Source: Sphingobacteriales bacterium 44-15
GTDB lineage: Bacteria > Bacteroidota > Bacteroidia > Chitinophagales > Chitinophagaceae
Assembly: GCA_001899685.1 (NCBI GenBank)
Contig: MKWG01000043.1
Span: forward strand, 533,498-597,497
Length of the DNA: 64,000 nt
Direction of reading: 5' to 3'
Both the position numbers and the translations under genes were made by a program. The notes under the pieces were generated by a model that made no database searches, had not been told where the DNA came from, and saw nothing but the letters and a program-made list of their open reading frames with translations. Positions 1 through 64,000 of the stretch are shown piece by piece. The stretch's first letter is position 1, and every line of letters begins with the position of its first letter.

Positions 1-1
1 A

Positions 2-454
2 ATAACCAAGAGCAGTGAAAAGCTGGTTATTGCCGGAAGTAATCTTTACAGGGCAAAAGCCCTACGCGGCTTTAAAGAAAAAATGCTGTTTGGAAAAGAT
101 GTATTATTTACCGGGCATATTTCCAATGCAGAAATGAATAATATTGTAGGCTCTGCTCTTGCAATGGTCTTTGTTCCGGTTTTTGAGGGCTTTGGTATTC
201 CTCCGCTCGAAGCCATGCAATGTAATATTCCTGTAATTGCATCCAATACTACATCTGTGCCCGAAATAACCGGGGATGCAGCGTTATTGGTTGACCCCTA
301 CAATATTGACGACATTGCGCGGGCAATGATCAGCATCAAAACTGATGAAGCGTTGCGCGATGCATTAATTCTTAGGGGAAATCTCAGAAAAAGTTATTTT
401 TCCTGGGACAAAACATCAGATTTACTTTGGGATAGCTTTAATAAGATAATGTAA
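2..454 (+). CDS. Glycosyltransferase family 4, C-terminal part (5' end outside window)
   Basis: The reading frame is open from base 2, before the first ATG at 83, so this is the 3' part of a longer gene. The product contains the end of a GT-B fold glycosyltransferase. FVPVFEGFGIPPLEAM is the family's EGFGIPxLEAM signature, in which the Glu contacts the nucleotide-sugar donor, and it is followed by PVIASNTTSVPEI and a C-terminal helix. GT4 enzymes move a sugar from a nucleotide donor onto a glycan or lipid at the cytoplasmic membrane. The acceptor cannot be told from this part. Confidence 0.9.
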   Translation: MTKSSEKLVIAGSNLYRAKALRGFKEKMLFGKDVLFTGHISNAEMNNIVGSALAMVFVPVFEGFGIPPLEAMQCNIPVIASNTTSVPEITGDAALLVDPYNIDDIARAMISIKTDEALRDALILRGNLRKSYFSWDKTSDLLWDSFNKIM

Positions 455-503
455 GGATAATACCTGTTACAGCATAAGTAAAACTAATCGGCAAAACTTT
501 ACT

Positions 504-920
504 TTACTTTTTGATGGTAAAGATTCCATGATCTGATGTGTCGGTAAGATTTTTAAATTCGCCGCTAATCGTTGTTCTGTTATCTAATAATTTTCCTTGC
601 AGAAGATAATAACAATGATTTTCGAGATAGTAGACCGACAAAAATACACTATCACAGGTATTTCTATACCCTCCAAAGGTCACTGCTTCCCCTTTAGGAG
701 TAAGACTTCCTATGGCAAAGTTATTGTCTTCTAATTGATAAGTGAGTACCGAGGAAGCCCCTGTAGATGCAACACTGGTACCGGAATAAGTACCTTTAAC
801 GTCGCAATTAGTAGCTTCAGAAGGTGTAGTATTTTCCTTTTTGCAACCAGTAGCCTGTATTACTGCTATAGTAACAACAACTGTTACAAGAGTGATTGAA
901 GCAATAAATGTTTTTTTCAT
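504..920 (-). CDS. Small lipoprotein of unknown function
   Basis: This 138-residue protein has a type II signal peptide: a basic start, a hydrophobic stretch and the lipobox ATGC followed by KKE. It is therefore probably an envelope lipoprotein. The mature part is rich in Thr and Ser and looks like a small beta-rich domain. I recognise no family. It is a single gene facing the glycosyltransferase end convergently, with no clear terminator between them. Confidence 0.7.
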   Translation of the reverse strand: MKKTFIASITLVTVVVTIAVIQATGCKKENTTPSEATNCDVKGTYSGTSVASTGASSVLTYQLEDNNFAIGSLTPKGEAVTFGGYRNTCDSVFLSVYYLENHCYYLLQGKLLDNRTTISGEFKNLTDTSDHGIFTIKK

Positions 921-1143
921 TTTTTTTATTATTTAGGGTAAATACCAAACAGAAAAACTTAAGTCTTATTTCTAACTTTACTATTTTATAAAATATTTTG
1001 AGATTTGAATTACTTTAATAAATGTTTAAAATATTGAAATTATAACGTCCGTACCTATATCACAAGATATAGCACTAAGGTAATAAAAAAAATATTCTCA
1101 GTAATATTACGAACGCCGGCGGCAAACCCTGTTTACTACTCAG

Positions 1144-1419
1144 CTATAACAACCTTATCACCCCCCAATAATCAAGCAGCAGCACCGAACAAAAAAAGAA
1201 AATGAAGAGTATCAGCGCTATTTCAAATGTTTTCTTCATTACATTTCTCATTGCTGATCTCAGGAGTATTCCTGCCGTGACATGTATAAGAATACCTAAT
1301 GAGATAACCGATAGACCCAGGAATAAAAACTGACTTAGAGAAAAGGTCGCTATCGCCATACCGGCCAATATCAATAATGAGCCGGTTGCTTTCAAAGGGG
1401 AGTTTAGATACTTAACCAT
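1144..1419 (-). CDS. Small integral membrane protein, unknown
   Basis: This is a 91-residue protein with about three hydrophobic segments, roughly residues 10-28, 30-52 and 66-90. There is a short basic loop (RSAMRNVMKK) between the second and third. No family or function is recognised. The ATG start is the only reasonable one, and the codon use fits the neighbouring genes. It is probably an inner-membrane protein. Confidence 0.6.
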   Translation of the reverse strand: MVKYLNSPLKATGSLLILAGMAIATFSLSQFLFLGLSVISLGILIHVTAGILLRSAMRNVMKKTFEIALILFIFFFCSVLLLDYWGVIRLL

Positions 1420-1576
1420 AGGATACGTTCTCTTTAGATTAATTGAGTTGAATATTCAAAATTATTCAACCTTTATTCTACTTTCGCCGGAGCAGAACAA
1501 TCTTTGGCAGAATTTTATCCTACGCTAAAGAACAGAAAAAGAAATCAGAAAAAAATTTACATAAGTTAACCGGGAA

Positions 1577-1638
1577 GAGAGAAGGTTACAGGTTTCACCT
1601 CTCACATTTGACGTTTCACTTATTCACTATTCACAACC
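1577..1638. repeat. TTCAC-rich intergenic repeat (family member 1)
   Basis: The stretch has several TTCAC/TCTCAC units in a row (ggtttcacctctcac, gacgtttcac, ttcactattcac). The same vocabulary recurs at 4066, 5140, 6573, 37401, 43181, 50684 and 62041. This copy lies just past the stop of the octapeptide-repeat gene. Confidence 0.5.
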
Positions 1639-1645
1639 GCCACTA

Positions 1646-2209
1646 CTATTTCGCAAATTCACCGGTCCACTCGCCATCTTTGTTGAAAATATTCATCCCG
1701 CTATCGGAATCTGTACAGGCAAAGGCTCCGGTCCATTCATCTTTCAGGTCAAAGAAATTATACGTCTTGGAATCTGTCAGCACCATATATCCCACCCATT
1801 TCCCTTTCACATCAAAATTGAGCATGACCATCTGGTCTGCCATAACGCAATACCCTTTATGATTACCTTCTTTATCGAACATATAGTACCCCAACCAATT
1901 GCCGTTTATCAATGGATTGAGACTTAATGAACGAAGCGGGTTAAGCACTTCATTAAAATGGGGATTGATCTTTGTGTTCAGCTTGGGGTTGATCAGTGCA
2001 TTGCTTGCCGGATTGATCGCTGCGTTTGAATAAGGGTTGAGATTCCAGTTAAAAAGCGGGTTGATCTTAAGATTTTTTTCGGGAGAGATACGTTCGTTTT
2101 CAACAGGGCTCAACGTTTTGTTGAGTAACGGATTCCTGTTTGCAGGAAGCTGAGCATATCCCGCAATACAACCTAATATCATTAATGCCGTAAATAAAAT
2201 TAATTTCAT
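1646..2209 (-). CDS. Secreted protein with ten octapeptide repeats and a C-terminal beta-flower-like domain
   Basis: The start at 2209 is preferred over the longer ORF because it gives a clean signal peptide (MKLILFTALMILGCIAGYAQ). Residues of about 24-105 form ten contiguous 8-residue repeats of the form [IL]-N-P-x-x-N-x-x; the first three are degenerate and the last seven clear. The C-terminal 80 residues contain four similar blocks of the type F-D-x-x-G-x-W-x-G-Y, which resembles small 4-fold beta-flower domains. The protein is probably exported. Function is unknown, and the regular Asn-Pro array suggests a solenoid-like rod or a surface spacer. Confidence 0.7.
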   Translation of the reverse strand: MKLILFTALMILGCIAGYAQLPANRNPLLNKTLSPVENERISPEKNLKINPLFNWNLNPYSNAAINPASNALINPKLNTKINPHFNEVLNPLRSLSLNPLINGNWLGYYMFDKEGNHKGYCVMADQMVMLNFDVKGKWVGYMVLTDSKTYNFFDLKDEWTGAFACTDSDSGMNIFNKDGEWTGEFAK

Positions 2210-2452
2210 AATAGGGTAATTTAATTGCAATACACCAAACAATAAGAGGTTATAAATTACAGGGATGGCCTATAATGATATTGGATCGTACTTTTCTAAC
2301 AGAAAACATCAGGGAATACTGACTAAGATCGCCGGTTTTTCCTTATAAGGCAAAACTAAACACCAGGCAATATCCCCCGATGAAAATATATTGATTATGT
2401 AGTCGCAATTTTTATCAAATACGCTGCACTGACTATCAAATAATAATGTTCT

Positions 2453-3382
2453 TTATAAAGTTTTTAAGACATTATTCATATTCCTTACCGCATCGGCGGA
2501 TTTTGCAAATAAGGCTTTTTCTTCATCGTTAAGGTCAAAATCCACTATTTTTTCCCAGCCATTTCTTCCTATTATCACGGGAACACCAAGGCATATATCT
2601 TTTTGCCCGTATTCCCCTTCAAGATAAACACAACAGGGCAACAAACGTTTCTCATCCCTCACGATCGCCTTTACAAGGTCTGCGCCTGAAGCACCCGGGG
2701 CATACCATGCAGAAGTGCCCAGCAAACGGGTAAGGGTAGCGCCGCCAACCATTGTATCTGCAGCTACTTTTTGGAGTGCTTCCGCAGACAGGTATTTGCT
2801 GACGGGAGTACTGTTATAAGTAGCCAGCCTTGTCAGCGGTATCATCGTTGTATCACCATGTCCGCCGATCACAACACCCTGCAGGTCATTCGGGGAAGCC
2901 GGAATAGCCTGGCTCAGGTAATATTTAAACCTTGAGCTGTCTAATATACCGCCCATACCGATCACCCTGTTTTTGGGCAGGCCACTTGATGTAAGTGCCA
3001 GGTAGGTCATGGTATCCATGGGGTTGCTGATAATAATTATAATAGCATCCGGAGAGTGCTGGAGTATATTCTGTGTAACATTTTTTACTATTCCTGCATT
3101 TATCCCGATCAGTTCTTCCCGTGTCATTCCCGGTTTGCGGGGAATCCCGGAGGTGATCAGTACCACATCACTGTTTTTTGTTTTTGCATAATCATTGGTG
3201 CTTCCCACTATTCTTGTATCAAAACGCAGCAATGCTGCTGTCTGCATCATATCAATAGCCTTTCCTTCTGCCAGTCCTTCTTTAATATCAAGCAAAACCA
3301 ATTCATCGCATAAGGCAGTTCTCGCAATATTATCAGCGCATGTGGCGCCTACAGCGCCAGCACCTACTACAGTTACTTTCAT
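2453..3382 (-). CDS. mdh: Malate dehydrogenase
   Basis: This is an NAD-dependent malate/oxaloacetate oxidoreductase of the TCA cycle, cytoplasmic. The 309 residues match the usual length of LDH-like bacterial MDH. The N-terminal Rossmann loop GAGAVGA is present, and the Asp of LLDIKEG after the second strand selects NAD. IPRKPGMTR carries the two substrate-binding arginines, ISNPMDTM the conserved Asn, and GGHGDTTMIP the catalytic His with its context. The gene is transcribed on its own towards the octapeptide gene, and the thioredoxin-fold gene lies 48 bp upstream on the same strand. Confidence 0.95.
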   Translation of the reverse strand: MKVTVVGAGAVGATCADNIARTALCDELVLLDIKEGLAEGKAIDMMQTAALLRFDTRIVGSTNDYAKTKNSDVVLITSGIPRKPGMTREELIGINAGIVKNVTQNILQHSPDAIIIIISNPMDTMTYLALTSSGLPKNRVIGMGGILDSSRFKYYLSQAIPASPNDLQGVVIGGHGDTTMIPLTRLATYNSTPVSKYLSAEALQKVAADTMVGGATLTRLLGTSAWYAPGASGADLVKAIVRDEKRLLPCCVYLEGEYGQKDICLGVPVIIGRNGWEKIVDFDLNDEEKALFAKSADAVRNMNNVLKTL

Positions 3383-3430
3383 TTGTAAATTTTATTTTTT
3401 AATGACCGATTAAATTATGGGCAAAATAAA

Positions 3431-3928
3431 CTATTTAACATACTTCAACAAATCCTCAATAGGCGGCGAGCCTTCAAATGTCTTGAGCAAAGCATATTTT
3501 TTATCATAAATGGCTATAAAAGGAAACACTTTCATTTTGAAATAACCGGTGAAAAAGAACTTCGGATCATAACCCACTGTTATATTTTTATACTGGCTGA
3601 GCCCGTATTTTTCATAAAAATCACGCATCTTTTCAAAGGCCAGTGGTGTTACCATCAGCAACTGGCTATGCTTAAACCCTGATATATGCTGCCTGATCAA
3701 CTCCGTTTCGTGCTGGCAGTGCTCACAATCCGGGCTGAAAACCATTACTACAGTTTTTTTGTTTTTTGGAAGGTCCTTCTTGGTATACCAGGTAGCACTG
3801 TCGGGCAAAAGCACGGAAAATTGAGGTAGCGGATAAAGCGTATAAGCCGGCGGGGGCACAGTATCCTGTTGTGCAAAGCCGGTTGCTCCTAAAAAGCACA
3901 ATATAATCAGTGCCGGTAAATGCTTCAT
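3431..3928 (-). CDS. Exported thioredoxin-fold (TlpA/redoxin-like) protein
   Basis: Starting at 3928 rather than 3958 gives a signal peptide ending in GFAQ. The mature protein has a TlpA-like fold with the active site DCEHCQHE after the strand KTVVMVFSP, so both redox cysteines (CEHC) are present. The cis-Pro region appears as VFPFIAIYD. Periplasmic proteins of this kind reduce or rearrange disulfides. The reductant and target are not visible here. It lies 48 bp upstream of mdh on the same strand and may be co-transcribed with it. Confidence 0.8.
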   Translation of the reverse strand: MKHLPALIILCFLGATGFAQQDTVPPPAYTLYPLPQFSVLLPDSATWYTKKDLPKNKKTVVMVFSPDCEHCQHETELIRQHISGFKHSQLLMVTPLAFEKMRDFYEKYGLSQYKNITVGYDPKFFFTGYFKMKVFPFIAIYDKKYALLKTFEGSPPIEDLLKYVK

Positions 3929-4031
3929 ATCTAGTGTTTTTTCTTTAAAAGTACACAATCATCAGATAAACCGCTCTTGTTAAAAAAATGTCAGTATAAA
4001 CATCACATTAACATTGTTTGTCAACAATATG

Positions 4032-4039
4032 TAGATTTG
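4032..4039 (+). promoter_or_regulatory. Probable -7 element for the DUF1573 pair
   Basis: TAGATTTG fits the Bacteroidota -7 consensus TAnnTTTG exactly. It lies about 160 bp upstream of the first DUF1573 gene, with a palindromic repeat in between. No good -33 TTTG lies at the usual 19-20 bp spacing. Confidence 0.4.
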
Positions 4040-4065
4040 CAGGAGCGTTGTACCCGGGTTATGAT

Positions 4066-4182
4066 GACTATTGCTATGTTAATCGTGAAACGTCAGAAGT
4101 CAAAAGTGAAAACCTCACATCTCACCCCTGCCTCGCCGGCAGGCAGGTTTCACGTCTCACAATTGTTTACGGCACAATAGTC
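4066..4182. repeat. Palindromic intergenic repeat with terminal inverted repeats (family member 2)
   Basis: The ends are an exact 8-bp inverted repeat (gactattg / caatagtc). Inside them, cgtgaaac pairs with gtttcacg, and the centre has a ctgcc/ggcag hairpin. Its internal TTCAC units and the flanking sequence cttaacttaacacta recur at 50684-50818. It sits in the leader of the DUF1573 operon, so it would be transcribed. Confidence 0.6.
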
Positions 4183-4200
4183 TTAACTTAACACTATAAT

Positions 4201-4650
4201 ATGAAGAAAGTATACTGCCTCTTACTGGTTCTTGGTACCGGCTGCATGACTTTTGCCCAGGTAAATGCAAACAGTGCTCCCGCAAAAGAAATACTGGTAT
4301 TAAAAGAAACCAAATTCGATTTCGGGAAAATCCCCCAGGGTAAGCCGGTTACACATATCTTTGAAGTAGTAAATACAGGCAGTGAGCCGTTACAGATAGA
4401 AAACGTACAGGCTTCCTGCGGCTGTACTACCCCACAGTGGGATCATGACCCGATTGCACCGGGCGCCGCAAAGAAAATCACCGTAGGATATAATGCGGCC
4501 GCAAATGGTCCCTTTGAAAAGACGATAACGATATTCTATGATTCCGGTAAAACAAAACAGCTCTTTATTAAAGGCGAAGTGTGGCAAACTCCTGCCGAGC
4601 CGGCGCCCGCTAATGCAAGTGTTCAATTATTAAAAAATATAAACCGTTAA
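4201..4650 (+). CDS. DUF1573 protein, first of a tandem pair
   Basis: This is a 149-residue exported protein with a signal peptide ending in MTFAQ. The mature part is one DUF1573 domain, an immunoglobulin-like fold of the ASPM/SPD-2/Hydin type. It shows the family signature FDFGKIPQGKPVTHIFEVVNTG and a C-G-C-T-T-P motif. These are common envelope proteins of Bacteroidota with no firm role. The next gene, three bases downstream, encodes a close paralogue, so the two form an operon that arose by duplication. Confidence 0.85.
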   Translation: MKKVYCLLLVLGTGCMTFAQVNANSAPAKEILVLKETKFDFGKIPQGKPVTHIFEVVNTGSEPLQIENVQASCGCTTPQWDHDPIAPGAAKKITVGYNAAANGPFEKTITIFYDSGKTKQLFIKGEVWQTPAEPAPANASVQLLKNINR

Positions 4651-4653
4651 ATA

Positions 4654-5100
4654 ATGAAAAAAATACTATTCACCTTAGCGGCTTTTGCCGTAACCTCATG
4701 GGCTGTAGCTCAGGACAACCAGGCGAAACCTAAAGCTGAAGACTTTATAAGCTTTAAAGAAAAAAAACATGACTTTGGAAAGATAAAGCAGGGGACGCCT
4801 GTCAATTACGAGTTCGCTTTTACAAATATAACCGACAAGCCGGTGATCATTGAAAATGCGTGGGCTTCCTGTGGTTGCACCACCCCTACAAAGCCTGAAC
4901 AGCCTATAGCAAAAGGAAAGAACAATGTGATCAAGGCCGGTTTTAATGCAGCCGCTGCAGGTCCCTTCGATAAAACGGTATATGTAAAGGTACAGGGTGT
5001 TGATATCCCCCTGGAGCTGAAAATATCCGGTGAAGTATTGAATGCCGACGCCTACGCAAAATATGAAGCTGAGAAAAAAGATAATAAAGGGGGGAAATAG
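4654..5100 (+). CDS. DUF1573 protein, second of a tandem pair
   Basis: This is a 148-residue paralogue of the preceding protein. It has a signal peptide ending in WAVAQ, then HDFGKIKQGTPVNYEFAFTN and the same C-G-C-T-T-P turn. The tail is short and lysine-rich. It starts three bases after the upstream stop, so translation is probably coupled. The operon ends at the strong hairpin at 5244. Confidence 0.85.
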   Translation: MKKILFTLAAFAVTSWAVAQDNQAKPKAEDFISFKEKKHDFGKIKQGTPVNYEFAFTNITDKPVIIENAWASCGCTTPTKPEQPIAKGKNNVIKAGFNAAAAGPFDKTVYVKVQGVDIPLELKISGEVLNADAYAKYEAEKKDNKGGK

Positions 5101-5139
5101 GAGATATTAGTGGTAAGGGATAAGTAGTAAGTAGTAAGT

Positions 5140-5210
5140 GGTAGGCGTTAAAGTCGCCATCACTTTTTGACCCTTCACTTTTCACCTTTCACGTCTCACA
5201 TCCCCCGAGA
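5140..5210. repeat. TTCAC-rich intergenic repeat (family member 3)
   Basis: A run of short related units (cttcacttttcacctttcacgtctcac) follows a run of related GTAAG units (ggtaagggataagtagtaagtagtaagtgg) at 5111-5143. It shares the cacgtctcaca core with the repeat at 4066. Confidence 0.45.
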
Positions 5211-5243
5211 GCATATTCCAAATTAACACAAACATTCTTGGTA

Positions 5244-5272
5244 AAAGAGCCCGGTACCGGGCTCTTTGCTTT
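5244..5272 (+). terminator. Rho-independent terminator of the DUF1573 operon
   Basis: A perfect 11-bp stem, aaagagcccgg paired with ccgggctcttt with a 2-nt loop, is followed by gctttt. It lies about 140 bp after the second DUF1573 stop. Confidence 0.8.
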
Positions 5273-5308
5273 TAATCGCAGTTCAGCCTGAGGTTTGCAA
5301 TATTGCCT

Positions 5309-5422
5309 CTATTGTTTCCTGTATGTTTCTTCCACCAGGTTGTCACAAGGATCCCGGTAAGTCACAACCAGAGAGAATAAGCCAATAAATAATACACTAA
5401 ATGAAAGGAATATTTGCTTCAT
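5309..5422 (-). CDS. Possible small secreted peptide (37 aa)
   Basis: An ATG-initiated frame absent from the supplied track encodes MKQIFLSFSVLFIGLFSLVV and then a short polar tail with one Cys (DPCDNLVEETYRKQ). The hydrophobic N-terminus looks like a signal or single membrane segment. It is divergent from the LacI gene and 133 bp from it. There is no further evidence that it is expressed. Confidence 0.3.
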   Translation of the reverse strand: MKQIFLSFSVLFIGLFSLVVTYRDPCDNLVEETYRKQ

Positions 5423-5506
5423 ACAGTTTGTTTTGACGTTTTAAGATGTTATAGAAGACCTGTATTCTTTCATCGGGAAACAGCAAAAATATCATCAATA
5501 AATTTT

Positions 5507-5521
5507 TTAAAAGTGTTTTAA
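5507..5521. promoter_or_regulatory. Possible operator upstream of the LacI gene
   Basis: The palindrome ttaaaa-gtg-ttttaa lies 34 bp before the start of the LacI-family gene at 5556. Autoregulation is common in this family. The odd-length centre differs from the CG-centred sites upstream of the PUL 1 susC, so this is a weak call. Confidence 0.25.
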
Positions 5522-5555
5522 GAGTTATCTTGAACACTCACCTGCTACAATCAGT

Positions 5556-6572
5556 ATGGAACGGGTAAATATTAAACAGCTTGCAGCAATGCTTAACTTG
5601 TCAATAGCTACCGTATCCAAAGCCCTGCGGGATAGTTACGACATCAGTAAAGCAACCAAGGAAAAAGTCATTGAGCTGGCTGCCCGGCTCAATTATGAGC
5701 CCAATCCCCATGCCAGCAGTTTAAGAAGGAACAAAAGCAAAACGATTGCTGTCATCGTCCCGGAGATAGCTAATAATTATTTTGCACTCGCCATCAATGG
5801 CATTGAATCCGTGGCGGAGGAAAATAGCTTTCATGTGCTGATATACCTTACACACGAGGATTTTGAAAAAGAAAAAATGTTTGCCCGGCACCTGCTCAGC
5901 GGCAGGGTAGATGGGGTGCTTGTATCAATATCAGGCGCTACCACCGACTATGCCCACCTGAGAGCATTGGAACAAAAAGACATCCCGGTCGTGTACTTTG
6001 ACCGCGTTTCGGAAGCGGAAGATGCAAAACGTATAACCACCGACGATTTTGAGAGCAGCAGGCTCGCAACCTCCCATCTTATAACAAAGGGATGCACCAG
6101 GATTGCCCATCTTGCCATATCACAACACACGTCTATTGGTAAAAAAAGAAAAGGAGGTTACCTGCAGGCGCTGGCAGATCACAATATCCCGGTTGATGAC
6201 TCTCTTATAATATATTGCGGTAATTATGATGAGAAAAATGCAGCTTCCATAGCAGATTTGCTGCTGTATAAAAAGTGCGACGGCATATTTGCAGCTGTAG
6301 AAAAATATGCGATCACTACTTATGAACAATGCAGCGCGCTCAATATATCTATACCGCAACAGGTGAAAGTAATAGCCTTTTCCAATCTGCAAACAGCCTC
6401 CCTGCTCAATCCTCCGCTTACCACTATTACCCAGCCTGCCTTTGATATCGGAAGAGAGGCGGCCAGTATACTTTTCAACACACTCAATAAAAAAATTCCG
6501 CCCGGCGATCCGGAGAATATTATATTGAAATCATTGCTGATAGAGCGGGACTCTACCAGTGGTGAATGGTGA
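5556..6572 (+). CDS. LacI-family transcriptional regulator
   Basis: This 338-residue protein begins with the LacI helix-turn-helix (VNIKQLAAMLNLSIATVSKALRDSYDIS) and the hinge helix NPHASSLRRNKS. The periplasmic-binding-protein-like effector domain follows (TIAVIVPEIANNYFALAINGIE, RVDGVLVSIS, PVVYFDRV). Such proteins sense a sugar or oligosaccharide and bind palindromic operators. It lies beside PUL 1 and converges on the GH88 gene, so it and the second LacI protein (7903-8940) are the likely regulators of the locus. The CG-centred sites at 22887-22940 are candidate targets. Confidence 0.9.
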   Translation: MERVNIKQLAAMLNLSIATVSKALRDSYDISKATKEKVIELAARLNYEPNPHASSLRRNKSKTIAVIVPEIANNYFALAINGIESVAEENSFHVLIYLTHEDFEKEKMFARHLLSGRVDGVLVSISGATTDYAHLRALEQKDIPVVYFDRVSEAEDAKRITTDDFESSRLATSHLITKGCTRIAHLAISQHTSIGKKRKGGYLQALADHNIPVDDSLIIYCGNYDEKNAASIADLLLYKKCDGIFAAVEKYAITTYEQCSALNISIPQQVKVIAFSNLQTASLLNPPLTTITQPAFDIGREAASILFNTLNKKIPPGDPENIILKSLLIERDSTSGEW

Positions 6573-6671
6573 AAAGTGAGCGGCGAGAGCCTTTCACGCC
6601 TGCCTGTCGGCAGACAGGTTTGTCATCTCACGTTTATCGTGTGTCGCTATTCACCATTCACTATTGCCCAT
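6573..6671. repeat. TTCAC-rich palindromic repeat between convergent genes (family member 4)
   Basis: The whole gap between the LacI and GH88 stops is repeat-like. It has gaaaagtgag and cctttcacg, then the hairpin cctgtc-ggca-gacagg, then ctcacgtttatcgtgtgtcgc and several ttcac units. The tail resembles the repeat at 62041 (ctcacgtttgtc, tctgtcgcctcacgtttatca). Confidence 0.5.
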
Positions 6672-7877
6672 TCACCCTCTATCCTTTATAAACCATTCTT
6701 TATACCTGCACAATGCTTCTACAAAATAATAGTCGGCATAGGTAAGCGGTACATCTATTTCAGAGTGATTAGGAAAATGCCCGACATTATGTTCCAATAT
6801 AAATCCCCCGTTCGTTCCCAATTTTGCGCGATAAGCAGGAGAGCTTAAGGAACGCAGCATGACTTCAGCAGCATTTTTATATATCCTGCTTTTTTTAGAG
6901 TCAGTATATCTCGAAAGCTCCAGCAAAGCAGACGCCATTATTGCACCGGCAGAAGCGTCTCTTCTGGCATTAGGAATATCGGGCGCATTAAAATCCCAAT
7001 ACGGTATCTTGTCTGCAGGAAGATTAGGATGATTAAGCAGGAAGTCTGCGATATGGGTTGCCTGTGACAGATATGCTGCATCCTTTGTAAACCTGTACAT
7101 CAGGGTGAAGCCGTATAATCCCCAGGCCTGCCCCCTCGCCCATGCAGATTCGTCTGCATATCCCTGGTGAGTGGCTTTTTTAATTATTTTTCCTGTTTCC
7201 AGGTCATAATCCACTACGTGATAAGAGCTGTAATCCGGGCGGTAATGATTTTTGATGGTAGTGTTGGCATGATTAACCGCAATTTCATTGAATTTCTGAT
7301 CGCCGCCATTTTTTGCAACCCACTCCAGCAACTCAAGGTTCATCATATTATCTATGATCACCGGGCAATTGAAGTTACTGTTTTTATTCCAGGATTGTAT
7401 GGAAGCTATTGAAGGGCGGTACCTTGTAGATAAAGAGGCAGCAGCAGTAAATATTACATCTTTATAATGCTGGTCGCCCGTGATCTTATATGCATTCCCA
7501 AAGCTGCAAAAGATCATGAAGCCCAGGTCATGTGTACCCGTGTTCAGCTTCTCCTTCTCCAGTATACCCAGCCTTTTTTCCGCCTCGGCTTTTAAAGCCT
7601 CGTCTTTTGTTGCTTTATACAACAACCATAATGTTCCGGGATAAAAGCCGCTGCACCACCAGGAGGTTTTACTGGTAATAAGATGCTTTGAGGAATCATT
7701 ATATGTCCTCGGCATCACATCAGGAGGCAGGTCTTTCATCAGGTATTTGTACTGCTCGGCGGCAAACCTGAGATTATCGTCGGCAAGTTGCCGCATGGAT
7801 TGCTTACGTGTTTGTGCTATCCCGGCCAATGCGAGTATGGTACAAATAATCGTCAGTTTGATTTTGGAGATCATCAT
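6672..7877 (-). CDS. GH88 unsaturated glucuronyl hydrolase
   Basis: This is an exported 401-residue enzyme with an (alpha/alpha)6-barrel. GH88 enzymes remove the 4,5-unsaturated uronic acid that polysaccharide lyases leave at the non-reducing end of oligosaccharides. The two family aspartates are visible: THDLGF (Asp117) and IIDNMMN (Asp176). The barrel's WARGQAWGLYG and WDFNAPDIPNARRDASAGA motifs are also present. The N-terminus is a signal peptide ending near ALAGIAQ. It is the last gene of the PUL 1 operon, 25 bp after the LacI gene. With the lyase-like enzymes upstream it makes a coherent uronide degradation route. Confidence 0.92.
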   Translation of the reverse strand: MMISKIKLTIICTILALAGIAQTRKQSMRQLADDNLRFAAEQYKYLMKDLPPDVMPRTYNDSSKHLITSKTSWWCSGFYPGTLWLLYKATKDEALKAEAEKRLGILEKEKLNTGTHDLGFMIFCSFGNAYKITGDQHYKDVIFTAAASLSTRYRPSIASIQSWNKNSNFNCPVIIDNMMNLELLEWVAKNGGDQKFNEIAVNHANTTIKNHYRPDYSSYHVVDYDLETGKIIKKATHQGYADESAWARGQAWGLYGFTLMYRFTKDAAYLSQATHIADFLLNHPNLPADKIPYWDFNAPDIPNARRDASAGAIMASALLELSRYTDSKKSRIYKNAAEVMLRSLSSPAYRAKLGTNGGFILEHNVGHFPNHSEIDVPLTYADYYFVEALCRYKEWFIKDRG

Positions 7878-7902
7878 CAGTTTGATATTTAAAAATGCAG
7901 GT

Positions 7903-8940
7903 TTATGTTGACATACGCCGGATCAGCTCTACCGGCGTGATAATAGGCAATTGATCTACCATAGTCTGCTGAGTTCCTTTCAGGAGCTTAAGCAGCTCCC
8001 GTACAATGACCTTTCCCGTACGCCCCGGAAACTGGTCTATCGTCGTAATGGAAGGCGAAGCTATCGAAGTTCTCGGATCATTGGAATAACCTACGATACG
8101 TAATTTTTTAGGTACTGTAATGCCAATTTCCTTGGCAAACTGCAGCGCAGCAAGCGCCGTAAGGTCATTAGCCGCAAATATAGCATCAGGATAAGGAGGC
8201 TTGTTAAAAAGCGCATGCAGCGATTTACGGGCATTCTCCTCATTCAGTTCCTGGTAAAAAATATATTCTTTAAGAACAGGTACATTGTGTTGTATCATGG
8301 CTTTCTCAAACCCTGCATACCGGTCAACATACAGATTACAGCTCAGCGGACCATTAATGAAAGCAACCCTTTTTGCACCCAGCTCCAGCAGGTGAGAAAC
8401 AGCAAGATAGGCTCCCCTGAAATCATCGCCTTTTATAATGCAGGCCGGATAGGGCTTCATGGGAACACGATCATAAAATATCACGGGAATATTGTTCTGG
8501 CTGAGTATGTCAAAGTGGTCAAAGCTGGTTGTAAACAACGTGCAGGACGCTATTACCCCATCCACCCTTGAAGCATATAGAGTACGTGTTAAGTCTTTCT
8601 CCATTTCAAGCTGGTCGTTCGACTGGCAGATGATAAGGTTGTATCCCTGCGCATGCAACTGGTTCTGAATGGTAGTAATGACTTCGGTATGAAAGAACAT
8701 AGATATGCGGGGAACGATCAATCCAATGGTATGTGTTTTATTGGTTCGCAAACCCGATGCCATCACATTACGCTTATACCCCTTTTCTTCTATCATCGTC
8801 ATCACTTTGGTTCTTGTAGCCTCATGAACGTGCGGATGATTATTAAGCACACGGGAAATAGTCGCCGGTGATAAGTGCAGCGCCTCTGCAATATCGTGTA
8901 TGGAATTTTTCCCTTTTTTTTTCTTCTTCTTTGTTTCCAT
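7903..8940 (-). CDS. LacI-family transcriptional regulator within PUL 1
   Basis: The track's start at 8955 is a TTG. The ATG at 8940 (METKKKKKKGKNS) is preferred. A lysine-rich leader precedes the LacI helix-turn-helix (SIHDIAEALHLSPATISRVLNNHPHVHEATR), the hinge ASGLRTNKT and the effector-binding domain (TIGLIVPRISMFFHTEVI, VDGVIASCT, VIFYDRVP). It is placed inside the catabolic operon between a heparinase-like gene and GH88, so it would be co-expressed with the enzymes. That fits autoregulation by feedback from a breakdown product. Confidence 0.9.
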   Translation of the reverse strand: METKKKKKKGKNSIHDIAEALHLSPATISRVLNNHPHVHEATRTKVMTMIEEKGYKRNVMASGLRTNKTHTIGLIVPRISMFFHTEVITTIQNQLHAQGYNLIICQSNDQLEMEKDLTRTLYASRVDGVIASCTLFTTSFDHFDILSQNNIPVIFYDRVPMKPYPACIIKGDDFRGAYLAVSHLLELGAKRVAFINGPLSCNLYVDRYAGFEKAMIQHNVPVLKEYIFYQELNEENARKSLHALFNKPPYPDAIFAANDLTALAALQFAKEIGITVPKKLRIVGYSNDPRTSIASPSITTIDQFPGRTGKVIVRELLKLLKGTQQTMVDQLPIITPVELIRRMST

Positions 8941-8981
8941 ATTCCTGTTCTGCAATGAAACTTTTATCAGTATTTTGTTTA

Positions 8982-10925
8982 TTATTCGGGCCTGATCACC
9001 AACTTTACGGCGCTCTTTCCTGCAGTGCTTCCTGAAAGATTGATACGGTAAATATTATCACCCCATTTTTCTTCTATGCCTTTATCTTCCATCGTGACAA
9101 GCGGAATTTTCTCCACCGTCACTTTCATCTGCACCGGGTTGTATTGCACTAGAAAATTTTTGCCTTCCCCGTTTTCCTGTTTATAATAAATGGCCACCTC
9201 CCCTTCCTTTTTCAGCTTTGCAGGGTAACAGGTCATCAGATGCTCTGTAAATGTTCCTGCTGCCTGCAGGGATATTTTATCTGTCACTTCCACATTTTTT
9301 GTCCTGTTAAGCCTCACGGAACGCTGCCATTGATCAATCCCTGCATTGGCAGGATATGCCCCGGCAATATCCAGCGTCAGCTCAGAGAATTTTTTATTTT
9401 TCTGATAAGAAACACCAGTTGCCTTAAAATTGACGCCCGCCGGTTGGGTGAATCCCTTAATGGTAGGCAGGTTATGATAATCCGAGCAGTTGGACCATAT
9501 TTCATATCGCTTGTTGCTAAAAGTTTTCCCGGTATAGGTTCCTCTCCCCACATCAATAATCACAGGCAGTCCGTCATAATATACGATATAGTTACCAATA
9601 TCATTGTGATTATGGCTTTCATCATTGTTGCCTCCTTTGGCAGCCACAAAAAGTCCCCTGTCGCTGCCTTCCCTGTCTCTTGCGATCATCACCTGAATGC
9701 CGGGCAGCCATACATCAGCGGGCAATGGCAGCGCCTGTGGAGCGCTCCTGTACTCGTCCTGGATAAACAACTCAAAAAGATTCCTGAAATACTGAAAGCT
9801 GCCGATCTCTCCATTCTTTGGTTTGCGGTAAAAAGCGCCGAACTGCATCATACCCGGATCTCCGATATCTTTCCCGAACCGGTAGATCATGCCGGCAGCC
9901 ATTCCCGGCTTAGGATCCGCATCAGCAAAATCAATAAAATATTCTTTACCGATCTGCGCCCTGTAAATAAACCGCGCCATATTCTTTATTTTCTCATTGT
10001 CATATACATACCGGAAAGCATCTTTGGTAGCAAGATTGAGCATAGCAATGTTGTCGTATAACGAAGCTGCTGCCGCTCCCCAATACCCCGGGCCTTCATC
10101 ACACCCGCCATCTTCAGGATATGGATTTAGAAACTGGTCTAACACATGTAAAATCTTATATACCATATCAGCCCTCTTAGCGTTATCTTTTTCCAGCAAC
10201 AGTGCGGTATTGAGCCAGTTGGAGCATATCCACGGGTTCCAGTTGTTCGGCGGCCTGCCATTGGCGTTAGCAGCCATCCAGCCGTGCTGCTTTGTCATCA
10301 GCGGCTCGAATATCCTGTTGTTAACCTCATAATAGATCCTTTTGCGTATTTGCGGTGATACAGCATCAAGCTTATCTCCGACAAAATAATCTACCCATGC
10401 CAAAAAGGTAGCCGTCTCTGCGCTGAACAATTCCACAAACGGCTTTGATACATCCATCAGCCCGGAATATTCTTTTGTACGGGGCAGATGTGCAGAAGCG
10501 CCCCAAAAAGATTCTTCGCAAATAGACCATACGCCATTTATGATAGGATCAATAAATCTTCCCTTGTCCTCATATACTTCTGCCAGCAGCAAAGTGCCAA
10601 GCACCCTCCTCTTCTGAAAGCTTATTTTTTCATAACCGGCCCTTTCTCCTGTTCGCTCTATCAACAGCGAAGTAGTGGCAGGAATAGCGGGCCATTCGTA
10701 GTGAATATACGACTCCGCTTTTTCCAGGTATGCTTTCATAATAGTATCATCCGCCCTGCTCCAGGCTGTCCTGTCTGTAATATGCGGGAAAGGTGTCCAT
10801 TGTTGTTGTGAGATCAGTAGCCGCTGCAACTCTTCCCGGGAATATTTGCCGCTCAATAAATTTGATTCCTGCGCCTTAGCCTGCACCAAAAAAGCCAACC
10901 CAAAGACAAATGCGAATATTTTCAT
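8982..10925 (-). CDS. Heparinase II/III-family polysaccharide lyase
   Basis: This is a 647-residue exported protein with a signal peptide ending QAKAQ. It has an N-terminal (alpha/alpha) toroid (NGRPPNNWNPWICSNW near 222-237, DGGCDEGPGYWGAAAASLYD near 272-291). A heparinase II/III beta-sandwich follows, with the characteristic ESHNHNDIGNY at about 436-446. The layout suits lyases that cut uronic-acid polysaccharides by beta-elimination. The exact polysaccharide-lyase family and substrate cannot be set from sequence alone. Heparin/heparan, another glycosaminoglycan, or a plant or microbial uronan are all possible. The lack of sulfatases in this PUL argues for a substrate with little sulfate. 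Confidence 0.82.
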   Translation of the reverse strand: MKIFAFVFGLAFLVQAKAQESNLLSGKYSREELQRLLISQQQWTPFPHITDRTAWSRADDTIMKAYLEKAESYIHYEWPAIPATTSLLIERTGERAGYEKISFQKRRVLGTLLLAEVYEDKGRFIDPIINGVWSICEESFWGASAHLPRTKEYSGLMDVSKPFVELFSAETATFLAWVDYFVGDKLDAVSPQIRKRIYYEVNNRIFEPLMTKQHGWMAANANGRPPNNWNPWICSNWLNTALLLEKDNAKRADMVYKILHVLDQFLNPYPEDGGCDEGPGYWGAAAASLYDNIAMLNLATKDAFRYVYDNEKIKNMARFIYRAQIGKEYFIDFADADPKPGMAAGMIYRFGKDIGDPGMMQFGAFYRKPKNGEIGSFQYFRNLFELFIQDEYRSAPQALPLPADVWLPGIQVMIARDREGSDRGLFVAAKGGNNDESHNHNDIGNYIVYYDGLPVIIDVGRGTYTGKTFSNKRYEIWSNCSDYHNLPTIKGFTQPAGVNFKATGVSYQKNKKFSELTLDIAGAYPANAGIDQWQRSVRLNRTKNVEVTDKISLQAAGTFTEHLMTCYPAKLKKEGEVAIYYKQENGEGKNFLVQYNPVQMKVTVEKIPLVTMEDKGIEEKWGDNIYRINLSGSTAGKSAVKLVIRPE

Positions 10926-10952
10926 ATAGCTCTTTTATACGCCTGACAATGC

Positions 10953-12365
10953 TTATTTATATTTTAAAAGAAGTTCAGGTTTCTCCTGGTCATGCTGCAT
11001 AGTATAGGGAAGCCGCCATACCTTATCTCCATTTTCATTGCAGAAATAAAGGTAAGATATGGATAAGCTGTCCGGGTTGCCATCAGCCCAGAATGCATAA
11101 AAATCAGGATGGGCATTCAGCGGTCTCCTGGCATAAGAATGATTGCGGGTACTGTTTGATGTCAGATCGCGTTTTTTTATCCAGGTCTTCCCTTCATCTG
11201 CACTTTCCCAAAGCGCTATCTCCCCTCCTGTTCCATATCGTTGCGGCCCCGGCTCCGTAGGTCCTATGATCTGCCATTTATTTTTTCCAATATATAATGA
11301 TCCCATGTCATAATTATGCGTGGAAGTACATACCGGATCAAAGCTCCATTTTTTATCCCTGCGGTGGATAACAGTCCACACACGCGGGTCACCTGACGGT
11401 CCCGGCTGGAAACCTTTACTTATTACCGCAAGGATCACAGGATCGCCATGCTTGTCAAAATTCAAATCATTCAGGTATACCAGCTTTCCTTCAGCCTGAT
11501 AGTCTTTAATGAGCGCATTATTTTGCGGATCGCTCAATGGCGGTTGGATAGCTTTACCATCCATGGTTGTCCAGGTCTTTCCCATGTCGCTTGTCTGAAC
11601 GAGGTAAACATTTGTTCTTTTATCTACATTTCCCCCCGGATGATAGTTAAAAACAGAAACCAGTTTGTCGCCACGAAGATTGCTTACCTGGTAATGTCCT
11701 CCCATACCCGACAACTTCTGATCTTCCGTCCAGTTGATCCCATCGGCGCTTGTTTTCCAATACAATTCCCTTCCTTTTGTATATTTTGTAAAGAGATATA
11801 AAAATCCTTTGCCGGGTACCCACCAGGGCTGGGGATAAGTCATTTCACCGCTCAGAATTTCATCAAAACGGTCAATGCTGTAAGGCTCATGACTTTTAAA
11901 AAGAATACCCGGGCGACTGGTATTCCGTCCGCTGACAAACACCCACAGATATCCTTTACCGTCTATTGACAGCGAAGCGTTATCGTGGGGATCATCCACT
12001 CCTTTTTTATCGTATACGATAACCGGCTTGGGCACGGTTTTCTTTTTATGATCGAAATAAGAGATCATGATCAGCAAATGTCTTTCATCCTGCGCTGTGG
12101 TTCCTCCATATACAAAAAAAGTTTTGTGAACCTGTCTGGAATAGATAGCAACAGGCACATGACTTGAAGTATAAGTGCCGAGCCCGCCTGAATATTTATC
12201 GCCATAAGTGGAAAACTGTCCTAATGTGAACCAGATACCTTTATAGCCATCCGCCTTTGCATTCTGCGCAGAAGCGGTATTATACAACAGGCATATACAA
12301 CAACAAGTCTGGTATATCATCATCCTGAAAAACTTACTTATATCGCGCAGCCTTTTTTTATTCAT
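10953..12365 (-). CDS. BNR-repeat (BNR_4-type) beta-propeller protein
   Basis: The start at 12365 (MNKKRLRD) is preferred to 12398 because it leaves a signal peptide ending TASAQ and does not overlap the preceding gene. The mature protein opens with ADGYKGIWFTLGQFSTYGDKYSGGLGTY, which is typical of BNR_4 propellers found in polysaccharide loci, and continues with Asp-box-like turns. Relatives include propeller enzymes acting on uronic-acid glycans and others of unknown activity. It sits between two heparinase-like genes, so a role in degrading the same polymer is likely, but I cannot assign the reaction. Confidence 0.75.
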   Translation of the reverse strand: MNKKRLRDISKFFRMMIYQTCCCICLLYNTASAQNAKADGYKGIWFTLGQFSTYGDKYSGGLGTYTSSHVPVAIYSRQVHKTFFVYGGTTAQDERHLLIMISYFDHKKKTVPKPVIVYDKKGVDDPHDNASLSIDGKGYLWVFVSGRNTSRPGILFKSHEPYSIDRFDEILSGEMTYPQPWWVPGKGFLYLFTKYTKGRELYWKTSADGINWTEDQKLSGMGGHYQVSNLRGDKLVSVFNYHPGGNVDKRTNVYLVQTSDMGKTWTTMDGKAIQPPLSDPQNNALIKDYQAEGKLVYLNDLNFDKHGDPVILAVISKGFQPGPSGDPRVWTVIHRRDKKWSFDPVCTSTHNYDMGSLYIGKNKWQIIGPTEPGPQRYGTGGEIALWESADEGKTWIKKRDLTSNSTRNHSYARRPLNAHPDFYAFWADGNPDSLSISYLYFCNENGDKVWRLPYTMQHDQEKPELLLKYK

Positions 12366-12379
12366 ACCACATTCATGAA

Positions 12380-14295
12380 TCATTTGCCCAATGGCCATTT
12401 GCTTAAAGAAAAGGTAGTGATCTTCCCGGAATAATTTCCCGGTATCAGGCTCACCGCAGTAAAAGCTTTAGTATGCGCAGGAACAGTAAGCTCAAATCCT
12501 ACCAATACTGTTCCCGGGTTAGGCGCATCATACTCCTGCGGCGGGTCAGTGCTCCATGTCTTCATTATGATATTTCCTGACGCTTCCACCTTCAGCAAAA
12601 GCTGTTTTCCTTTTTGTGTGAGCAATATAGTGTTCTTTCCCGTGATCTTCGCATCTGCGGGAGTCAGCATTGTCCATCTTATAGTTGCAGCCGTATCTGC
12701 CGTTTCCATCTCATCGCGAACCACCACGTATTTTTTATCTACTACTGCAATTCCCCTCAAAGCTTTCGACAATGACCCTTTATATATTTCGCTAAGGTCA
12801 GCAGTAGCATTAAGAAATGATGGTGCTGAGGAATAACCCGTAATGGGTGCATATCCTTTCACCAACTGATGCTGATCGTTACGGTTAGCGTATTATGCAC
12901 CTGGTTGGTATAGCGGAATACCGTCCATCGCTGGGCATCCTGTGTTCGGCCAAATATCTGCAGTCCTTTTGATTCGAGCGATTCGTAATTCTGCGCCCCG
13001 AAATCCATAGCCCAGCGAACGCCTTCCGCATCCATGACAAAAGAGCCAATATCCATGTGCGCATGATTTACAGACGCCGAGCCGCCTTTCATGCCTACAA
13101 AAATCGCTGAAGTATCTGTCCATGAAGTACGCATGAGCGCTACAGGAGTTCTGCCGTGGCCTACCCATACCAGGTTTTTGGGTACAGTAATGGTATTCAT
13201 CTTAGCGCCGTCATTCCACAACATGATCCCGGGGAGCAGGCGGTCGTTTACAAATGCAGAAAAATTATTTTCACGCAACCGGTCGCACTCCACCCACAAC
13301 ACAGACGGATCATGAAGCCTGGATGCCAGCCAGAACATGGCAGGCTGTAACCCGCCGCCTTTTTCTCCTGCATCCGAATAGTTGAACGGTCTTCCCGTTG
13401 GCCCGGTCATGTTTTCCAAAAAAACAGCAGTCTGTAAAAACCCGGGGCTTTTACTCAGCCCGAAGTCCCTGCCGAAACGTTTTTCCACAGCAGATAAAAA
13501 CATCACATTAAAGCTTGTACCGTATCCCCAATAACCGTATCCTTCGGGATAGGCGCCATCGGGGGCATATTCCTGCATGGGCTTTACAACAGATCTTATA
13601 GCACGGTTGACTATACTTCTGCAAAGTGCAGGATCATCTTCATATACTGCCATTGCACCGTATGTCATGCCGGCATTGCATACCTGGTTCCAGTTGTGCT
13701 CTGCCCGCAGCCAGCCATTATTTTTCGGGTCGAGCGAAGGAGTAAGCCCTTTTTGAATAATAGCGGTTTTGATGACAGCCCTCGACGCTGCAGAAAGATC
13801 TTTATACAACCAGTCATACCCTATGGATAAGGCCATTGTCATTTCAGCAACATCAAGAAAATGAGAAGGGTTCCAGTCGCTGAAAGCTGAAATAGCCAAC
13901 ATTTCTTTTTCAGCGCGATCAAAATATTTTTTCTCCTGTGTCATACGATAAGCATACGACAGGAAGAAAAGGCGTCTCAACGCTTCCCGTGACTTTCCCA
14001 GTAACCTGCGCCCGATCTTTATGCGTTCTACCGGCGGCTGAGGCAGGATATTATCGCACTCCGCCAGAATAGCTTTATGCATTTGCTCCCACACAGGATC
14101 TGCGGCAATATTATTCCTGACATTTCTCTCCTCACCTTCCAACAACAATATCCTCGGATGATCGCCGAAAGATTCTGTTGGTGCTATAGAATCAGCCTGG
14201 GAAAATAAATTTGCAGTAACGCTGCATTGCAGCAACAATACAATAAGTGCCGAAGAGAAGCATTTTCTCTGAAGTAATCGTCCTGAAATATTCAT
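12380..14295 (-). pseudogene. Heparinase II/III-like lyase gene, interrupted by a single frameshift
   Basis: Two adjacent ORFs (12859-14295 and 12380-12865) encode one protein. The first holds a signal peptide, an (alpha/alpha) toroid (AEHNWNQVCNAGMTYGA) and most of the beta-sandwich (SVNHAHMDIGSFVMDAEG). It breaks after VHNTLTV and runs into TISISW and a stop. Shifting one base at about 12880 restores VHNTLTV-NDQHQLVKGYAPITGYS, which joins the second ORF (160 aa of C-terminal sandwich). One base appears to be missing. This is either a recent loss of function or a sequencing error. The upstream domain is intact, and neither part shows other decay. Confidence 0.85.
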
Positions 14296-14327
14296 ACGGC
14301 AATATTTATTATAAATGATATATTCCT

Positions 14328-16382
14328 TCAGTGCATAAGCACTGACTTTTCCTGTGATATTTTCTCCTGCAAAGGCATATTCCTGTTGCCTTCGTACATA
14401 TTATCCTCATACCGGCTGTCGTGTGCAGCATACGATTCCAATCCGAAGCCGCCATTATAATGTATGAGGTTATGATCCACCAGGACTTTTTTGGAGCCTT
14501 TGTATAAAAAAGAAACCAGTATGCCGCTACGGTCGTTACCTTCAATAAGATTGTTATGTATGCGGATATCTTCGCTTTCACTGACCAATACACCATAGTA
14601 ACCGTTTCTTGCCACTTCACAATGATCCAGCGAAGCCTGCTTACAATGCTCCAATGCAACACCGCTCCCGTATGGAGAGGTGACAAGTCTGCTATTGCTT
14701 ACCGTTATTTTTTTGCAATGGGTCAGCAGAAGATTGTGCTGTAAAGCTGCTCCGGGTATGACATTTCCTCCGTTTTCATTAAGATCACATCCCGATATAT
14801 GTACGGAATCTGCACCACTGATCAGCACCCCGTTGAATGTGCAGTTCCTTACGGTAATATTTTCCAGCGTGATATTATGCATACCGCCATCTGTGGAAGA
14901 ACGGAATACGATGCCGCCCCTGTTGTAGCGTCCTTTAAAGGAACGGTTACTGTTGGGATCTGTTCCGGGGTTTGTAGCATTAGCGCCTTCGACCACGATA
15001 TTCCGGATGGCTATGTCGTGCATGCCTTCCTCTTTATTCACCATGGCATCTCTCATGCCGGAAGCTGGATCAAGGAATAAAACCGAAGCCGCTCCTTCTC
15101 CATATATACTCACGCCGGAAGGTATCAGAAGTGTTGCCGGCAGGATATGTATACCCGCCTTTATCAATACCTTCCCGCCGGATACAGCAGCTTTATCCAA
15201 GGCTCCCTGCACAGATTGCCCCGGCGAGACTACCACAGCGTCACCAGTATCCGCGTTCCGGTATGCAATACCGGCGCCTGCCACAGACTGCAGGGAGTAT
15301 TGCCGGAGGAGTTTTGGTTTTTCAATTATTTTACTTTTAAACAGTCTTACAGAAGTCAGTATGCTCCGGGCAGCTTTAGTCCTCACCGAATCCGCTGCTC
15401 TCTTTACAAACGGCAGCTCCACTCCCATAGCTTTATAATGACGATATACATATTCATAATCGTCTCTCAGGTTTTTCTCACGTTCTGATATTATGCAATA
15501 GCATTGCTGCTCTTTTCCCAGTAAAAAGCCTGCGGTATATTCAAAGCCCGCGCCTATCCTGTTGTTGCCAATGGAAAACAGATCAACGCCCTGCGTGTAT
15601 GCCACCTGTGCAGCGCCGGCAAATTCTCCCAGGCCTAACTGTACATGTCCCTGGTCGCGGGGGCTTTCCTGGCACTGTCCATTGGGATAGATATACTTAA
15701 AAATACTGCCATTTACAGGCCCGTGCAGGAAATGATCAACCGCATTATCAAACATAGCCCGGTTGTCTGTAAAAACAGCTATCGCCATTATGCTGTGAAT
15801 GATAGCGCCGTCCCAATTACCATTGGCTTCAGGAAAATAATACCGCAGCAACGGGTAATAGACCGTCATCAGCATATTTTCAAATCCGTCGATGTCTTTC
15901 TGCTCCCACCCGGCGCCGGTATATCTCAACAGCTCTGCGGCATTACAAAGCAGGTGCCCGGTCCATGCAGCCAGGAGCTTTGCATCATTATAATCAAAAT
16001 CCCATAGTACCGGCGACCACGCATTTAATATATCCATTGCTTTACGCGCATATTTCCTGTCGGAAGTAATATACCATACCAATGCATAGCTGTAAGCCAT
16101 TTCAGCGCTCCGCGATAATTCATTGCCGCCGATATTAGGGCGTCCGTAAGGTCCGCGAAGCACATGCGCGAATGGCTTTACAACAAAAGGAGTATCGGCT
16201 ATAGCCTTAAGCCTGTCGAAAGCTCCTTTCCAGGGCGCTTCACCTGCCATTACCTTCCGCTTCATTTCGGCAAGGTCTGCAGCATTTTGATTGATGCCGG
16301 GATGCATCATTTTTTGTGCATGCAGTGAAGAAGAAAATAATACCGTTATATATAACAACAGCAGACGGATAGTATACTTCAT
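14328..16382 (-). CDS. Alginate-lyase-like domain fused to a right-handed parallel beta-helix
   Basis: This is an exported 684-residue protein with a signal peptide ending SLHAQ. Residues of about 25-335 resemble the (alpha/alpha) barrel of the alginate lyase family: RSAEMAYSYALVWYITSDRKYARKAMDIL, NGNWDGAIIHSIMAIAVF and ESPRDQGHVQLGLG. From about 375 the sequence turns into a parallel beta-helix with repeats such as NITLENITVRNCTFNGVLISG and KKITVSNSRLV. The two folds are each known in polysaccharide lyases. Their combination suggests a two-domain enzyme, or an enzyme with a glycan-binding helix. It starts 12 bp after the DUF4466-like gene stop, in the PUL 1 operon. Confidence 0.75.
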   Translation of the reverse strand: MKYTIRLLLLYITVLFSSSLHAQKMMHPGINQNAADLAEMKRKVMAGEAPWKGAFDRLKAIADTPFVVKPFAHVLRGPYGRPNIGGNELSRSAEMAYSYALVWYITSDRKYARKAMDILNAWSPVLWDFDYNDAKLLAAWTGHLLCNAAELLRYTGAGWEQKDIDGFENMLMTVYYPLLRYYFPEANGNWDGAIIHSIMAIAVFTDNRAMFDNAVDHFLHGPVNGSIFKYIYPNGQCQESPRDQGHVQLGLGEFAGAAQVAYTQGVDLFSIGNNRIGAGFEYTAGFLLGKEQQCYCIISEREKNLRDDYEYVYRHYKAMGVELPFVKRAADSVRTKAARSILTSVRLFKSKIIEKPKLLRQYSLQSVAGAGIAYRNADTGDAVVVSPGQSVQGALDKAAVSGGKVLIKAGIHILPATLLIPSGVSIYGEGAASVLFLDPASGMRDAMVNKEEGMHDIAIRNIVVEGANATNPGTDPNSNRSFKGRYNRGGIVFRSSTDGGMHNITLENITVRNCTFNGVLISGADSVHISGCDLNENGGNVIPGAALQHNLLLTHCKKITVSNSRLVTSPYGSGVALEHCKQASLDHCEVARNGYYGVLVSESEDIRIHNNLIEGNDRSGILVSFLYKGSKKVLVDHNLIHYNGGFGLESYAAHDSRYEDNMYEGNRNMPLQEKISQEKSVLMH

Positions 16383-16394
16383 ATAAACCCCTTT

Positions 16395-17396
16395 TTATTT
16401 GCCGCTCATGGTATACCGTTTCATGCTGATCACTGCGCTCTTACTGCCATTGTTTACAGAATTGAAATAAATATAAGCCCGGTATTTTCCATCGCTGGTT
16501 TCCGCCCAGACTCCTGCTTCCGCTTTTAAATTAATAGCAAAGTCGGGGGCGTTGGAAAGGTCGAGCTTTTCAAAATCAAGGTCATCAATATAAATACCAT
16601 ATTGAGATTGCGCCAGGTTATAATCCTGCAGGTTGAACACCTTCTGTACTTTAGTGCTTTTATTCACACCGGCAGGCAGATCCACTCCCGGCAGGTATTG
16701 CGCATCTGCAGCGGGAGACACCAATGCATGGTTAAAAATGACATCCGGATCTGCATAGTAAACGTATACAAGGTCGATCTTATCCGGATTGGCAGCAGCG
16801 CCTGCCTCATCATATACCTTCATATCGGCGATAGAAATATAGGCTGCGGCTCCATTGCTTACATTGAGCTTGCGTACCATATCCATAGTGGCAATAGTAT
16901 AGGGCCCCATTTTGTAGGAAACGGTCTCGCCATCATCGCTTTTAGCAGAAAATGTAAACGACACCTGCTTACCACGGGCTTCTTCAGGAATGACATAATA
17001 ATAACGAAGCGTCGCAGCGAAGGTATCCACATTATAAGTTACCGATGTAGTATTCCCGCTGGTAACGGAAGGTTCCGCTACCGGCACACCAACATCCTGC
17101 CCGCTGCCATTGGTATAGTAGGCATTGTTTTCGAGATAAGTGCCGTTTGCACCTGCAATAGAAGCTTCCACCTGGGCAGAGACCAGCTTACCTTTTTCAG
17201 GCAGGATCGCCATAGCATAAGCAAACTCTATCTGCTGTCCCACAATATTGGGCCCCAGCGTACGCTTGATCACATCATTCTGCAAAACATCTTTGGGAAC
17301 AGGAAGTGCATACTCTTCTTTTTTACAACCGGCAAGAAACAACCCTGCTGCCAGCGCCGGTAATATTGATTTGCGGAATATTTTTGTATGTAGCAT
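16395..17396 (-). CDS. Surface lipoprotein in the SusE/F position (DUF4466-like)
   Basis: The ATG at 17396 is used rather than the GTG at 17399. The protein (333 aa) has the lipobox LAGCKKE, then beta-rich domains (GPNIVGQQIEFAYAMAILPEKGKLVSAQVEASIAG, YYYVIPEEARGKQVSFTFSAKS). It follows susC, susD and another lipoprotein, which is the usual place for SusE/SusF-like surface glycan-binding proteins. I think it belongs to the DUF4466 group, but that is from memory of the sequence style and should be checked. Confidence 0.6.
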   Translation of the reverse strand: MLHTKIFRKSILPALAAGLFLAGCKKEEYALPVPKDVLQNDVIKRTLGPNIVGQQIEFAYAMAILPEKGKLVSAQVEASIAGANGTYLENNAYYTNGSGQDVGVPVAEPSVTSGNTTSVTYNVDTFAATLRYYYVIPEEARGKQVSFTFSAKSDDGETVSYKMGPYTIATMDMVRKLNVSNGAAAYISIADMKVYDEAGAAANPDKIDLVYVYYADPDVIFNHALVSPAADAQYLPGVDLPAGVNKSTKVQKVFNLQDYNLAQSQYGIYIDDLDFEKLDLSNAPDFAINLKAEAGVWAETSDGKYRAYIYFNSVNNGSKSAVISMKRYTMSGK

Positions 17397-17429
17397 CACA
17401 ATAATTTTTTGAATTGATTAAGAATTCTT

Positions 17430-17828
17430 TTACCTCGGTTGCACTGTTATGTAAACGGTATAAGGCTTTCTTACCTTACGGTTGCCTGAAACCACCGTAT
17501 ATATTTTTGGATGATCAAGGTCTGAAAAATCCACTTTGCCGGTGATCTTTGGATCAAGCTTGGCATCGGTAACCAGCGTAAACTGCGGGTAAAGATTTTT
17601 CAGATCAGTTCCATACAATACTTCAACATTTATAGTTTGTGCTACCGTATCTATTACAGCAGCTCCATTCCGTACAGTAACAAAGTCAGTGCCCAGCAAT
17701 TCAAAATTGCTCACATAACATTCCGCACGTGTAGTGATCAACAAACCATCTTCATCAACAGGATAATCTTTTTTACAACCGGCAAGCGCGAGCAAACTAA
17801 CAGCAATTGTTATGATATATGTTTTCAT
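17430..17828 (-). CDS. Small lipoprotein with a DUF5018-like domain
   Basis: Starting at 17828 (MKTYIITIAVSLLALAGCKKDYP) gives a clean lipobox. The mature region holds one immunoglobulin-like domain: CYVSNFELLGTDFVTVRNGAAVIDTVAQTINVEV, then YPQFTLVTDAKLDPK and PYTVYITV. This is typical of DUF5018-type modules encoded after susD. It is probably a surface glycan-binding or scaffold lipoprotein of PUL 1. It lies 27 bp after susD. Confidence 0.65.
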   Translation of the reverse strand: MKTYIITIAVSLLALAGCKKDYPVDEDGLLITTRAECYVSNFELLGTDFVTVRNGAAVIDTVAQTINVEVLYGTDLKNLYPQFTLVTDAKLDPKITGKVDFSDLDHPKIYTVVSGNRKVRKPYTVYITVQPR

Positions 17829-17855
17829 TGTAATCATTTTGGTTAATGTCAGGTT

Positions 17856-19706
17856 TTATCTCCAGGGAGTATTTTGGGTAAGATTGGAATTTCTGTCTCT
17901 TTCGCTCGGCGGTATTCTGAATATATAATCCTGCTGGTATTCACGTTCAGAAGTGTTCTGAAAATAGCGCTGCTGATTGGCTCCCCAGGTATCTTTACGC
18001 CATACCCCTTCACTGCCGGGAGCTCCCCAAACTCTTTCCAATGCCCTCCAGCGGCGGAGATCAAATCCACGCATGCCCTCTCCGAGCAATTCAATAATTC
18101 TTTCCTGCTCTATGGCATTGAAGAAATTTTCTTTATTGTCTGTTTTATCTGCAGCAAGCGGCGGAAGGTTTCCGCGGTGACGAACACGATTGACAAGGGC
18201 GATGGCATCTGCCTGTGGTCCGCTAAGCTCATTGGTGGCTTCCGCATACATCAGGAATACATCTGCCAGCCGCATTACCGGCCATGCAAAGTCACCGTCG
18301 CTCCTTCCCTGCCCTGCATAATCACGAACAAATTTCCGGAAAACATATCCAGAATTGGTACCATCTGTATTATAGGTAGTATACTTTACGCCATCAATAG
18401 TTACCGGTTGCGCCCATGTTTTATAAATAAACGGAACCCAACCTATTGACTTAAGAGAAGCCATCCCTATGCTCATTTCATAATCCCATTCAATAGTTGC
18501 CTTCATCCTGTAATCACGATCTGCATAGCTGTCGGGGTTGACCGCTGAATTAGGAGTTGTACGCGCTGTCGCATCGGAAGAAGGATTCATAGGAATGAGC
18601 GGTGCAGCAAAATCTCCGGTGGTCAGCGACTGGTAGCGGTCGGCAATTTCATAACGCGGAGATACCCAGCATTGCGAACCTTCATGAGAGCGTCCTGCAA
18701 AATCACGCATGAGCTCCTCTCCCTGCCCTGTGCCGGTACCGCCATGGGTAAAGACCATGATCATCTCTGAATTGCCATTGGCTTTCGGTGTGAACAGGTA
18801 ATAATAATTGGGCAGCTCATCTGCTTTCCCCGGTTCAGATATATCACCGGGCTCACCACCCATATAGAGATCAAGCCCATAATTGTTAATAACATCATTG
18901 AAATCTGCTGCGGCTGCTGCATAGGCGGCATCCGCTTCCTGCTGACTGGCAGTAAAGCCTTCCAGCTCCGGCCAGCCAAAATGGTTCCATGATGCCCAGT
19001 ACAATTCGAGCTTACCCCTGAAAGCAAGGGCGGCGGGTTTGGATGCCCTGCCCAGCTCACTGGCGTGATCGGGAAGCTTCTCATAAGCATAAGTAAAGTC
19101 GGCCATGATAGAATCCTTTACCTGGCCGATGGGCAGGCGCGATATATCTGCCACTTCGGAATTATCGTTGATCACACGCCCGATATAAGGAACGTCTCCC
19201 CACATAGAAATCAGCCTGAAATATACCATACCACGCAGCAGGCGTGCCTCACCTACAATTCTTTCCAATCCTTCAACAGAAGAAGGGCTGGCAGTTTCAA
19301 GCATCCGGTTCACATTATCAATAACGTAGTTGGTACGGTTCACGGCTCCATAGAGGTAGCGGAACATTTTATCAAAGCCTGATGCATAACCCGTAGGATT
19401 ATAATTGCCGCCATTATATGCATCGCCTTTGGAAAGGTTGCCGCTGGTAGTGCTGGTACCTCTTGTCCGTACATATTCAGATTGCCCGTCAAGGTAATAA
19501 TCCCTGTCAAAGCAGGGTCTCACTGCTGAATAGGCACCCATTAAGGCAGTAGTAGCATCATCCTCAGACGTCCAGAAATTTGCCGCAGCAAGCTCGGTAG
19601 TTGGTTCCCTGTCGAGCAGATCTTTCCTGCAGGAAGTTTGCATCAATACCAGTAATGCCACGGAAGGCACTAATAATGTATTTCGTATCAGTTTTGTTTT
19701 CGTCAT
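17856..19706 (-). CDS. SusD/RagB-family glycan-binding lipoprotein (PUL 1)
   Basis: This is a 616-residue outer-membrane lipoprotein with lipobox MQTSCRKDLLDREP. It has the tetratricopeptide-like SusD core, for example NFWTSEDDATTALMGAYSAVRP, ARLLRGMVYFRLISMWGDVPYI and LRLADVFLMYAEATNELSGPQADAIALVNRVRHRGNLPP, and ends with the usual ERIIELLGEGMRGFDLRRWR. SusD proteins form a lid over the SusC channel and capture oligosaccharides. It starts 12 bp after the susC stop. Confidence 0.95.
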   Translation of the reverse strand: MTKTKLIRNTLLVPSVALLVLMQTSCRKDLLDREPTTELAAANFWTSEDDATTALMGAYSAVRPCFDRDYYLDGQSEYVRTRGTSTTSGNLSKGDAYNGGNYNPTGYASGFDKMFRYLYGAVNRTNYVIDNVNRMLETASPSSVEGLERIVGEARLLRGMVYFRLISMWGDVPYIGRVINDNSEVADISRLPIGQVKDSIMADFTYAYEKLPDHASELGRASKPAALAFRGKLELYWASWNHFGWPELEGFTASQQEADAAYAAAAADFNDVINNYGLDLYMGGEPGDISEPGKADELPNYYYLFTPKANGNSEMIMVFTHGGTGTGQGEELMRDFAGRSHEGSQCWVSPRYEIADRYQSLTTGDFAAPLIPMNPSSDATARTTPNSAVNPDSYADRDYRMKATIEWDYEMSIGMASLKSIGWVPFIYKTWAQPVTIDGVKYTTYNTDGTNSGYVFRKFVRDYAGQGRSDGDFAWPVMRLADVFLMYAEATNELSGPQADAIALVNRVRHRGNLPPLAADKTDNKENFFNAIEQERIIELLGEGMRGFDLRRWRALERVWGAPGSEGVWRKDTWGANQQRYFQNTSEREYQQDYIFRIPPSERDRNSNLTQNTPWR

Positions 19707-19718
19707 GGCAAATAGTTT

Positions 19719-22700
19719 TTAGAAACCCAGTTGAATTACGAGGGAATAAGATTTTACAATGGGATACATATTGTTGGCATTGCCTTCTTTTTCAGGATCA
19801 AGTCCCCTGTAGGAAGTGATCGTTGCCAGGTTTTCAGCAGAACCGGCTATACGTAAGCTTGCAATATGTGCCCTGCGCAATAAAGACTGTGGGAGCGAAT
19901 AACCTAACTGCAGGTTTTTTACACGCAGGTAGCTCATATCATCGAGCCAGAAAGAAGATGCGATAGTATTATTGCCGCTTCCGCCGAGCCTGGGCCATGC
20001 CCCGTCCCGATTCTCCACAGACCATGGATTGTACCAGTGATCCCAGGTGGAAGCATACCTGGAGGTACCGAAGTTGACATTGTTGAATGCATTCAGCCAG
20101 AAGTCCTTCCTGCCGGTAGAACCCTGCACCATGAACGTAAGATCAATCCCTTTCCAGGAAATATAACCATTCAAAGCGCCATAAGTGGAAGGTCTTGTCT
20201 GGTTGATCTTGGGATCTGCTTTCCGGTCATTCTCATCTACCCTGCCGTCTCCGTTAATATCCTTACGCAATATATCGCCCGGCTGTGCTCCCTGGGGAGT
20301 GGCATTGTAAACATCCTGCCATGTTTGCGCAATGCCAATGGCATCGTAATAATAAAGATAATCATAAGGCATATCTATGAACACATTGTTGCCACTATAG
20401 GTAGCGCCCCGCGTCAGCAGCTCATTCCATTTCTCCAGTGTGTTTGAATTGTAGCTTCCATTCAGGCTTAAGCCATAAGTAATATCTTTTCCTATCCTGT
20501 CTTTCCATGAGATGGTAGCTTCTATCCCCCTGTTGCGCATATCGCCTATATTGGATTCAGGAGCATTGTATGCACCGGTAAGAAGAAGAGACATTTGTGA
20601 AGGGCGAAGCATTCCTGTGGTAAGCCTGTCATAATAATCCAGTTCTGCTGTCAGGCGGTTATCCAGGAATCCAAGATCCAGGCCTATATTAAGGACTGAA
20701 GTTTTTTCCCAGGTCAGCGCCTGGTTAATGATCTTCGCATTTACAAATCCTGAAGTCACTCCATTGGCTATGATATAATTGCTTGTGGCCAGTGTGGGCT
20801 GTTGTTCATAACGCCCGATACCGCTATTGTTCCCCAGTCCTCCATAAGATACACGAAGCTTACCCTGTGTAAGAAATTTACTGGTGAAGCTGTTGATAAA
20901 TCCTTCTTCCGTAAAGCGCCAGCCGAGGGCTACGGAGGGAAAGAATCCATAGCGATGCCCCGGCAGGAATTTTGAAGAACCATCCACGCGGAAGTTCCCT
21001 TCAAACAGGTACTTATTATATGCCGTATAGTTCAACCTGCCGATATAGGAGCGAAGCCCTTCCGTGCTGGAACTCCCACCCGTTGACTGTATATCGGTAA
21101 GCGCAGCATCTATCTCGTGCAATGTAGGATACAGCCTGTCATTTCTTGAACTGCCCTGGAACCTGTCGTACCAGTATTCTTCACTGTATACAAACAGTGC
21201 GCTGATATCATGATTTCTCGCAATAGTTGTATGATAATTCAGGCGCCCGTTAAGTATGGTCTTGTATCCTGTATTGGTATTGTTGCTTACGCCGGCATTT
21301 GCGCCCACATACACACGGCTGCCATACGCATTGTTTTGAAAATTAAAAGCCTGGTTAGGCATATTAGCTGTGTAAGCAAACTGGTTGTAATAGTTCAGTG
21401 AATAATCCACTCTTGCTGTCAATCCTTTCACAGGTGTCCAGTCCCAATACATGCTGGCATTAGCTTCCTGCCTGCTCTGCCGGTTCAATTGATTCTGGTA
21501 AAGCGTATAGGGATTATACGCCTGCGGGTCTTCCCCGTAGGCCATTACACCTCCGTAATGACCTGATACCGGGTCATAAGGTGTAATACCGGCAATAGCG
21601 TATTGCATGTCGAATCCCGCAGTATTTGTGGGAGCAGGATCTGTAAAGCCTTCCGCAAGCGCATAGGTATACTTCGACCAGTTACCGTTGAACCGTATTC
21701 CCGTATTCATATTGGACTTCAGCTTGTAATCAAAATTGAAGCGGGCGTTGTACTGATTATAATTATTATTGATCTGCAGTCCCTTTTCATCAAGCATGCC
21801 TACCGAAGAAAAAAAGTTCGACTTGTCGTTTCCCCCGGAAGCTGACACATTATAGTTTTGATAAGCGCCGTTCCTCAGGATAATATCCCACCAGTCGGTA
21901 TTGGGGTAGCGCAGCGGATCCACCATACCCAATGCCATCCACTGGTCAATAGTGCCGTTTTTAAAAAGCTGGTTGGCGGGCAGGGTATTGGTAGCAGACC
22001 TCACCTGCTCCAGGGTAAGCGCCCTGGGATAATCCGCCATGAAATCATAGGCTTTTCTCGGCACTTCGAGGGTCATATTGCTCGTGATGTTAAAGGCTGT
22101 TTTATCAGCGCCTCTACCGGACTTGGTGGTGATCAGTATAACACCGTTTGCCGCCCTGGATCCATATACCGAGGCGGAAGTAGCATCTTTCAAAACAGAA
22201 ATGCTTTCTATATCATTAAGATTAACCCGGTTAATATCCACATCCGGCATACCGTCTACCACCACCAGCGGCGAACTGTTGTTGGCTGTGCCCAAACCAC
22301 GGATAACGAGCTGGGCGCCGTTGGCTCCGGCCATACCGGAGTTTTGCGTAGCCGACAGGCCGGGAACCATTCCGCTCAGGGCGGAGGATACATTAGGCAA
22401 AGCGCGGCCGGTGGTTTTTTCATCAATCTTTACCATGGAAACAGCCCCCACCAAGTTTACTTTTTTCTGTCTTCCGTAGCCTACCACCACCACATCGGCC
22501 AGATCGGCAGCACCGGTGGTCTTAAGCACCACATCATAGTTCGTGCGGCTGTCCACCACCATGGTATAAGGTTCGAAACCCACAGATGAAAAAACCAGCG
22601 TGGCACCCTGCGCGGCGGAAATGCTGAAATGCCCGGAGGCATTTGTCGTGGTGCCTGTATTAGTTTTGCCAACCACTACAGAAACATCCGGCAGAGGATT

Positions 22701-22835
22701 ATCGGATTCGTCTTTAACAGTACCTGAAATCGTTTTCAGTTGTGCAGCAGAAAAAAGAGGAAGAATAAACAGTGACAAAATCAGCCAAAGAACATTCAAA
22801 CCGTTCTTTATCCGCAGATTTGACATCTTAGACAT
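19719..22835 (-). CDS. SusC/RagA-family TonB-linked outer-membrane transporter (PUL 1)
   Basis: The ATG at 22835 (MSKMSNLRIKNG) is preferred to 22913. It puts the signal peptide (LWLILSLFILPLFSAAQ) at the N-terminus and leaves the operator region non-coding. After it come a carboxypeptidase-like regulatory domain (TISGTVKDESDNPLPDVSVVVG), a TonB box region (ADVVVVGYGRQKKVNLVGAV), the plug (PLVVVDGMPDVDINRVNLNDIESISVLKDATSASVYGSRAANGVI) and a large barrel. It imports oligosaccharides released at the surface and is the first gene of the PUL 1 minus-strand operon. Confidence 0.95.
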   Translation of the reverse strand: MSKMSNLRIKNGLNVLWLILSLFILPLFSAAQLKTISGTVKDESDNPLPDVSVVVGKTNTGTTTNASGHFSISAAQGATLVFSSVGFEPYTMVVDSRTNYDVVLKTTGAADLADVVVVGYGRQKKVNLVGAVSMVKIDEKTTGRALPNVSSALSGMVPGLSATQNSGMAGANGAQLVIRGLGTANNSSPLVVVDGMPDVDINRVNLNDIESISVLKDATSASVYGSRAANGVILITTKSGRGADKTAFNITSNMTLEVPRKAYDFMADYPRALTLEQVRSATNTLPANQLFKNGTIDQWMALGMVDPLRYPNTDWWDIILRNGAYQNYNVSASGGNDKSNFFSSVGMLDEKGLQINNNYNQYNARFNFDYKLKSNMNTGIRFNGNWSKYTYALAEGFTDPAPTNTAGFDMQYAIAGITPYDPVSGHYGGVMAYGEDPQAYNPYTLYQNQLNRQSRQEANASMYWDWTPVKGLTARVDYSLNYYNQFAYTANMPNQAFNFQNNAYGSRVYVGANAGVSNNTNTGYKTILNGRLNYHTTIARNHDISALFVYSEEYWYDRFQGSSRNDRLYPTLHEIDAALTDIQSTGGSSSTEGLRSYIGRLNYTAYNKYLFEGNFRVDGSSKFLPGHRYGFFPSVALGWRFTEEGFINSFTSKFLTQGKLRVSYGGLGNNSGIGRYEQQPTLATSNYIIANGVTSGFVNAKIINQALTWEKTSVLNIGLDLGFLDNRLTAELDYYDRLTTGMLRPSQMSLLLTGAYNAPESNIGDMRNRGIEATISWKDRIGKDITYGLSLNGSYNSNTLEKWNELLTRGATYSGNNVFIDMPYDYLYYYDAIGIAQTWQDVYNATPQGAQPGDILRKDINGDGRVDENDRKADPKINQTRPSTYGALNGYISWKGIDLTFMVQGSTGRKDFWLNAFNNVNFGTSRYASTWDHWYNPWSVENRDGAWPRLGGSGNNTIASSFWLDDMSYLRVKNLQLGYSLPQSLLRRAHIASLRIAGSAENLATITSYRGLDPEKEGNANNMYPIVKSYSLVIQLGF

Positions 22836-22886
22836 AAGCAATCGTTTTGATTTTAAAAAATTATCATGTTCAAGATCGAAAAAAAA

Positions 22887-22904
22887 TATGAAATCGTTTT
22901 CATA
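22887..22904. promoter_or_regulatory. LacI-type operator upstream of PUL 1 susC (site 2)
   Basis: TATGAAATCGTTTTCATA is an 18-bp palindrome with a central CG and one mismatched pair, the classic form of LacI/GalR operators. It lies about 50 bp upstream of the susC start. Its centre is 34 bp from that of the stronger site 1. Confidence 0.6.
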
Positions 22905-22918
22905 AATGATCAAAAAAA

Positions 22919-22940
22919 TTTACGAAAACGTTTTAGTAAA
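22919..22940. promoter_or_regulatory. LacI-type operator upstream of PUL 1 susC (site 1)
   Basis: A 22-bp palindrome, tttacgaaaacg/ttttagtaaa with central CG, matches at 10 of 11 half-site positions. The aaaacgtttt core is a typical LacI-family operator core. Two LacI genes belong to the same locus. The regulator-site pairing is inferred. Confidence 0.65.
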
Positions 22941-23046
22941 GTAACGGGACTAAGGGTTAATGTATATAAAAACAGCAGAATAAGCTCCCGAAGATGGTGT
23001 TGTAATAAGTTTTTGAGAATTAAAACCGCGCCCTTACTTTTGCGCC

Positions 23047-23134
<88 letters not shown>

Positions 23135-23154
23135 GTATCAATACAAAAAAGTAC

Positions 23155-23190
23155 AAAACGCTGTAAAATCAAGGTTTTATAGCGTTTTTT
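23155..23190 (+). terminator. Terminator after tRNA-Ser
   Basis: The stem aaaacgctgtaaaa pairs with ttttatagcgtttt with one non-Watson-Crick position, followed by a T-run. It lies 20 bp past the tRNA CCA. Confidence 0.75.
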
Positions 23191-23233
23191 GTTTTGTGGC
23201 TATACCAAAATAGGGCAACAATTCTTATTTCTT

Positions 23234-23270
23234 CAGTGACCTGTTTCTAAAAATTAAAAACAGATCACTG
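23234..23270. repeat. Inverted repeat beside the recombinase relic
   Basis: Arms cagtgacctgttt and aaacagatcactg pair at 12 of 13 positions around an 11-nt spacer. It lies between the tRNA terminator and the recombinase relic. It could be a recombinase arm site or simply a hairpin of the former element. No gene is visible at 23191-23340. Confidence 0.45.
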
Positions 23271-23340
23271 GAAATCGTAAGCCCTTGTACAGCAAGCAGT
23301 TCAGCATTTGAACATCTTGTTTGCAGGCGGTCACAAAACA

Positions 23341-23698
23341 TCCCTGAAACACACCGTTGATTTCCTGCAGTGGAAATACAACGTTTCGGATATAGACATA
23401 AAAAAGATAGACCACGCTTTTGTAGCCGACTATGAATTTTTACCTGCGGAGTGTTCGCAAGTGCAACAACAATACCGCCGTTAAGTCAGGGCTTGCCTAT
23501 ATTGACGCCCAAAACCTTACCCGTAATAATATCGGCATAAGTATTGACGGGCAGAAATGGATTTTTACCAGCAGGCAAAAGACAGACACGGATAGTAATA
23601 TTCCTTTATTGCCAATGGCAGAAGAAATACTGAATAAGTATAGCCGCCATCCTCAATGCCTGAACGAAGGCAGACTTTTGCCAATACTAAGTAATCAA
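23341..23698 (+). pseudogene. Tyrosine recombinase (integrase) relic
   Basis: The first frame reads SLKHTVDFLQWKYNVSDIDIKKIDHAF and VADYE, which is the SAM-like core-binding domain of Bacteroidota conjugative-element integrases. At the T-run near 23430 the frame shifts by one and continues FYLRSVRKCNNNTAVK. It then jumps directly to GLAYIDAQNLTRNNIG, so the middle (about the first part of the catalytic domain) is deleted. Homology ends at RLLPILSNQ, before the HxxR and Tyr motifs, where the LytTR stop codon abuts. Frameshift, internal deletion and truncation show it is inactive. Confidence 0.8.
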
Positions 23699-24402
23699 AT
23701 ATCAATATTAAAGATTTCAATAACATCTCTATATCCTCTTCCAATAGGGATAGATACTCCATTCACTTCAACCGATTCTGCCGTGTAGGATTCCAGTTTA
23801 TGAATTGAAATGATAAATGAGCGGTGAATACGTTTAAAAATAATGCCGGGCAAAAGGTCCTCTATTTCATGCGTACTCATTCGTGATATAAATTCATTAT
23901 TTTCAGTGACCACTTTTATATATTCCCGTTGACTTTCTACATACAAAATTTCAGAAAATAAAATCTTCACTTTTTTCTTTTGTACTGTAAGAAACAAATA
24001 ATCTTTTGCTCCATTCATTTCAGATATAGGTTGAATACTGCTGTTAGTAGGTTTTACTTTATTTATAGCAATTAAGAAGCGTTCAAATTCAATAGGCTTC
24101 AGGAGATAATCTGTTACATCCAGGTCAAATCCCTCTACGGCATATTGGTGATAAGCAGTAGTAATGATAACTGCAGGTTTTTTAGCAAGTGTCTTTAAAA
24201 AGGTCATTCCTTTTAGTTTTGGCAGGTGAATGTCTAAAAACATCAATTGCACTTCATTGGTGCGTAACCATTCTGTTGCAAGTATGGCATCCTTAAAGGT
24301 GCCCTCTAATTCCAGAAAAGGTACTTGCGCAACATAGTCCGATAGTACTTTAACGGCAAGCGGTTCATCTTCTATTATTATGCATTTTATTCTGGATTCC
24401 AA
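23695..24402 (-). CDS. LytTR-family response regulator
   Basis: This is a 235-residue cytoplasmic regulator. The receiver domain has the acidic pair in IIIEDEPLA, the phosphoacceptor Asp in QLMFLDIHLP, the Thr of IITTAYHQYA and the Lys of YLLKPIEF. A C-terminal LytTR DNA-binding domain follows (DYLFLTVQKKKVKILFSEILYVESQREYIKV, FKRIHRSFIISIHKL). The start shown is a TTG with no nearby ATG alternative. No partner LytS-type kinase is present, so this is an orphan here. It may have been separated from its kinase by the rearrangement that cut the recombinase. Confidence 0.88.
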   Translation of the reverse strand: MESRIKCIIIEDEPLAVKVLSDYVAQVPFLELEGTFKDAILATEWLRTNEVQLMFLDIHLPKLKGMTFLKTLAKKPAVIITTAYHQYAVEGFDLDVTDYLLKPIEFERFLIAINKVKPTNSSIQPISEMNGAKDYLFLTVQKKKVKILFSEILYVESQREYIKVVTENNEFISRMSTHEIEDLLPGIIFKRIHRSFIISIHKLESYTAESVEVNGVSIPIGRGYRDVIEIFNIDI

Positions 24403-24439
24403 TCTTGCTATATTTGTTTTTCTACCAGTATATTGGTTT

Positions 24440-25558
24440 ATGAGTTATTTTTTTGTCACTGGCATTTCGATTTCATTATTTCTGGCTGTAATCCTGTTAA
24501 CAAAGAAAAGGAAGTATACTGCTGATTTTATTCTTTCAGGGCTTTTAATTTTTGCGGCTCAAACTATTTTTCATTCATTTTTATTGGAAACGGGATTGTA
24601 TTTAACTTGTCCAGACTTATTTGTGTTGGGCTTTCCCAGTCCCATAATAGTCGCCGTATTTTTATATTTATATACAAGGTACCAAACCCACAATATTCAG
24701 TTTCAATGGCGGGAGCTTTGGCATTTCCTGCCTGCTGCAGTTATCTTCCTCATCTATACCAATTTTTTCTTTTTAAGCCATTCTAGAAAGCTGGCTGTTA
24801 TGCAATCAGAAGGGGCAGGTTATGAATTTGAAAATTTATTAAGAATAGGCGTAATCTATATTTCTGGCATCGTGTATAGTTTTTTGTCGCTCCGGATTCT
24901 ATTTAAATATCGTAGAAATATCAAAAATGAATTTTCGAATACAGAAAGGATCGAATTCAACTGGCTGGTGTTTCTGATAATCGGGATATTAACAATTTGG
25001 TTGATAGTTCTGTTTGGACAAAGCGAAAAACTAATTTCGACATCATCTACCATTTTTGTGATTTTGCTTGGTTATTTCGGTATCACACAGGTAAATGTTT
25101 TCGGGTCAAAAGTCGCTGCCGTCTCCACTGTGATTTTAATAAATGATGAAAAACAGAAAGGTCCCGATATACTATACCGTCCGGTCAAATACCAATATTC
25201 CAATTTAAGTGAGGACGAATCTTTGCAAATACATGAGCAGTTATTGAAAATTTTAGAAAGGGAAAAGCCATTTTTAAATTCGGAGCTAACCCTGGCGGAA
25301 CTGGCAAAGCTTATTCCTACCCATCCCAATAAATTATCTGAGGTTATCAACAAATATGAGCAAAAGAATTTTTATGACCTCATCAATGAGCGGCGTATTC
25401 AGGAATTTTTCAGACTTTTAAATATGCCCGAAAACAAGCAATATACCCTTATGTCGCTTGCCTTTGATTGTGGCTTCAATTCAAAAGCTTCGTTCAACCG
25501 GAATTTTAAAAAATATACCGGAAAAACACCCACCGAATATCAGAACAGCCAGGGATGA
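24440..25558 (+). CDS. AraC-type regulator with N-terminal membrane domain
   Basis: The ATG at 24440 is preferred to 24380, which would overlap the divergent LytTR gene. The first roughly 220 residues form about seven hydrophobic segments (GISISLFLAVILL, FILSGLLIFAAQTIF, LWHFLPAAVIFLIY, WLVFLIIGILTIWLIVLFG). A C-terminal AraC helix-turn-helix pair follows (LTLAELAKLIPTHPNKLSEVINKYEQKNFYDLINE and TLMSLAFDCGFNSKASFNRNFKKYTGKTPTEYQ). Such 7TM-AraC proteins are thought to couple a membrane signal to transcription. It is divergent from the LytTR gene with a 37-bp gap. Confidence 0.85.
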   Translation: MSYFFVTGISISLFLAVILLTKKRKYTADFILSGLLIFAAQTIFHSFLLETGLYLTCPDLFVLGFPSPIIVAVFLYLYTRYQTHNIQFQWRELWHFLPAAVIFLIYTNFFFLSHSRKLAVMQSEGAGYEFENLLRIGVIYISGIVYSFLSLRILFKYRRNIKNEFSNTERIEFNWLVFLIIGILTIWLIVLFGQSEKLISTSSTIFVILLGYFGITQVNVFGSKVAAVSTVILINDEKQKGPDILYRPVKYQYSNLSEDESLQIHEQLLKILEREKPFLNSELTLAELAKLIPTHPNKLSEVINKYEQKNFYDLINERRIQEFFRLLNMPENKQYTLMSLAFDCGFNSKASFNRNFKKYTGKTPTEYQNSQG

Positions 25559-25727
25559 TAAAAATAGCAATCGTATCAATCCTCATCTAAGGAGTATCAA
25601 CGCTCACTGTATGCTCATTATCAACACCTTATAACGGACAAATCATTTGTGTCATGGTAGCCGTTGAGACCTTGCATTAATATTGCCCGGCTATTTTTGT
25701 TTTGTATTTATTCCTATACTTCAAGGT

Positions 25728-26423
25728 ATGAGCGCAAATAAAAACACAGCAAGAGTGGCAGGTTTTATTTATTTGGTTGTAGTAATTACGGGAATGTTCA
25801 GCCTAGCCTATATTCCTCAAAAACTTATCGACTGGAATAATAGCAGGTTAACATTCAATAATATCACTAATTCACCTACTTTATTCAGATTTGGCCTTTA
25901 CAGCAGTGTGATTTGCTACGTGGGGTTTACCTTTTTGCCACTTTTTTTATACAAACTTTTAAGAAGTGTTAATAAATCTCATGCAAAGGCAATGGTGATA
26001 TTAGCTTTAGTAAGTGTGCCTTTGTCGTTTAACAATTTGCAACATAAATATGCAGCACTAACGCTGACTGAAAAAGAATCTTTTTTACAAGATATTTTAG
26101 TAGAAGACTTACAAAGCAAACTGATGTTTTCTCTTCATCAGTATAATGATGGGATTTTGCTTGCAACAGTGTTTTGGGGTCTTTGGCTTTTCCCGTTTGG
26201 GTTGCTGGTTTACAGGTCAGGCTTTATGCCGAAATTTTTAGGCGTTTTATTGATGCTGGGCTGCATTGGTTATTTAATAAATTTTACCGGAAATACTTTA
26301 CTTGAAAATTACTCCCAAATCGGGATAGGAAAATATATGAGTATGCTTCCGGCAGTTGCAGAAATCGCTACCTGTTTTTGGCTGTTGTTTTTGGGTTTAC
26401 AAATAAAGAGAAATGAAAAGTAA
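25728..26423 (+). CDS. DUF4386-family membrane protein
   Basis: The start at 25728 (MSANKNTARVAGFIYLVVVITGMF) is the typical DUF4386 beginning; the longer track start adds an unlike N-terminus. There are about six transmembrane segments, with the family's FRFGLYSSVICYVGFTFLPLFLYKLL and LWLFPFGLLVYRSGFMPKFLGVLLMLGCIGYL regions. The family's role is unknown. It overlaps the next gene by 11 bp, so the two are probably translated together. Confidence 0.8.
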   Translation: MSANKNTARVAGFIYLVVVITGMFSLAYIPQKLIDWNNSRLTFNNITNSPTLFRFGLYSSVICYVGFTFLPLFLYKLLRSVNKSHAKAMVILALVSVPLSFNNLQHKYAALTLTEKESFLQDILVEDLQSKLMFSLHQYNDGILLATVFWGLWLFPFGLLVYRSGFMPKFLGVLLMLGCIGYLINFTGNTLLENYSQIGIGKYMSMLPAVAEIATCFWLLFLGLQIKRNEK

Positions 26424-26832
26424 AAAATATCAATACGAAGATTTCAAAATCAATGTCAAACTGGTGCTTTCAGCACTTTGGGCTTCCGTGATGTTTCTTT
26501 ACATCTATGGTGACTATTTTGAATTATACGTTCCGGAAAAAGTTGCAGCTCTGCTGAACGGACAAAACATATTGAATACGCCTTACAAATTACTTTTTGC
26601 AACCATTATTTTGACTCTTCCTTCACTAATGATTTTTCTTTCACTTTTGATGAAGCCAAAATGGAATAAAGTTTTAAATATTTCAATTGGCATATTTCTA
26701 ACGCTGTTCACTTTGCTTGTGGGAGTTTCTTCTTTTACTGAATGGAGAATATTTTATGTGATGCTATCTTTTTTAGAAAGCATTATTACATCAATTATCG
26801 TGTGGAAGGCTTGGCACTGGTCGAAGGATTAA
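26413..26832 (+). CDS. Four-helix membrane protein (possibly DUF6326)
   Basis: This is a 139-residue protein with four predicted membrane segments. Its charged N-terminus (KSKKYQYEDFKINVKLVLSALWASVMFLYIYGDYFELYVP) resembles proteins labelled DUF6326. That match is from memory and not certain. It overlaps the DUF4386 gene by 11 bp. No function is known. Confidence 0.65.
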   Translation: MKSKKYQYEDFKINVKLVLSALWASVMFLYIYGDYFELYVPEKVAALLNGQNILNTPYKLLFATIILTLPSLMIFLSLLMKPKWNKVLNISIGIFLTLFTLLVGVSSFTEWRIFYVMLSFLESIITSIIVWKAWHWSKD

Positions 26833-26929
26833 TTATTCAGCTTGATAAAGAATACAACTAAATGAATTTAAACAATCAATGAATTTAAAAACAATTATCC
26901 TCAATATAACATATCTAAAACTTAAAAAA

Positions 26930-27307
26930 ATGAAACTACTTAAAACATCTCTTTTTATTGGATTAATCGTTTTACTTGTAGCCTCTTGCAGAAAATCAGA
27001 TTCAGACACTGATAATACTTATCCTAAACAAGTGAGTATCACCTACAGGGTTAGCAGCACAACAACTAATAGCCTGGTATCAATAACGTATGATAATGAA
27101 ACCGGAGGGCAGACTACTGCTAATAACCCAACATTACCATTCACGAAAACCATCACTAAAACTGTAAACAAAAATAACATTGTAACTCTTGGATATTTCG
27201 TTAATCCTGCTCATACTGTAAAGCTGGAAATTTTAGTCAACAATACGGTTGTAAAGTCTCAGGAATATACCTCACCCAACGCTGCAATGTCATATACTTT
27301 TCAATAA
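26930..27307 (+). CDS. Small lipoprotein, unknown
   Basis: The start at 26930 (MKLLKTSLFIGLIVLLVASCRKSDSD) gives a clear lipobox. The 100-residue mature part is beta-rich (KQVSITYRVSSTTTNSLVSITYDNETGG ... TVKLEILVNNTVVKSQEY) and looks like a single Ig-like or transthyretin-like domain. It precedes the alpha/beta hydrolase gene by 37 bp, so the two may be one operon. Confidence 0.7.
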   Translation: MKLLKTSLFIGLIVLLVASCRKSDSDTDNTYPKQVSITYRVSSTTTNSLVSITYDNETGGQTTANNPTLPFTKTITKTVNKNNIVTLGYFVNPAHTVKLEILVNNTVVKSQEYTSPNAAMSYTFQ

Positions 27308-27344
27308 AAAGCTTAGAATATTAAAAGCAAAAAAAGTACATATC

Positions 27345-28379
27345 ATGAAAAAATCGTTCATAATTTATTTACCCTTCATCATCTTTGCATTATTCTCTTT
27401 TTCCTGCACGAAAGAAAGGTATATTGATGAGCCTGGAAACTTAGTATCAAAAACAGTTGTTCAGGATTCTACACTACCTTCTATTTTAGTTAACGGTGCG
27501 TTACTACATTCCGAAGCTTTTGGCTCGGAGGACAACACATTAATTATATGTATTCATGGCGGCCCCGGCGGCGACTACCGTTACATGCTTAATTGCAAAA
27601 CCCTCGCAACAAAAGGTTACAGAGTTGTATTTTACGACCAAAGAGGAGCCGGGCTTTCCCAAAGATTTCCCAAAAGATGGTATAAATCTCAAGGCGGTGA
27701 TGCCATTAATAAAATTTTTTATGATGAATTAAAAGGCGTGATAGCTCATTATAAAACATCTGCTTCGCAAAAAGTAATTCTATTAGGGCAATCTTGGGGG
27801 GCTATGTTAGCTACCGGATACACTGGTAAATATCCAAATGAGGTAAATGGTTTAATTGTAGCTGAGCCGGGTGGGTTGAAATGGGATGATGTGGTTGATT
27901 ATATTTCTGAATCCAGGTCTTTCAAGTTATGGAGCGAAAGCTTAAATGATGCTACCTATATAGACCAGTTTATGACTGGCAAAGAAGACCAGCACGAAAT
28001 TTTAGATTATAAAGCTGGCTTAATTGGTTCTGTAAATACAATAGTTGGCGACGTAGGTTCTGATTTAGGTAATAATGCACCTTCTTATGTTGCTTCCCGA
28101 AGCGGTGCAGTTGTTAATGCTGCATCGTATGAATTGGGACAAGATTTCAAGCCCGATTTTTCGGCCGGTATCAATAATTTTTCTACCAAAACACTTTTTA
28201 TATATAGCTCTAACAATAAAGCTTATCCCGATAGTTGGGCGGAAAAGATTTCATCCGCTTATCCCAACAAAGAGATTTTTAAAGCACAGGGAGTAGGTCA
28301 CTCAGGAATGTTCGACCAGGTAAATTTCTGGACAACAACTATGGAACCTAAGATTATTTCTTATATACAATCATTATAA
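27345..28379 (+). CDS. Alpha/beta-hydrolase lipoprotein (proline iminopeptidase-like)
   Basis: This is a 344-residue lipoprotein with lipobox FSFSCTKE. The alpha/beta-hydrolase core shows the oxyanion motif HGGPGGDY, the strand YRVVFYDQRGAGLS, the nucleophile elbow GQSWGAM and the C-terminal catalytic His in GVGHSGM. The HGGPGG and DQRGAG motifs are those of proline iminopeptidase-like hydrolases. Anchoring in the envelope suggests a peptide or ester substrate in the periplasm or outside. It ends 8 bp before the next gene. Confidence 0.85.
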   Translation: MKKSFIIYLPFIIFALFSFSCTKERYIDEPGNLVSKTVVQDSTLPSILVNGALLHSEAFGSEDNTLIICIHGGPGGDYRYMLNCKTLATKGYRVVFYDQRGAGLSQRFPKRWYKSQGGDAINKIFYDELKGVIAHYKTSASQKVILLGQSWGAMLATGYTGKYPNEVNGLIVAEPGGLKWDDVVDYISESRSFKLWSESLNDATYIDQFMTGKEDQHEILDYKAGLIGSVNTIVGDVGSDLGNNAPSYVASRSGAVVNAASYELGQDFKPDFSAGINNFSTKTLFIYSSNNKAYPDSWAEKISSAYPNKEIFKAQGVGHSGMFDQVNFWTTTMEPKIISYIQSL

Positions 28380-28387
28380 CAACAGAT

Positions 28388-29071
28388 ATGAAGGCTATTA
28401 CTCTAAAATCTATTATAGCAATTATCGCTATTTCATTTTTTCAAAATGAAATATACGCACAGGCTGTTAATTGGGAAAAAACGTCTAAACAAAACAAAAA
28501 CCTGTTACATGCTAATATAGGAGCAGAATATGGCATAACGGCTGGTTTGGGCTATCATCGCTTAATACCGGTTAAAAGGTTCCCCTTATGGATTGGAGGC
28601 GAATTTTCTATGCCATTAGGAAATCAATTAGCAGATGATTTTAAGGTGAAGTTAGGTGCACAAATAAGGATTGCTGCATATAATTATTTTCAATTTTCGG
28701 CAAGGGTACAGGGTATAGCAAGGCGGTATCATAATCAGTCGGTTACACTTTTCAATTTTGGAAGTGATTTTGCCGGAACGCTGGGCTATTATCGAAAACA
28801 TTGGTTTTGGGGAGCTGAAGCTGGTTTTGATAAAGCCATTGTTACACACTTTAAACACAGTGATTGGTACAAAAATAATATCTATGATAATGTGCAGGAT
28901 GGCTGGTATGAGCCTGCAACCGGGGGCGATTTTTATTATGGATTGCAAGGCGGATTTTGTATGAAAAAAACGGATTTTACGCTGAAAGCCGGAAGAGTTT
29001 TACAGCAGGATTTTAAATCACAGCCATTACTTCCTTTTTATGGGCACTTAGGAGTAAATTTTAATTTTTGA
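28388..29071 (+). CDS. Outer-membrane beta-barrel-like protein, unknown
   Basis: This 227-residue protein has a signal peptide ending EIYAQ and alternating hydrophobic strands (LLHANIGAEYGITAGLGYHRLIP, PLWIGGEFSMPLG, KVKLGAQIRIAAYNYFQFSARVQGIARR). It ends in a C-terminal aromatic residue (GHLGVNFNF), the usual sign of an outer-membrane barrel. No family is recognised. It lies 8 bp after the hydrolase gene in the same apparent operon. Confidence 0.65.
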   Translation: MKAITLKSIIAIIAISFFQNEIYAQAVNWEKTSKQNKNLLHANIGAEYGITAGLGYHRLIPVKRFPLWIGGEFSMPLGNQLADDFKVKLGAQIRIAAYNYFQFSARVQGIARRYHNQSVTLFNFGSDFAGTLGYYRKHWFWGAEAGFDKAIVTHFKHSDWYKNNIYDNVQDGWYEPATGGDFYYGLQGGFCMKKTDFTLKAGRVLQQDFKSQPLLPFYGHLGVNFNF

Positions 29072-29141
29072 AACGATAGATGAGTTAGGATAAAGGTTCA
29101 TTAAACATTCTAAAATCTGATAAAAGGTTAAAAAGTATTTC

Positions 29142-29423
29142 GTGAAAATATTTCTATTAGCAAATTTCTTATTTTTTTCAGCCTTCTGCTTTGCACAAAA
29201 AGGAAGCAAAGCATTACAATTAACTGGAGAAGCAATAATTCCAACCTTGCAAAAACCTTCAGGCTTTGGATTGTCACTAAAAGGATTGTATGGGGTTACT
29301 AAAAATGGGCTATTGACTTTTACGGGCGGTTTCTCTAAATACAACTTGAAAAATGAGGACGGTGCTAAAGAAGTTAAAGTTCGTCTTGTTCCATATCATC
29401 TAAAAAGGTTAAAAGGGGAATAA
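29142..29423 (+). pseudogene. Outer-membrane protein gene truncated at the island boundary
   Basis: The frame has a GTG start and a signal peptide ending FCFAQ, followed by two or three barrel strands (KALQLTGEAIIPTLQKPSGFGLSLKGLYG, GLLTFTGGFSKYNL). It stops after 93 residues in the unlike tail RLVPYHLKRLKGE, four bases before the copy of the tRNA 3' end. A full barrel would need well over 150 residues. The gene was probably cut when the right end of the segment formed. Confidence 0.6.
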
Positions 29424-29426
29424 GGT

Positions 29427-29455
29427 GTTCGACTGTAATCCCTCTCAGCCCGCCA
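29427..29455 (+). repeat. Degenerate copy of the tRNA-Ser 3' end (putative right attachment site)
   Basis: gttcga-ctgta-atccctctcagcccgcca matches the tRNA-Ser end at 23111-23134 (gttcgaatccctctctctccgcca), apart from a 5-bp insertion and a few substitutions, and includes the terminal CCGCCA. It is followed at 29488 by a terminator. It could be the displaced 3' end of the original tRNA after integration, or a scrap of another tRNA. Confidence 0.5.
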
Positions 29456-29487
29456 CCTATCGTTTAATTAGGTAAACTTAAATAAGA

Positions 29488-29527
29488 AAAGACTGCAAAT
29501 CAACAAGTTGCAGGCTTTATTCTTTTC
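29488..29527 (+). terminator. Terminator beyond the tRNA 3'-end fragment
   Basis: The stem aaag-a-ctgcaa / ttgcag-g-cttt has one internal mismatch and a 9-nt loop, followed by attctttt. Its place relative to the tRNA fragment mirrors the terminator behind tRNA-Ser at 23155. Confidence 0.6.
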
Positions 29528-29552
29528 CAACCTGCCTTACAATTAAACGGAT

Positions 29553-29795
29553 TTATGACTTTTCAGGGTAAGATTCCCTGTCATTGTCATTCACCGATGT
29601 CCGGCTATTATCAGGGATGCAGAAGGTATCAGCACCCCGGTATTCAAACAGTGGCACAATTGCATATATATCACCCCTGTGAAACGGGTCGCTGATCCCA
29701 ACCACCCGGAGCTTACCGCCCGGTTGGCTGCCCCGGGAATTTATATCGCCCGAACCATTTATAATACCTGCCTCTACCCCTTTGCTCATCATCAT
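29553..29795 (-). pseudogene. Fragment of an ApbE-like FAD:protein FMN transferase
   Basis: The 80-residue frame contains GVEAGIINGSGDINSRGSQPGGKLRVVGISDPFHRGDIYAIVPL. This is the central ApbE signature (GVxxGIINxSGD, then QPxG and VGIxxPF). Sequence before the first Met and after EYRGA is unlike ApbE, so both ends of a roughly 300-residue protein are missing. ApbE enzymes attach FMN covalently to proteins. This piece cannot be functional. Confidence 0.65.
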
Positions 29796-30329
29796 ACTCC
29801 TGCACCTGTCAGCAACATATAGAAAAAATTGCGATAAGCAGTAGAAATTCTAATGTCCTTTTTATTTGTAGCACGCAATATATGCAACCATGAAGATTTA
29901 CATTTACTACATCCGGCATTTTAACCTGAAGAAAAAGATTATGCCTCACACCCTTTCAGGAGAGGCTCAGCATCTATTCACAATTTACTTTTTCCTGCCG
30001 TGTAGGGTTATCATTTAGATGCTACTTAATAAACTTGAAAAAATCTATTTCCCGGCACTGTCTGTACCAGATTGAAGATGATCTCAGAGCACCTGATATG
30101 ATCGAATTAGGATAGTGAAAATTTACTTTATGCAATAATATATAAAGCCATTACCCGGACACCGCTCGTGTACAGGGTATGTTGGGCTCCGGTTGACTGT
30201 ATATTGTTGCCGGTCGCCGGAGGTAGTCCAAACCCCTGGCTTTACATAACTATAGCCGGATTTAGTTATGCTTAAAATATTTTTATTCAGGAAATAACCC
30301 GGTGGTTCTAAAGAAGAAGGCAGCAAGCC
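29796..30329. other. Gene-poor stretch
   Basis: No frame here has convincing protein character. A 42-codon ATG frame at 29890-30018 (+) and a 67-codon frame at 30123-30326 (-) show no signal, family motif or regular composition. With the ApbE scrap next to it, this is probably degraded sequence. Confidence 0.5.
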
Positions 30330-31508
30330 TTAATCATAATGTTTATTCTTTACACACCTGAAGCCGGTGTGTTCCAGTCCGGTGTCCGGGCTGCTCTTCA
30401 TGCGGCGCGCTGCACGATAACCACTGCAGTAACCGTCGTTACATAAAAAGCTACCGCCCCGCAGGCTGCGTTTTAATGTGTAGGGTTCCTGCGAATCGTA
30501 TGACTCTTCAGGTCCCTGCGGGTTTACAATCAGCTTTCCTTCCAGTTGTTTATAATAGTTGCTATTGTATAAGTCGCTGCACCACTCCCATACATTGCCT
30601 GCCATATCGTATAAGCCATAGCCGTTGGGCCGGAACGATCTTACAGGAGCCAGTTTCAGGAAACCATCTTTACGGGTGTTCAGGTAGGGAAATTTTCCCT
30701 CCCAGCTATTGGCTTTGGGGGTTCCTTCATTTATATGCTCGTTGCCCCAGGGATAAATATTATTGACCAGTCCGCCGCGGGCGGCAAACTCCCATTCAGC
30801 TTCTGTTGGCAGCCGTTTGCCGGCCCATTTGCAATAGGCCTGTGCATCGTACCAGCTTACCTGCACCACCGGGTAGTTATCTTTCCCTTCGATGCTGCTG
30901 CCGGGACCTTCGGGGTGCTTCCAGTCGGCGCCTTTTACCCAGCTCCACCACTGGCTGTAATCATTTAGGTCAACAGGTCTGTTTGATTGCCTGAATACCA
31001 GTGAGGCAGCCACAAGCAGGCTGTCAGGCGGTTTAGGAGTACCTGGCGGTAATGTTTTTTTCAGCTCGTCCCAATCAGGCTTTTTTTCGGCAGTAGTTAC
31101 ATAACCTGTGGCTTCAACAAATTTCCTGAATTGAGCATTGGTCACTTCGGTGACATCAAGATAAAAAGGAGAAATCCGCACCTTATGTTTGGGATACTCA
31201 TCAGGAGCGGCCTGGTCATTATCGCCGCCCATATCAAACTCTCCGCCGGGTATCAGCACCATACCCGCCACAGTGCTGTCCCGTCCGGATGCTACCGGAG
31301 AAATATCGGCAGGGGCAAAGCGTGCAGGTGTTTTCATGCAGGAATGAATGGTATCCGGCTGGGGAGAATCAGTCCTGACCGGAGCCGGGTGTGCATTACC
31401 GGAACAGTTAAGAAGATCAGCCAGGAAAAAAAAGGAAAGGATTTTTACGGACAAAAACAGCAATTTCTTCTTTTTAAAATGCTCCCGGATATTGTGAATC
31501 TTACTCAT
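30330..31508 (-). CDS. Formylglycine-generating enzyme (sulfatase-modifying factor), exported
   Basis: This is a 392-residue protein with a hydrophobic N-terminus and a lipobox-like LLNC at Cys35, so it is probably envelope-anchored. From about residue 82 it is a complete FGE-sulfatase domain (GMVLIPGGEFDMGGDN, FYLDVTEVTNAQFRKFVEATGYVTTAE, RLPTEAEWEFAARGG, GNVWEWCSDLY). The catalytic pair is present as GGSFLCNDGYC (Cys356 and Cys361, spacing C-x4-C). This separates true FGEs from the many non-catalytic relatives. FGE converts the Cys of C-x-[PS]-x-R in sulfatases to formylglycine. Three such sulfatases are encoded from 37529. The gene is 61 bp downstream of tRNA-Cys on the same strand. Confidence 0.93.
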   Translation of the reverse strand: MSKIHNIREHFKKKKLLFLSVKILSFFFLADLLNCSGNAHPAPVRTDSPQPDTIHSCMKTPARFAPADISPVASGRDSTVAGMVLIPGGEFDMGGDNDQAAPDEYPKHKVRISPFYLDVTEVTNAQFRKFVEATGYVTTAEKKPDWDELKKTLPPGTPKPPDSLLVAASLVFRQSNRPVDLNDYSQWWSWVKGADWKHPEGPGSSIEGKDNYPVVQVSWYDAQAYCKWAGKRLPTEAEWEFAARGGLVNNIYPWGNEHINEGTPKANSWEGKFPYLNTRKDGFLKLAPVRSFRPNGYGLYDMAGNVWEWCSDLYNSNYYKQLEGKLIVNPQGPEESYDSQEPYTLKRSLRGGSFLCNDGYCSGYRAARRMKSSPDTGLEHTGFRCVKNKHYD

Positions 31509-31569
31509 TAAATAATTCTAATAGTTACGATTAATCAGATGATTATTACCCTGATGCAGGTATAAGGTA

Positions 31570-31640
31570 AGGTGCCGACTGGAATTGAACCAGTGTAACA
31601 GCTTTTGCAGAGCTGCGCCTTACCGCTCGACCACGACACC
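31570..31640 (-). tRNA. tRNA-Cys (anticodon GCA)
   Basis: On the minus strand ggtgtcg pairs with cggcacc, with one G-U pair. The anticodon stem cagct/agctg encloses ctgcaaa, giving GCA. The T-arm actgg-ttcaatt-ccagt is regular and the discriminator is U, the Cys identity base. CCA is not encoded. It lies between the predicted sRNA and the FGE gene, all on the same strand. Confidence 0.9.
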
Positions 31641-31728
31641 TTATTTTTTATCAGCACGATAAACTGCATCGAAATTTATATGGTTGTACAAAACCATTTA
31701 CCTTTTTATAGCAGGAGGAATGGTATAC

Positions 31729-31826
31729 AAAAAACAGGCCCTCATAGATATGAAGGCCGCTACCAAAACTAACTGCTTATGAAATCGTTTTTTACAATAT
31801 GGTGAGAAATATCATCTCAGCGTATC
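31729..31826 (-). ncRNA. Predicted small RNA of about 98 nt
   Basis: A complete consensus promoter on the minus strand (TTTG at 31862-31859, 19-bp spacer, TACATTTG at 31839-31832) predicts a start near 31826. A terminator follows: ggccttcata pairs with tatgagggcc (one G-U, 2-nt loop) and is followed by tgttttttg, ending near 31729. The RNA would have a small 5' hairpin (tgaga/tctca), a 40-nt unpaired A/U-rich middle and the terminator, the layout of a trans-acting sRNA. No ORF of note fits. The target is unknown. Read-through would enter tRNA-Cys and FGE. Confidence 0.6.
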
Positions 31827-31828
31827 CA

Positions 31829-31874
31829 GTGCAAATGTAAATCAATACTATTAGTCTACAAAATTTATAGACTA
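31829..31874 (-). promoter_or_regulatory. Promoter P1 with 23-bp palindrome, driving the sRNA / tRNA-Cys / FGE side
   Basis: The 46-bp block aligns without gaps to P2 (32331-32376, opposite strand) at 36 of 46 positions. It contains the palindrome tagtcta-N9-tagacta (31852-31874), which overlaps the -33 TTTG, and the -7 TACATTTG followed by cac. The same palindrome lies upstream of the plus-strand gene at 31918. Confidence 0.65.
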
Positions 31875-31889
31875 TATATTTTTTACACG

Positions 31890-31897
31890 TACATTTG
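31890..31897 (+). promoter_or_regulatory. -7 element of the divergent plus-strand gene
   Basis: TACATTTG is a full TAnnTTTG match 20 bp before the ATG at 31918. No TTTG lies at the -33 position. Instead the 23-bp palindrome ends 15 bp upstream, which would fit a factor-dependent promoter. Confidence 0.45.
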
Positions 31898-31917
31898 TAA
31901 AACTTCAAACGATATAT

Positions 31918-32235
31918 ATGCGATCCATCATTAAAAATATATTTTGGGTATTGCTCACCACAGTGCTCCCCGCAAATGGTGAGAGATCTTTTCAGGGACA
32001 CGCTGTAATATCAGGCACGGTGCTGCAGGAAAACCTGAAGCCGGTTGAAAAATGTTACCTGTACATCATCCCCGGAGAAGAAGAGGCTATCAGCGATAAA
32101 GATGGGAAATTTACTATAAACACCTGGCAGCCCTTTCCCCTGACGATTAATGCAGAGCATATCCGGTATAAAAAACAGGACATAAAAATTGACAAACCTG
32201 CAAAGGATATTATTGTGAAGCTTGAACTCAAATGA
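31918..32235 (+). CDS. Small exported protein with a carboxypeptidase-regulatory-like (transthyretin-like) domain
   Basis: This is a 105-residue protein with a hydrophobic start and then one beta-sandwich domain (AVISGTVLQENLKPVEKCYLYIIPGEEEAISDKDGKFTINTW ... LTINAEHIRYKKQDIKI). It is like the N-terminal module of SusC proteins but free-standing. It is divergent from the predicted sRNA and close to the P1 palindrome. It may be a small envelope protein of the sulfatase locus. Its function is unknown. Confidence 0.65.
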   Translation: MRSIIKNIFWVLLTTVLPANGERSFQGHAVISGTVLQENLKPVEKCYLYIIPGEEEAISDKDGKFTINTWQPFPLTINAEHIRYKKQDIKIDKPAKDIIVKLELK

Positions 32236-32330
32236 CCAAAGCGGGTTTGCCTGCTACAGGCTCAGGTAAACAGCAGGATGATGCATAAACAACGGAGTTG
32301 ATGTATTTGAGAATATAATAATAAAATTAA

Positions 32331-32376
32331 TTGTCTATAAATTTGATAGACTAATAACACCTATATATATTTGCAC
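32331..32376 (+). promoter_or_regulatory. Promoter P2 of the susC-susD-sulfatase operon, twin of P1
   Basis: A 23-bp palindrome (32331-32353, core gtctat/atagac) includes the -33 TTTG (32342-32345). A 20-bp spacer leads to TATATTTG (32366-32373), then cac. The block is 78% identical to P1 by direct comparison. The predicted transcript starts near 32380, about 365 nt before the susC ATG, leaving a long leader with a small ORF and a hairpin. Confidence 0.7.
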
Positions 32377-32413
32377 ATCTTTTTAATCCAGGTACTTTCT
32401 TTTAATTACTATT

Positions 32414-32521
32414 ATGACCGAAAGGATAACATACGATTTCCATTCAACAGCGACTATCCCGGGCGTTATTGACAGCCTGGTGTCAGGCAGCGAACGATGT
32501 CCCATGCATGGGACCAAATAA
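32414..32521 (+). CDS. Possible 35-residue leader peptide upstream of susC
   Basis: An ATG frame just after the predicted P2 start encodes a polar peptide ending SGSERCPMHGTK. It has no signal sequence or hydrophobic stretch. Being the first frame on the leader mRNA, with one Cys near its end, it could act as a translated leader sensing Cys supply, or it could be a small protein. A second, shorter frame (32533-32595, 20 codons) follows. Both are absent from the ORF track. Confidence 0.35.
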   Translation: MTERITYDFHSTATIPGVIDSLVSGSERCPMHGTK

Positions 32522-32625
32522 CAAAACAAATAATGAATTGTGTAGTCAAATCACACTGGCAGCTTTTACTGACCATCAGTCCGGTTGAGTTGTAAGCACT
32601 AATAAAGCATAGCTAATATAATAAT

Positions 32626-32662
32626 AAAAAAAATGACCGGCATCGTTGCACCGATGCCGGTC
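32626..32662 (-). terminator. Terminator-like hairpin antisense to the susC leader
   Basis: A perfect 11-bp stem (gaccggcatcg / cgatgccggtc, 6-nt loop) is followed on the minus strand by a run of eight T. On the plus strand no T-run follows. It therefore looks like the end of an RNA transcribed leftwards from within or near the susC start. It could instead act only as a hairpin in the susC leader. Confidence 0.5.
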
Positions 32663-32692
32663 TGGAAAAATAAAAGGCTTTAGTTGGATATA

Positions 32693-32711
32693 CAGTTTGC
32701 AATGCAAACTG
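32693..32711. repeat. Short inverted repeat in the susC leader
   Basis: cagtttgc-aat-gcaaactg is a perfect 8-bp inverted repeat 34 bp before the susC start. It could be an operator or an RNA hairpin near the translation start. Confidence 0.4.
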
Positions 32712-32744
32712 CAGGGCCTATTTTTTAACCATAACACAAATATC

Positions 32745-35700
32745 ATGAAAAAAGTACTATATATTAGTTTAGTACTAACAATAATAACACCTTTTTACAG
32801 TAAGGGACAGAATGAACCTAAACCTGTCATTAACTCTATAGTAAAAGGCCATGTGGCCGATTCAGTAAGTAAGCTTCCTTTGGCCAAAGTGTCTGTTCAG
32901 ATCAAAGGAATAACCAATGGTACCGCAAGTGATAATAACGGTGCATTCACTTTGTATACGGCTCAAAGATTTCCGTTTACCGTAGTGATAACCAGCGTTG
33001 GCTATGAAGCGAAAGAAGTAATAGTCTCAGGCTCTCCGATTAATGTATTGCTGAAGCCGGTTTCCGGCCAGTTGGAGGATGTGGTGGTAGTGGGGTACGG
33101 TACGCAAAAGCGGAGTGATCTCACCGGCGCCGTTGCGTCCATTCCTACCCAGGCATTGACCCAACAGGTCAGCTCTTTTGAACGTGTTCTTCAGGGCTCG
33201 GTATCAGGGGTACAGGTAACCCAGGTCTCCGGGCAACCGGGAGCGGCTGTAAGTATCCGCATACGGGGTGGCAATTCCATTACTGCCGGTAATGAGCCTC
33301 TGTACGTTATTGACGGGTTTCCCATTTATAACGATAATAATGATGCCAGCGCCGGCGTAGCCAGTGGCCCAAACATCAATGCGCTGGCCGGTATAAATCC
33401 AAGCGACATTGAATCAATAGATATCCTAAAGGACGCATCGGCTACCGCCATTTACGGCTCCAGGGGAGCCAACGGCGTGGTAATAGTAACTACCAAACGT
33501 GGTAAAGCCGGCAGAAATGTTGTAAGCTACGATGGTTCTTATGGCGTGCAACAGGTTAGCAATACCGTTGATGTGCTTACAGATTCCAAACAGTGGGCGT
33601 TGTTAAAGAATGATGCCCGTGTAAATGCCGGAAAAGCGCCCTACTATACCGATGAACAGATAGCGCAGCTTTCCGGGGGAACAGATTGGCAAAGCGCCGC
33701 CTTTAGAACCGCTCCTGCTCAAAATCATCAGCTAACGATATCGGGAGGCGATGATAAAACCCATTATGCTGTTTCAGGAAATTACTTTAAACAGGAAGGC
33801 GTATTGCTGAACACGAATTTTGAGCGTTTTTCCGGCCGTTTAAATTTTGACCGCCAGGTATCATCTGCCTTCAAAGTAAGCGCCAATTTTACGGCAAGCA
33901 AAACAAGCGCCAAAATAGCCGACAACAGTCTTGTGAGCTTTTTACTGCTAATGCCTCCAACCGTATCCATAAGAGATGCTAACGGTGAATATACCTATCA
34001 GAGCGAGTTTGAAACACCATTAGGTAACCCTATTGCCACTCTGGCAGAAGAAACCAATCAAAGCAACACCAACAGGATATTAGGCAATGTATTCGGAGAA
34101 TACCAGATCATAGACGGCCTCACAGCCAAAGTTTCCATTGGGGCGGATATTATTAATAATAAAGAGAACCGGTATATCCCGACTACGGTATACCAGGGCG
34201 CCAACACCAATCAAACCGGGACGGCAGCCGTTGGAGCCAAGGTAGCATCGTCATGGCTTAATGAAAACACTTTAACATATATAAAGAAGCTTGGAGAAAA
34301 TCATCTCCTTAATGCCGTGGTAGGTTTCACACAGCAGGCATTCCGGGCCGAATATGTTACTGCCGGTTCACAAGGCTTTAGCACAGAGCAGTTAACTTAT
34401 AATGACCTTGGCGCCGGTGTTGTTTACACGAAACCCACTTCAGGCTCATCCGAGTGGGCGTTGAAATCATTCCTTGGAAGGGTTAACTATACGCTTAATG
34501 ATAAATATTTATTTACCATTACTGCCCGTGCAGATGGCTCATCCCGGTTTGGGGAGGATCATAAATGGGGCTATTTTCCATCAGCAGCTTTTGCCTGGAA
34601 TCTCAGTAAAGAAAACTTCATAAAACTGCCTGAAGCTGTTAACAGTTTAAAACTTCGCATAAGTGCGGGATTGACAGGCAACCAGGAGATCGGGGTATAC
34701 CAGTCGTTAGCTACACTTGCAAATAACAACTATTTTTTTGGAGGCAATGCAGTGATCGGCTACTCTCCTAACCGTATTGGCAACTCCGGTTTGGGCTGGG
34801 AAACTACGGCGCAATATGATGCAGGTATTGATATTTCTCTGTTCAATAATCGTGTTACGCTAACGGTAGACGGATACTACAAAAAGACCACAGACCTATT
34901 GCTGGATGTGCCTCTCCCCTATACTACAGGGCAGGCCACCGCCTTACAAAACTATGGAACAGTCTCCAACAAAGGACTGGAATTTGCGCTGAATACCCGG
35001 AATATCCGCGGGGTTTTTAACTGGAATTCAGGACTGGTTTTGTCATTGAACCGAAACAGGATACTGAGCCTGGGCGATGGTGTTGAAAATATTATTTCGG
35101 GTGTGAGCATTGCCCAGGTTGGCCAGCCGTTAGGCTCATTTTATGGTTTAAAAACCAATGGGATCTTCCAACTGACTGATGACATTGCCCACCTGCCGGT
35201 ATATTTAACCAAAAATCAGCCCGGCGACCAACGTTACATAGACAAAGATGGCGACGGTACTATTACCGCTACAGGCGACCGTTTTCTTATAGGCAATGCC
35301 CAACCCGGGTTCCTCGGAGGGTTTACCAATAATTTTTCATACAGGAGTTTTGACCTGAATATCTTTTTCCAGGGGTCGTACGGCAGCAGGATATTTAACC
35401 AGAATAAACAGCAGCTGGAAATATTGAGCGGGCAGCAAAATGCATCGGTAACCGCTTTGGACCGGTGGACACCGCAAAACCAGGAGAATGTAATACCCCG
35501 GGCTTATGAAGATCCGGCGGCAGTAAATTCAGACCGTTATATTGAAGACGGCTCTTACCTGCGCCTGAAAACCCTGGTGCTCGGTTATACGCTTCCATTA
35601 AGATTTGTGTCAAGAGCCTATGATACCAGGATCCGGTTTTATTTCTCTGCGCAAAACCTGGTAACCTGGACCAAGTATACCGGTTACGACCCCGAGGTAA

Positions 35701-35795
35701 GCAGGAACGGTCAAAGCACATTGACACAGGGCATTGACTATGCAGTTTACCCCAATGCTAAATTATTTACGGGAGGCGTAAATATCACATTTTAA
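32745..35795 (+). CDS. SusC/RagA-family TonB-linked transporter (sulfatase locus)
   Basis: The start at 32745 (MKKVLYISLVLTIITPFYSKGQ) gives a signal peptide; the track's longer frame runs through the leader hairpin and is rejected. The domain order is: carboxypeptidase-like module (VKGHVADSVSKLPLAKVSVQIKG), TonB box area (LEDVVVVGYGTQKRSDLTGAV), plug (NEPLYVIDGFPIYND ... IDILKDASATAIYGSRGANGVV) and barrel. The mature protein is about 1000 residues. It is the first large gene of the P2 operon and likely imports a sulfated glycan or other organosulfate processed by the downstream sulfatases. Confidence 0.95.
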   Translation: MKKVLYISLVLTIITPFYSKGQNEPKPVINSIVKGHVADSVSKLPLAKVSVQIKGITNGTASDNNGAFTLYTAQRFPFTVVITSVGYEAKEVIVSGSPINVLLKPVSGQLEDVVVVGYGTQKRSDLTGAVASIPTQALTQQVSSFERVLQGSVSGVQVTQVSGQPGAAVSIRIRGGNSITAGNEPLYVIDGFPIYNDNNDASAGVASGPNINALAGINPSDIESIDILKDASATAIYGSRGANGVVIVTTKRGKAGRNVVSYDGSYGVQQVSNTVDVLTDSKQWALLKNDARVNAGKAPYYTDEQIAQLSGGTDWQSAAFRTAPAQNHQLTISGGDDKTHYAVSGNYFKQEGVLLNTNFERFSGRLNFDRQVSSAFKVSANFTASKTSAKIADNSLVSFLLLMPPTVSIRDANGEYTYQSEFETPLGNPIATLAEETNQSNTNRILGNVFGEYQIIDGLTAKVSIGADIINNKENRYIPTTVYQGANTNQTGTAAVGAKVASSWLNENTLTYIKKLGENHLLNAVVGFTQQAFRAEYVTAGSQGFSTEQLTYNDLGAGVVYTKPTSGSSEWALKSFLGRVNYTLNDKYLFTITARADGSSRFGEDHKWGYFPSAAFAWNLSKENFIKLPEAVNSLKLRISAGLTGNQEIGVYQSLATLANNNYFFGGNAVIGYSPNRIGNSGLGWETTAQYDAGIDISLFNNRVTLTVDGYYKKTTDLLLDVPLPYTTGQATALQNYGTVSNKGLEFALNTRNIRGVFNWNSGLVLSLNRNRILSLGDGVENIISGVSIAQVGQPLGSFYGLKTNGIFQLTDDIAHLPVYLTKNQPGDQRYIDKDGDGTITATGDRFLIGNAQPGFLGGFTNNFSYRSFDLNIFFQGSYGSRIFNQNKQQLEILSGQQNASVTALDRWTPQNQENVIPRAYEDPAAVNSDRYIEDGSYLRLKTLVLGYTLPLRFVSRAYDTRIRFYFSAQNLVTWTKYTGYDPEVSRNGQSTLTQGIDYAVYPNAKLFTGGVNITF

Positions 35796-35821
35796 CTATC
35801 GCATTAATAATCTTTATTATC

Positions 35822-37282
35822 ATGAAGAAGCTATTTTATTTATTCGCTGTTACGTTGATCCTGGTGTCCTGCACTAAGCTGGAGGAAACCCCAGATTCAA
35901 TTTTAACAACCGGACAATTCTATAAAACCCAGGCAGATGCCATCGCTGCGGTAAACAGTATTTACCAGGCTGCATTAAACCCCGGCGGACTTAAAATGTA
36001 TAACCGCCTTTTCCTCCAGGTAATCGAATACCCGACCGATGACGTTATTGCCGGGCAACGGGTTACCGAAATAGCCGCCAGGGAATTGTCTGCCATGACA
36101 CAATCCACTTCAAATCTCCGGATCGAACAATTATGGCAGCAGCATTATACTGCCATTGACCGTGCCAATATTGCTATCGACAACATTCCATCTATTGATA
36201 TGGATCCCACACTGCGTACCAGGCTTGTGAACGAAGCTAAGTTCCTGCGTGGCTTACTCTATTTTAATCTGGTAAGACTGTGGGGAGAAGTGCCTTTGAT
36301 CCTGCACCAAACCACATCGCTGGGCAAGGATGCCATACAGGTAAAAAGAGATTTGACGGAAAATGTGTATGCACAGGTCATTGCCGACCTGACCGATGCT
36401 GAAAAACTGCCGGCAACGTACGGAGCAGCAGATGCCGGCCGGGCCACCGGTGGCGCCGCTAAAGCCATTTTGGCAAAATTATATCTTACCAGAGAAGAAT
36501 GGGGGAAGGCATCTTCCAAAAGCCTGGAAGTAATACAAGGCCCGTATGGATATGCGTTATTTGACAAGTACGCAGATGTATTTAATGTAGCCACTAAAAA
36601 CGGCAGGGAGCATATTTTTTCAGCCCAGTGCCAGGGCGAGGGAGGCAATGATCAGGGTAACCGTATGGGCACTTCCTGCACACCTGTAGGTATTCCCGGT
36701 ATTGCCGCCGCCGGAACGGATGAGCCTACTGAAGACGCTTACAACATTTTTGATGCCAATGATACCCGCCGGGATGTTACGTTTTTCACCTCCCTGGTAA
36801 GTCCCAAAGATGGTAAAACTTATACATTCGCTCCGCATTTCCGTAAATACTGGGATCAATCAACCATTACCAACCCTACCAAATCAAACCAGAATGTTCC
36901 GGTGATACGCTTTGCGGAAGTATTATTGATTTACGCAGAAGCCCTGAATGAGGAAAATCATGGTCCTACCCCGGAAGCTTACAATGCTATTAACCAAGTG
37001 ATCAGAAGAGCCTATGGCAAGCCGGTCAATATACCGGATCCTACGGTTGACCTGGCTGCTTTGGATTACAGTAGTTTCAAAGAGGCGGTTTACTTACAGC
37101 GACGTAAAGAGCTGATGCTTGAATTCCAGCGATGGTTTGACCTGGTCAGGACTGGGCGCATGATCACCGAAACGCATAAAGTAGGCAAAAGCAACGCATC
37201 AGAAAGAAATTACCTGTTGCCTGTGCCGCAACATGACATTGATCTGAACCCGGCATTGCTTCCCAATAACAAGGGATGGTAG
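35822..37282 (+). CDS. SusD/RagB-family lipoprotein (sulfatase locus)
   Basis: This is a 486-residue lipoprotein with lipobox LILVSCTKLEETPDS. It shows typical SusD features: FYKTQADAIAAVNSIYQAA, EAKFLRGLLYFNLVRLWGEVPLI, VIRFAEVLLIYAEALNEENHGPTPEAYNAINQVIRRAYG and RRKELMLEFQRWFDLVRTGRM. It is the partner of the SusC 26 bp upstream. No glycoside hydrolase follows, which is unusual for a glycan locus. Confidence 0.95.
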   Translation: MKKLFYLFAVTLILVSCTKLEETPDSILTTGQFYKTQADAIAAVNSIYQAALNPGGLKMYNRLFLQVIEYPTDDVIAGQRVTEIAARELSAMTQSTSNLRIEQLWQQHYTAIDRANIAIDNIPSIDMDPTLRTRLVNEAKFLRGLLYFNLVRLWGEVPLILHQTTSLGKDAIQVKRDLTENVYAQVIADLTDAEKLPATYGAADAGRATGGAAKAILAKLYLTREEWGKASSKSLEVIQGPYGYALFDKYADVFNVATKNGREHIFSAQCQGEGGNDQGNRMGTSCTPVGIPGIAAAGTDEPTEDAYNIFDANDTRRDVTFFTSLVSPKDGKTYTFAPHFRKYWDQSTITNPTKSNQNVPVIRFAEVLLIYAEALNEENHGPTPEAYNAINQVIRRAYGKPVNIPDPTVDLAALDYSSFKEAVYLQRRKELMLEFQRWFDLVRTGRMITETHKVGKSNASERNYLLPVPQHDIDLNPALLPNNKGW

Positions 37283-37400
37283 CGCAATATCATACATACA
37301 ATATGAACGGATGCTTCATCAAACAATATCAGGAAAAAAAACAGGAGCAACCAGGAGCGCCGGAAAAATGGGTAGCTGCATTAAAAGCCCCGGTTCCTGG

Positions 37401-37477
37401 TGTTATGTCAAACGTGAAACGGCAGGCAAGTCTCACCTTTCACAAAAAAATACGAAAAATTATCGTTGACATAGCAC
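37401..37477. repeat. 77-bp repeat, left copy flanking the sulfatase block (family member 5)
   Basis: The repeat starts tgttatgtcaaacgtgaaac and ends cgttgacatagcac. The outer ends form an inverted repeat (tatgtcaa / ttgacata). It is 69/77 identical to the copy at 43181 in the same orientation. It lies between susD and the first sulfatase. The preceding stretch 37283-37400 holds no credible gene. Confidence 0.75.
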
Positions 37478-37528
37478 TACGGCGCCAAACCCATAATATA
37501 ATCCCTGAACATTATAATAATTATCATA

Positions 37529-38887
37529 ATGAAAACAAAAGCGATAGTTCTGTATAGCCTGCTTATTCTTGCAGGATATGCACGGGTAAATGCCCAGGCT
37601 TCAGCACCACAGCGGCCGCCCAATATTATTCTCATCCTGGCAGACGACATGGGCAAAGAATGTATCGGCGCTTACGGAAGCACCTATAACACGCCCAATA
37701 TAGATCAGCTTGCGCGGGAGGGACTGAAATTTAATTACGGATTTTCTCAACCATTATGCACTCCTTCACGGGTACAATTAATGACCGGGCAATACAACTA
37801 TAAAAATTATGTAGAATTTGGATACCTGGATCCCTACCAGAATACCTTCGCCCATTTAGCAAAAAAGGCGGGCTACGTAACCGCTATTGCCGGGAAATGG
37901 CAATTAGGTTTCAACAATAAACTGCCTGCACATTTTGGGTTTGATCATTATTGCCTCTGGCAGTTGTCTTACAAACGAAGTGACGGAGAGCGTTATGCCA
38001 AACCGCTTATTGAACGAGATGGTGTAACACTCCCATCGTCCAATGACGATTATGGCCCGGATATTTTTACAGATTACCTGCTGAACTTTATTGAACAGAA
38101 CAAAGACAAAAAGTTCCTGGCTTACTATCCTATGGCCCTGGTACATGATCCATTCCAATCTACTCCCGACAGTAAACGCTGGAACGATGATGTCCCGGGA
38201 AGATTTAAGAATGACACCGCTAACTTCAGGGATATGGTGGCTTACAGTGATAAAAATGTGGGCCGGATCATCGGGAAACTAAAGGCCCTGGATTTATACG
38301 AGAATACCATTATCATTTTCACCGGCGATAACGGTACCGGCAGGGCTATTATCACCCCATTAAAAGACGGAACTACCATTAAGGGCGGCAAAGGGCTCAC
38401 GGTAGACCGCGGAGACCGTGTCCCCCTGATCGTGAACTGGGGAACAGGACGGTATGTCCGGCATGAAACAGATGATCTGGTGGATTTTACAGATTTCCTG
38501 CCTACCATCGCCGACGCTATCGGGCAGCAGATCCCTAAAGCGTGGGATGCAGACGGCAACAGTATCTACCCACAGATAAAAGGTGAAAAAGGACATCCAC
38601 GGAAATGGATCTTTACGCACTATAATCCGCTTCATTCTGAAGAGATCAATAAGCAGGCTGCCCGCTTTTTCCGCGATCACCGCTATAAGCTCTACCAGGA
38701 TGGACGGTTTTACGACCTGGTAAAAGATCCGGAAGAAACCAACCCGGTTGCTGAAGGCAATGGTACACCGGAGGCCGAGCTGGTACGCAAAACATTTAAA
38801 CGGGAATTTGCCAAACTGCCCGCATGGAAACCCGGCGACCCGGGTAAGCCAAAGCGGGAATACCCCGGGCTGGAAATTAAAAAGTAA
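37529..38887 (+). CDS. Sulfatase with CTPSR formylglycine motif
   Basis: This is a 452-residue exported family S1 sulfatase with a signal peptide ending ARVNAQ. PNIILILADDMGKECIGAYG gives the metal-binding Asp pair, and QPLCTPSRVQLMTGQ the maturation motif with Cys77. GKWQLG and FTGDNGTG supply further active-site residues. It hydrolyses sulfate esters after FGE converts Cys77. The compact length and the motif ECIGAYGSTYNTPNIDQLA resemble glycan exo-sulfatases more than the two arylsulfatase-like neighbours. The substrate is unknown. Confidence 0.92.
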   Translation: MKTKAIVLYSLLILAGYARVNAQASAPQRPPNIILILADDMGKECIGAYGSTYNTPNIDQLAREGLKFNYGFSQPLCTPSRVQLMTGQYNYKNYVEFGYLDPYQNTFAHLAKKAGYVTAIAGKWQLGFNNKLPAHFGFDHYCLWQLSYKRSDGERYAKPLIERDGVTLPSSNDDYGPDIFTDYLLNFIEQNKDKKFLAYYPMALVHDPFQSTPDSKRWNDDVPGRFKNDTANFRDMVAYSDKNVGRIIGKLKALDLYENTIIIFTGDNGTGRAIITPLKDGTTIKGGKGLTVDRGDRVPLIVNWGTGRYVRHETDDLVDFTDFLPTIADAIGQQIPKAWDADGNSIYPQIKGEKGHPRKWIFTHYNPLHSEEINKQAARFFRDHRYKLYQDGRFYDLVKDPEETNPVAEGNGTPEAELVRKTFKREFAKLPAWKPGDPGKPKREYPGLEIKK

Positions 38888-38976
38888 TAATATAACTGCC
38901 CGCTGTAACTACATTCGGTTGTCGCAGCAACTCTGGTGCAGAGTAAATGTATATGACAATATCTAAAACACGCATT

Positions 38977-41316
38977 ATGGAATCGAAACTAAGGTTCACT
39001 ACGAAAAAAGTATATACATCGCTTATAATTATAATAGCGGTAATTCAGGCAGGCTACGCACAATACAGTCCGCAGCAACCGTTTAAAGGCGTTATGGGCA
39101 AAACGCTTGAAGAATCTGTTCCTTACAAAATTGAATACAATAAAAAGGCGGCGCCCGGAGCTCCCAATGTGGTATGGATACTGATTGACGATGCCGGTTT
39201 TGGCGCTACCAGCGCATTTGGCGGATTAGTAGAAACACCTAATATCGAAAAGCTGGCCAATAACGGGATACGTTTCAGTAATTTTCATACAACAGCTATC
39301 TGCTCGCCAACAAGGGCGGCCTTATTAACCGGCCGCAATCATCATTCGGTTCACGTAGGTATGTTAACTCCCGCTGCAAAAGATTTTCCCGGATACGACA
39401 CACGGATGCCTTTTGAAAAAGCAACCATCGCGGAGATACTTCGCGAAAACGGGTACAATACCTTTGCCGTTGGGAAATGGCATTTAACACCGGTAGCAGA
39501 GAATTCGCAGGCCGGGCCGTTTAACCGCTGGCCCACAGGCAGGGGGTTTGATCACTTTTACGGTTTTCTGCCGGGAGCCACAGACCAATGGCATCCTGAA
39601 TTATGGGAAGACCAGACCAGGCTGGATATTGAGCCTAATACCACTCACCTGAACCAATTGCTGGCGGATAAAGCTATAAAGTACATTGCCAATCAAAAAT
39701 CAGCAGCTCCCGATAAGCCTTTCTTCCTGTACCTGGCAACCGGCGCCACTCATTCGCCGCACCAGGTGGCTAAAGAATGGATCGATAAATACAAGGGCAA
39801 ATTTGATTTTGGTTGGGATAAGTACCGCGAATCAGTTCTTGAGCGCCAGAAAAAGCTCGGTGTTATTCCCGCCAATGCCATATTGCCTCCAAGGAACCCG
39901 GGCGTTAAGGCATGGGATTCCCTGTCGGCCAAAGAGAAACAGGCATTTGCTCATTTCATGGAAGTATATGCGGCCTTCTATTCCTATACCGATCATGAAA
40001 TTGGCCGTATCGTAAACTATCTCGACCAGATTGACCAGTTGGACAATACGCTGATCGTATTAGTGCTGGGCGATAACGGAGCAAGCAAAGGCGGCACCCA
40101 AACCGGAACTGTTAACGAAGCCATCAACCAGCTAAAAGGCGAAGCAAAGATAGATGCTATTCTAAAGTCCCGCGATATCATCGGCACAGATGAGTCAAAC
40201 ACCGATTATCCCGTGGGATGGGCAATGGCCGCAAACACACCTTTTAAATACTGGAAAACAGATGCTAATTCCGAAGGCGGTACACACAGCCCGCTGATCA
40301 TTTACTATCCAAAAGTAATTAAAGATAAAGGCAGCGTGAGGAACCAGTATGGCCACGTAATTGATATTTTGCCAACTACACTGGAACTGGTACACGGGCA
40401 GATCCCCGAAGTGATCAATGGCTACAGGCAGGATTCCGTTGAAGGAACGAGCCTTGCTTATGCGGTCAGTCAGCCCGCGGCTTCATCGCGGCATACTGTA
40501 CAGTACTACGAAATTTCCGGGTCAAGGGCAATCTACAAGGACGGGTGGAAAGCTGAGACCTGGCATACCCAGGGTGCAGGTTTTGATAAAGACGTATGGG
40601 AGCTTTACAACCTGGATAAAGATTTTAACGAGCTGCACGACCTGGCGTCCGGCCGGCCTGAAAAGCTGCAGGAGCTGCAACATGTATTTGACGAAGAAGC
40701 CCGTAAATACAACGTTTACCCGTTAAAGGACTTTACAACGGCTAAGCTGGCCCAGGGCCGCAGCATTTACAGCTATCAATCAGATATTACACTTTATCCC
40801 GGAGTAGATAACCTGGTAGGCGTAAGCACACCGGTCTATAACGGAAAATCATTTGTTGTAACGGCAGAAACAGTCATCCAATCAGGAAAAGAAGAAGGTG
40901 TTCTGTTTGCTATAGGCGGAGAAAAAAGCGGTATCAGTCTCTTTATCAAGGATGGCAAATTCCAGTATGCCCACAAGGCCGACAACAAAACTGACTACCT
41001 CATTGCCGATAAACCCATCCCCACAGGAAGGGTCAGCTTTAAGCTGGAATATAATTTTACCAATGCAGGCGGGCCAAACGATATTGCCGGAACAGAAACC
41101 ATTTTTATCAATGATCAGAAAGTCGGGCAAAGAAGTCTCACCAAAAAGCAGGCCCGTATTGTAAGCTCCAATCGCACTGATGGAACAGATGTGGGCCGTG
41201 ATCTGCACAGCGTTGTATCTGATAAATATCAAAGCCCGTTCAACTTTACCGGGAAGATCAGGAAAGTAACCATCAAATTTTTGCATGACTCAGAAAGCGC
41301 AGCTTCTGACGATTGA
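38977..41316 (+). CDS. Large arylsulfatase (CSPTR) with C-terminal beta domain
   Basis: The start at 38977 (MESKLRFTTKKVYTS) places a signal peptide ending AGYAQ; the track start at 38947 is possible. PNVVWILIDDAGFGATSAFGG and TTAICSPTRAALLTGRNHH (Cys109 from this start) are the S1 sulfatase metal and maturation motifs. The TGRNHH and GKWHLTP context and the roughly 780-residue length resemble Pseudomonas-type arylsulfatases (S1_4-like), which release sulfate from aryl and alkyl esters. The last about 170 residues form a separate beta-sandwich-like domain. It lies 89 bp after the first sulfatase. Confidence 0.92.
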   Translation: MESKLRFTTKKVYTSLIIIIAVIQAGYAQYSPQQPFKGVMGKTLEESVPYKIEYNKKAAPGAPNVVWILIDDAGFGATSAFGGLVETPNIEKLANNGIRFSNFHTTAICSPTRAALLTGRNHHSVHVGMLTPAAKDFPGYDTRMPFEKATIAEILRENGYNTFAVGKWHLTPVAENSQAGPFNRWPTGRGFDHFYGFLPGATDQWHPELWEDQTRLDIEPNTTHLNQLLADKAIKYIANQKSAAPDKPFFLYLATGATHSPHQVAKEWIDKYKGKFDFGWDKYRESVLERQKKLGVIPANAILPPRNPGVKAWDSLSAKEKQAFAHFMEVYAAFYSYTDHEIGRIVNYLDQIDQLDNTLIVLVLGDNGASKGGTQTGTVNEAINQLKGEAKIDAILKSRDIIGTDESNTDYPVGWAMAANTPFKYWKTDANSEGGTHSPLIIYYPKVIKDKGSVRNQYGHVIDILPTTLELVHGQIPEVINGYRQDSVEGTSLAYAVSQPAASSRHTVQYYEISGSRAIYKDGWKAETWHTQGAGFDKDVWELYNLDKDFNELHDLASGRPEKLQELQHVFDEEARKYNVYPLKDFTTAKLAQGRSIYSYQSDITLYPGVDNLVGVSTPVYNGKSFVVTAETVIQSGKEEGVLFAIGGEKSGISLFIKDGKFQYAHKADNKTDYLIADKPIPTGRVSFKLEYNFTNAGGPNDIAGTETIFINDQKVGQRSLTKKQARIVSSNRTDGTDVGRDLHSVVSDKYQSPFNFTGKIRKVTIKFLHDSESAASDD

Positions 41317-41341
41317 TTAAAAAACTTTTAAAAATAAACAA

Positions 41342-43180
41342 ATGAGAGAACAACTGACACTACACAGCACATGGATCAAATTGTTGCTTTTTGCCTTTGT
41401 TGTACTAAGTACGCAGCAAAGCTATGCACAGGATGACCAGCCATACCAGGGCGTAGCGGGGAAGACCCTGGCCGAATCAAAGGAATGGTGGCCTAAACAA
41501 GTAAAAGCGCCAAAAGGGGCTCCCAATATTGTATGGATCTTATTAGACGATGTAGGCTTCGGCGCCTCCGGTACTTTTGGCGGGCTGATCAACACTCCTG
41601 TTTTCGACAGCCTGGCCAACAACGGGATCCGGTACACCGATTTCCACGATGCCGGCATATGCGCTCCCACGCGGGCAGCTTTGCTTACCGGCCGTAACCA
41701 CCACTTTGTAACTGAAGGCGGATTTTCACATAAAAGCAATTCTGCCGGTTTCCCGGGATGGTTCGGGCGCATACCGGCCAAAGATGGTACTATCGCAGAA
41801 ATACTGCGTTCATACGGTTACAATACCTTTGCCGTTGGCAAGTACGGTTTAACACCGGATGAGGAAGCTACAGATGCAGGGCCCTTTGATCGCTGGCCTA
41901 CCGGGAAAGGCTTTGAGCATTTTTTTGGATTTCTGGAATCGGCCACAGATCAGTATAAGCCAAACCTGGTTGAGGACAACACGCACATTAAGCCCGACGG
42001 CAGGCATTTAAATGCCCAGATAACCGATAAGGCCATTGAGTATATCAGCAAACAAAAAAAAGCGGCCCCGGACAAACCGTTCTTCCTGTATTATGCTCCG
42101 GGAGCAACCCACACTCCTCACCAGGTAGGTAAAGAATGGAGCGACCTTTATAAAGGAAAATTTGACGAAGGATGGGATGTGTACCGGGAAAAAACATTAG
42201 CCAATCAAATTAAACTGGGACTTGTACCGGCAAATGCCAAACTGCCCGACAGAAACCCGAACGTGAAAGCATGGAATACCCTGAGCGCTGATGAAAAACG
42301 TCTCTATGCCAGGTTTATGGAAGTTTATGCCGGATATTTAACGTATACCGATCATGAGATAGGCCGGGTGATCAACTACCTGAAAAGTATTAACCAGTTA
42401 AACAACACGCTCATATTCCTCATTATTGGCGATAACGGCGCTACCAAGGAAGGCGGCTTTTATGGGGCTATTAACAAAAATCCCATCCGCAACTATTCCG
42501 GCGATTATTTCAAAGAGAATCTGGCTGATATTGATGTAATAGGCACCCCTGAAGGTCATCATACCAGTTACCCTATCGGGTGGTCGCAAGCTGCCAATAC
42601 ACCGTTTAAATACTGGAAAAATGATGCCAATGCCGAGGGCGCTACACATACACCACTGGTTGTCTTCTATCCCGATAAGATCAGGGAAAAAGGCGGTATA
42701 CGTAATCAATATGGCCATGTTATAGATCTGCTGCCCACCACGCTGGACTTTATCGGACTGAAAGCACCGGCAGAAATACGTTCGGTAAAGCAGGATACCC
42801 TGCAGGGCATTTCCTTATACTATTCGGTATTTAATAAGGATGCTTCTTCCCGGCATAATACCCAATATTACAGCATATTCGGATCCAGGGCCATCTATCA
42901 CAACGGCTGGAAGGCGGGTGTTTTTTATCATCCCACTCAAATTGATTTCCTAAGAGATCATGACGCGGCGCTTACTAATAAATATGATAACGACCAGTGG
43001 GAATTATATAATCTCAATAGCGACTTTAATGAGCGGACAGATCTAGCAAAAAAATATCCTCAAAAGCTGGAAGAGCTTAAAAAAGTTTTCGAAGAAGAGG
43101 CAAAGAAAAATAACATCTATCCCCTGATCGGTTGGGATGATATTTACCAGGGCAAGGTTCACAAAAACTTTGCGGACTAA
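41342..43180 (+). CDS. Arylsulfatase (CAPTR), paralogue of the upstream enzyme
   Basis: This is a 612-residue exported sulfatase with a signal peptide ending SYAQ. PNIVWILLDDVGFGASGTFGG and DAGICAPTRAALLTGRNHH (Cys107) match the upstream arylsulfatase along most of their length. It lacks the C-terminal extra domain. The Ala in CAPTR is allowed in type I sulfatase motifs that place Ala, Ser or Thr before Pro. It starts 25 bp after the upstream stop, so the two arose by tandem duplication and are co-transcribed. The second copy of the 77-bp repeat starts directly at its stop codon. Confidence 0.92.
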   Translation: MREQLTLHSTWIKLLLFAFVVLSTQQSYAQDDQPYQGVAGKTLAESKEWWPKQVKAPKGAPNIVWILLDDVGFGASGTFGGLINTPVFDSLANNGIRYTDFHDAGICAPTRAALLTGRNHHFVTEGGFSHKSNSAGFPGWFGRIPAKDGTIAEILRSYGYNTFAVGKYGLTPDEEATDAGPFDRWPTGKGFEHFFGFLESATDQYKPNLVEDNTHIKPDGRHLNAQITDKAIEYISKQKKAAPDKPFFLYYAPGATHTPHQVGKEWSDLYKGKFDEGWDVYREKTLANQIKLGLVPANAKLPDRNPNVKAWNTLSADEKRLYARFMEVYAGYLTYTDHEIGRVINYLKSINQLNNTLIFLIIGDNGATKEGGFYGAINKNPIRNYSGDYFKENLADIDVIGTPEGHHTSYPIGWSQAANTPFKYWKNDANAEGATHTPLVVFYPDKIREKGGIRNQYGHVIDLLPTTLDFIGLKAPAEIRSVKQDTLQGISLYYSVFNKDASSRHNTQYYSIFGSRAIYHNGWKAGVFYHPTQIDFLRDHDAALTNKYDNDQWELYNLNSDFNERTDLAKKYPQKLEELKKVFEEEAKKNNIYPLIGWDDIYQGKVHKNFAD

Positions 43181-43257
43181 TGTTATATCAAACGTGAAAC
43201 GGCGGGCAAGTCTCACCTCTCACAAAGCAACACGAAAAATTATTGTTGACATTGCAC
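43181..43257. repeat. 77-bp repeat, right copy flanking the sulfatase block (family member 6)
   Basis: Same length and orientation as the copy at 37401, with eight substitutions and no gaps. It begins immediately after the third sulfatase stop codon. The rest of the gap (43258-43527) shows no gene or clear promoter, apart from A/T-rich sequence before the TonB receptor. Confidence 0.75.
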
Positions 43258-43527
43258 CAGATTATCTGCATGATCTCTTTTGCATCAACCTTCTACGCAT
43301 CCCATCTGAATGTAATTGCTTGAGAAGATACAGCAATAAGTCTCTTTTATCCGGAATTACGCCACGGCACGCCAATCAGCGATCCCTGGGCATGAACTAT
43401 TTATGCATTCAATAAACTTAAAAAATTTACGTTGAATATCAAATATTTAGGATTTAAGCGGTATTATAATAATTATTAATCAAAACAAAAATCCTGGCTT
43501 AGCTTGCGGATCACTTTCAATTTCACA

Positions 43528-45612
43528 ATGAGCAGGTATTTTATAATCTATGTAACTATTATCTTGTTTAGCTGCAACATAGCACATGCGCAGGTAGTTT
43601 TAAGCGATACCGTCAAAAGCCTTGAGGAAATCATTATTATTAAAGAAAAGCAAACCAAGGATTCAAGATCAGGAGCTGTAAAGCTGAGCCACTCGGATAT
43701 TTTATTAATTCCAAGTTTGCTTGGATCAAATGACCCTTTAAAAGCATTGCAAACCCTGCCCGGGATTATTAATGGCGGAGATGGTAATGCAGGACTGTAT
43801 GTGAGAGGCAGTGATCCCGGGCAAACGCAAATATTATATAACGGCATACCGGTATATAACCCCAATCATTTATTCGGGCTGTACTCTGTTTTTAATCCCA
43901 ATAGCATTGGCAGCATAAGTATATACAAATCTGCCCCGCCGGCATGGTACGGAGATCGCCTGGCAGCTTTTGTGGACGTAGAGAGTAACTGGAAAAGACC
44001 AGACTCGGTGCGGCTTAATCTTGATATAGGATTACTGGCAAGTAGTATAGGACTCAAAACCCCGGTCTCAAAAAAAACATTTGCAGACCTGCAGATACGA
44101 AAATCATACATGAATTACACTGTCTGGCCTATAGTAAGCTCCATGACTAAAAAAGGGCGGAGCTATGATAAGATCAGGTATGACTTTTATGATCTTAACA
44201 TAGGTATAAAGCACCAGCTTAATGATAACAACAGCCTGTCATTATCATTATATAACGGTGAAGACCGGTTTCACCTTGCCATTTCAGACAGCAGTAACCA
44301 CCATGCCATGCAATGGGGCAACCTGCTTGCCGGTCTGCAATGGAATGGTTATTTTAAAAACCAGGTATCGCTGGTAAGTAAACTTTACTATACCGGATAC
44401 AAGTTTAGCTTCGGAGTGACTCTTGGAGATATTTATGCCAGGATCATTAACCGCATTCAAACAACTGGGTTTGAAAATAAATTGACAAAGCAATGGAAAG
44501 ATCACGTTCTTAATGCAGGTATTTCTTTTAAATATCATACTATAAGTCCGTACAACACCACCTCAGATATAAACGGAGAGCCCAACACCGGGGATAATAT
44601 ACTGACACAACATGCTTTTGAAACAAATTTCTTTATAAATGATGGTATAACGTTCTCACGAAAGTGGTTTACCAATATAGGGATCAGGTATACGCAGTTT
44701 AATTATAAAGGAGACAGGGACAGTACTATCAACAGGAAGGCTTATCGCTGGATAGCTCCTTCTTTAAGCCTCCGTTATACAATTACCAACGAGCTGTTTT
44801 TAAGGCTTGGCGCCAATATTAGCTATCAGCCACTGCATTTAATTCCCGTAAGCACGAATGCTTTACCTATTGATTTCTGGATTGCAGACAATGAATTAAT
44901 GAAACCTTCAACAGCAAAACAATTTTCATTAGGCATATATACACAGCACAAAAAATCATACGAAGCCTATCTTGATTTGTTTTACAAACGCATGGACCAT
45001 CTAATGGAATACACCGGTTACTTTTCACAGGAACAGCATGATGATATTACCCGCCAGTTTTATTACGGTAAAGGAAACAGTTATGGCGCCGAAATATTAT
45101 TAAAGAAAACCAGCGGAAAGCTTACCGGTAGCATTTCATATACATTCTCACGCAGCTTACGGCAATTTGCAATGATCAATGATGGTAAGCAATTCCCATT
45201 TAAGTATGACCGTCCCAATCAGCTCGTCATTACCGCTCATTACACTTTAACAGAAAAGGTAAGCTTAAGCGCTTTATTTACATTTTGCGACGGCAGCACC
45301 TACACGCCGGAAATGGCAAGATATATGATAAGGGATAATGTAATAACCGAATACGGAGATTATAACAGTAACAGAATTGCAGCATATCACCGGCTGGATC
45401 TTTCCCTGGTGTATAAAATGAAGCCTCTCGGGAAGTTTAAGCAGGAAATGAATTTCTCTGTTATAAATGTATACAACCACAAAAATGTTTTGTACAACTA
45501 TTATAAATATTCAGGAGAATTATCAGGCAGCCACCCTTATATAAAAAGCGAGATGAGAGATATATCTGTGCTTCCGATTATACCGAGCGTGGTGTACAAA
45601 TTAAGTTTATGA
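43528..45612 (+). CDS. TonB-dependent receptor without N-terminal regulatory domain
   Basis: The start at 43528 (MSRYFIIYVTIILFSCNIAHAQ) gives a signal peptide. After a short linker the plug begins (PSLLGSNDPLKALQTLPGIINGGDGNAGLYVRGSDPGQTQILYNGIPVYNPNHLFG), followed by a roughly 500-residue barrel ending in VVYKLSL. It is shorter (695 aa) than SusC proteins and lacks the carboxypeptidase-like module often seen in this receptor type. It overlaps the DUF4249 gene by four bases. The ligand is unknown and need not be a glycan. Confidence 0.88.
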   Translation: MSRYFIIYVTIILFSCNIAHAQVVLSDTVKSLEEIIIIKEKQTKDSRSGAVKLSHSDILLIPSLLGSNDPLKALQTLPGIINGGDGNAGLYVRGSDPGQTQILYNGIPVYNPNHLFGLYSVFNPNSIGSISIYKSAPPAWYGDRLAAFVDVESNWKRPDSVRLNLDIGLLASSIGLKTPVSKKTFADLQIRKSYMNYTVWPIVSSMTKKGRSYDKIRYDFYDLNIGIKHQLNDNNSLSLSLYNGEDRFHLAISDSSNHHAMQWGNLLAGLQWNGYFKNQVSLVSKLYYTGYKFSFGVTLGDIYARIINRIQTTGFENKLTKQWKDHVLNAGISFKYHTISPYNTTSDINGEPNTGDNILTQHAFETNFFINDGITFSRKWFTNIGIRYTQFNYKGDRDSTINRKAYRWIAPSLSLRYTITNELFLRLGANISYQPLHLIPVSTNALPIDFWIADNELMKPSTAKQFSLGIYTQHKKSYEAYLDLFYKRMDHLMEYTGYFSQEQHDDITRQFYYGKGNSYGAEILLKKTSGKLTGSISYTFSRSLRQFAMINDGKQFPFKYDRPNQLVITAHYTLTEKVSLSALFTFCDGSTYTPEMARYMIRDNVITEYGDYNSNRIAAYHRLDLSLVYKMKPLGKFKQEMNFSVINVYNHKNVLYNYYKYSGELSGSHPYIKSEMRDISVLPIIPSVVYKLSL

Positions 45613-46439
45613 TGAAAATATTGTTTTCTCTGCTGATCATAATATGCTGTACCGCCTGTAACAAAGCGGTAAACACCAAAACCTTCGCGCCTAAGTTTGT
45701 TGTTGAAGGCTGGATTGAAAATGATGATTTTCCCGTGGTCAAGCTTACTCATAATCTTCCTGTTGATGCGGTACTTGATTCCGCCCAGTTAGAGGAAATT
45801 GTTATTCGTTGGGCGAAAGTAGAAGTACAAACAGACGACGCCTCCGAAATATTGACCCTTGTAAGAGATAAAAATATATTTCCATACTACATTTACAAAG
45901 GCACACAATTAAGGGGAAAAACCGGCAAAAAGTATAAGCTGATCGTGACGTATGCGGAAAATGTATTAACAGCAGAGACCAGCATACCCGGTAAGCCACT
46001 CATTGATAATGTAAACTTTTATAAGGTAGACGACAGCTCTTACCAGGTAAATCTTTCCTTTACCGATAATGCCGGCAGCAAAGATTATTATCGCTTTTAC
46101 ACAAAACCAGACAGCTCAGCACTATATAGCCCTACTACTCCCGGCGGTTTCAGCGATGCGTTATTTAATGGCAGGAGTGTTTCCTTTCAGTTGTTCCGCA
46201 ACCGTTATTCCAATATCTCGCCTTATACCGGAGCTTATTTTCATTACGGTGATAAAGTGAATGTAAAGCTGACAAACATGGACAGTATAAGCTTTACCTG
46301 CTGGGAAGCAATAAGCAGGGAAACCGCACGAATACCTTTTTTGAACAGTGGCGGCGATATACCATCCAATATCAGGGGAGCGGCTTTAGGAATATGGTAT
46401 GGCGCAGCTTCCAGCGTTCATACAGCCATTGCATATTAA
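45609..46439 (+). CDS. DUF4249-family lipoprotein
   Basis: This 276-residue lipoprotein has lipobox IIICCTACNKA. It has the DUF4249 pattern: KFVVEGWIENDDFPVVKLTHNLPVD, YTYAENVLTAETSIP-like turns and a C-terminal Ig-like part (GIWYGAASSVHTAIAY). DUF4249 lipoproteins are regularly encoded next to TonB-dependent receptors in Bacteroidota and may act as their surface partners. The start codon overlaps the receptor's stop (ATGA), so translation is coupled. Confidence 0.85.
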   Translation: MMKILFSLLIIICCTACNKAVNTKTFAPKFVVEGWIENDDFPVVKLTHNLPVDAVLDSAQLEEIVIRWAKVEVQTDDASEILTLVRDKNIFPYYIYKGTQLRGKTGKKYKLIVTYAENVLTAETSIPGKPLIDNVNFYKVDDSSYQVNLSFTDNAGSKDYYRFYTKPDSSALYSPTTPGGFSDALFNGRSVSFQLFRNRYSNISPYTGAYFHYGDKVNVKLTNMDSISFTCWEAISRETARIPFLNSGGDIPSNIRGAALGIWYGAASSVHTAIAY

Positions 46440-46440
46440 A

Positions 46441-46464
46441 AAAGGCAGTCCGGGGACTGCCTTT
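46441..46464. terminator. Bidirectional terminator between convergent genes
   Basis: A perfect 11-bp stem, aaaggcagtcc / ggactgccttt with a 2-nt loop, is flanked by an A-run on the left and ttt on the right. The longer T-run is on the minus strand, so it best serves the lipoprotein gene ending at 46483. Confidence 0.8.
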
Positions 46465-46482
46465 CAGATCAAAAAAATCTTC

Positions 46483-47799
46483 TTATTTAAACTTGTCAGT
46501 GAAATCTTCGTAATCTGCCTTCAGCTCTTCAAACCCGCTGTCACTAAAAGTTTCAAAATCAATTTTAGAGCCATCTCCAAATACTAATATCGCGTCTACG
46601 TAAGGATCAAGCTCACAGTATTCGCTTCCGTCAGACAGTGGCAAGCAATATTCTTCTCCGTATTTAACGGCATATTCCAGAGAAGAAATAATTTCACTGG
46701 TCTGTGTATTCACTACTACCGCTTTCGTGTATTTCTGCATCACCTCCGCTTCATTTCGTGCATCGCGCACGTTCGCAGTATCCTGGGCCTGGTAGTATTG
46801 TTTTTCAGCTGCAAAGTATGCCGGAGTGTCATACTCCACATTGCCAAAATAATCATACCAGTCAGGATATTCAATATCCTGCCTGTTGGCAACATATTGG
46901 TCAATATCCGCCCACATAGCAATTTTTATATTCCCAATAGTAATAAGCGAATTGGCTGAGCTCAAAATATCATTTACTTCTTCTGCATCCTGCAACTGCT
47001 GAAGATTAAAATTTTTGTTGTTGCTGTTAACTGCAAATTCAAAGATCTGGGCATCTGCCTTCTTTATGCTCAATACTTCGTCAACGATATTATTTTCATT
47101 TTTAAACACATTGCTGAAACTATATTCGTCCATCGTTATTTTAGTATCGGTAGTTTTAGGCAGCCCATCGCTATAATATGCATGGGTAGAAGAAAGCGTT
47201 AATACGGTTGCCGACCCTACTTTTAAATCGCCTGAGATTTCAGAAGGAAGCTCATAAGTATCCTCACCGTTAGCGGATGTTGCCTGTATACCACTGCTTT
47301 TATAAGTAAGCGTTAAATTAGCGTCGTTAACCGTGCCATTTTTCGCAGAAGGGAATATGAAACTCAGCCTGTCTGATGAGGCAGCCTTATCCCATTCTTT
47401 GGTTGAGGAATTATAAGTAAAAATGCCGTAAAGCTCATTTAATCCTTTTTGCCGCTTTGAAGGCTTGTTGATCTCTGCTACGGCTTTTAACACTGCGCCA
47501 ACTTTTTTTGATTTCCTGCTTATATTCAGCATCTGCCTTGCTTCGTAGTTTATGTCCGGGGTATTTAAATCGCCTAACGCCTCCAACACTGTTACAGCCT
47601 GCAAATCAGGAACATTTTCAATTTTTTTGATAAAATCCCTGCCTTCTTTCTCTAAAAATGCCTTATTATTTTCAACAGAGGCTTTGTTATAGGGAAGTTC
47701 AAACAAATCGGTAGTGTCTGTGGTTTCATCTTTGCTTTTTTTACAACTGAAAGCAAACAGACATACACCAAGCACTAACACTAACTGGTAGATTTTCAT
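46483..47799 (-). CDS. Large lipoprotein, unknown
   Basis: This is a 438-residue lipoprotein with lipobox LFAFSCKKSKDE. It has a mixed alpha/beta sequence with a helical N-terminal half, a beta-rich middle (NLTLTYKSSGIQATSANGEDTYELPSEISGDLKVGSATVLTLSSTHAYY) and an acidic C-terminus. I recognise no domain. It stands alone between two larger loci and ends at a strong terminator. Confidence 0.7.
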   Translation of the reverse strand: MKIYQLVLVLGVCLFAFSCKKSKDETTDTTDLFELPYNKASVENNKAFLEKEGRDFIKKIENVPDLQAVTVLEALGDLNTPDINYEARQMLNISRKSKKVGAVLKAVAEINKPSKRQKGLNELYGIFTYNSSTKEWDKAASSDRLSFIFPSAKNGTVNDANLTLTYKSSGIQATSANGEDTYELPSEISGDLKVGSATVLTLSSTHAYYSDGLPKTTDTKITMDEYSFSNVFKNENNIVDEVLSIKKADAQIFEFAVNSNNKNFNLQQLQDAEEVNDILSSANSLITIGNIKIAMWADIDQYVANRQDIEYPDWYDYFGNVEYDTPAYFAAEKQYYQAQDTANVRDARNEAEVMQKYTKAVVVNTQTSEIISSLEYAVKYGEEYCLPLSDGSEYCELDPYVDAILVFGDGSKIDFETFSDSGFEELKADYEDFTDKFK

Positions 47800-47941
47800 T
47801 GAATGTCAATTTAAAGATTACAAATAAGTACAAAAATAACTAACGCCGTAACGTTAATATAATTATATACATATTTTATTTTTTGATACTATTTCGGAAT
47901 AAATAAGAGCTCCTGCCTAAAGCCTTCCTGGTAAGCTTTTC

Positions 47942-48274
47942 TACCTGTCCGCCGTTTCTGATGTACAGGGTAATTTTTCCATTGAAGCGGAAAGAGGATC
48001 CACCATTGAGTTTTCTTATGTAGGCTATGCCAAGCAAACCATAAAAGTGGGAGCGCAAACCAGTATCGATATTGTAATGCAGACTGCGGAAAACAAGCTG
48101 AATGAGGTGGTTGTAGTAGGTTGTAATACGCAAACCAGGCACAACCTTAATAGCGTATGGAATTGCCAGCTTCAAGATAACCTGCAGCCGCCCCAAAGCG
48201 ATTATAGCTTTACACCCGGAAAAATTACAGGTATCCGGCTAAAATGTATTAAACATTATATAGTAAGATGGTGA
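47942..48274 (+). pseudogene. Relic of a susC gene (N-terminal part)
   Basis: The frame reads SDVQGNFSIEAERGSTIEFSYVGYAKQTIKVGAQTSIDIVMQ and then LNEVVVVGCNTQTRHNLNSV. This is the end of the carboxypeptidase-like module and the TonB box of a SusC protein. The usual VVVVGYGTQ has decayed to VVVVGCNTQ, the signal peptide is missing and the frame ends before the plug. It lies on the plus strand between two minus-strand genes. The stretch 47800-47941 contains nothing else I can support. Confidence 0.7.
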
Positions 48275-48289
48275 CAATTATTAAAGTTT

Positions 48290-50659
48290 TTATTTCAGCC
48301 TAAGCTCTATATCCACTATTTGTTGATTACGAATAATACTAAGCGACATTTGACCTTTCCAGTTTAGTGACTGGTAAATATCTATTAGTGCATGTATATC
48401 TGAAACGAGTTTTCCGCCCGCTTCCCGGATAACGTCTTTTGCTCTAAGCCCCGACATGAACAGCAAACTTTTTTCAGGGGCATTCATGACCACCACACCT
48501 TTTTCATCAGGCAATCCATACGCAGAGCGGTCCCCGAGCCCATCTACTGATTTTACTTTTCCTCCCAGAAAATCTACTATGATTGATCTGTCAGCCAGCC
48601 CGGCGTCTATAATCAGCAAAGGGATCTGCGGTTGCATAGCAAGTCTTTTCAATTCCGGGCTTTGAACCCCAAACTTATCCATTGGAAAATTTTTGAAGCC
48701 CAATATAAGAGCAGGCGACCTGTTGCTCACCCTGTAATCCCCATTTGCAGGATCTACGAATAACGGATCTCCTGCCATACTATGTGCATCAGTGCCATTT
48801 TTCCTGGCATTTTGCAGGGCAGTTGTATCGGGAAAGAGATTATAATCTACTTCCTTTCCCCAATCGGTTATTTGTATGGGAGCGTATTTCTTCATTACTA
48901 TATTTTTTCTGAAAACATCACCGCTATTTTTGAACCAGACATGGGGGTGAAAAGAATTGTTGATCATAATATTGTTTTCTACAATCCTGTAAAAACCTTC
49001 TCTCAATTTCAACCCGCCATTAAGGCAAAGATTATTGTAAATATGGTAATTGGAGGATCCGTCGTCCAGATCAACATCCCAGCCATGATCGCACCTGAAA
49101 CGATTATTCCTGATAATGGTTTGCTTCCGGGCATCCAGCAGTATAAGTTCCGGGTGTACTGCCACAAGGCTATCCATGTACCTTCTGTCCGGCGCCCAGT
49201 AACGGTCACGCCCCCACGAATTAAAAGAGCCATGGTCTCCTGTTTCACGTACCGTATTGAACACGTCATTGTATTCGAGCAAATGCCCCCCAAAACACCC
49301 GTCGCCGATATTAATGCCTGCACGGGAAGTATTGTAAATTGTATTATGACTTACCGTAATTGAAGAAGCAATTTCAATTTCTACTCCGGTAGCCTGCTTT
49401 TCAATTTCTCCCAGATCATGCAGCAAGTTGTCGGAAACGACACAATCCTGCGGATAATTATCCGTTTTGGGGCCCGGCGTTTTATCCAGCGAAGGGTAGG
49501 GAATATAATTTTCATACCCGAATGAAGCGGAACGAACTGCTTTTACATCCCCGATAAAGCAAACGGCATTGGCGCCGGTATTGTAAATATGGCAACCTGT
49601 AATAGTATCTTTTTTATTATAATTACTCAGCATAACTGCATTTCCACCAATACCTTCAAATATGCAATCTGCTATTTTACAACCTTCCGTACCATCCATT
49701 AGTATTGCCCCTCCGCGATAAATCGTCCAGTCACTGCGCAGCAAAGGCTCTTTTGTATCCATAAAGGTTCTTTCATTATGAGCAAAACGGATACCTTCAA
49801 TCTTAACGTTCTTTAAAGGCCTAACCGCCGTACCATGCAGCTCAATACTGTTTTTCAGATGAGATACTTCAATAACAGCATTATATAGCCTGGTATCATC
49901 ATGGGGATAATAATAGAGCACATGTTGTTCCCCATCAAGATACCATTCTCCCGGCGCATCCAGCTCCTCAAAAATATTTTCTACAAAACGATATTTTTTA
50001 TGCATTTTATTCGGACGGTTATTTTGCCAGCCGCCTTCCAACTGCACATTCCCGGCTGTGTCTGCACCGGTTATCCGGTAATGAAAGCCACCCCATTCGT
50101 AAGCATGCAATGCATGCACATATCCTCCTTCAGGATGTTTCCACTCCTTCACCCGCTGTTGCGACAATGCATCAGCAGCAGTGCCATGAAATACCCGTGC
50201 CGTGGAGTCGTAATCAGGATAGCGGGCAAGCACCTGCAATTTACCATCCACATACAGCCGTTCGAATACTATACCTTCCGGGACAACAGCTTTAAAAATA
50301 CCGCCCCGATAAGGTTGCCACTGCAACTGCAGGCGACGCCCTGCACTTATGGTAACCTTTTCACTTTTATAAGCCTGAATGCTTAGAGCAATGCCGTGAA
50401 ATGATGCTGCATCAAGATTAATTGTTGCAGGCAAATAATACACACCTTCTCTTAACTCAATACTCACTTTCTTATCAGCTTTATTCCTGGCATATTCCAA
50501 TGCATGCGATAAACTTAAAAAGGGCTTAGCTATGGAGCCGTCATTTTTATCAGTGCCCTGAGGCGATACAAACAATCTCAACTGCGCCATAGCAGATATA
50601 CCGGGAATAAAAAAGCTTAGAATCAGAAAAAGAACTCTTGTGATGATGTGCATATACAT
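48290..50659 (-). CDS. Secreted right-handed beta-helix protein with C-terminal PDZ-like segment (possibly GH141-like)
   Basis: The start at 50659 (MYMHIITRVLFLILSFFIPGISAMAQ) gives a signal peptide. The first strands read RLFVSPQGTDKNDGSIAKPFLSLSHALEYA, a start often seen in extracellular parallel beta-helix enzymes. The helix coils run to about residue 650 (NITVSHNT-type repeats, ETGDHGSFNSWGRDRYW). The HGSFNSWGRDR motif reminds me of GH141-type proteins, whose known members include an alpha-L-fucosidase and a xylanase. That assignment is tentative. The last 80 residues look like a PDZ domain (GLRAKDVIREAGGKLVSDIHALIDIYQ). It is the last gene of PUL 3. Confidence 0.7.
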   Translation of the reverse strand: MYMHIITRVLFLILSFFIPGISAMAQLRLFVSPQGTDKNDGSIAKPFLSLSHALEYARNKADKKVSIELREGVYYLPATINLDAASFHGIALSIQAYKSEKVTISAGRRLQLQWQPYRGGIFKAVVPEGIVFERLYVDGKLQVLARYPDYDSTARVFHGTAADALSQQRVKEWKHPEGGYVHALHAYEWGGFHYRITGADTAGNVQLEGGWQNNRPNKMHKKYRFVENIFEELDAPGEWYLDGEQHVLYYYPHDDTRLYNAVIEVSHLKNSIELHGTAVRPLKNVKIEGIRFAHNERTFMDTKEPLLRSDWTIYRGGAILMDGTEGCKIADCIFEGIGGNAVMLSNYNKKDTITGCHIYNTGANAVCFIGDVKAVRSASFGYENYIPYPSLDKTPGPKTDNYPQDCVVSDNLLHDLGEIEKQATGVEIEIASSITVSHNTIYNTSRAGINIGDGCFGGHLLEYNDVFNTVRETGDHGSFNSWGRDRYWAPDRRYMDSLVAVHPELILLDARKQTIIRNNRFRCDHGWDVDLDDGSSNYHIYNNLCLNGGLKLREGFYRIVENNIMINNSFHPHVWFKNSGDVFRKNIVMKKYAPIQITDWGKEVDYNLFPDTTALQNARKNGTDAHSMAGDPLFVDPANGDYRVSNRSPALILGFKNFPMDKFGVQSPELKRLAMQPQIPLLIIDAGLADRSIIVDFLGGKVKSVDGLGDRSAYGLPDEKGVVVMNAPEKSLLFMSGLRAKDVIREAGGKLVSDIHALIDIYQSLNWKGQMSLSIIRNQQIVDIELRLK

Positions 50660-50683
50660 GTCTTTTTTGTGCCCAAATACTAA

Positions 50684-50808
50684 TGCTATGTCAAACGTGA
50701 AATGTGAGGCGTGAAACATTCTTTCACCTTTATCTCCTGCCTGCCATGCCTACGGCAGGTAAACCAGTAGGCAAGTCTCACTTTTCACGATAACACGCAG
50801 ACATAGTT
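50684..50808. repeat. Palindromic intergenic repeat with terminal inverted repeats (family member 7)
   Basis: The ends are ctatgtc and gacatag. Left part tcaaacgtgaaa and right part gcaagtctcacttttcacga match the 77-bp repeats. The centre has a cctgcc/ggcagg hairpin, like the copy at 4066. The tail cttgacttaacacta is shared with 4183-4197. It fills the gap between the GH29-like and beta-helix genes. Confidence 0.65.
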
Positions 50809-50822
50809 GGCTTGACTTAACA

Positions 50823-52280
50823 CTATTTTTCTTTCTTTACATTTTTATTCAATTGCTTTAGCAGCAACTGTGTCTTTGGAGAAATGCTGCCGTCCTGGTA
50901 AATCTGCACATTCATAATGGGAAGGTTTTTTCTTTCAATCGCCATTCGAACAATATGTGTTAAATCATCAACAGAAAGCAACGGATCGGGAATATCTTCA
51001 TTCGGTTGCGTGTGCGTCCAGTCCCCGGGCTCCAGCAGCCCACAAAATGTCGCCCTGAGCCCTTTTTGCGGACCTGCAGTAAAATAGCCATCTCCACCTA
51101 TAGTAAGGTATTTAGGTGTAGCTGCATTGGGAGTGATGCCTAACTCTCCTCCATAAAAATCCTGGAAATCTGTAAATCCCGGATAGATCCAGGAATTGTA
51201 TCCTACAACAATATTCTTATTCTTCTGCTTCAAAACAGCGGTCATCTTTTCAAAGGGCGCATTATACGGGTAAAGCGTCATCCCGTCATCTATCCACACT
51301 CCTGCAATCTTGCCGCCATAGCGTTCTCCTATCTCTTTATAAATGGAAATTAAGCTATTGAAATAGCCTGTTGATTTGACTGAAGACAACATAGTTTCTT
51401 TTCGCCAGCCTAACCGGTCAATTCTGAAATTGCAGTAGATAATTAAATGTATGCCATATACCTCCAAAGCATCTGCCAGATCAGCTATCAGATCTCTTTG
51501 TGTGGTATTTCCAGGCAGCAGGCTGTCGAGTGCCGCCAGCGGCCCGGGAAAAGTCTGCAGCGCCCAGCTTGTAGTGAAAACAATAAAATCTGCACCTGTT
51601 GATTTTACCATTGCGGCAAAAGCATTTACATTAAAGTCATCAACTGCTTGTTCATAAGATTTTGCACTACCTCTTCGGGGCTGGCTACGGGCATTCCAAT
51701 GAATAAACAGACCATACTTTGCTTCGTTTAGCCATAAGGGTTCGCCCCGCAGGGACTCCGCTTTAAGATGCTCTTGTTCCCATACCGGGACCCTGGCAAG
51801 TTCAAGAGAATACAGGCTGATCGCAGCGCTTGTATCGGGGAATTCGGCTGTAAGGTGAAGCTGTTGTATCCCTGTATCCAATGCTAAGGTTGAAGCGAAA
51901 AACAACTTATCCCAACCCTCGCTCTCCCTCTGCAATTTTACGCTTCCCCGGGAAGAAGATAGCACAAAGGTCACTTCATGATGGCTGGCAACCTTCAGGG
52001 ATCGCTTAATTTCCATTAGCATGGCAAATTTGTAATTGCCCTGCCCGGAAATATGCACTGTCCATGTAAACGACTGCTGCGAATTTCTCCAATTTTCTAC
52101 GGCAAATATCTTGGGGTTTTTATCAAGATCCTGGTAAGGGTGGCTGGCTAATCCACCGCTAAGCATAGCCATGGCAGCAGGCAGCTCGCATACCTGGTCT
52201 TTTTGAGAAAATATAATTTTTTGCCCTGTAGCATGATGGTATCCAAGCAGAACCAATACAAGGAATACATTCCTCTTCAT
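50823..52280 (-). CDS. GH29-like alpha-L-fucosidase with an N-terminal beta domain
   Basis: This is an exported 485-residue protein (signal peptide ending ATGQ). Residues of about 30-175 form a beta-sandwich-like domain (FTWTVHISGQGNYKFAMLMEIKRSLKVASHHEVTFVL). A GH29-type barrel follows from about 185 (LNEAKYGLFIHWN, FIVFTTSWALQTF, YGIHLIIYCNFRIDRLGW). GVWIDDGMTLYP is in the place of the nucleophile motif, usually WFDGG or similar, so an Asp is available though the context is unusual. GH29 enzymes release terminal L-fucose. A divergent substrate is possible. Confidence 0.7.
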   Translation of the reverse strand: MKRNVFLVLVLLGYHHATGQKIIFSQKDQVCELPAAMAMLSGGLASHPYQDLDKNPKIFAVENWRNSQQSFTWTVHISGQGNYKFAMLMEIKRSLKVASHHEVTFVLSSSRGSVKLQRESEGWDKLFFASTLALDTGIQQLHLTAEFPDTSAAISLYSLELARVPVWEQEHLKAESLRGEPLWLNEAKYGLFIHWNARSQPRRGSAKSYEQAVDDFNVNAFAAMVKSTGADFIVFTTSWALQTFPGPLAALDSLLPGNTTQRDLIADLADALEVYGIHLIIYCNFRIDRLGWRKETMLSSVKSTGYFNSLISIYKEIGERYGGKIAGVWIDDGMTLYPYNAPFEKMTAVLKQKNKNIVVGYNSWIYPGFTDFQDFYGGELGITPNAATPKYLTIGGDGYFTAGPQKGLRATFCGLLEPGDWTHTQPNEDIPDPLLSVDDLTHIVRMAIERKNLPIMNVQIYQDGSISPKTQLLLKQLNKNVKKEK

Positions 52281-52362
52281 ATAGTTTGAAGATTATTGTA
52301 AAAACATCATATTGATTGATCACCGGCAAATGAACAGCCGGTGATCAATCAATAGTATCATA

Positions 52363-53814
52363 TTACTGGTAGGTAGGATTCTGGGGAATATTATTATTGG
52401 TAATCTCATTATCCGGAATATACCACGTATTATTATAAGCGCCTATGGGGTGCACAAGATCGTCTCCCCGGATATCCTGTATCCTGCTGAGGGTATTCGT
52501 TCTTTTTAAATCATACCAGGTACTTCCTTCAAGATGTAGTTCCCATTTTCTTTCCATCAGCACAGCGGCTCTGAACTCATCTTTTGACAGTCCCGACAAA
52601 TCGGGAACTGCCGCGGGATCTGATTTGTTGATCCTTGCCCGCCACCTTATTTTATTGATATACTGATATGCATTACCGGGTCCGTTAATTTCATTTTCGG
52701 CTTCAGCAGCGATCAGGTACATCTCTCCCAATCGCAGAAGGGGTATGGTATATTCAAGCTTCCCGGCATTACTGGTTATTACTCCCTGATCTATCCAGTC
52801 GAGGTTGACAAACTTTTGGAAGAATGGGGCAAGTGTACCGCTTGGTGCGGCATAATTTTCCTTTATTCCCCATGCTTTCCTCTGATCGCCGTTTGGAAAG
52901 CTATTGATGAACCATGCAGCAGGAGTGAGAATATACGTGTATCCCGGCGCCGTTGCGCTATTCGACATCAAAGGATTTCCTCCTACACCCGGCTGATAGG
53001 TTTGTTCCCAAATACTTTCTGACGTATACGAAGTGTGATGGAAAACATCTGCATAATCATCTTTTAGTGTGAAGGTGCCTGAATTGATTACTTCCAGGGC
53101 CTTGTCTCTTGCATCTGCATAGTGCGCTGTTTGGTTAAGAGGATTGCCTGCCATAGTTAAATATACTTTGGCTAGCAGCGCTGTAGCCACGAGCTTGTAT
53201 ACCCTTCCTATAGTTGGAGCATCCTTCGGTAAATTGGTTTCAGCAAATTTCAGATCATCAATGATCAGGTTGTATACATCCTGTTGTGGACTTCTTCCAA
53301 TCTGTACATTTGTCAGATCTTCAAGCGGATCGGTACGTAAAGACACATCACCAAACAATTGCACCAGTTGAAAATAAGCATAGGCTCTTAAAAAACGGGC
53401 TTCCGCTGTATAACTATTCTTTTGCGCATCCGTCAGAATGGTGGCGTTTTCAATTTTCTTAATAATAAAGTTCGCATCCTTCACGATTGCATAATGATTG
53501 GACCATAAGGCTCTGACATTATAAAAGAAAGGCTGATGATTGTTCTGGTAAACCGGCAGTCCCTGCTCATACGCCCCGGAAACAGTACCGATAATATCGC
53601 TGAAGCTTTCGCGGGACAACCAATTGTTCGCACCAAGCGTTGAAGGGATTGTCCTGTAGATGCCTATCACCGTCAACTCATAGGCAGACGGACTGGTATA
53701 AAATGCATCAGGACTGACGAAGGTCTTTGGTTTTTCCTCCAGTATTTTTTTGCACCCCGAAAGTAGGGCTATGAAAGGAATGAAGCAAATAAGTATATGA
53801 AAAACAAGTTTCAT
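52363..53814 (-). CDS. SusD/RagB-family lipoprotein (PUL 3)
   Basis: This is a 483-residue lipoprotein with lipobox ALLSGCKKILEEKP. It has the SusD core: FVSPDAFYTSPSAYELTVIGIYRTIP, AEARFLRAYAYFQLVQLFGDVSLRTDPL, IPLLRLGEMYLIAAEAENEINGPGNAYQYINKIRWRARI and MERKWELHLEGSTWYDLKRTNTL. It is the partner of the SusC encoded 17 bp upstream. Confidence 0.95.
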   Translation of the reverse strand: MKLVFHILICFIPFIALLSGCKKILEEKPKTFVSPDAFYTSPSAYELTVIGIYRTIPSTLGANNWLSRESFSDIIGTVSGAYEQGLPVYQNNHQPFFYNVRALWSNHYAIVKDANFIIKKIENATILTDAQKNSYTAEARFLRAYAYFQLVQLFGDVSLRTDPLEDLTNVQIGRSPQQDVYNLIIDDLKFAETNLPKDAPTIGRVYKLVATALLAKVYLTMAGNPLNQTAHYADARDKALEVINSGTFTLKDDYADVFHHTSYTSESIWEQTYQPGVGGNPLMSNSATAPGYTYILTPAAWFINSFPNGDQRKAWGIKENYAAPSGTLAPFFQKFVNLDWIDQGVITSNAGKLEYTIPLLRLGEMYLIAAEAENEINGPGNAYQYINKIRWRARINKSDPAAVPDLSGLSKDEFRAAVLMERKWELHLEGSTWYDLKRTNTLSRIQDIRGDDLVHPIGAYNNTWYIPDNEITNNNIPQNPTYQ

Positions 53815-53831
53815 TGTAATCAGTTTATCAA

Positions 53832-56800
53832 TTAGAAATTAATTTTCACACCTCCTGTCACAGCTTTTGTAGCAGGATAGTTCCCACGATCCCATCCGTT
53901 TATGGTCGCACTTTGCCATGCCGCTTCCGGATCATAACCGGAATACTTCGTAATGGTTATAAAATTCTGTGCACTGATATAAAGCTCCAGCGAAGCTATC
54001 TTCATGCGGTTGGTAAAGGAAACCGGGACATTGTATGACAGCGTAATATCTCTCAAGCGGACATAGGAGCCATTTTCCACCCACAGGCTGTTGGCATAAT
54101 CACGAATATCATTCCCGCTGTTAGCGCTCGGCTTATCAAACATATTTGTACCTTTTCCTGCCTGCCACCGGTTGTCATAAGCTTCCTGAGTAGGCGTCCA
54201 TTTACCGTTGAGTGTGATATTATATTTCCTGAATTCATTAGCAATATCATTACCATAAGAACCCACAAACAAAAAAGATAAACCAAAGTTTTTATAAGAG
54301 AAGCTATTTCCAAATCCAAAAGTGAACTTAGGTTCAAAATGGGTGAGCACAATCCTGTCATTACCATCTACCACGCCGTTGCCGTCTGTATCCTGGAATT
54401 TATAGTTGCCGGCTTTTTTTGTCGGTTCACCATTAGCTACTGCATCAGCATCACTTTGGTATACGCCTATCACTTTATATCCATACAATTGCTGCATAGA
54501 GTTACCTATCAGCATAGGGAACCAGTTTCCCCCGGTACCTACTTCCTTGTAGGTAATGGGATTACCCAATGCATCTTTTCCGAGATCAATCAACCGGGTC
54601 TTATTACTGGTAAGGTTGAATGTGGAGTTCCAATTCAAACCATTACCGGTAAGTATTGCCCCGTTCAGCAAAAATTCAAAACCTCTGTTACCGGTTTCGC
54701 CCACATTTTGCAATACACTTCCGAAGCCTGTATTAGGCGGCAGAGTTACATCAAGCAGCAGATCAGTGGTTTTTTTGCTGTAATAGTCTGCCGTAAGTTG
54801 CAATCGCTCATTAAATAACCCCAGGTCAAGCCCTATATCAAACTGGCTGGTGGTTTCCCATCGCAGGGATTTATTTTCCAGGCGGCTTGAATAATAGGTT
54901 GTCGTAGCAGTATTGTTAAACGTAACGCTGGTCGTGGATAGTTGCCCCAGTGTCTGGTAAGGTGAAATAGCCTGGTTACCCGATTTGCCATAGCTCACCC
55001 TGAGTTTGAGATTTGAAACAGCCCTAGCATTTTCCATAAATGACTCCTTTGAGATCCTCCATGCTACAGCCCCTGAAGGGAAAAATGCGTATTTATTGTT
55101 CTCGCTGAATTTTGATGAGCCATCATACCTGCCGGTCAGTGTGAGCAGGTATTTCCCGTCGTAAGCATAGTTGATACGCCCGAGATAAGATAATAATTTC
55201 GAATCGGAATAAGTGGAATTAGTATTAGACGGTTTCACACTGGCTGCTGCCAGATTATTATCCAGGTAGATATCAGTAAGGAATCCGGAAAAAGTACCGC
55301 TATTCAAACCCTCTGATCTGTTTTGCTGATAAGTAATCCCGGCCAGGGCGTCGATATTATGTTTACCTAATTGCTTCTTATAGGTGAGGAGGTTTTCATT
55401 AACAAATGCTGAGGTATTACCATAATTCTTATACGCCCCTCCATTGACATATAGACTCAGAGTGCTCGGCGCATAATAGTCTGATTTGTTCCAGCTATTA
55501 TCCACACCGGCGCTAAGTCTTACTTTGAGATCAGAAGTTATAGCATAAGTCAGCACGGCATTTCCTATCACCCTGAAAGAGCTGTTAGGCCGATATTCTT
55601 CTTTTGACATGGCATAGGGATTGGTTTGCCCCCAGGACACACCGGTAAAGATGGTATATTTCCCAGTGGCATCATATACGCCTTGTGTAGGCGGCATGAC
55701 CATTGTGGTAAAAGGAACACCTCCTCCACCATCGGCATTGAAATAATTATTCTGAAAATAGTCGGACTGCTGTAAAGAGAGGCTAATATTCGCTACAAGC
55801 TTTTCGCTGATCTTCTGATCAAGATTCCCCCGGAAAGAAAAACGCTTAAACTTAGAGTTTTGTATAATCCCATCCTGATCGTAGTAGCCAACTGAAGTAT
55901 AGAATTTTGTACCGGCAGTACCACCCGACAATGAAATATCATGATTTTGCACCGGTGCGCTCCGGTACACAAGATCCTGCCAGTCTGTGCCTTTTCCTTT
56001 GAGCGAATCAATTTGTGCATCCGTCCATACCGCAGGCATTCCGTCATTTGCAGCTACCTCATTTTGCAGTGTGGCAAATTCCTGCGCATTAATAAGATCC
56101 AGTTTCTTTCTCAGCGACTGTACACCATAATAACCGCCGTAAGATACCCTTACTTTCCCTTCATTCCCCTTTTTGGTGGTGATCATAATGACGCCGTTCG
56201 CACCTCTTGATCCGTATATAGCCGTTGAGGAAGCATCCTTTAATACTTCCACTGTTTCTATATCGTTGGGATTAAGCTGGGCGGTCAAACCATCCAAAGG
56301 AAGACCATCAACTACGTACAAAGGATCATTGCCTGCCTGTATAGAATTCGTACCCCGGATTTTTATGGATACTCCCTCTCCTGGCTGACCTGAACGTTGT
56401 ATCACCTGCACTCCCGAGGCCTGTCCCTGGAGGGCTCCGGCTACATTAGAGACGCCTTTTACCTGTGTAACTTTCTCGGCCGATACCGAGGATACAGCGC
56501 CGGTGAGATCGGACTTTTTTACCGATCCGTAGGCAATTACCACGACTTCGTCTGTCTGCTTATCTTCAGATTTAAGAACAATATTCAAATCTGCAGTTCC
56601 TTCTGCAACTACCTCCCGGGTAATATATCCTACAAATGAGATTATCAATGTACCCCTGTTGCCAGGAATATTAAGCGTAAATCTGCCATTTATATCCGTA
56701 CTTGTGCCCGTATTCGACCCTTTCAGCCTGACCGAAGCACCGGCAAGGGGCTCTCCGGCAGTGTTGCCGACTCGTCCCCGTACCTGGATGGTCATTTCTG

Positions 56801-57191
56801 CAGACGGCTGTAGCGGGGAAGGAACATCAATCTTTTTGGCTGATATTACTACAGTCTGAGCCACAATGGAATATTCAACGGGAATATTCTGGAAACACTG
56901 ATCCAATATTTGGCGGAGAGTGGCATTTTTAACGGAAAGATTGACCCTGGGCACATCACGCAGCAAAGCAGTTTTATAGAAGAAGCTGTACCCTGTTTGC
57001 TTCCTGATTTCTTTGAGCACTTTTGGGATTGTAGTGTTTTCTACAGAGAGTGTTATATTCTGCGAAAAGCCCGTTGCACTTACATGCAGGCATAAAGCAA
57101 ACAATATAATCGCAGTTAATTTCATAATCCTTAGGATTAGTACAGGTGGAAGCATCCGCTTGCCCCACTTGTGGGCATCGTTAAATTGCAT
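53832..57191 (-). CDS. SusC/RagA-family transporter with STN signalling domain (PUL 3)
   Basis: This is a 1119-residue TonB-dependent transporter. The N-terminus has a long leader before the hydrophobic core (MKLTAIILFALCLHVSATGFSQ). A secretin/TonB short N-terminal (STN) domain follows (TTIPKVLKEIRKQTGYSFFY ... NATLRQILDQCFQNIPVEYSIVAQTVVIS). Next come a carboxypeptidase-like module, the TonB box region (DEVVVIAYGSVKKSDLTGAV), plug and barrel. The STN domain signals to a FecR-type anti-sigma factor, and the FecR and ECF sigma genes lie directly upstream. It would import the oligosaccharides worked on by the GH29-like and beta-helix proteins. Confidence 0.95.
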   Translation of the reverse strand: MQFNDAHKWGKRMLPPVLILRIMKLTAIILFALCLHVSATGFSQNITLSVENTTIPKVLKEIRKQTGYSFFYKTALLRDVPRVNLSVKNATLRQILDQCFQNIPVEYSIVAQTVVISAKKIDVPSPLQPSAEMTIQVRGRVGNTAGEPLAGASVRLKGSNTGTSTDINGRFTLNIPGNRGTLIISFVGYITREVVAEGTADLNIVLKSEDKQTDEVVVIAYGSVKKSDLTGAVSSVSAEKVTQVKGVSNVAGALQGQASGVQVIQRSGQPGEGVSIKIRGTNSIQAGNDPLYVVDGLPLDGLTAQLNPNDIETVEVLKDASSTAIYGSRGANGVIMITTKKGNEGKVRVSYGGYYGVQSLRKKLDLINAQEFATLQNEVAANDGMPAVWTDAQIDSLKGKGTDWQDLVYRSAPVQNHDISLSGGTAGTKFYTSVGYYDQDGIIQNSKFKRFSFRGNLDQKISEKLVANISLSLQQSDYFQNNYFNADGGGGVPFTTMVMPPTQGVYDATGKYTIFTGVSWGQTNPYAMSKEEYRPNSSFRVIGNAVLTYAITSDLKVRLSAGVDNSWNKSDYYAPSTLSLYVNGGAYKNYGNTSAFVNENLLTYKKQLGKHNIDALAGITYQQNRSEGLNSGTFSGFLTDIYLDNNLAAASVKPSNTNSTYSDSKLLSYLGRINYAYDGKYLLTLTGRYDGSSKFSENNKYAFFPSGAVAWRISKESFMENARAVSNLKLRVSYGKSGNQAISPYQTLGQLSTTSVTFNNTATTTYYSSRLENKSLRWETTSQFDIGLDLGLFNERLQLTADYYSKKTTDLLLDVTLPPNTGFGSVLQNVGETGNRGFEFLLNGAILTGNGLNWNSTFNLTSNKTRLIDLGKDALGNPITYKEVGTGGNWFPMLIGNSMQQLYGYKVIGVYQSDADAVANGEPTKKAGNYKFQDTDGNGVVDGNDRIVLTHFEPKFTFGFGNSFSYKNFGLSFLFVGSYGNDIANEFRKYNITLNGKWTPTQEAYDNRWQAGKGTNMFDKPSANSGNDIRDYANSLWVENGSYVRLRDITLSYNVPVSFTNRMKIASLELYISAQNFITITKYSGYDPEAAWQSATINGWDRGNYPATKAVTGGVKINF

Positions 57192-57198
57192 AGTTTTG
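57169..57198 (+). promoter_or_regulatory. Promoter of a putative antisense RNA in the susC leader
   Basis: TTG at 57169-57171, a 19-bp spacer and TAGTTTTG at 57191-57198 form a near-perfect Bacteroidota promoter facing away from susC, on the opposite strand. The -7 element overlaps the susC start codon. Confidence 0.55.
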
Positions 57199-57204
57199 TG
57201 TGAG

Positions 57205-57298
57205 TTTTTGGTTAAACAATAAGCGTTTCTATCAATGTATGTTTACTTGTTTTTCCAGACTTTCAGCGGGAGCGTTCCCATCGCTCCCGTTTTTTTTT
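57205..57298 (+). ncRNA. Putative antisense small RNA (about 94 nt) opposite the PUL 3 susC leader
   Basis: A start about 7 nt after the promoter at 57169-57198 and a strong terminator (cgggagcg / cgctcccg at 57267-57289, then nine T) define a short plus-strand RNA. It lies wholly inside the fecR-susC gap, antisense to the susC leader. This is the position, size range and orientation of the DonS-type RNAs that repress ECF/anti-sigma-controlled PULs in Bacteroides. The sequence shows promoter and terminator only. Function is inferred from that precedent. Confidence 0.6.
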
Positions 57299-57338
57299 GA
57301 AAACCCAAGTTTGTTCCAATATTTAATAGCCTGAGACT

Positions 57339-58505
57339 TTATGCGCTTGTAATAACTACTCTTTTATTATCAAGCCAGTATTTCACACCTGCAAGCCTTA
57401 ATATCTCCATTACCTCAGATAAGGTTGCTTTACGCGGAATAGAGCCATTATAAGTTCCCTTAGGCACGTCTCCTTCAAAACTCACTTCTACATCATACCA
57501 GCGGGACAATTGCCGCATGATATAAGGAAGTTCATCGTCATTAAACTCTATAATACCGTTTTTCCACGCGATCTCCTTATCAATATCCACTTCCTTTACA
57601 AGGAGCTTCCTGGTATTCTTTTGCAACGCAGCCTGCTGGGAAGGAACAAGAAGAGCATTTTCTTCTCTGCTCTTTACTTTAACGCTGCCTTCTATAAGCG
57701 TGGTTCTAATCCAGCTTTCATCCTCATACGCCATGATATTGAAATGAGTGCCCATCACTTCAACCTCCATATTATCATCCGTTTTTACCTTAAAAGGTTT
57801 AGCAGGATTTTTTGCAACTTCAAAATAAGCCTCTCCGGTAAGGTATACGATGCGCTCTTTGCCAGTAAACCTTGTAGGGAAGCGCAGGGAAGACGCAGCA
57901 TTCATCCAGACTTTGCTGCCATCGGCCAATACCAGCCTGTATTCTGCCCCACGGGGAATATTAAGAGTATTGTATAATACCGGGCTATTGCTCTCCGATA
58001 AGGTATGATAAACCAACTGCCCGCTCTGCGTATTGATTTTTGTCCCATCTGCTTCTTTAAGCTCTCCCGTGCCGGTTGAGTCCAGCGTAACGACAGAGCC
58101 ATTTGCCATTACAAGCAAAGCCTTGCTGATCCCCGGTAAGAAATCGTTAACTTTTACACTGTCTTTTGCCACCGAAACAGCAACCGTTTGAACCGGTTTA
58201 TGACGCATCCATACGGGGACGAAACAAGCGATCAACAGAGCCGCCGCTGCGCCATAATACCACCATTTTCTTTTGAATGCACTTTTTCCTGACAGCCGGG
58301 TATTCTCCCCTGGAGACTGATACCCACTTTGACGGAGATTGTTCCAGGTATCTTCTTTTAACTTTTGTAATTGTATACTGGAAATATCATCCATCTTGCT
58401 CCATTCAAAAGAGAGATACCACTGTTCCAGCCATAGCTTTTCTTCAGGAGTACATTTTCCGGCATTGTATTTTTTCAGGAGTGATTTCAGGTATTCTGTT
58501 TTCAA
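57339..58505 (-). CDS. FecR-family anti-sigma factor
   Basis: This is a 388-residue protein. The cytoplasmic N-terminus (LLKKYNAGKCTPEEKLWLEQWY) is followed by one membrane segment near residues 84-100 (WWYYGAAAALLIACFVPVW). The periplasmic FecR domain follows (NTLNIPRGAEYRLVLADGSKVWMNAASSLRFPTRF, GEAYFEVAKNPAKPFKV) and then a C-terminal DUF4974 domain (DDELPYIMRQLSRWYDVEVSFEG ... LSEVMEILRLAGVKYWLDNKRVVI). The start is a TTG, with an in-frame stop three codons upstream and no ATG nearby. It holds the ECF sigma factor until the STN domain of SusC signals. Confidence 0.92.
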   Translation of the reverse strand: MKTEYLKSLLKKYNAGKCTPEEKLWLEQWYLSFEWSKMDDISSIQLQKLKEDTWNNLRQSGYQSPGENTRLSGKSAFKRKWWYYGAAAALLIACFVPVWMRHKPVQTVAVSVAKDSVKVNDFLPGISKALLVMANGSVVTLDSTGTGELKEADGTKINTQSGQLVYHTLSESNSPVLYNTLNIPRGAEYRLVLADGSKVWMNAASSLRFPTRFTGKERIVYLTGEAYFEVAKNPAKPFKVKTDDNMEVEVMGTHFNIMAYEDESWIRTTLIEGSVKVKSREENALLVPSQQAALQKNTRKLLVKEVDIDKEIAWKNGIIEFNDDELPYIMRQLSRWYDVEVSFEGDVPKGTYNGSIPRKATLSEVMEILRLAGVKYWLDNKRVVITSA

Positions 58506-58555
58506 TGCTTTTTATAAACATAAACAGCTCAAAGCGCGGGAGGTACTATATATTT

Positions 58556-59152
58556 TTAAAAAATATCAGAAAAAAAGAGCAGACATAACGTTGAATAATG
58601 AAAATTGCTGTCAGCCAGGCTTTTTCTAAGCCTGCTTAATGCATTGTGAAGTTGATTCTTAATGGTTTGATGCGATAGCCCAAGCAGCGTAGCGATTTCT
58701 GCGTTAGTCATATGTTCTTCTCTGCTTAAAAGATAGATCTGACGCATTTTTTCAGGCATAGATGACACCTGGAGGGCGATAAATTGCCGCAATTCTTTAC
58801 TGCAATAATTATCAAAAAGATTCTGCTCTTGTTCAGAAGGATGAAACGGCATTTTCATGAGCTTTATAAGACGATTATTATCCTTCTCAAGGAAATTAAA
58901 AATCTTATTTCTCAAAGCCGTGTACAGATATCCTCCTATGGATTCATTAATCCAGACCGCTTCTCTGTTATTCCAAAGTGATAAAAAAACATCCTGTACA
59001 ACATCCTTTGCATCTTCTGTTGAGCGAAGCCGGCGATAAGCAATCCTGAACAAATCATCCCAATATTTGTCAAACAAATGACGAAACGCCATTTCATCGC
59101 CCTCTTTTGAAGCAGCAAGCAGTTGACCATCGTTTTGATATTCGCTTATCAT
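58556..59152 (-). CDS. ECF-type RNA polymerase sigma factor
   Basis: This 198-residue protein has sigma region 2 (MAFRHLFDKYWDDLFRIAYRRLRSTEDAKDVVQDVFLSLWNNRE) and region 4 (SREEHMTNAEIATLLGLSHQTIKNQLHNALSRLRKSL), typical of Bacteroidetes-type ECF sigmas paired with FecR. It lies 50 bp upstream of the FecR gene. Together with the STN domain of SusC they form a trans-envelope signalling route that should switch on PUL 3. Confidence 0.95.
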   Translation of the reverse strand: MISEYQNDGQLLAASKEGDEMAFRHLFDKYWDDLFRIAYRRLRSTEDAKDVVQDVFLSLWNNREAVWINESIGGYLYTALRNKIFNFLEKDNNRLIKLMKMPFHPSEQEQNLFDNYCSKELRQFIALQVSSMPEKMRQIYLLSREEHMTNAEIATLLGLSHQTIKNQLHNALSRLRKSLADSNFHYSTLCLLFFSDIF

Positions 59153-59505
59153 AACACAGCTCTCATAAAGGTAGATATTCTTTTGCTACAATAAATGAAA
59201 TGTGATAAACCTGATTGCAAATTCCATCGTTGCCGGGTATCCTGTAATCTTCCCTTGCATAGTCCCCGCGTGTCAGGCGCCGGCCCTATCAGATAACGTA
59301 GATAGTAGTGTTGTCCCGGTAGCAAGAAGTCCCATTCCTGAAAGCCATTGCTGCCCGGTAGCGACAAGAACATACCGCCAATATTCTCCAGAGTGCTTCA
59401 TAAACGGTTGAATAGTGATGCCCTGCATTGCCCTTTGTACCGGCAACAGACCGGCTAACTCATCTCTCCACTGCTCAGCTCCGGCAGCACCATGCTTTTA
59501 AACCG
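59153..59505. other. Intergenic region between the divergent sigma and ABC exporter genes
   Basis: It must hold the promoters of both genes. I see no exact TAnnTTTG element, repeat or RNA gene. The short frames in the track here overlap one another and have no protein character. Confidence 0.5.
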
Positions 59506-61425
59506 ATGAAAGCTTTTTTCTATCCCGCTCCTCTTTCCTTTTTCAATACATTTGCCCTAAACTTCTCCGGATTGAAGCATTTAAAAGCAGTTAATAAGTA
59601 TTTCAGGAAATATAAGTGGCGTTTTTTGCTGGGCATCCTGTTCGTGATCGTTTCAAATTATTTCGGTATACTGGCGCCGCAGGTTACGGGGTATGTGATG
59701 GATAAGGTGCAGGACAAGATGCAGCCGCTGGCAGGGGTGGCATCAGGGTATAATAAAGCCGCTGCGCAGGAGTATGATCCGCTGGTAAAGCTTTTCATCA
59801 AACAACTGGAAGAACAGATCAGCGCGCACAGCTTCACCTGGCTGGTGATGATCTGCGGGCTGACCTTACTGGCATTTGCCCTCCTGAGAGGATTATTCAT
59901 GTTCTTTATGCGGCAGACCATCATCGTGATGAGCCGGCTGATAGAATATGATCAGAAGAATGAAGTATACCGGCATTACCAGCAACTGGATACCTCTTTC
60001 TACAAAGTACACAGCACCGGCGACCTGATGAGCCGTATGGCTGAAGATGTAAGCCGCGTGCGCATGTATACCGGACCGGCAATGATGTACTTCTTTAATC
60101 TTGTGGCACTGATAGGGCTGAGCCTCTTTTACATGGTAAGAAAAAACCCCGAACTAACCTTATATGTGCTGGCGCCTCTGCCCATACTTGCCGTAACTAT
60201 TTATATTGTCAATACCATCATTCATAAAAAAAGTGAAAACATACAGGCACAGCTCAGCAGTCTTACCACCAACGCGCAGGAGTCTTACTCCGGCATAAGG
60301 GTCATTAAATCATTTGTGCAGGAGAAGGCTATGGAGCAGTTTTTTGAAAGCAACAGTGAAGCTTACAAAAAAAGCGCAGTAAACCTTGCTAAGATCGAAG
60401 CTATTTATTTTCCTTCCATCGGGCTGCTGATAGGGTTAAGCACACTGCTTACCATTATGATCGGCGGGTTGTATCATATCCGAAACCCTGAGCAGATCAC
60501 TATCGGGACCATTGCCGAGTTTGTAGTGTATATCAATATGCTTACATTTCCCGTAAGCTCTATAGGATGGGTGGCAAGCATGATCCAGCGTGCTTCCGCT
60601 TCCCAAAAAAGGCTGAACGAGTTTTTGGAAACAAAGCCTGCTATACTCAATCCCCCTGCCCCGGTAAAAGCAACACTGAAAGGGCATATTCATTTTGATA
60701 AAGTAAATTTCACTTACTCCCATACCGGCATTAAAGCATTAACTGATTTTACCCTCGACATACCCCGCGGCAATAAAATTGCGGTGATAGGAAAAACCGG
60801 GAGCGGTAAGTCTACCATTGCCCAGTTGCTTTTAAGAATGTACGACCCGGACAACGGCAATATTTTTATCGACGGCATAGATCTGAAAACAATGGACATC
60901 CGTGAACTGCGCAGGCAGATCAGCTATGTACCCCAGGATGTATTTCTTTTCAGTGATACCATTTCCGGCAATATCCGTTTCGGGCTGGATGCCGCTACAG
61001 ACGAAATGATCCGTAAAGCAGCCCGGCAGGCCAGCGTGGAAAAAGAGATCAATCACTTTCCCAACGGCTTTGAAACGCTGGTTGGGGAGAGAGGAGTAAC
61101 GTTAAGCGGCGGGCAGAAGCAGCGGATATCCATTGCCCGGGCAATGATAAAAGACCCGGGGATCGTGATATTCGACGACTGCCTGAGCGCCGTGGATGCG
61201 CGTACGGAAAAGGAGATCATCGCTAACCTGTATGAATACCTGCAGCATAAAACCGCGGTGATCATCACCCACCGCATATTCAGCCTTTTCAATTTCGATA
61301 CCATAATCGTCATGGAAGAAGGGCGGATAGTGGAGCAGGGGACGCACGAAAGCCTGCTGGCGCTCAATGGCCGGTATACCGAAATGTACCTCCGCCAGCA
61401 GGAACAGGAGGAAAAAGAGGGCTAA
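59506..61425 (+). CDS. ABC exporter, membrane and ATPase domains fused
   Basis: The ATG at 59506 is used; the track start at 59428 adds an unlike N-terminus. Six membrane helices (WRFLLGILFVIVSNYFGIL ... YFFNLVALIGLSLFYMV, IGLLIGLSTLLTIMIGGLY) precede the nucleotide-binding domain. That domain has Walker A GKTGSGKST, Q-loop VPQDVFLFS, signature TLSGGQKQR, Walker B IVIFDDCLSAVD and the H-loop ITHRIFSL. It is a homodimeric or heterodimeric half-exporter of the multidrug/lipid type. The ABC signature and catalytic Asp-Asp are present (the usual Glu after Walker B is Asp), hinting that it could be the less active half of a pair. No partner gene is nearby. Confidence 0.9.
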   Translation: MKAFFYPAPLSFFNTFALNFSGLKHLKAVNKYFRKYKWRFLLGILFVIVSNYFGILAPQVTGYVMDKVQDKMQPLAGVASGYNKAAAQEYDPLVKLFIKQLEEQISAHSFTWLVMICGLTLLAFALLRGLFMFFMRQTIIVMSRLIEYDQKNEVYRHYQQLDTSFYKVHSTGDLMSRMAEDVSRVRMYTGPAMMYFFNLVALIGLSLFYMVRKNPELTLYVLAPLPILAVTIYIVNTIIHKKSENIQAQLSSLTTNAQESYSGIRVIKSFVQEKAMEQFFESNSEAYKKSAVNLAKIEAIYFPSIGLLIGLSTLLTIMIGGLYHIRNPEQITIGTIAEFVVYINMLTFPVSSIGWVASMIQRASASQKRLNEFLETKPAILNPPAPVKATLKGHIHFDKVNFTYSHTGIKALTDFTLDIPRGNKIAVIGKTGSGKSTIAQLLLRMYDPDNGNIFIDGIDLKTMDIRELRRQISYVPQDVFLFSDTISGNIRFGLDAATDEMIRKAARQASVEKEINHFPNGFETLVGERGVTLSGGQKQRISIARAMIKDPGIVIFDDCLSAVDARTEKEIIANLYEYLQHKTAVIITHRIFSLFNFDTIIVMEEGRIVEQGTHESLLALNGRYTEMYLRQQEQEEKEG

Positions 61426-61466
61426 ATCCTTTGCCTGTAGCGAATTATAAGAGTTTTGGTTAAAAT

Positions 61467-61496
61467 TTTGTCAATTCAAAAACAATTTTATCTTTG
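61467..61496 (+). promoter_or_regulatory. Promoter of the DUF3276 gene
   Basis: TTTG at 61467-61470, an 18-bp spacer and TATCTTTG at 61489-61496 match the Bacteroidota consensus. The start codon lies 45 bp downstream. Confidence 0.65.
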
Positions 61497-61540
61497 TCAA
61501 TCATAAAAACGGATAAGTTAAACTATTAAAAAAAATTACT

Positions 61541-61972
61541 GTGGCGTACGACAACAATGACAAAAGAATGGAAAGTGTGTATAGCAAAAGAATCCGTGCC
61601 GGCAAAAGACGGACCTATTTTTTTGATGTTAGAAGCACACGCAACCAGGACTACTATCTGACGATTACTGAAAGCCGTAAACGCTTTAATGACAATGGTT
61701 ACGACAGACATAAGATTTTCCTTTACAAGGAAGACTTTAACAAGTTCATTAAGGCGCTGAATGAAGCAGTAGATCATGTAAAAACAGAACTGATGCCTGA
61801 CTTCGACTTTGACGCGTTTAATCATGACACACCTTTAGCGGAAGGCGAGGATATTGAGGCGGGAGAAATCGAGGAAGTAGATGCTGTGACCGACTCTGAA
61901 GTGAATGCAGGCCCGGCTCCTTCGGCAGTTGCCCAGGATAACGGCGCTGATGAAGAAGTGGATAAATGGTAA
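61541..61972 (+). CDS. DUF3276 / PUR-alpha-like nucleic-acid-binding protein
   Basis: This is a 143-residue cytoplasmic protein with a GTG start. The N-terminal PUR domain is seen as ESVYSKRIRAGKRRTYFFDVRSTRNQDYYLTITESRKRF and HKIFLYKEDFNKFIKALNEAVDHVKTEL. The C-terminal 50 residues are acidic and low in complexity. Bacterial PUR proteins of this kind bind single-stranded DNA or RNA. It has its own promoter and a strong terminator. Confidence 0.88.
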   Translation: MAYDNNDKRMESVYSKRIRAGKRRTYFFDVRSTRNQDYYLTITESRKRFNDNGYDRHKIFLYKEDFNKFIKALNEAVDHVKTELMPDFDFDAFNHDTPLAEGEDIEAGEIEEVDAVTDSEVNAGPAPSAVAQDNGADEEVDKW

Positions 61973-62008
61973 CTCGAATCTGATCCGTCAGCTTTATAAA
62001 TAATAAAC

Positions 62009-62036
62009 AAAGACCCCGGCAATACCGGGGTCTTTT
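62009..62036 (+). terminator. Terminator of the DUF3276 gene
   Basis: The stem aaagaccccgg / ccggggtcttt (11 bp, 5-nt loop) is followed by tttt. It lies about 37 bp after the stop codon. Confidence 0.85.
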
Positions 62037-62040
62037 AGTT

Positions 62041-62098
62041 AAGACATTCTCACGTTTGTCATTTATCGTCTGTCGCCTCACGTTTATCATTTGGTACA
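62041..62098. repeat. TTCAC-type intergenic repeat (family member 8)
   Basis: The units tctcacgtttgtc, tcgtctgtcgcctcacgtttatca match the tail of the repeat at 6573-6671. It fills the gap between the DUF3276 terminator and the pgi stop. Confidence 0.45.
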
Positions 62099-62100
62099 CC

Positions 62101-63753
62101 CTACCCGGCTATCATACTTTTATACTTATTGATCAGCCCGTTGGTAGACGAATCATGGGAGGAAACTTCAGTTTCTGCTTTTAATTCAGGCAATATCCTG
62201 TTGGCCAATTGTTTGCCAAGCTCCACTCCCCACTGGTCAAAGCTGAAGATATTCCAGATCACCCCCTGAACAAATATTTTATGCTCGTACAGGGCGATCA
62301 GTTGCCCCAACGTATATGGCGTGATCTTTTTGATAAGGAAGGAATTGGTAGGCTTGTTGCCTTCAAAGACTTTAAAGGGAGCTACCTTTTCTTTCTCTGC
62401 AGCGCTCATGCCCGAAAGCTCTGCATCCACCTCTTCCCTTGTCTTGCCATTCATAAGCGCTTCCGTTTGTGCAAAAAAATTGGACAACAGCTTTTGATGA
62501 TGATCGCCTATCGGGTTGTGAGAAATGGCAGGGGCAATAAAATCGCAGGGTATCAACACAGTTCCCTGGTGGATCAATTGGTAAAACGCGTGCTGACCGT
62601 TAGTGCCGGGCTCTCCCCATATCACCGGGCCGGTAGCATAGTCCGTATCAATACCATTGCGGTCTACATGCTTGCCATTGCTTTCCATATTACCCTGCTG
62701 AAAATATGCAGGGAAACGGTGCATGTATTGATCGTATGGCAAAATTGCCTCCGTTTGCGTTCCAAAGAAATTGGTGTACCAAAGCCCCACAAGCGCCATG
62801 ATCACAGGAATATTTTTTTCAAAGCTTTCATAACGGAAATGATTATCCGTAGCATGCGCGCCCTGCAGCAGTTTCTCGAAATTATCGTACCCAATGGTAA
62901 GCACTATAGACAGGCCAATGGCGCTCCACAGGCTGTAGCGGCCGCCTACCCAATCCCAGAACTCAAACATATTGGCTTTATCAATGCCAAAAGCTACTAC
63001 TTCCTTTTCATTGGTGGATAGGGCTACGAAATGCTTTGCTACAGCTTTTTCGTCTTTGGCAGTATCCAGGAACCAGCGTCTTGCCGTATGTGCATTTGTC
63101 ATGGTTTCCTGGGTGGTAAATGTCTTGGAAGCAATAAGGAACAGGGTTTCCTCCGGTGTTACCAGCTTCAGCTTTTCTGCAATATGTGTACCGTCTACGT
63201 TGGAAACAAAATGTGCTTCTATGCCTTCTTTCCAGTAAGGCTTCAGCGCTTCAGACACCATTACCGGGCCGAGATCGCTCCCGCCAATCCCTATATTGAC
63301 AATATACCTGATCTTTTTACCGCTGTATCCCTTCCATTCCCCGCTGTGCACCTTTCCTGCAAATGCGTTCATCTGGCTGAGCACTCTCTGCACCTCCGGC
63401 ATCACGTCCTGCCCGTCTGTTATCACCGGCGATCCTGATACATTCCTCAACGCGGTATGCAGTACGGCCCTGTTTTCTGTCTGGTTGATCTTTTCACCGG
63501 AAAACATTGCCTCAATAGCCTCTTTCAGGCGGCATTCTTTGGCCAATGACAGCAAAGCTGCCAGCGTTTTATCATCAATAATATTTTTAGAGTAGTCAAA
63601 CAGGATATCTTCAAGCCGGATAGCATGTTTGTCAAACCTCTGCGGATCGGATTTAAACAGATCTTTGATCTTTATGTCTTTCATTACCTGGTAACAGGCT
63701 GTCAGTTCTTTCCATGACTTTGTTGCTTGCGGGTTAACTGTTGGGAATGCCAT
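62101..63753 (-). CDS. pgi: Glucose-6-phosphate isomerase
   Basis: This is a 550-residue cytoplasmic enzyme interconverting glucose 6-phosphate and fructose 6-phosphate. It is of the long type shared with eukaryotes and proteobacteria. Signatures are [51 protein letters not shown] and [51 protein letters not shown] carries the catalytic His region. A -7 element lies just upstream. It feeds sugars from the PULs into glycolysis but is not part of them. Confidence 0.97.
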
Positions 63754-63769
63754 AGCTGATGATTTATTT

Positions 63770-63777
63770 CAAAGATA
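63770..63777 (-). promoter_or_regulatory. -7 element of pgi
   Basis: On the minus strand TATCTTTG matches TAnnTTTG, 17 bp before the pgi start. No TTTG is found at the normal -33 spacing. Confidence 0.5.
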
Positions 63778-63886
63778 GGGGTTTCAGTTTACCCCATAGA
63801 CTCAAGGCATCTCTTGCATCTACAGCATACATACCCCATACCTTATGCCATATACACCTTATACCTCATGCCTTCCCCTTCATCCC

Positions 63887-64000
63887 TCACAACCGCACCA
63901 CCTCACCCGTTCTCACAGATTCATCGCAGGCGAAGGCGATCCTCAGGCTGTTCACGGCATCTTCCATGTGATCGGTGAGATCCGCACCAGTGGTAATGGC
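63887..64000 (-). CDS. C-terminal end of a Gfo/Idh/MocA-type oxidoreductase (continues beyond window)
   Basis: The frame, absent from the track, is open from the window edge and encodes 37 residues, AITTGADLTDHMEDAVNSLR and then IAFACDESVRTGEVVRL, before the stop. This ending (D-x-x-x-S-L-R-I-A-x-A-C-x-E-S-x-x-T-G) is typical of sugar dehydrogenases of the Gfo/Idh/MocA family. Most of the gene lies outside the window. The gap to pgi (63778-63886) contains only short repeated words such as cataccttatgcc. Confidence 0.65.
   Translation of the reverse strand, partial: AITTGADLTDHMEDAVNSLRIAFACDESVRTGEVVRL

Follow-up and report, generated by a model that had tools for sequence, protein, structure and literature searches.

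The window, by which we mean the whole 64,000-nt stretch of Sphingobacteriales bacterium 44-15 DNA that was analysed, carries a predicted small RNA (sRNA) flanked by a palindromic operator and an accessory tRNA-Cys gene, together with SusC genes (Table 1). The preliminary description had placed the sRNA between the site of a sulfatase regulator and tRNA-Cys, with a promoter made of TTTG, a 19-bp spacing and a -7 element. The siting held and the sequence confirms the promoter; the window copy has TTTG-19-TACATTTG plus the sulfatase-regulon operator. The claimed minus-strand RNA of about 98 nt with an intrinsic terminator also held, the terminator being found by a scan. Its transcription is predicted to start near 31826, and the minus-strand T-run terminates at 31729. 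The terminator stem had been described as 10 bp with one G-U pair; it comprises 9 pairs, one G-U among them, so that the description failed in length only. The promoter design claimed to be common with the sulfatase operon held as well, the same palindromic operator preceding both. The fold energy of the window sRNA is unremarkable by itself (z -1.8) and its stability alone is not convincing; the strong evidence for the sRNA is comparative.

Table 1. Coordinates of the features discussed, as positions within the window.
Feature	Position	Strand	Basis and remarks
Predicted sRNA, ~98 nt	31729..31826	-	Placement of promoter and terminator; family model R1, 66.4 bits, E 1.3e-16
-33 element TTTG	31859..31862 (read 31862-31859)	-	Sequence; inside the operator palindrome; 19 nt to the -7 element
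-7 element TACATTTG	31832..31839 (read 31839-31832)	-	Sequence
Terminator hairpin GGCCTTCATATCTATGAGGGCC, 9 bp, then TGTTTTTT	31737..31758	-	Terminator scan; T-run to 31729
Near-invariant seed TCATAAGCAGTTAGTTTTGGT	31762..31782	-	19 columns invariant in 35 diverse copies; predicted pairing with SusC start regions
Copy-specific 5' part of the sRNA, weak hairpin	31783..31826	-	Unconserved among the other copies; no SusC signal
Palindromic operator AGTCTATAAATTTTGTAGACT	31852..31874	.	Between the sRNA (-) and a 105-aa gene (+); same as that of the sulfatase/SusC operon
Second operator copy	32331..32353	+	Precedes the SusC/SusD/sulfatase operon
Accessory tRNA-Cys, the genome's second	31569..31641	-	Immediately downstream of the sRNA
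SusC of the sulfatase operon	32745..35795	+	Start pairs poorly with the seed; predicted to be spared
SusC, predicted target	19719..22835	-	-20.2 kcal/mol; site CAAAACGATTGCTTATG over the start codon
SusC, predicted target	53832..57125	-	-14.7 kcal/mol; starts ATG AAA TTA ACT GCG (MKLTA)

The operator palindrome occurs twice in the window, where 0 sites are expected by chance. The sulfur-operator regulon of this genus was defined by a TAnnTTTG promoter with the palindrome AGTCTA-N9-TAGACT lying just before it, and the window copy fits this definition. Further operator sites adjoin sulfatases, a PhyH dioxygenase and TonB receptors; that sulfur is the signal is inferred from the genes at the operator sites. 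The operator works in both directions: another TACATTTG (31890-31897, plus strand) drives a 105-aa CarboxypepD_reg-like protein (31918-32235, plus strand). Genome G007 retains the 105-aa gene with the operator, and its divergent neighbour there is unrelated. An FGE-sulfatase gene directly behind the operator in G007 was considered and rejected, the protein there being unrelated.

The other tRNA-Cys of the same genome (G000:C15:11927) is 77% alike to the accessory one. In genome G008 the operator and a TAAATTTG promoter run straight into the accessory tRNA-Cys; in the present genome and in G006 the sRNA intervenes between the two. The linkage to the operator (31569-31641, minus strand; L400:1439-1574; L397) raises the possibility that the accessory tRNA-Cys is a sulfur-regulated gene. 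In G006 (L385:5914-6570) the sRNA forms the 3'UTR of a 93-aa ORF that has no Pfam match; the same operator controls it, and tRNA-Cys follows immediately.

The seed-and-terminator family

A search with the sRNA region showed that the 3' half of the sRNA recurs, several times per genome, in many genomes of the same genus and family. The aligned copies share TCATAAGCAGTTAGTTTTGG nearly unchanged, and the hairpin below it varies widely in sequence. When copies found without an exact-seed requirement were used as a control, the seed positions were mostly 0.93-1.0 conserved, against about 0.4 outside. The covariance search in Chitinophagaceae relatives that the preliminary description had called for found the family, with a terminator hairpin that covaries: compensatory changes occur at 9/9 pairs and pairing is kept in 99.4% of cells. 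Covariation scores 0.81, against 0.24 after shuffling and no more than 0.28 on sliding. The check on conservation was met by the 3' half, which recurs in the same genome and in related ones; the 5' part of the window sRNA is not conserved.

The covariance model, R1, identifies 8 family copies in the present genome and up to 15 matches per genome in relatives. Matches occur in 119/146 Chitinophagaceae genomes and 83/100 genera, counts which take in weak matches, the cut-off being E up to 0.01. In a phylum sample of 395 genomes strong R1 matches are restricted to Chitinophagaceae, and almost every named contig with the seed in the genome collection comes from Chitinophagaceae/Chitinophagales. 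An Rfam search at gathering and permissive thresholds matched no family to the window sRNA, only tRNAs scoring. The seed family has no match in the phage and plasmid GenBank collections, and no Chitinophaga sRNA family of this type is described in the literature searched. The earlier statement that the RNA belongs to no known family therefore holds for Rfam, yet the RNA is not an orphan. It is probably one member of an undescribed multicopy family of paralogous sRNAs found in most Chitinophagaceae. That the window sRNA is real is very well supported by the comparison, although this is inferred from sequence alone, and expression, sulfur induction and repression are not shown.

The family copies are read from differing promoters: sigma-54-like, ECF-like, operator-linked and within 3'UTRs. 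TGGCA-N4-6-TTTG lies directly upstream of 50/148 cellular copies, versus 0.3 expected, indicating that many copies are stand-alone transcripts. In the copies inspected, these sites retain the sigma-54 promoter spacing GG-N10-GC/GA. Several same-genus copies instead carry TTAACA...GCGTC, ECF-like in look (13 versus 4.4 expected); this assignment is the weaker of the two claims and remains only a possibility. One copy in the present genome is situated in a 3'UTR. The operator- and tRNA-Cys-linked layout is found in just 2/155 unique copies. Besides the present genome only G006 has it, so the sulfur branch was recruited recently.

The seed is also carried by 26 viral contigs (L213-L238), together with a hairpin peculiar to phages. 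There it mostly lies about 10 nt past a gene's stop codon, 17/23 copies having an ORF that ends within 150 nt. The viral copies lack the cellular promoter types, and their use by phage against SusC receptors is conceivable.

Predicted pairing of the seed with SusC start regions

The seed falls within what the preliminary description had called a long unpaired middle, and in the predicted ensemble of the window copy it is only partly unpaired (mean 0.56). SusC mRNAs carry sequence complementary to it in their start regions; AAACTAACTGC, for instance, corresponds to codons 2-5 of MKLTA-type SusC. Reverse-complemented, the seed reads CCAAAACTAACTGCTTATGA, and several SusC genes start ATG AAA CTA ACT GC.

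Duplex energies of the seed with gene starts in the present genome (about 1.8 Mb, 1258 genes, SusC n=50) separate SusC from other genes with an AUC of 0.773, and 60 dinucleotide-shuffled seeds give a mean of 0.440 (sd 0.049, max 0.565). No enrichment of seed complementarity was found among the non-SusC genes of this test. For 30 SusC from three other genomes the mean energy is -14.5 versus -10.6±0.75 kcal/mol, with 0/400 shuffles as low. SusC from four family-bearing genomes give z -6.0, whereas SusC from genomes without the family give no signal (z -0.9 and -0.4), in a control that is small (20 SusC). The seed core suffices for the signal, which survives when the anti-AUG part is held fixed; the anti-AUG part alone fails to account for it. 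In the same test the reversed seed, the complement and the seed of the Bacteroides FopS family (see below) gave no SusC signal, nor did the 5' half of the window RNA itself (z -0.01).

The pairing sites are scattered from about -20 to +14 around the start codon, and therefore do not represent one inherited match. Seed-matching codons are favoured in MKLT starts, ACT in 8/15 versus a background of 0.19 and CTA in 5/16 versus 0.04, in a small sample. The SusC genes are mutually related, so that the observations are not fully independent, and start codons in the target tests were called mechanically. No target exactly complementary to the seed as a 24-mer exists; the only matches, 7 in number, are the sRNA genes. 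Seed complementarity is concentrated at SusC start codons, and only where the family is present, as far as can be read from sequence alone.

The SusC of the sulfatase operon pairs at only -7.2 kcal/mol (-8.8 with the window-specific seed) and is predicted to be spared because its start lacks a good seed site. The other operator-linked receptors mostly pair weakly too, at -7 to -13, with one at -15. PUL and sulfur genes had been suggested as targets; SusC importer mRNAs in general are predicted, not sulfur genes.

Proposed action and alternative explanations

Bacteroidota take up nutrients mainly through SusC importers. In this family the covarying intrinsic terminator is immediately preceded by a near-invariant seed, a unit that recurs several times per genome behind differing promoters, and we propose that the seed TCATAAGCAGUUAGUUUUGGU pairs in trans with SusC start regions, whereby SusC translation would be repressed. 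During sulfur scavenging the window sRNA would be made alongside the sulfatase operon through the common operator, and would lower the synthesis of other SusC importers. The pairing potential and the common operator are shown; transcription, induction and repression of the window copy are inferred. The co-induced trans-acting sRNA with an unpaired targeting segment that had been claimed is thus supported as the best reading, and we regard the window feature as a likely member of a trans-acting anti-SusC family with a putative FopS-like action. Exact seeds, targets and a covariance model are now given, and we propose a specific way in which sulfur scavenging could be tied to the global control of uptake.

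A bolder reading, offered only as a possibility, is a Chitinophagaceae-wide hub in which one anti-SusC seed has been duplicated behind many promoters. Each stress or nutrient signal would then lower SusC while sparing the needed importer, and phages would use a 3'UTR seed against SusC receptors, excluding competitors.

Among the alternatives, common descent with FopS survives best. In Bacteroides thetaiotaomicron, translation of susC is repressed by FopS, an sRNA family with 14 members (PMC11697453); the present family could be a true member by common descent with a diverged seed. The same layout, multiple copies, phage copies and SusC targets speak for it, as does an alignment of the FopS R1' seed with the Chitinophagaceae seed that scores 23 versus 15.5±2.9, a weak similarity reached by 111/5000 shuffles. 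Against it, model R1 does not recognise FopS; the R1' pattern, with 2 mismatches allowed, is absent from the present genome and from the sampled Chitinophagaceae genomes; and R1' has no complementarity to Chitinophagaceae SusC starts. The layout may also be convergent, because both families must pair with start codons. On balance we lean against common descent without regarding it as settled; that the Chitinophagaceae family works like FopS is likely by analogy.

The second alternative is a conserved terminator cassette, in which the 20-mer and hairpin form a termination or RNA 3'-end signal for a protein and have no trans targets. The seed is always joined to an intrinsic terminator, and the viral copies after stop codons and the 3'UTR copy of the present genome could be mere terminators. 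The cassette, however, leaves unexplained both the SusC-specific complementarity and its absence in family-less genomes, and it does not fit the excess of sigma-54-like promoters given above. We consider it unlikely.

Also improbable is a mainly cis role of the window copy, as a leader or attenuator of a sulfur-operator transcript with read-through into tRNA-Cys and the FGE-sulfatase gene (30330-31508). The operator, sRNA, tRNA-Cys and FGE gene are consecutive on one strand, and in G008 the accessory tRNA-Cys is under direct control of this operator. Yet the window seed is identical to that of copies without such neighbours, and the window terminator is strong.

A chance promoter and terminator without RNA function would agree with the fold z-score and with the sites that consensus scans yield by chance, but it is refuted for the family by seed invariance, hairpin covariation and multicopy distribution, and is all but excluded. 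A trans-acting anti-SusC sRNA thus remains our preferred reading.

Comparison with known small RNAs

RybB, MicA and Qrr of Gammaproteobacteria are sigma-E- or sigma-54-controlled sRNAs that repress porins or occur in multiple copies. The anti-SusC family resembles them in the repression of outer-membrane proteins, here predicted, or in having several copies read from alternative sigma factor promoters; they differ in being Hfq-dependent and unrelated in sequence and phylum. Rfp18 of Flavobacterium psychrophilum (PMC9723704) is likewise a conserved Bacteroidota sRNA with predicted trans targets, but is strongly structured, pairs through a stem-loop and has metalloprotease targets. GibS of B. 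thetaiotaomicron (PMC7366714) is a Bacteroidota sRNA with an exposed 5' seed that represses metabolic mRNAs at start codons; unlike the present family it is single copy, about 145 nt long, and has two seeds and other targets.

The closest system is FopS. Both families consist of multicopy paralogous short sRNAs. Both have a U-rich anti-start stretch (UUUUUCAU), then about 20 nt, then GGUU and a terminator hairpin, and the seed of each can pair with susC translation initiation regions, a property that is computational for the Chitinophagaceae family. They differ in seed (R1' is GTGTTTTTCATAGTATTAGATTTAAGGTTAACAAA), in published range, FopS being described as confined to Bacteroidaceae, and in promoters: those of FopS are of the canonical primary type (PMC11697453), whereas not all Chitinophagaceae copies have primary-sigma promoters. 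The published R1' consensus, used to fetch FopS loci, located them in two other families of the class, which we take to be Bacteroidaceae and a relative, and in 29 IMG/VR viral contigs. FopS and the Chitinophagaceae RNAs are thus alike in having anti-SusC seeds carried by phages. Some of the FopS-type RNAs in viral contigs (L475-L532) lie directly after tRNA genes or stop codons.

FopS is bound and antagonised by the RRM protein RbpB (PMC11697453). The present genome encodes four RRM_1 (RbpB-like) proteins (G000:C13:32260, C3:183961, C26:107213 and C31:110175), which may be sRNA partners, although there are no binding data.

In the literature searched, control of SusC by multicopy sRNAs is described in gut Bacteroides only. 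That environmental Chitinophagaceae have a second family, distinct in sequence yet alike in layout, suggests that RNAs of this multicopy anti-SusC kind are perhaps a general layer of regulation in the phylum.
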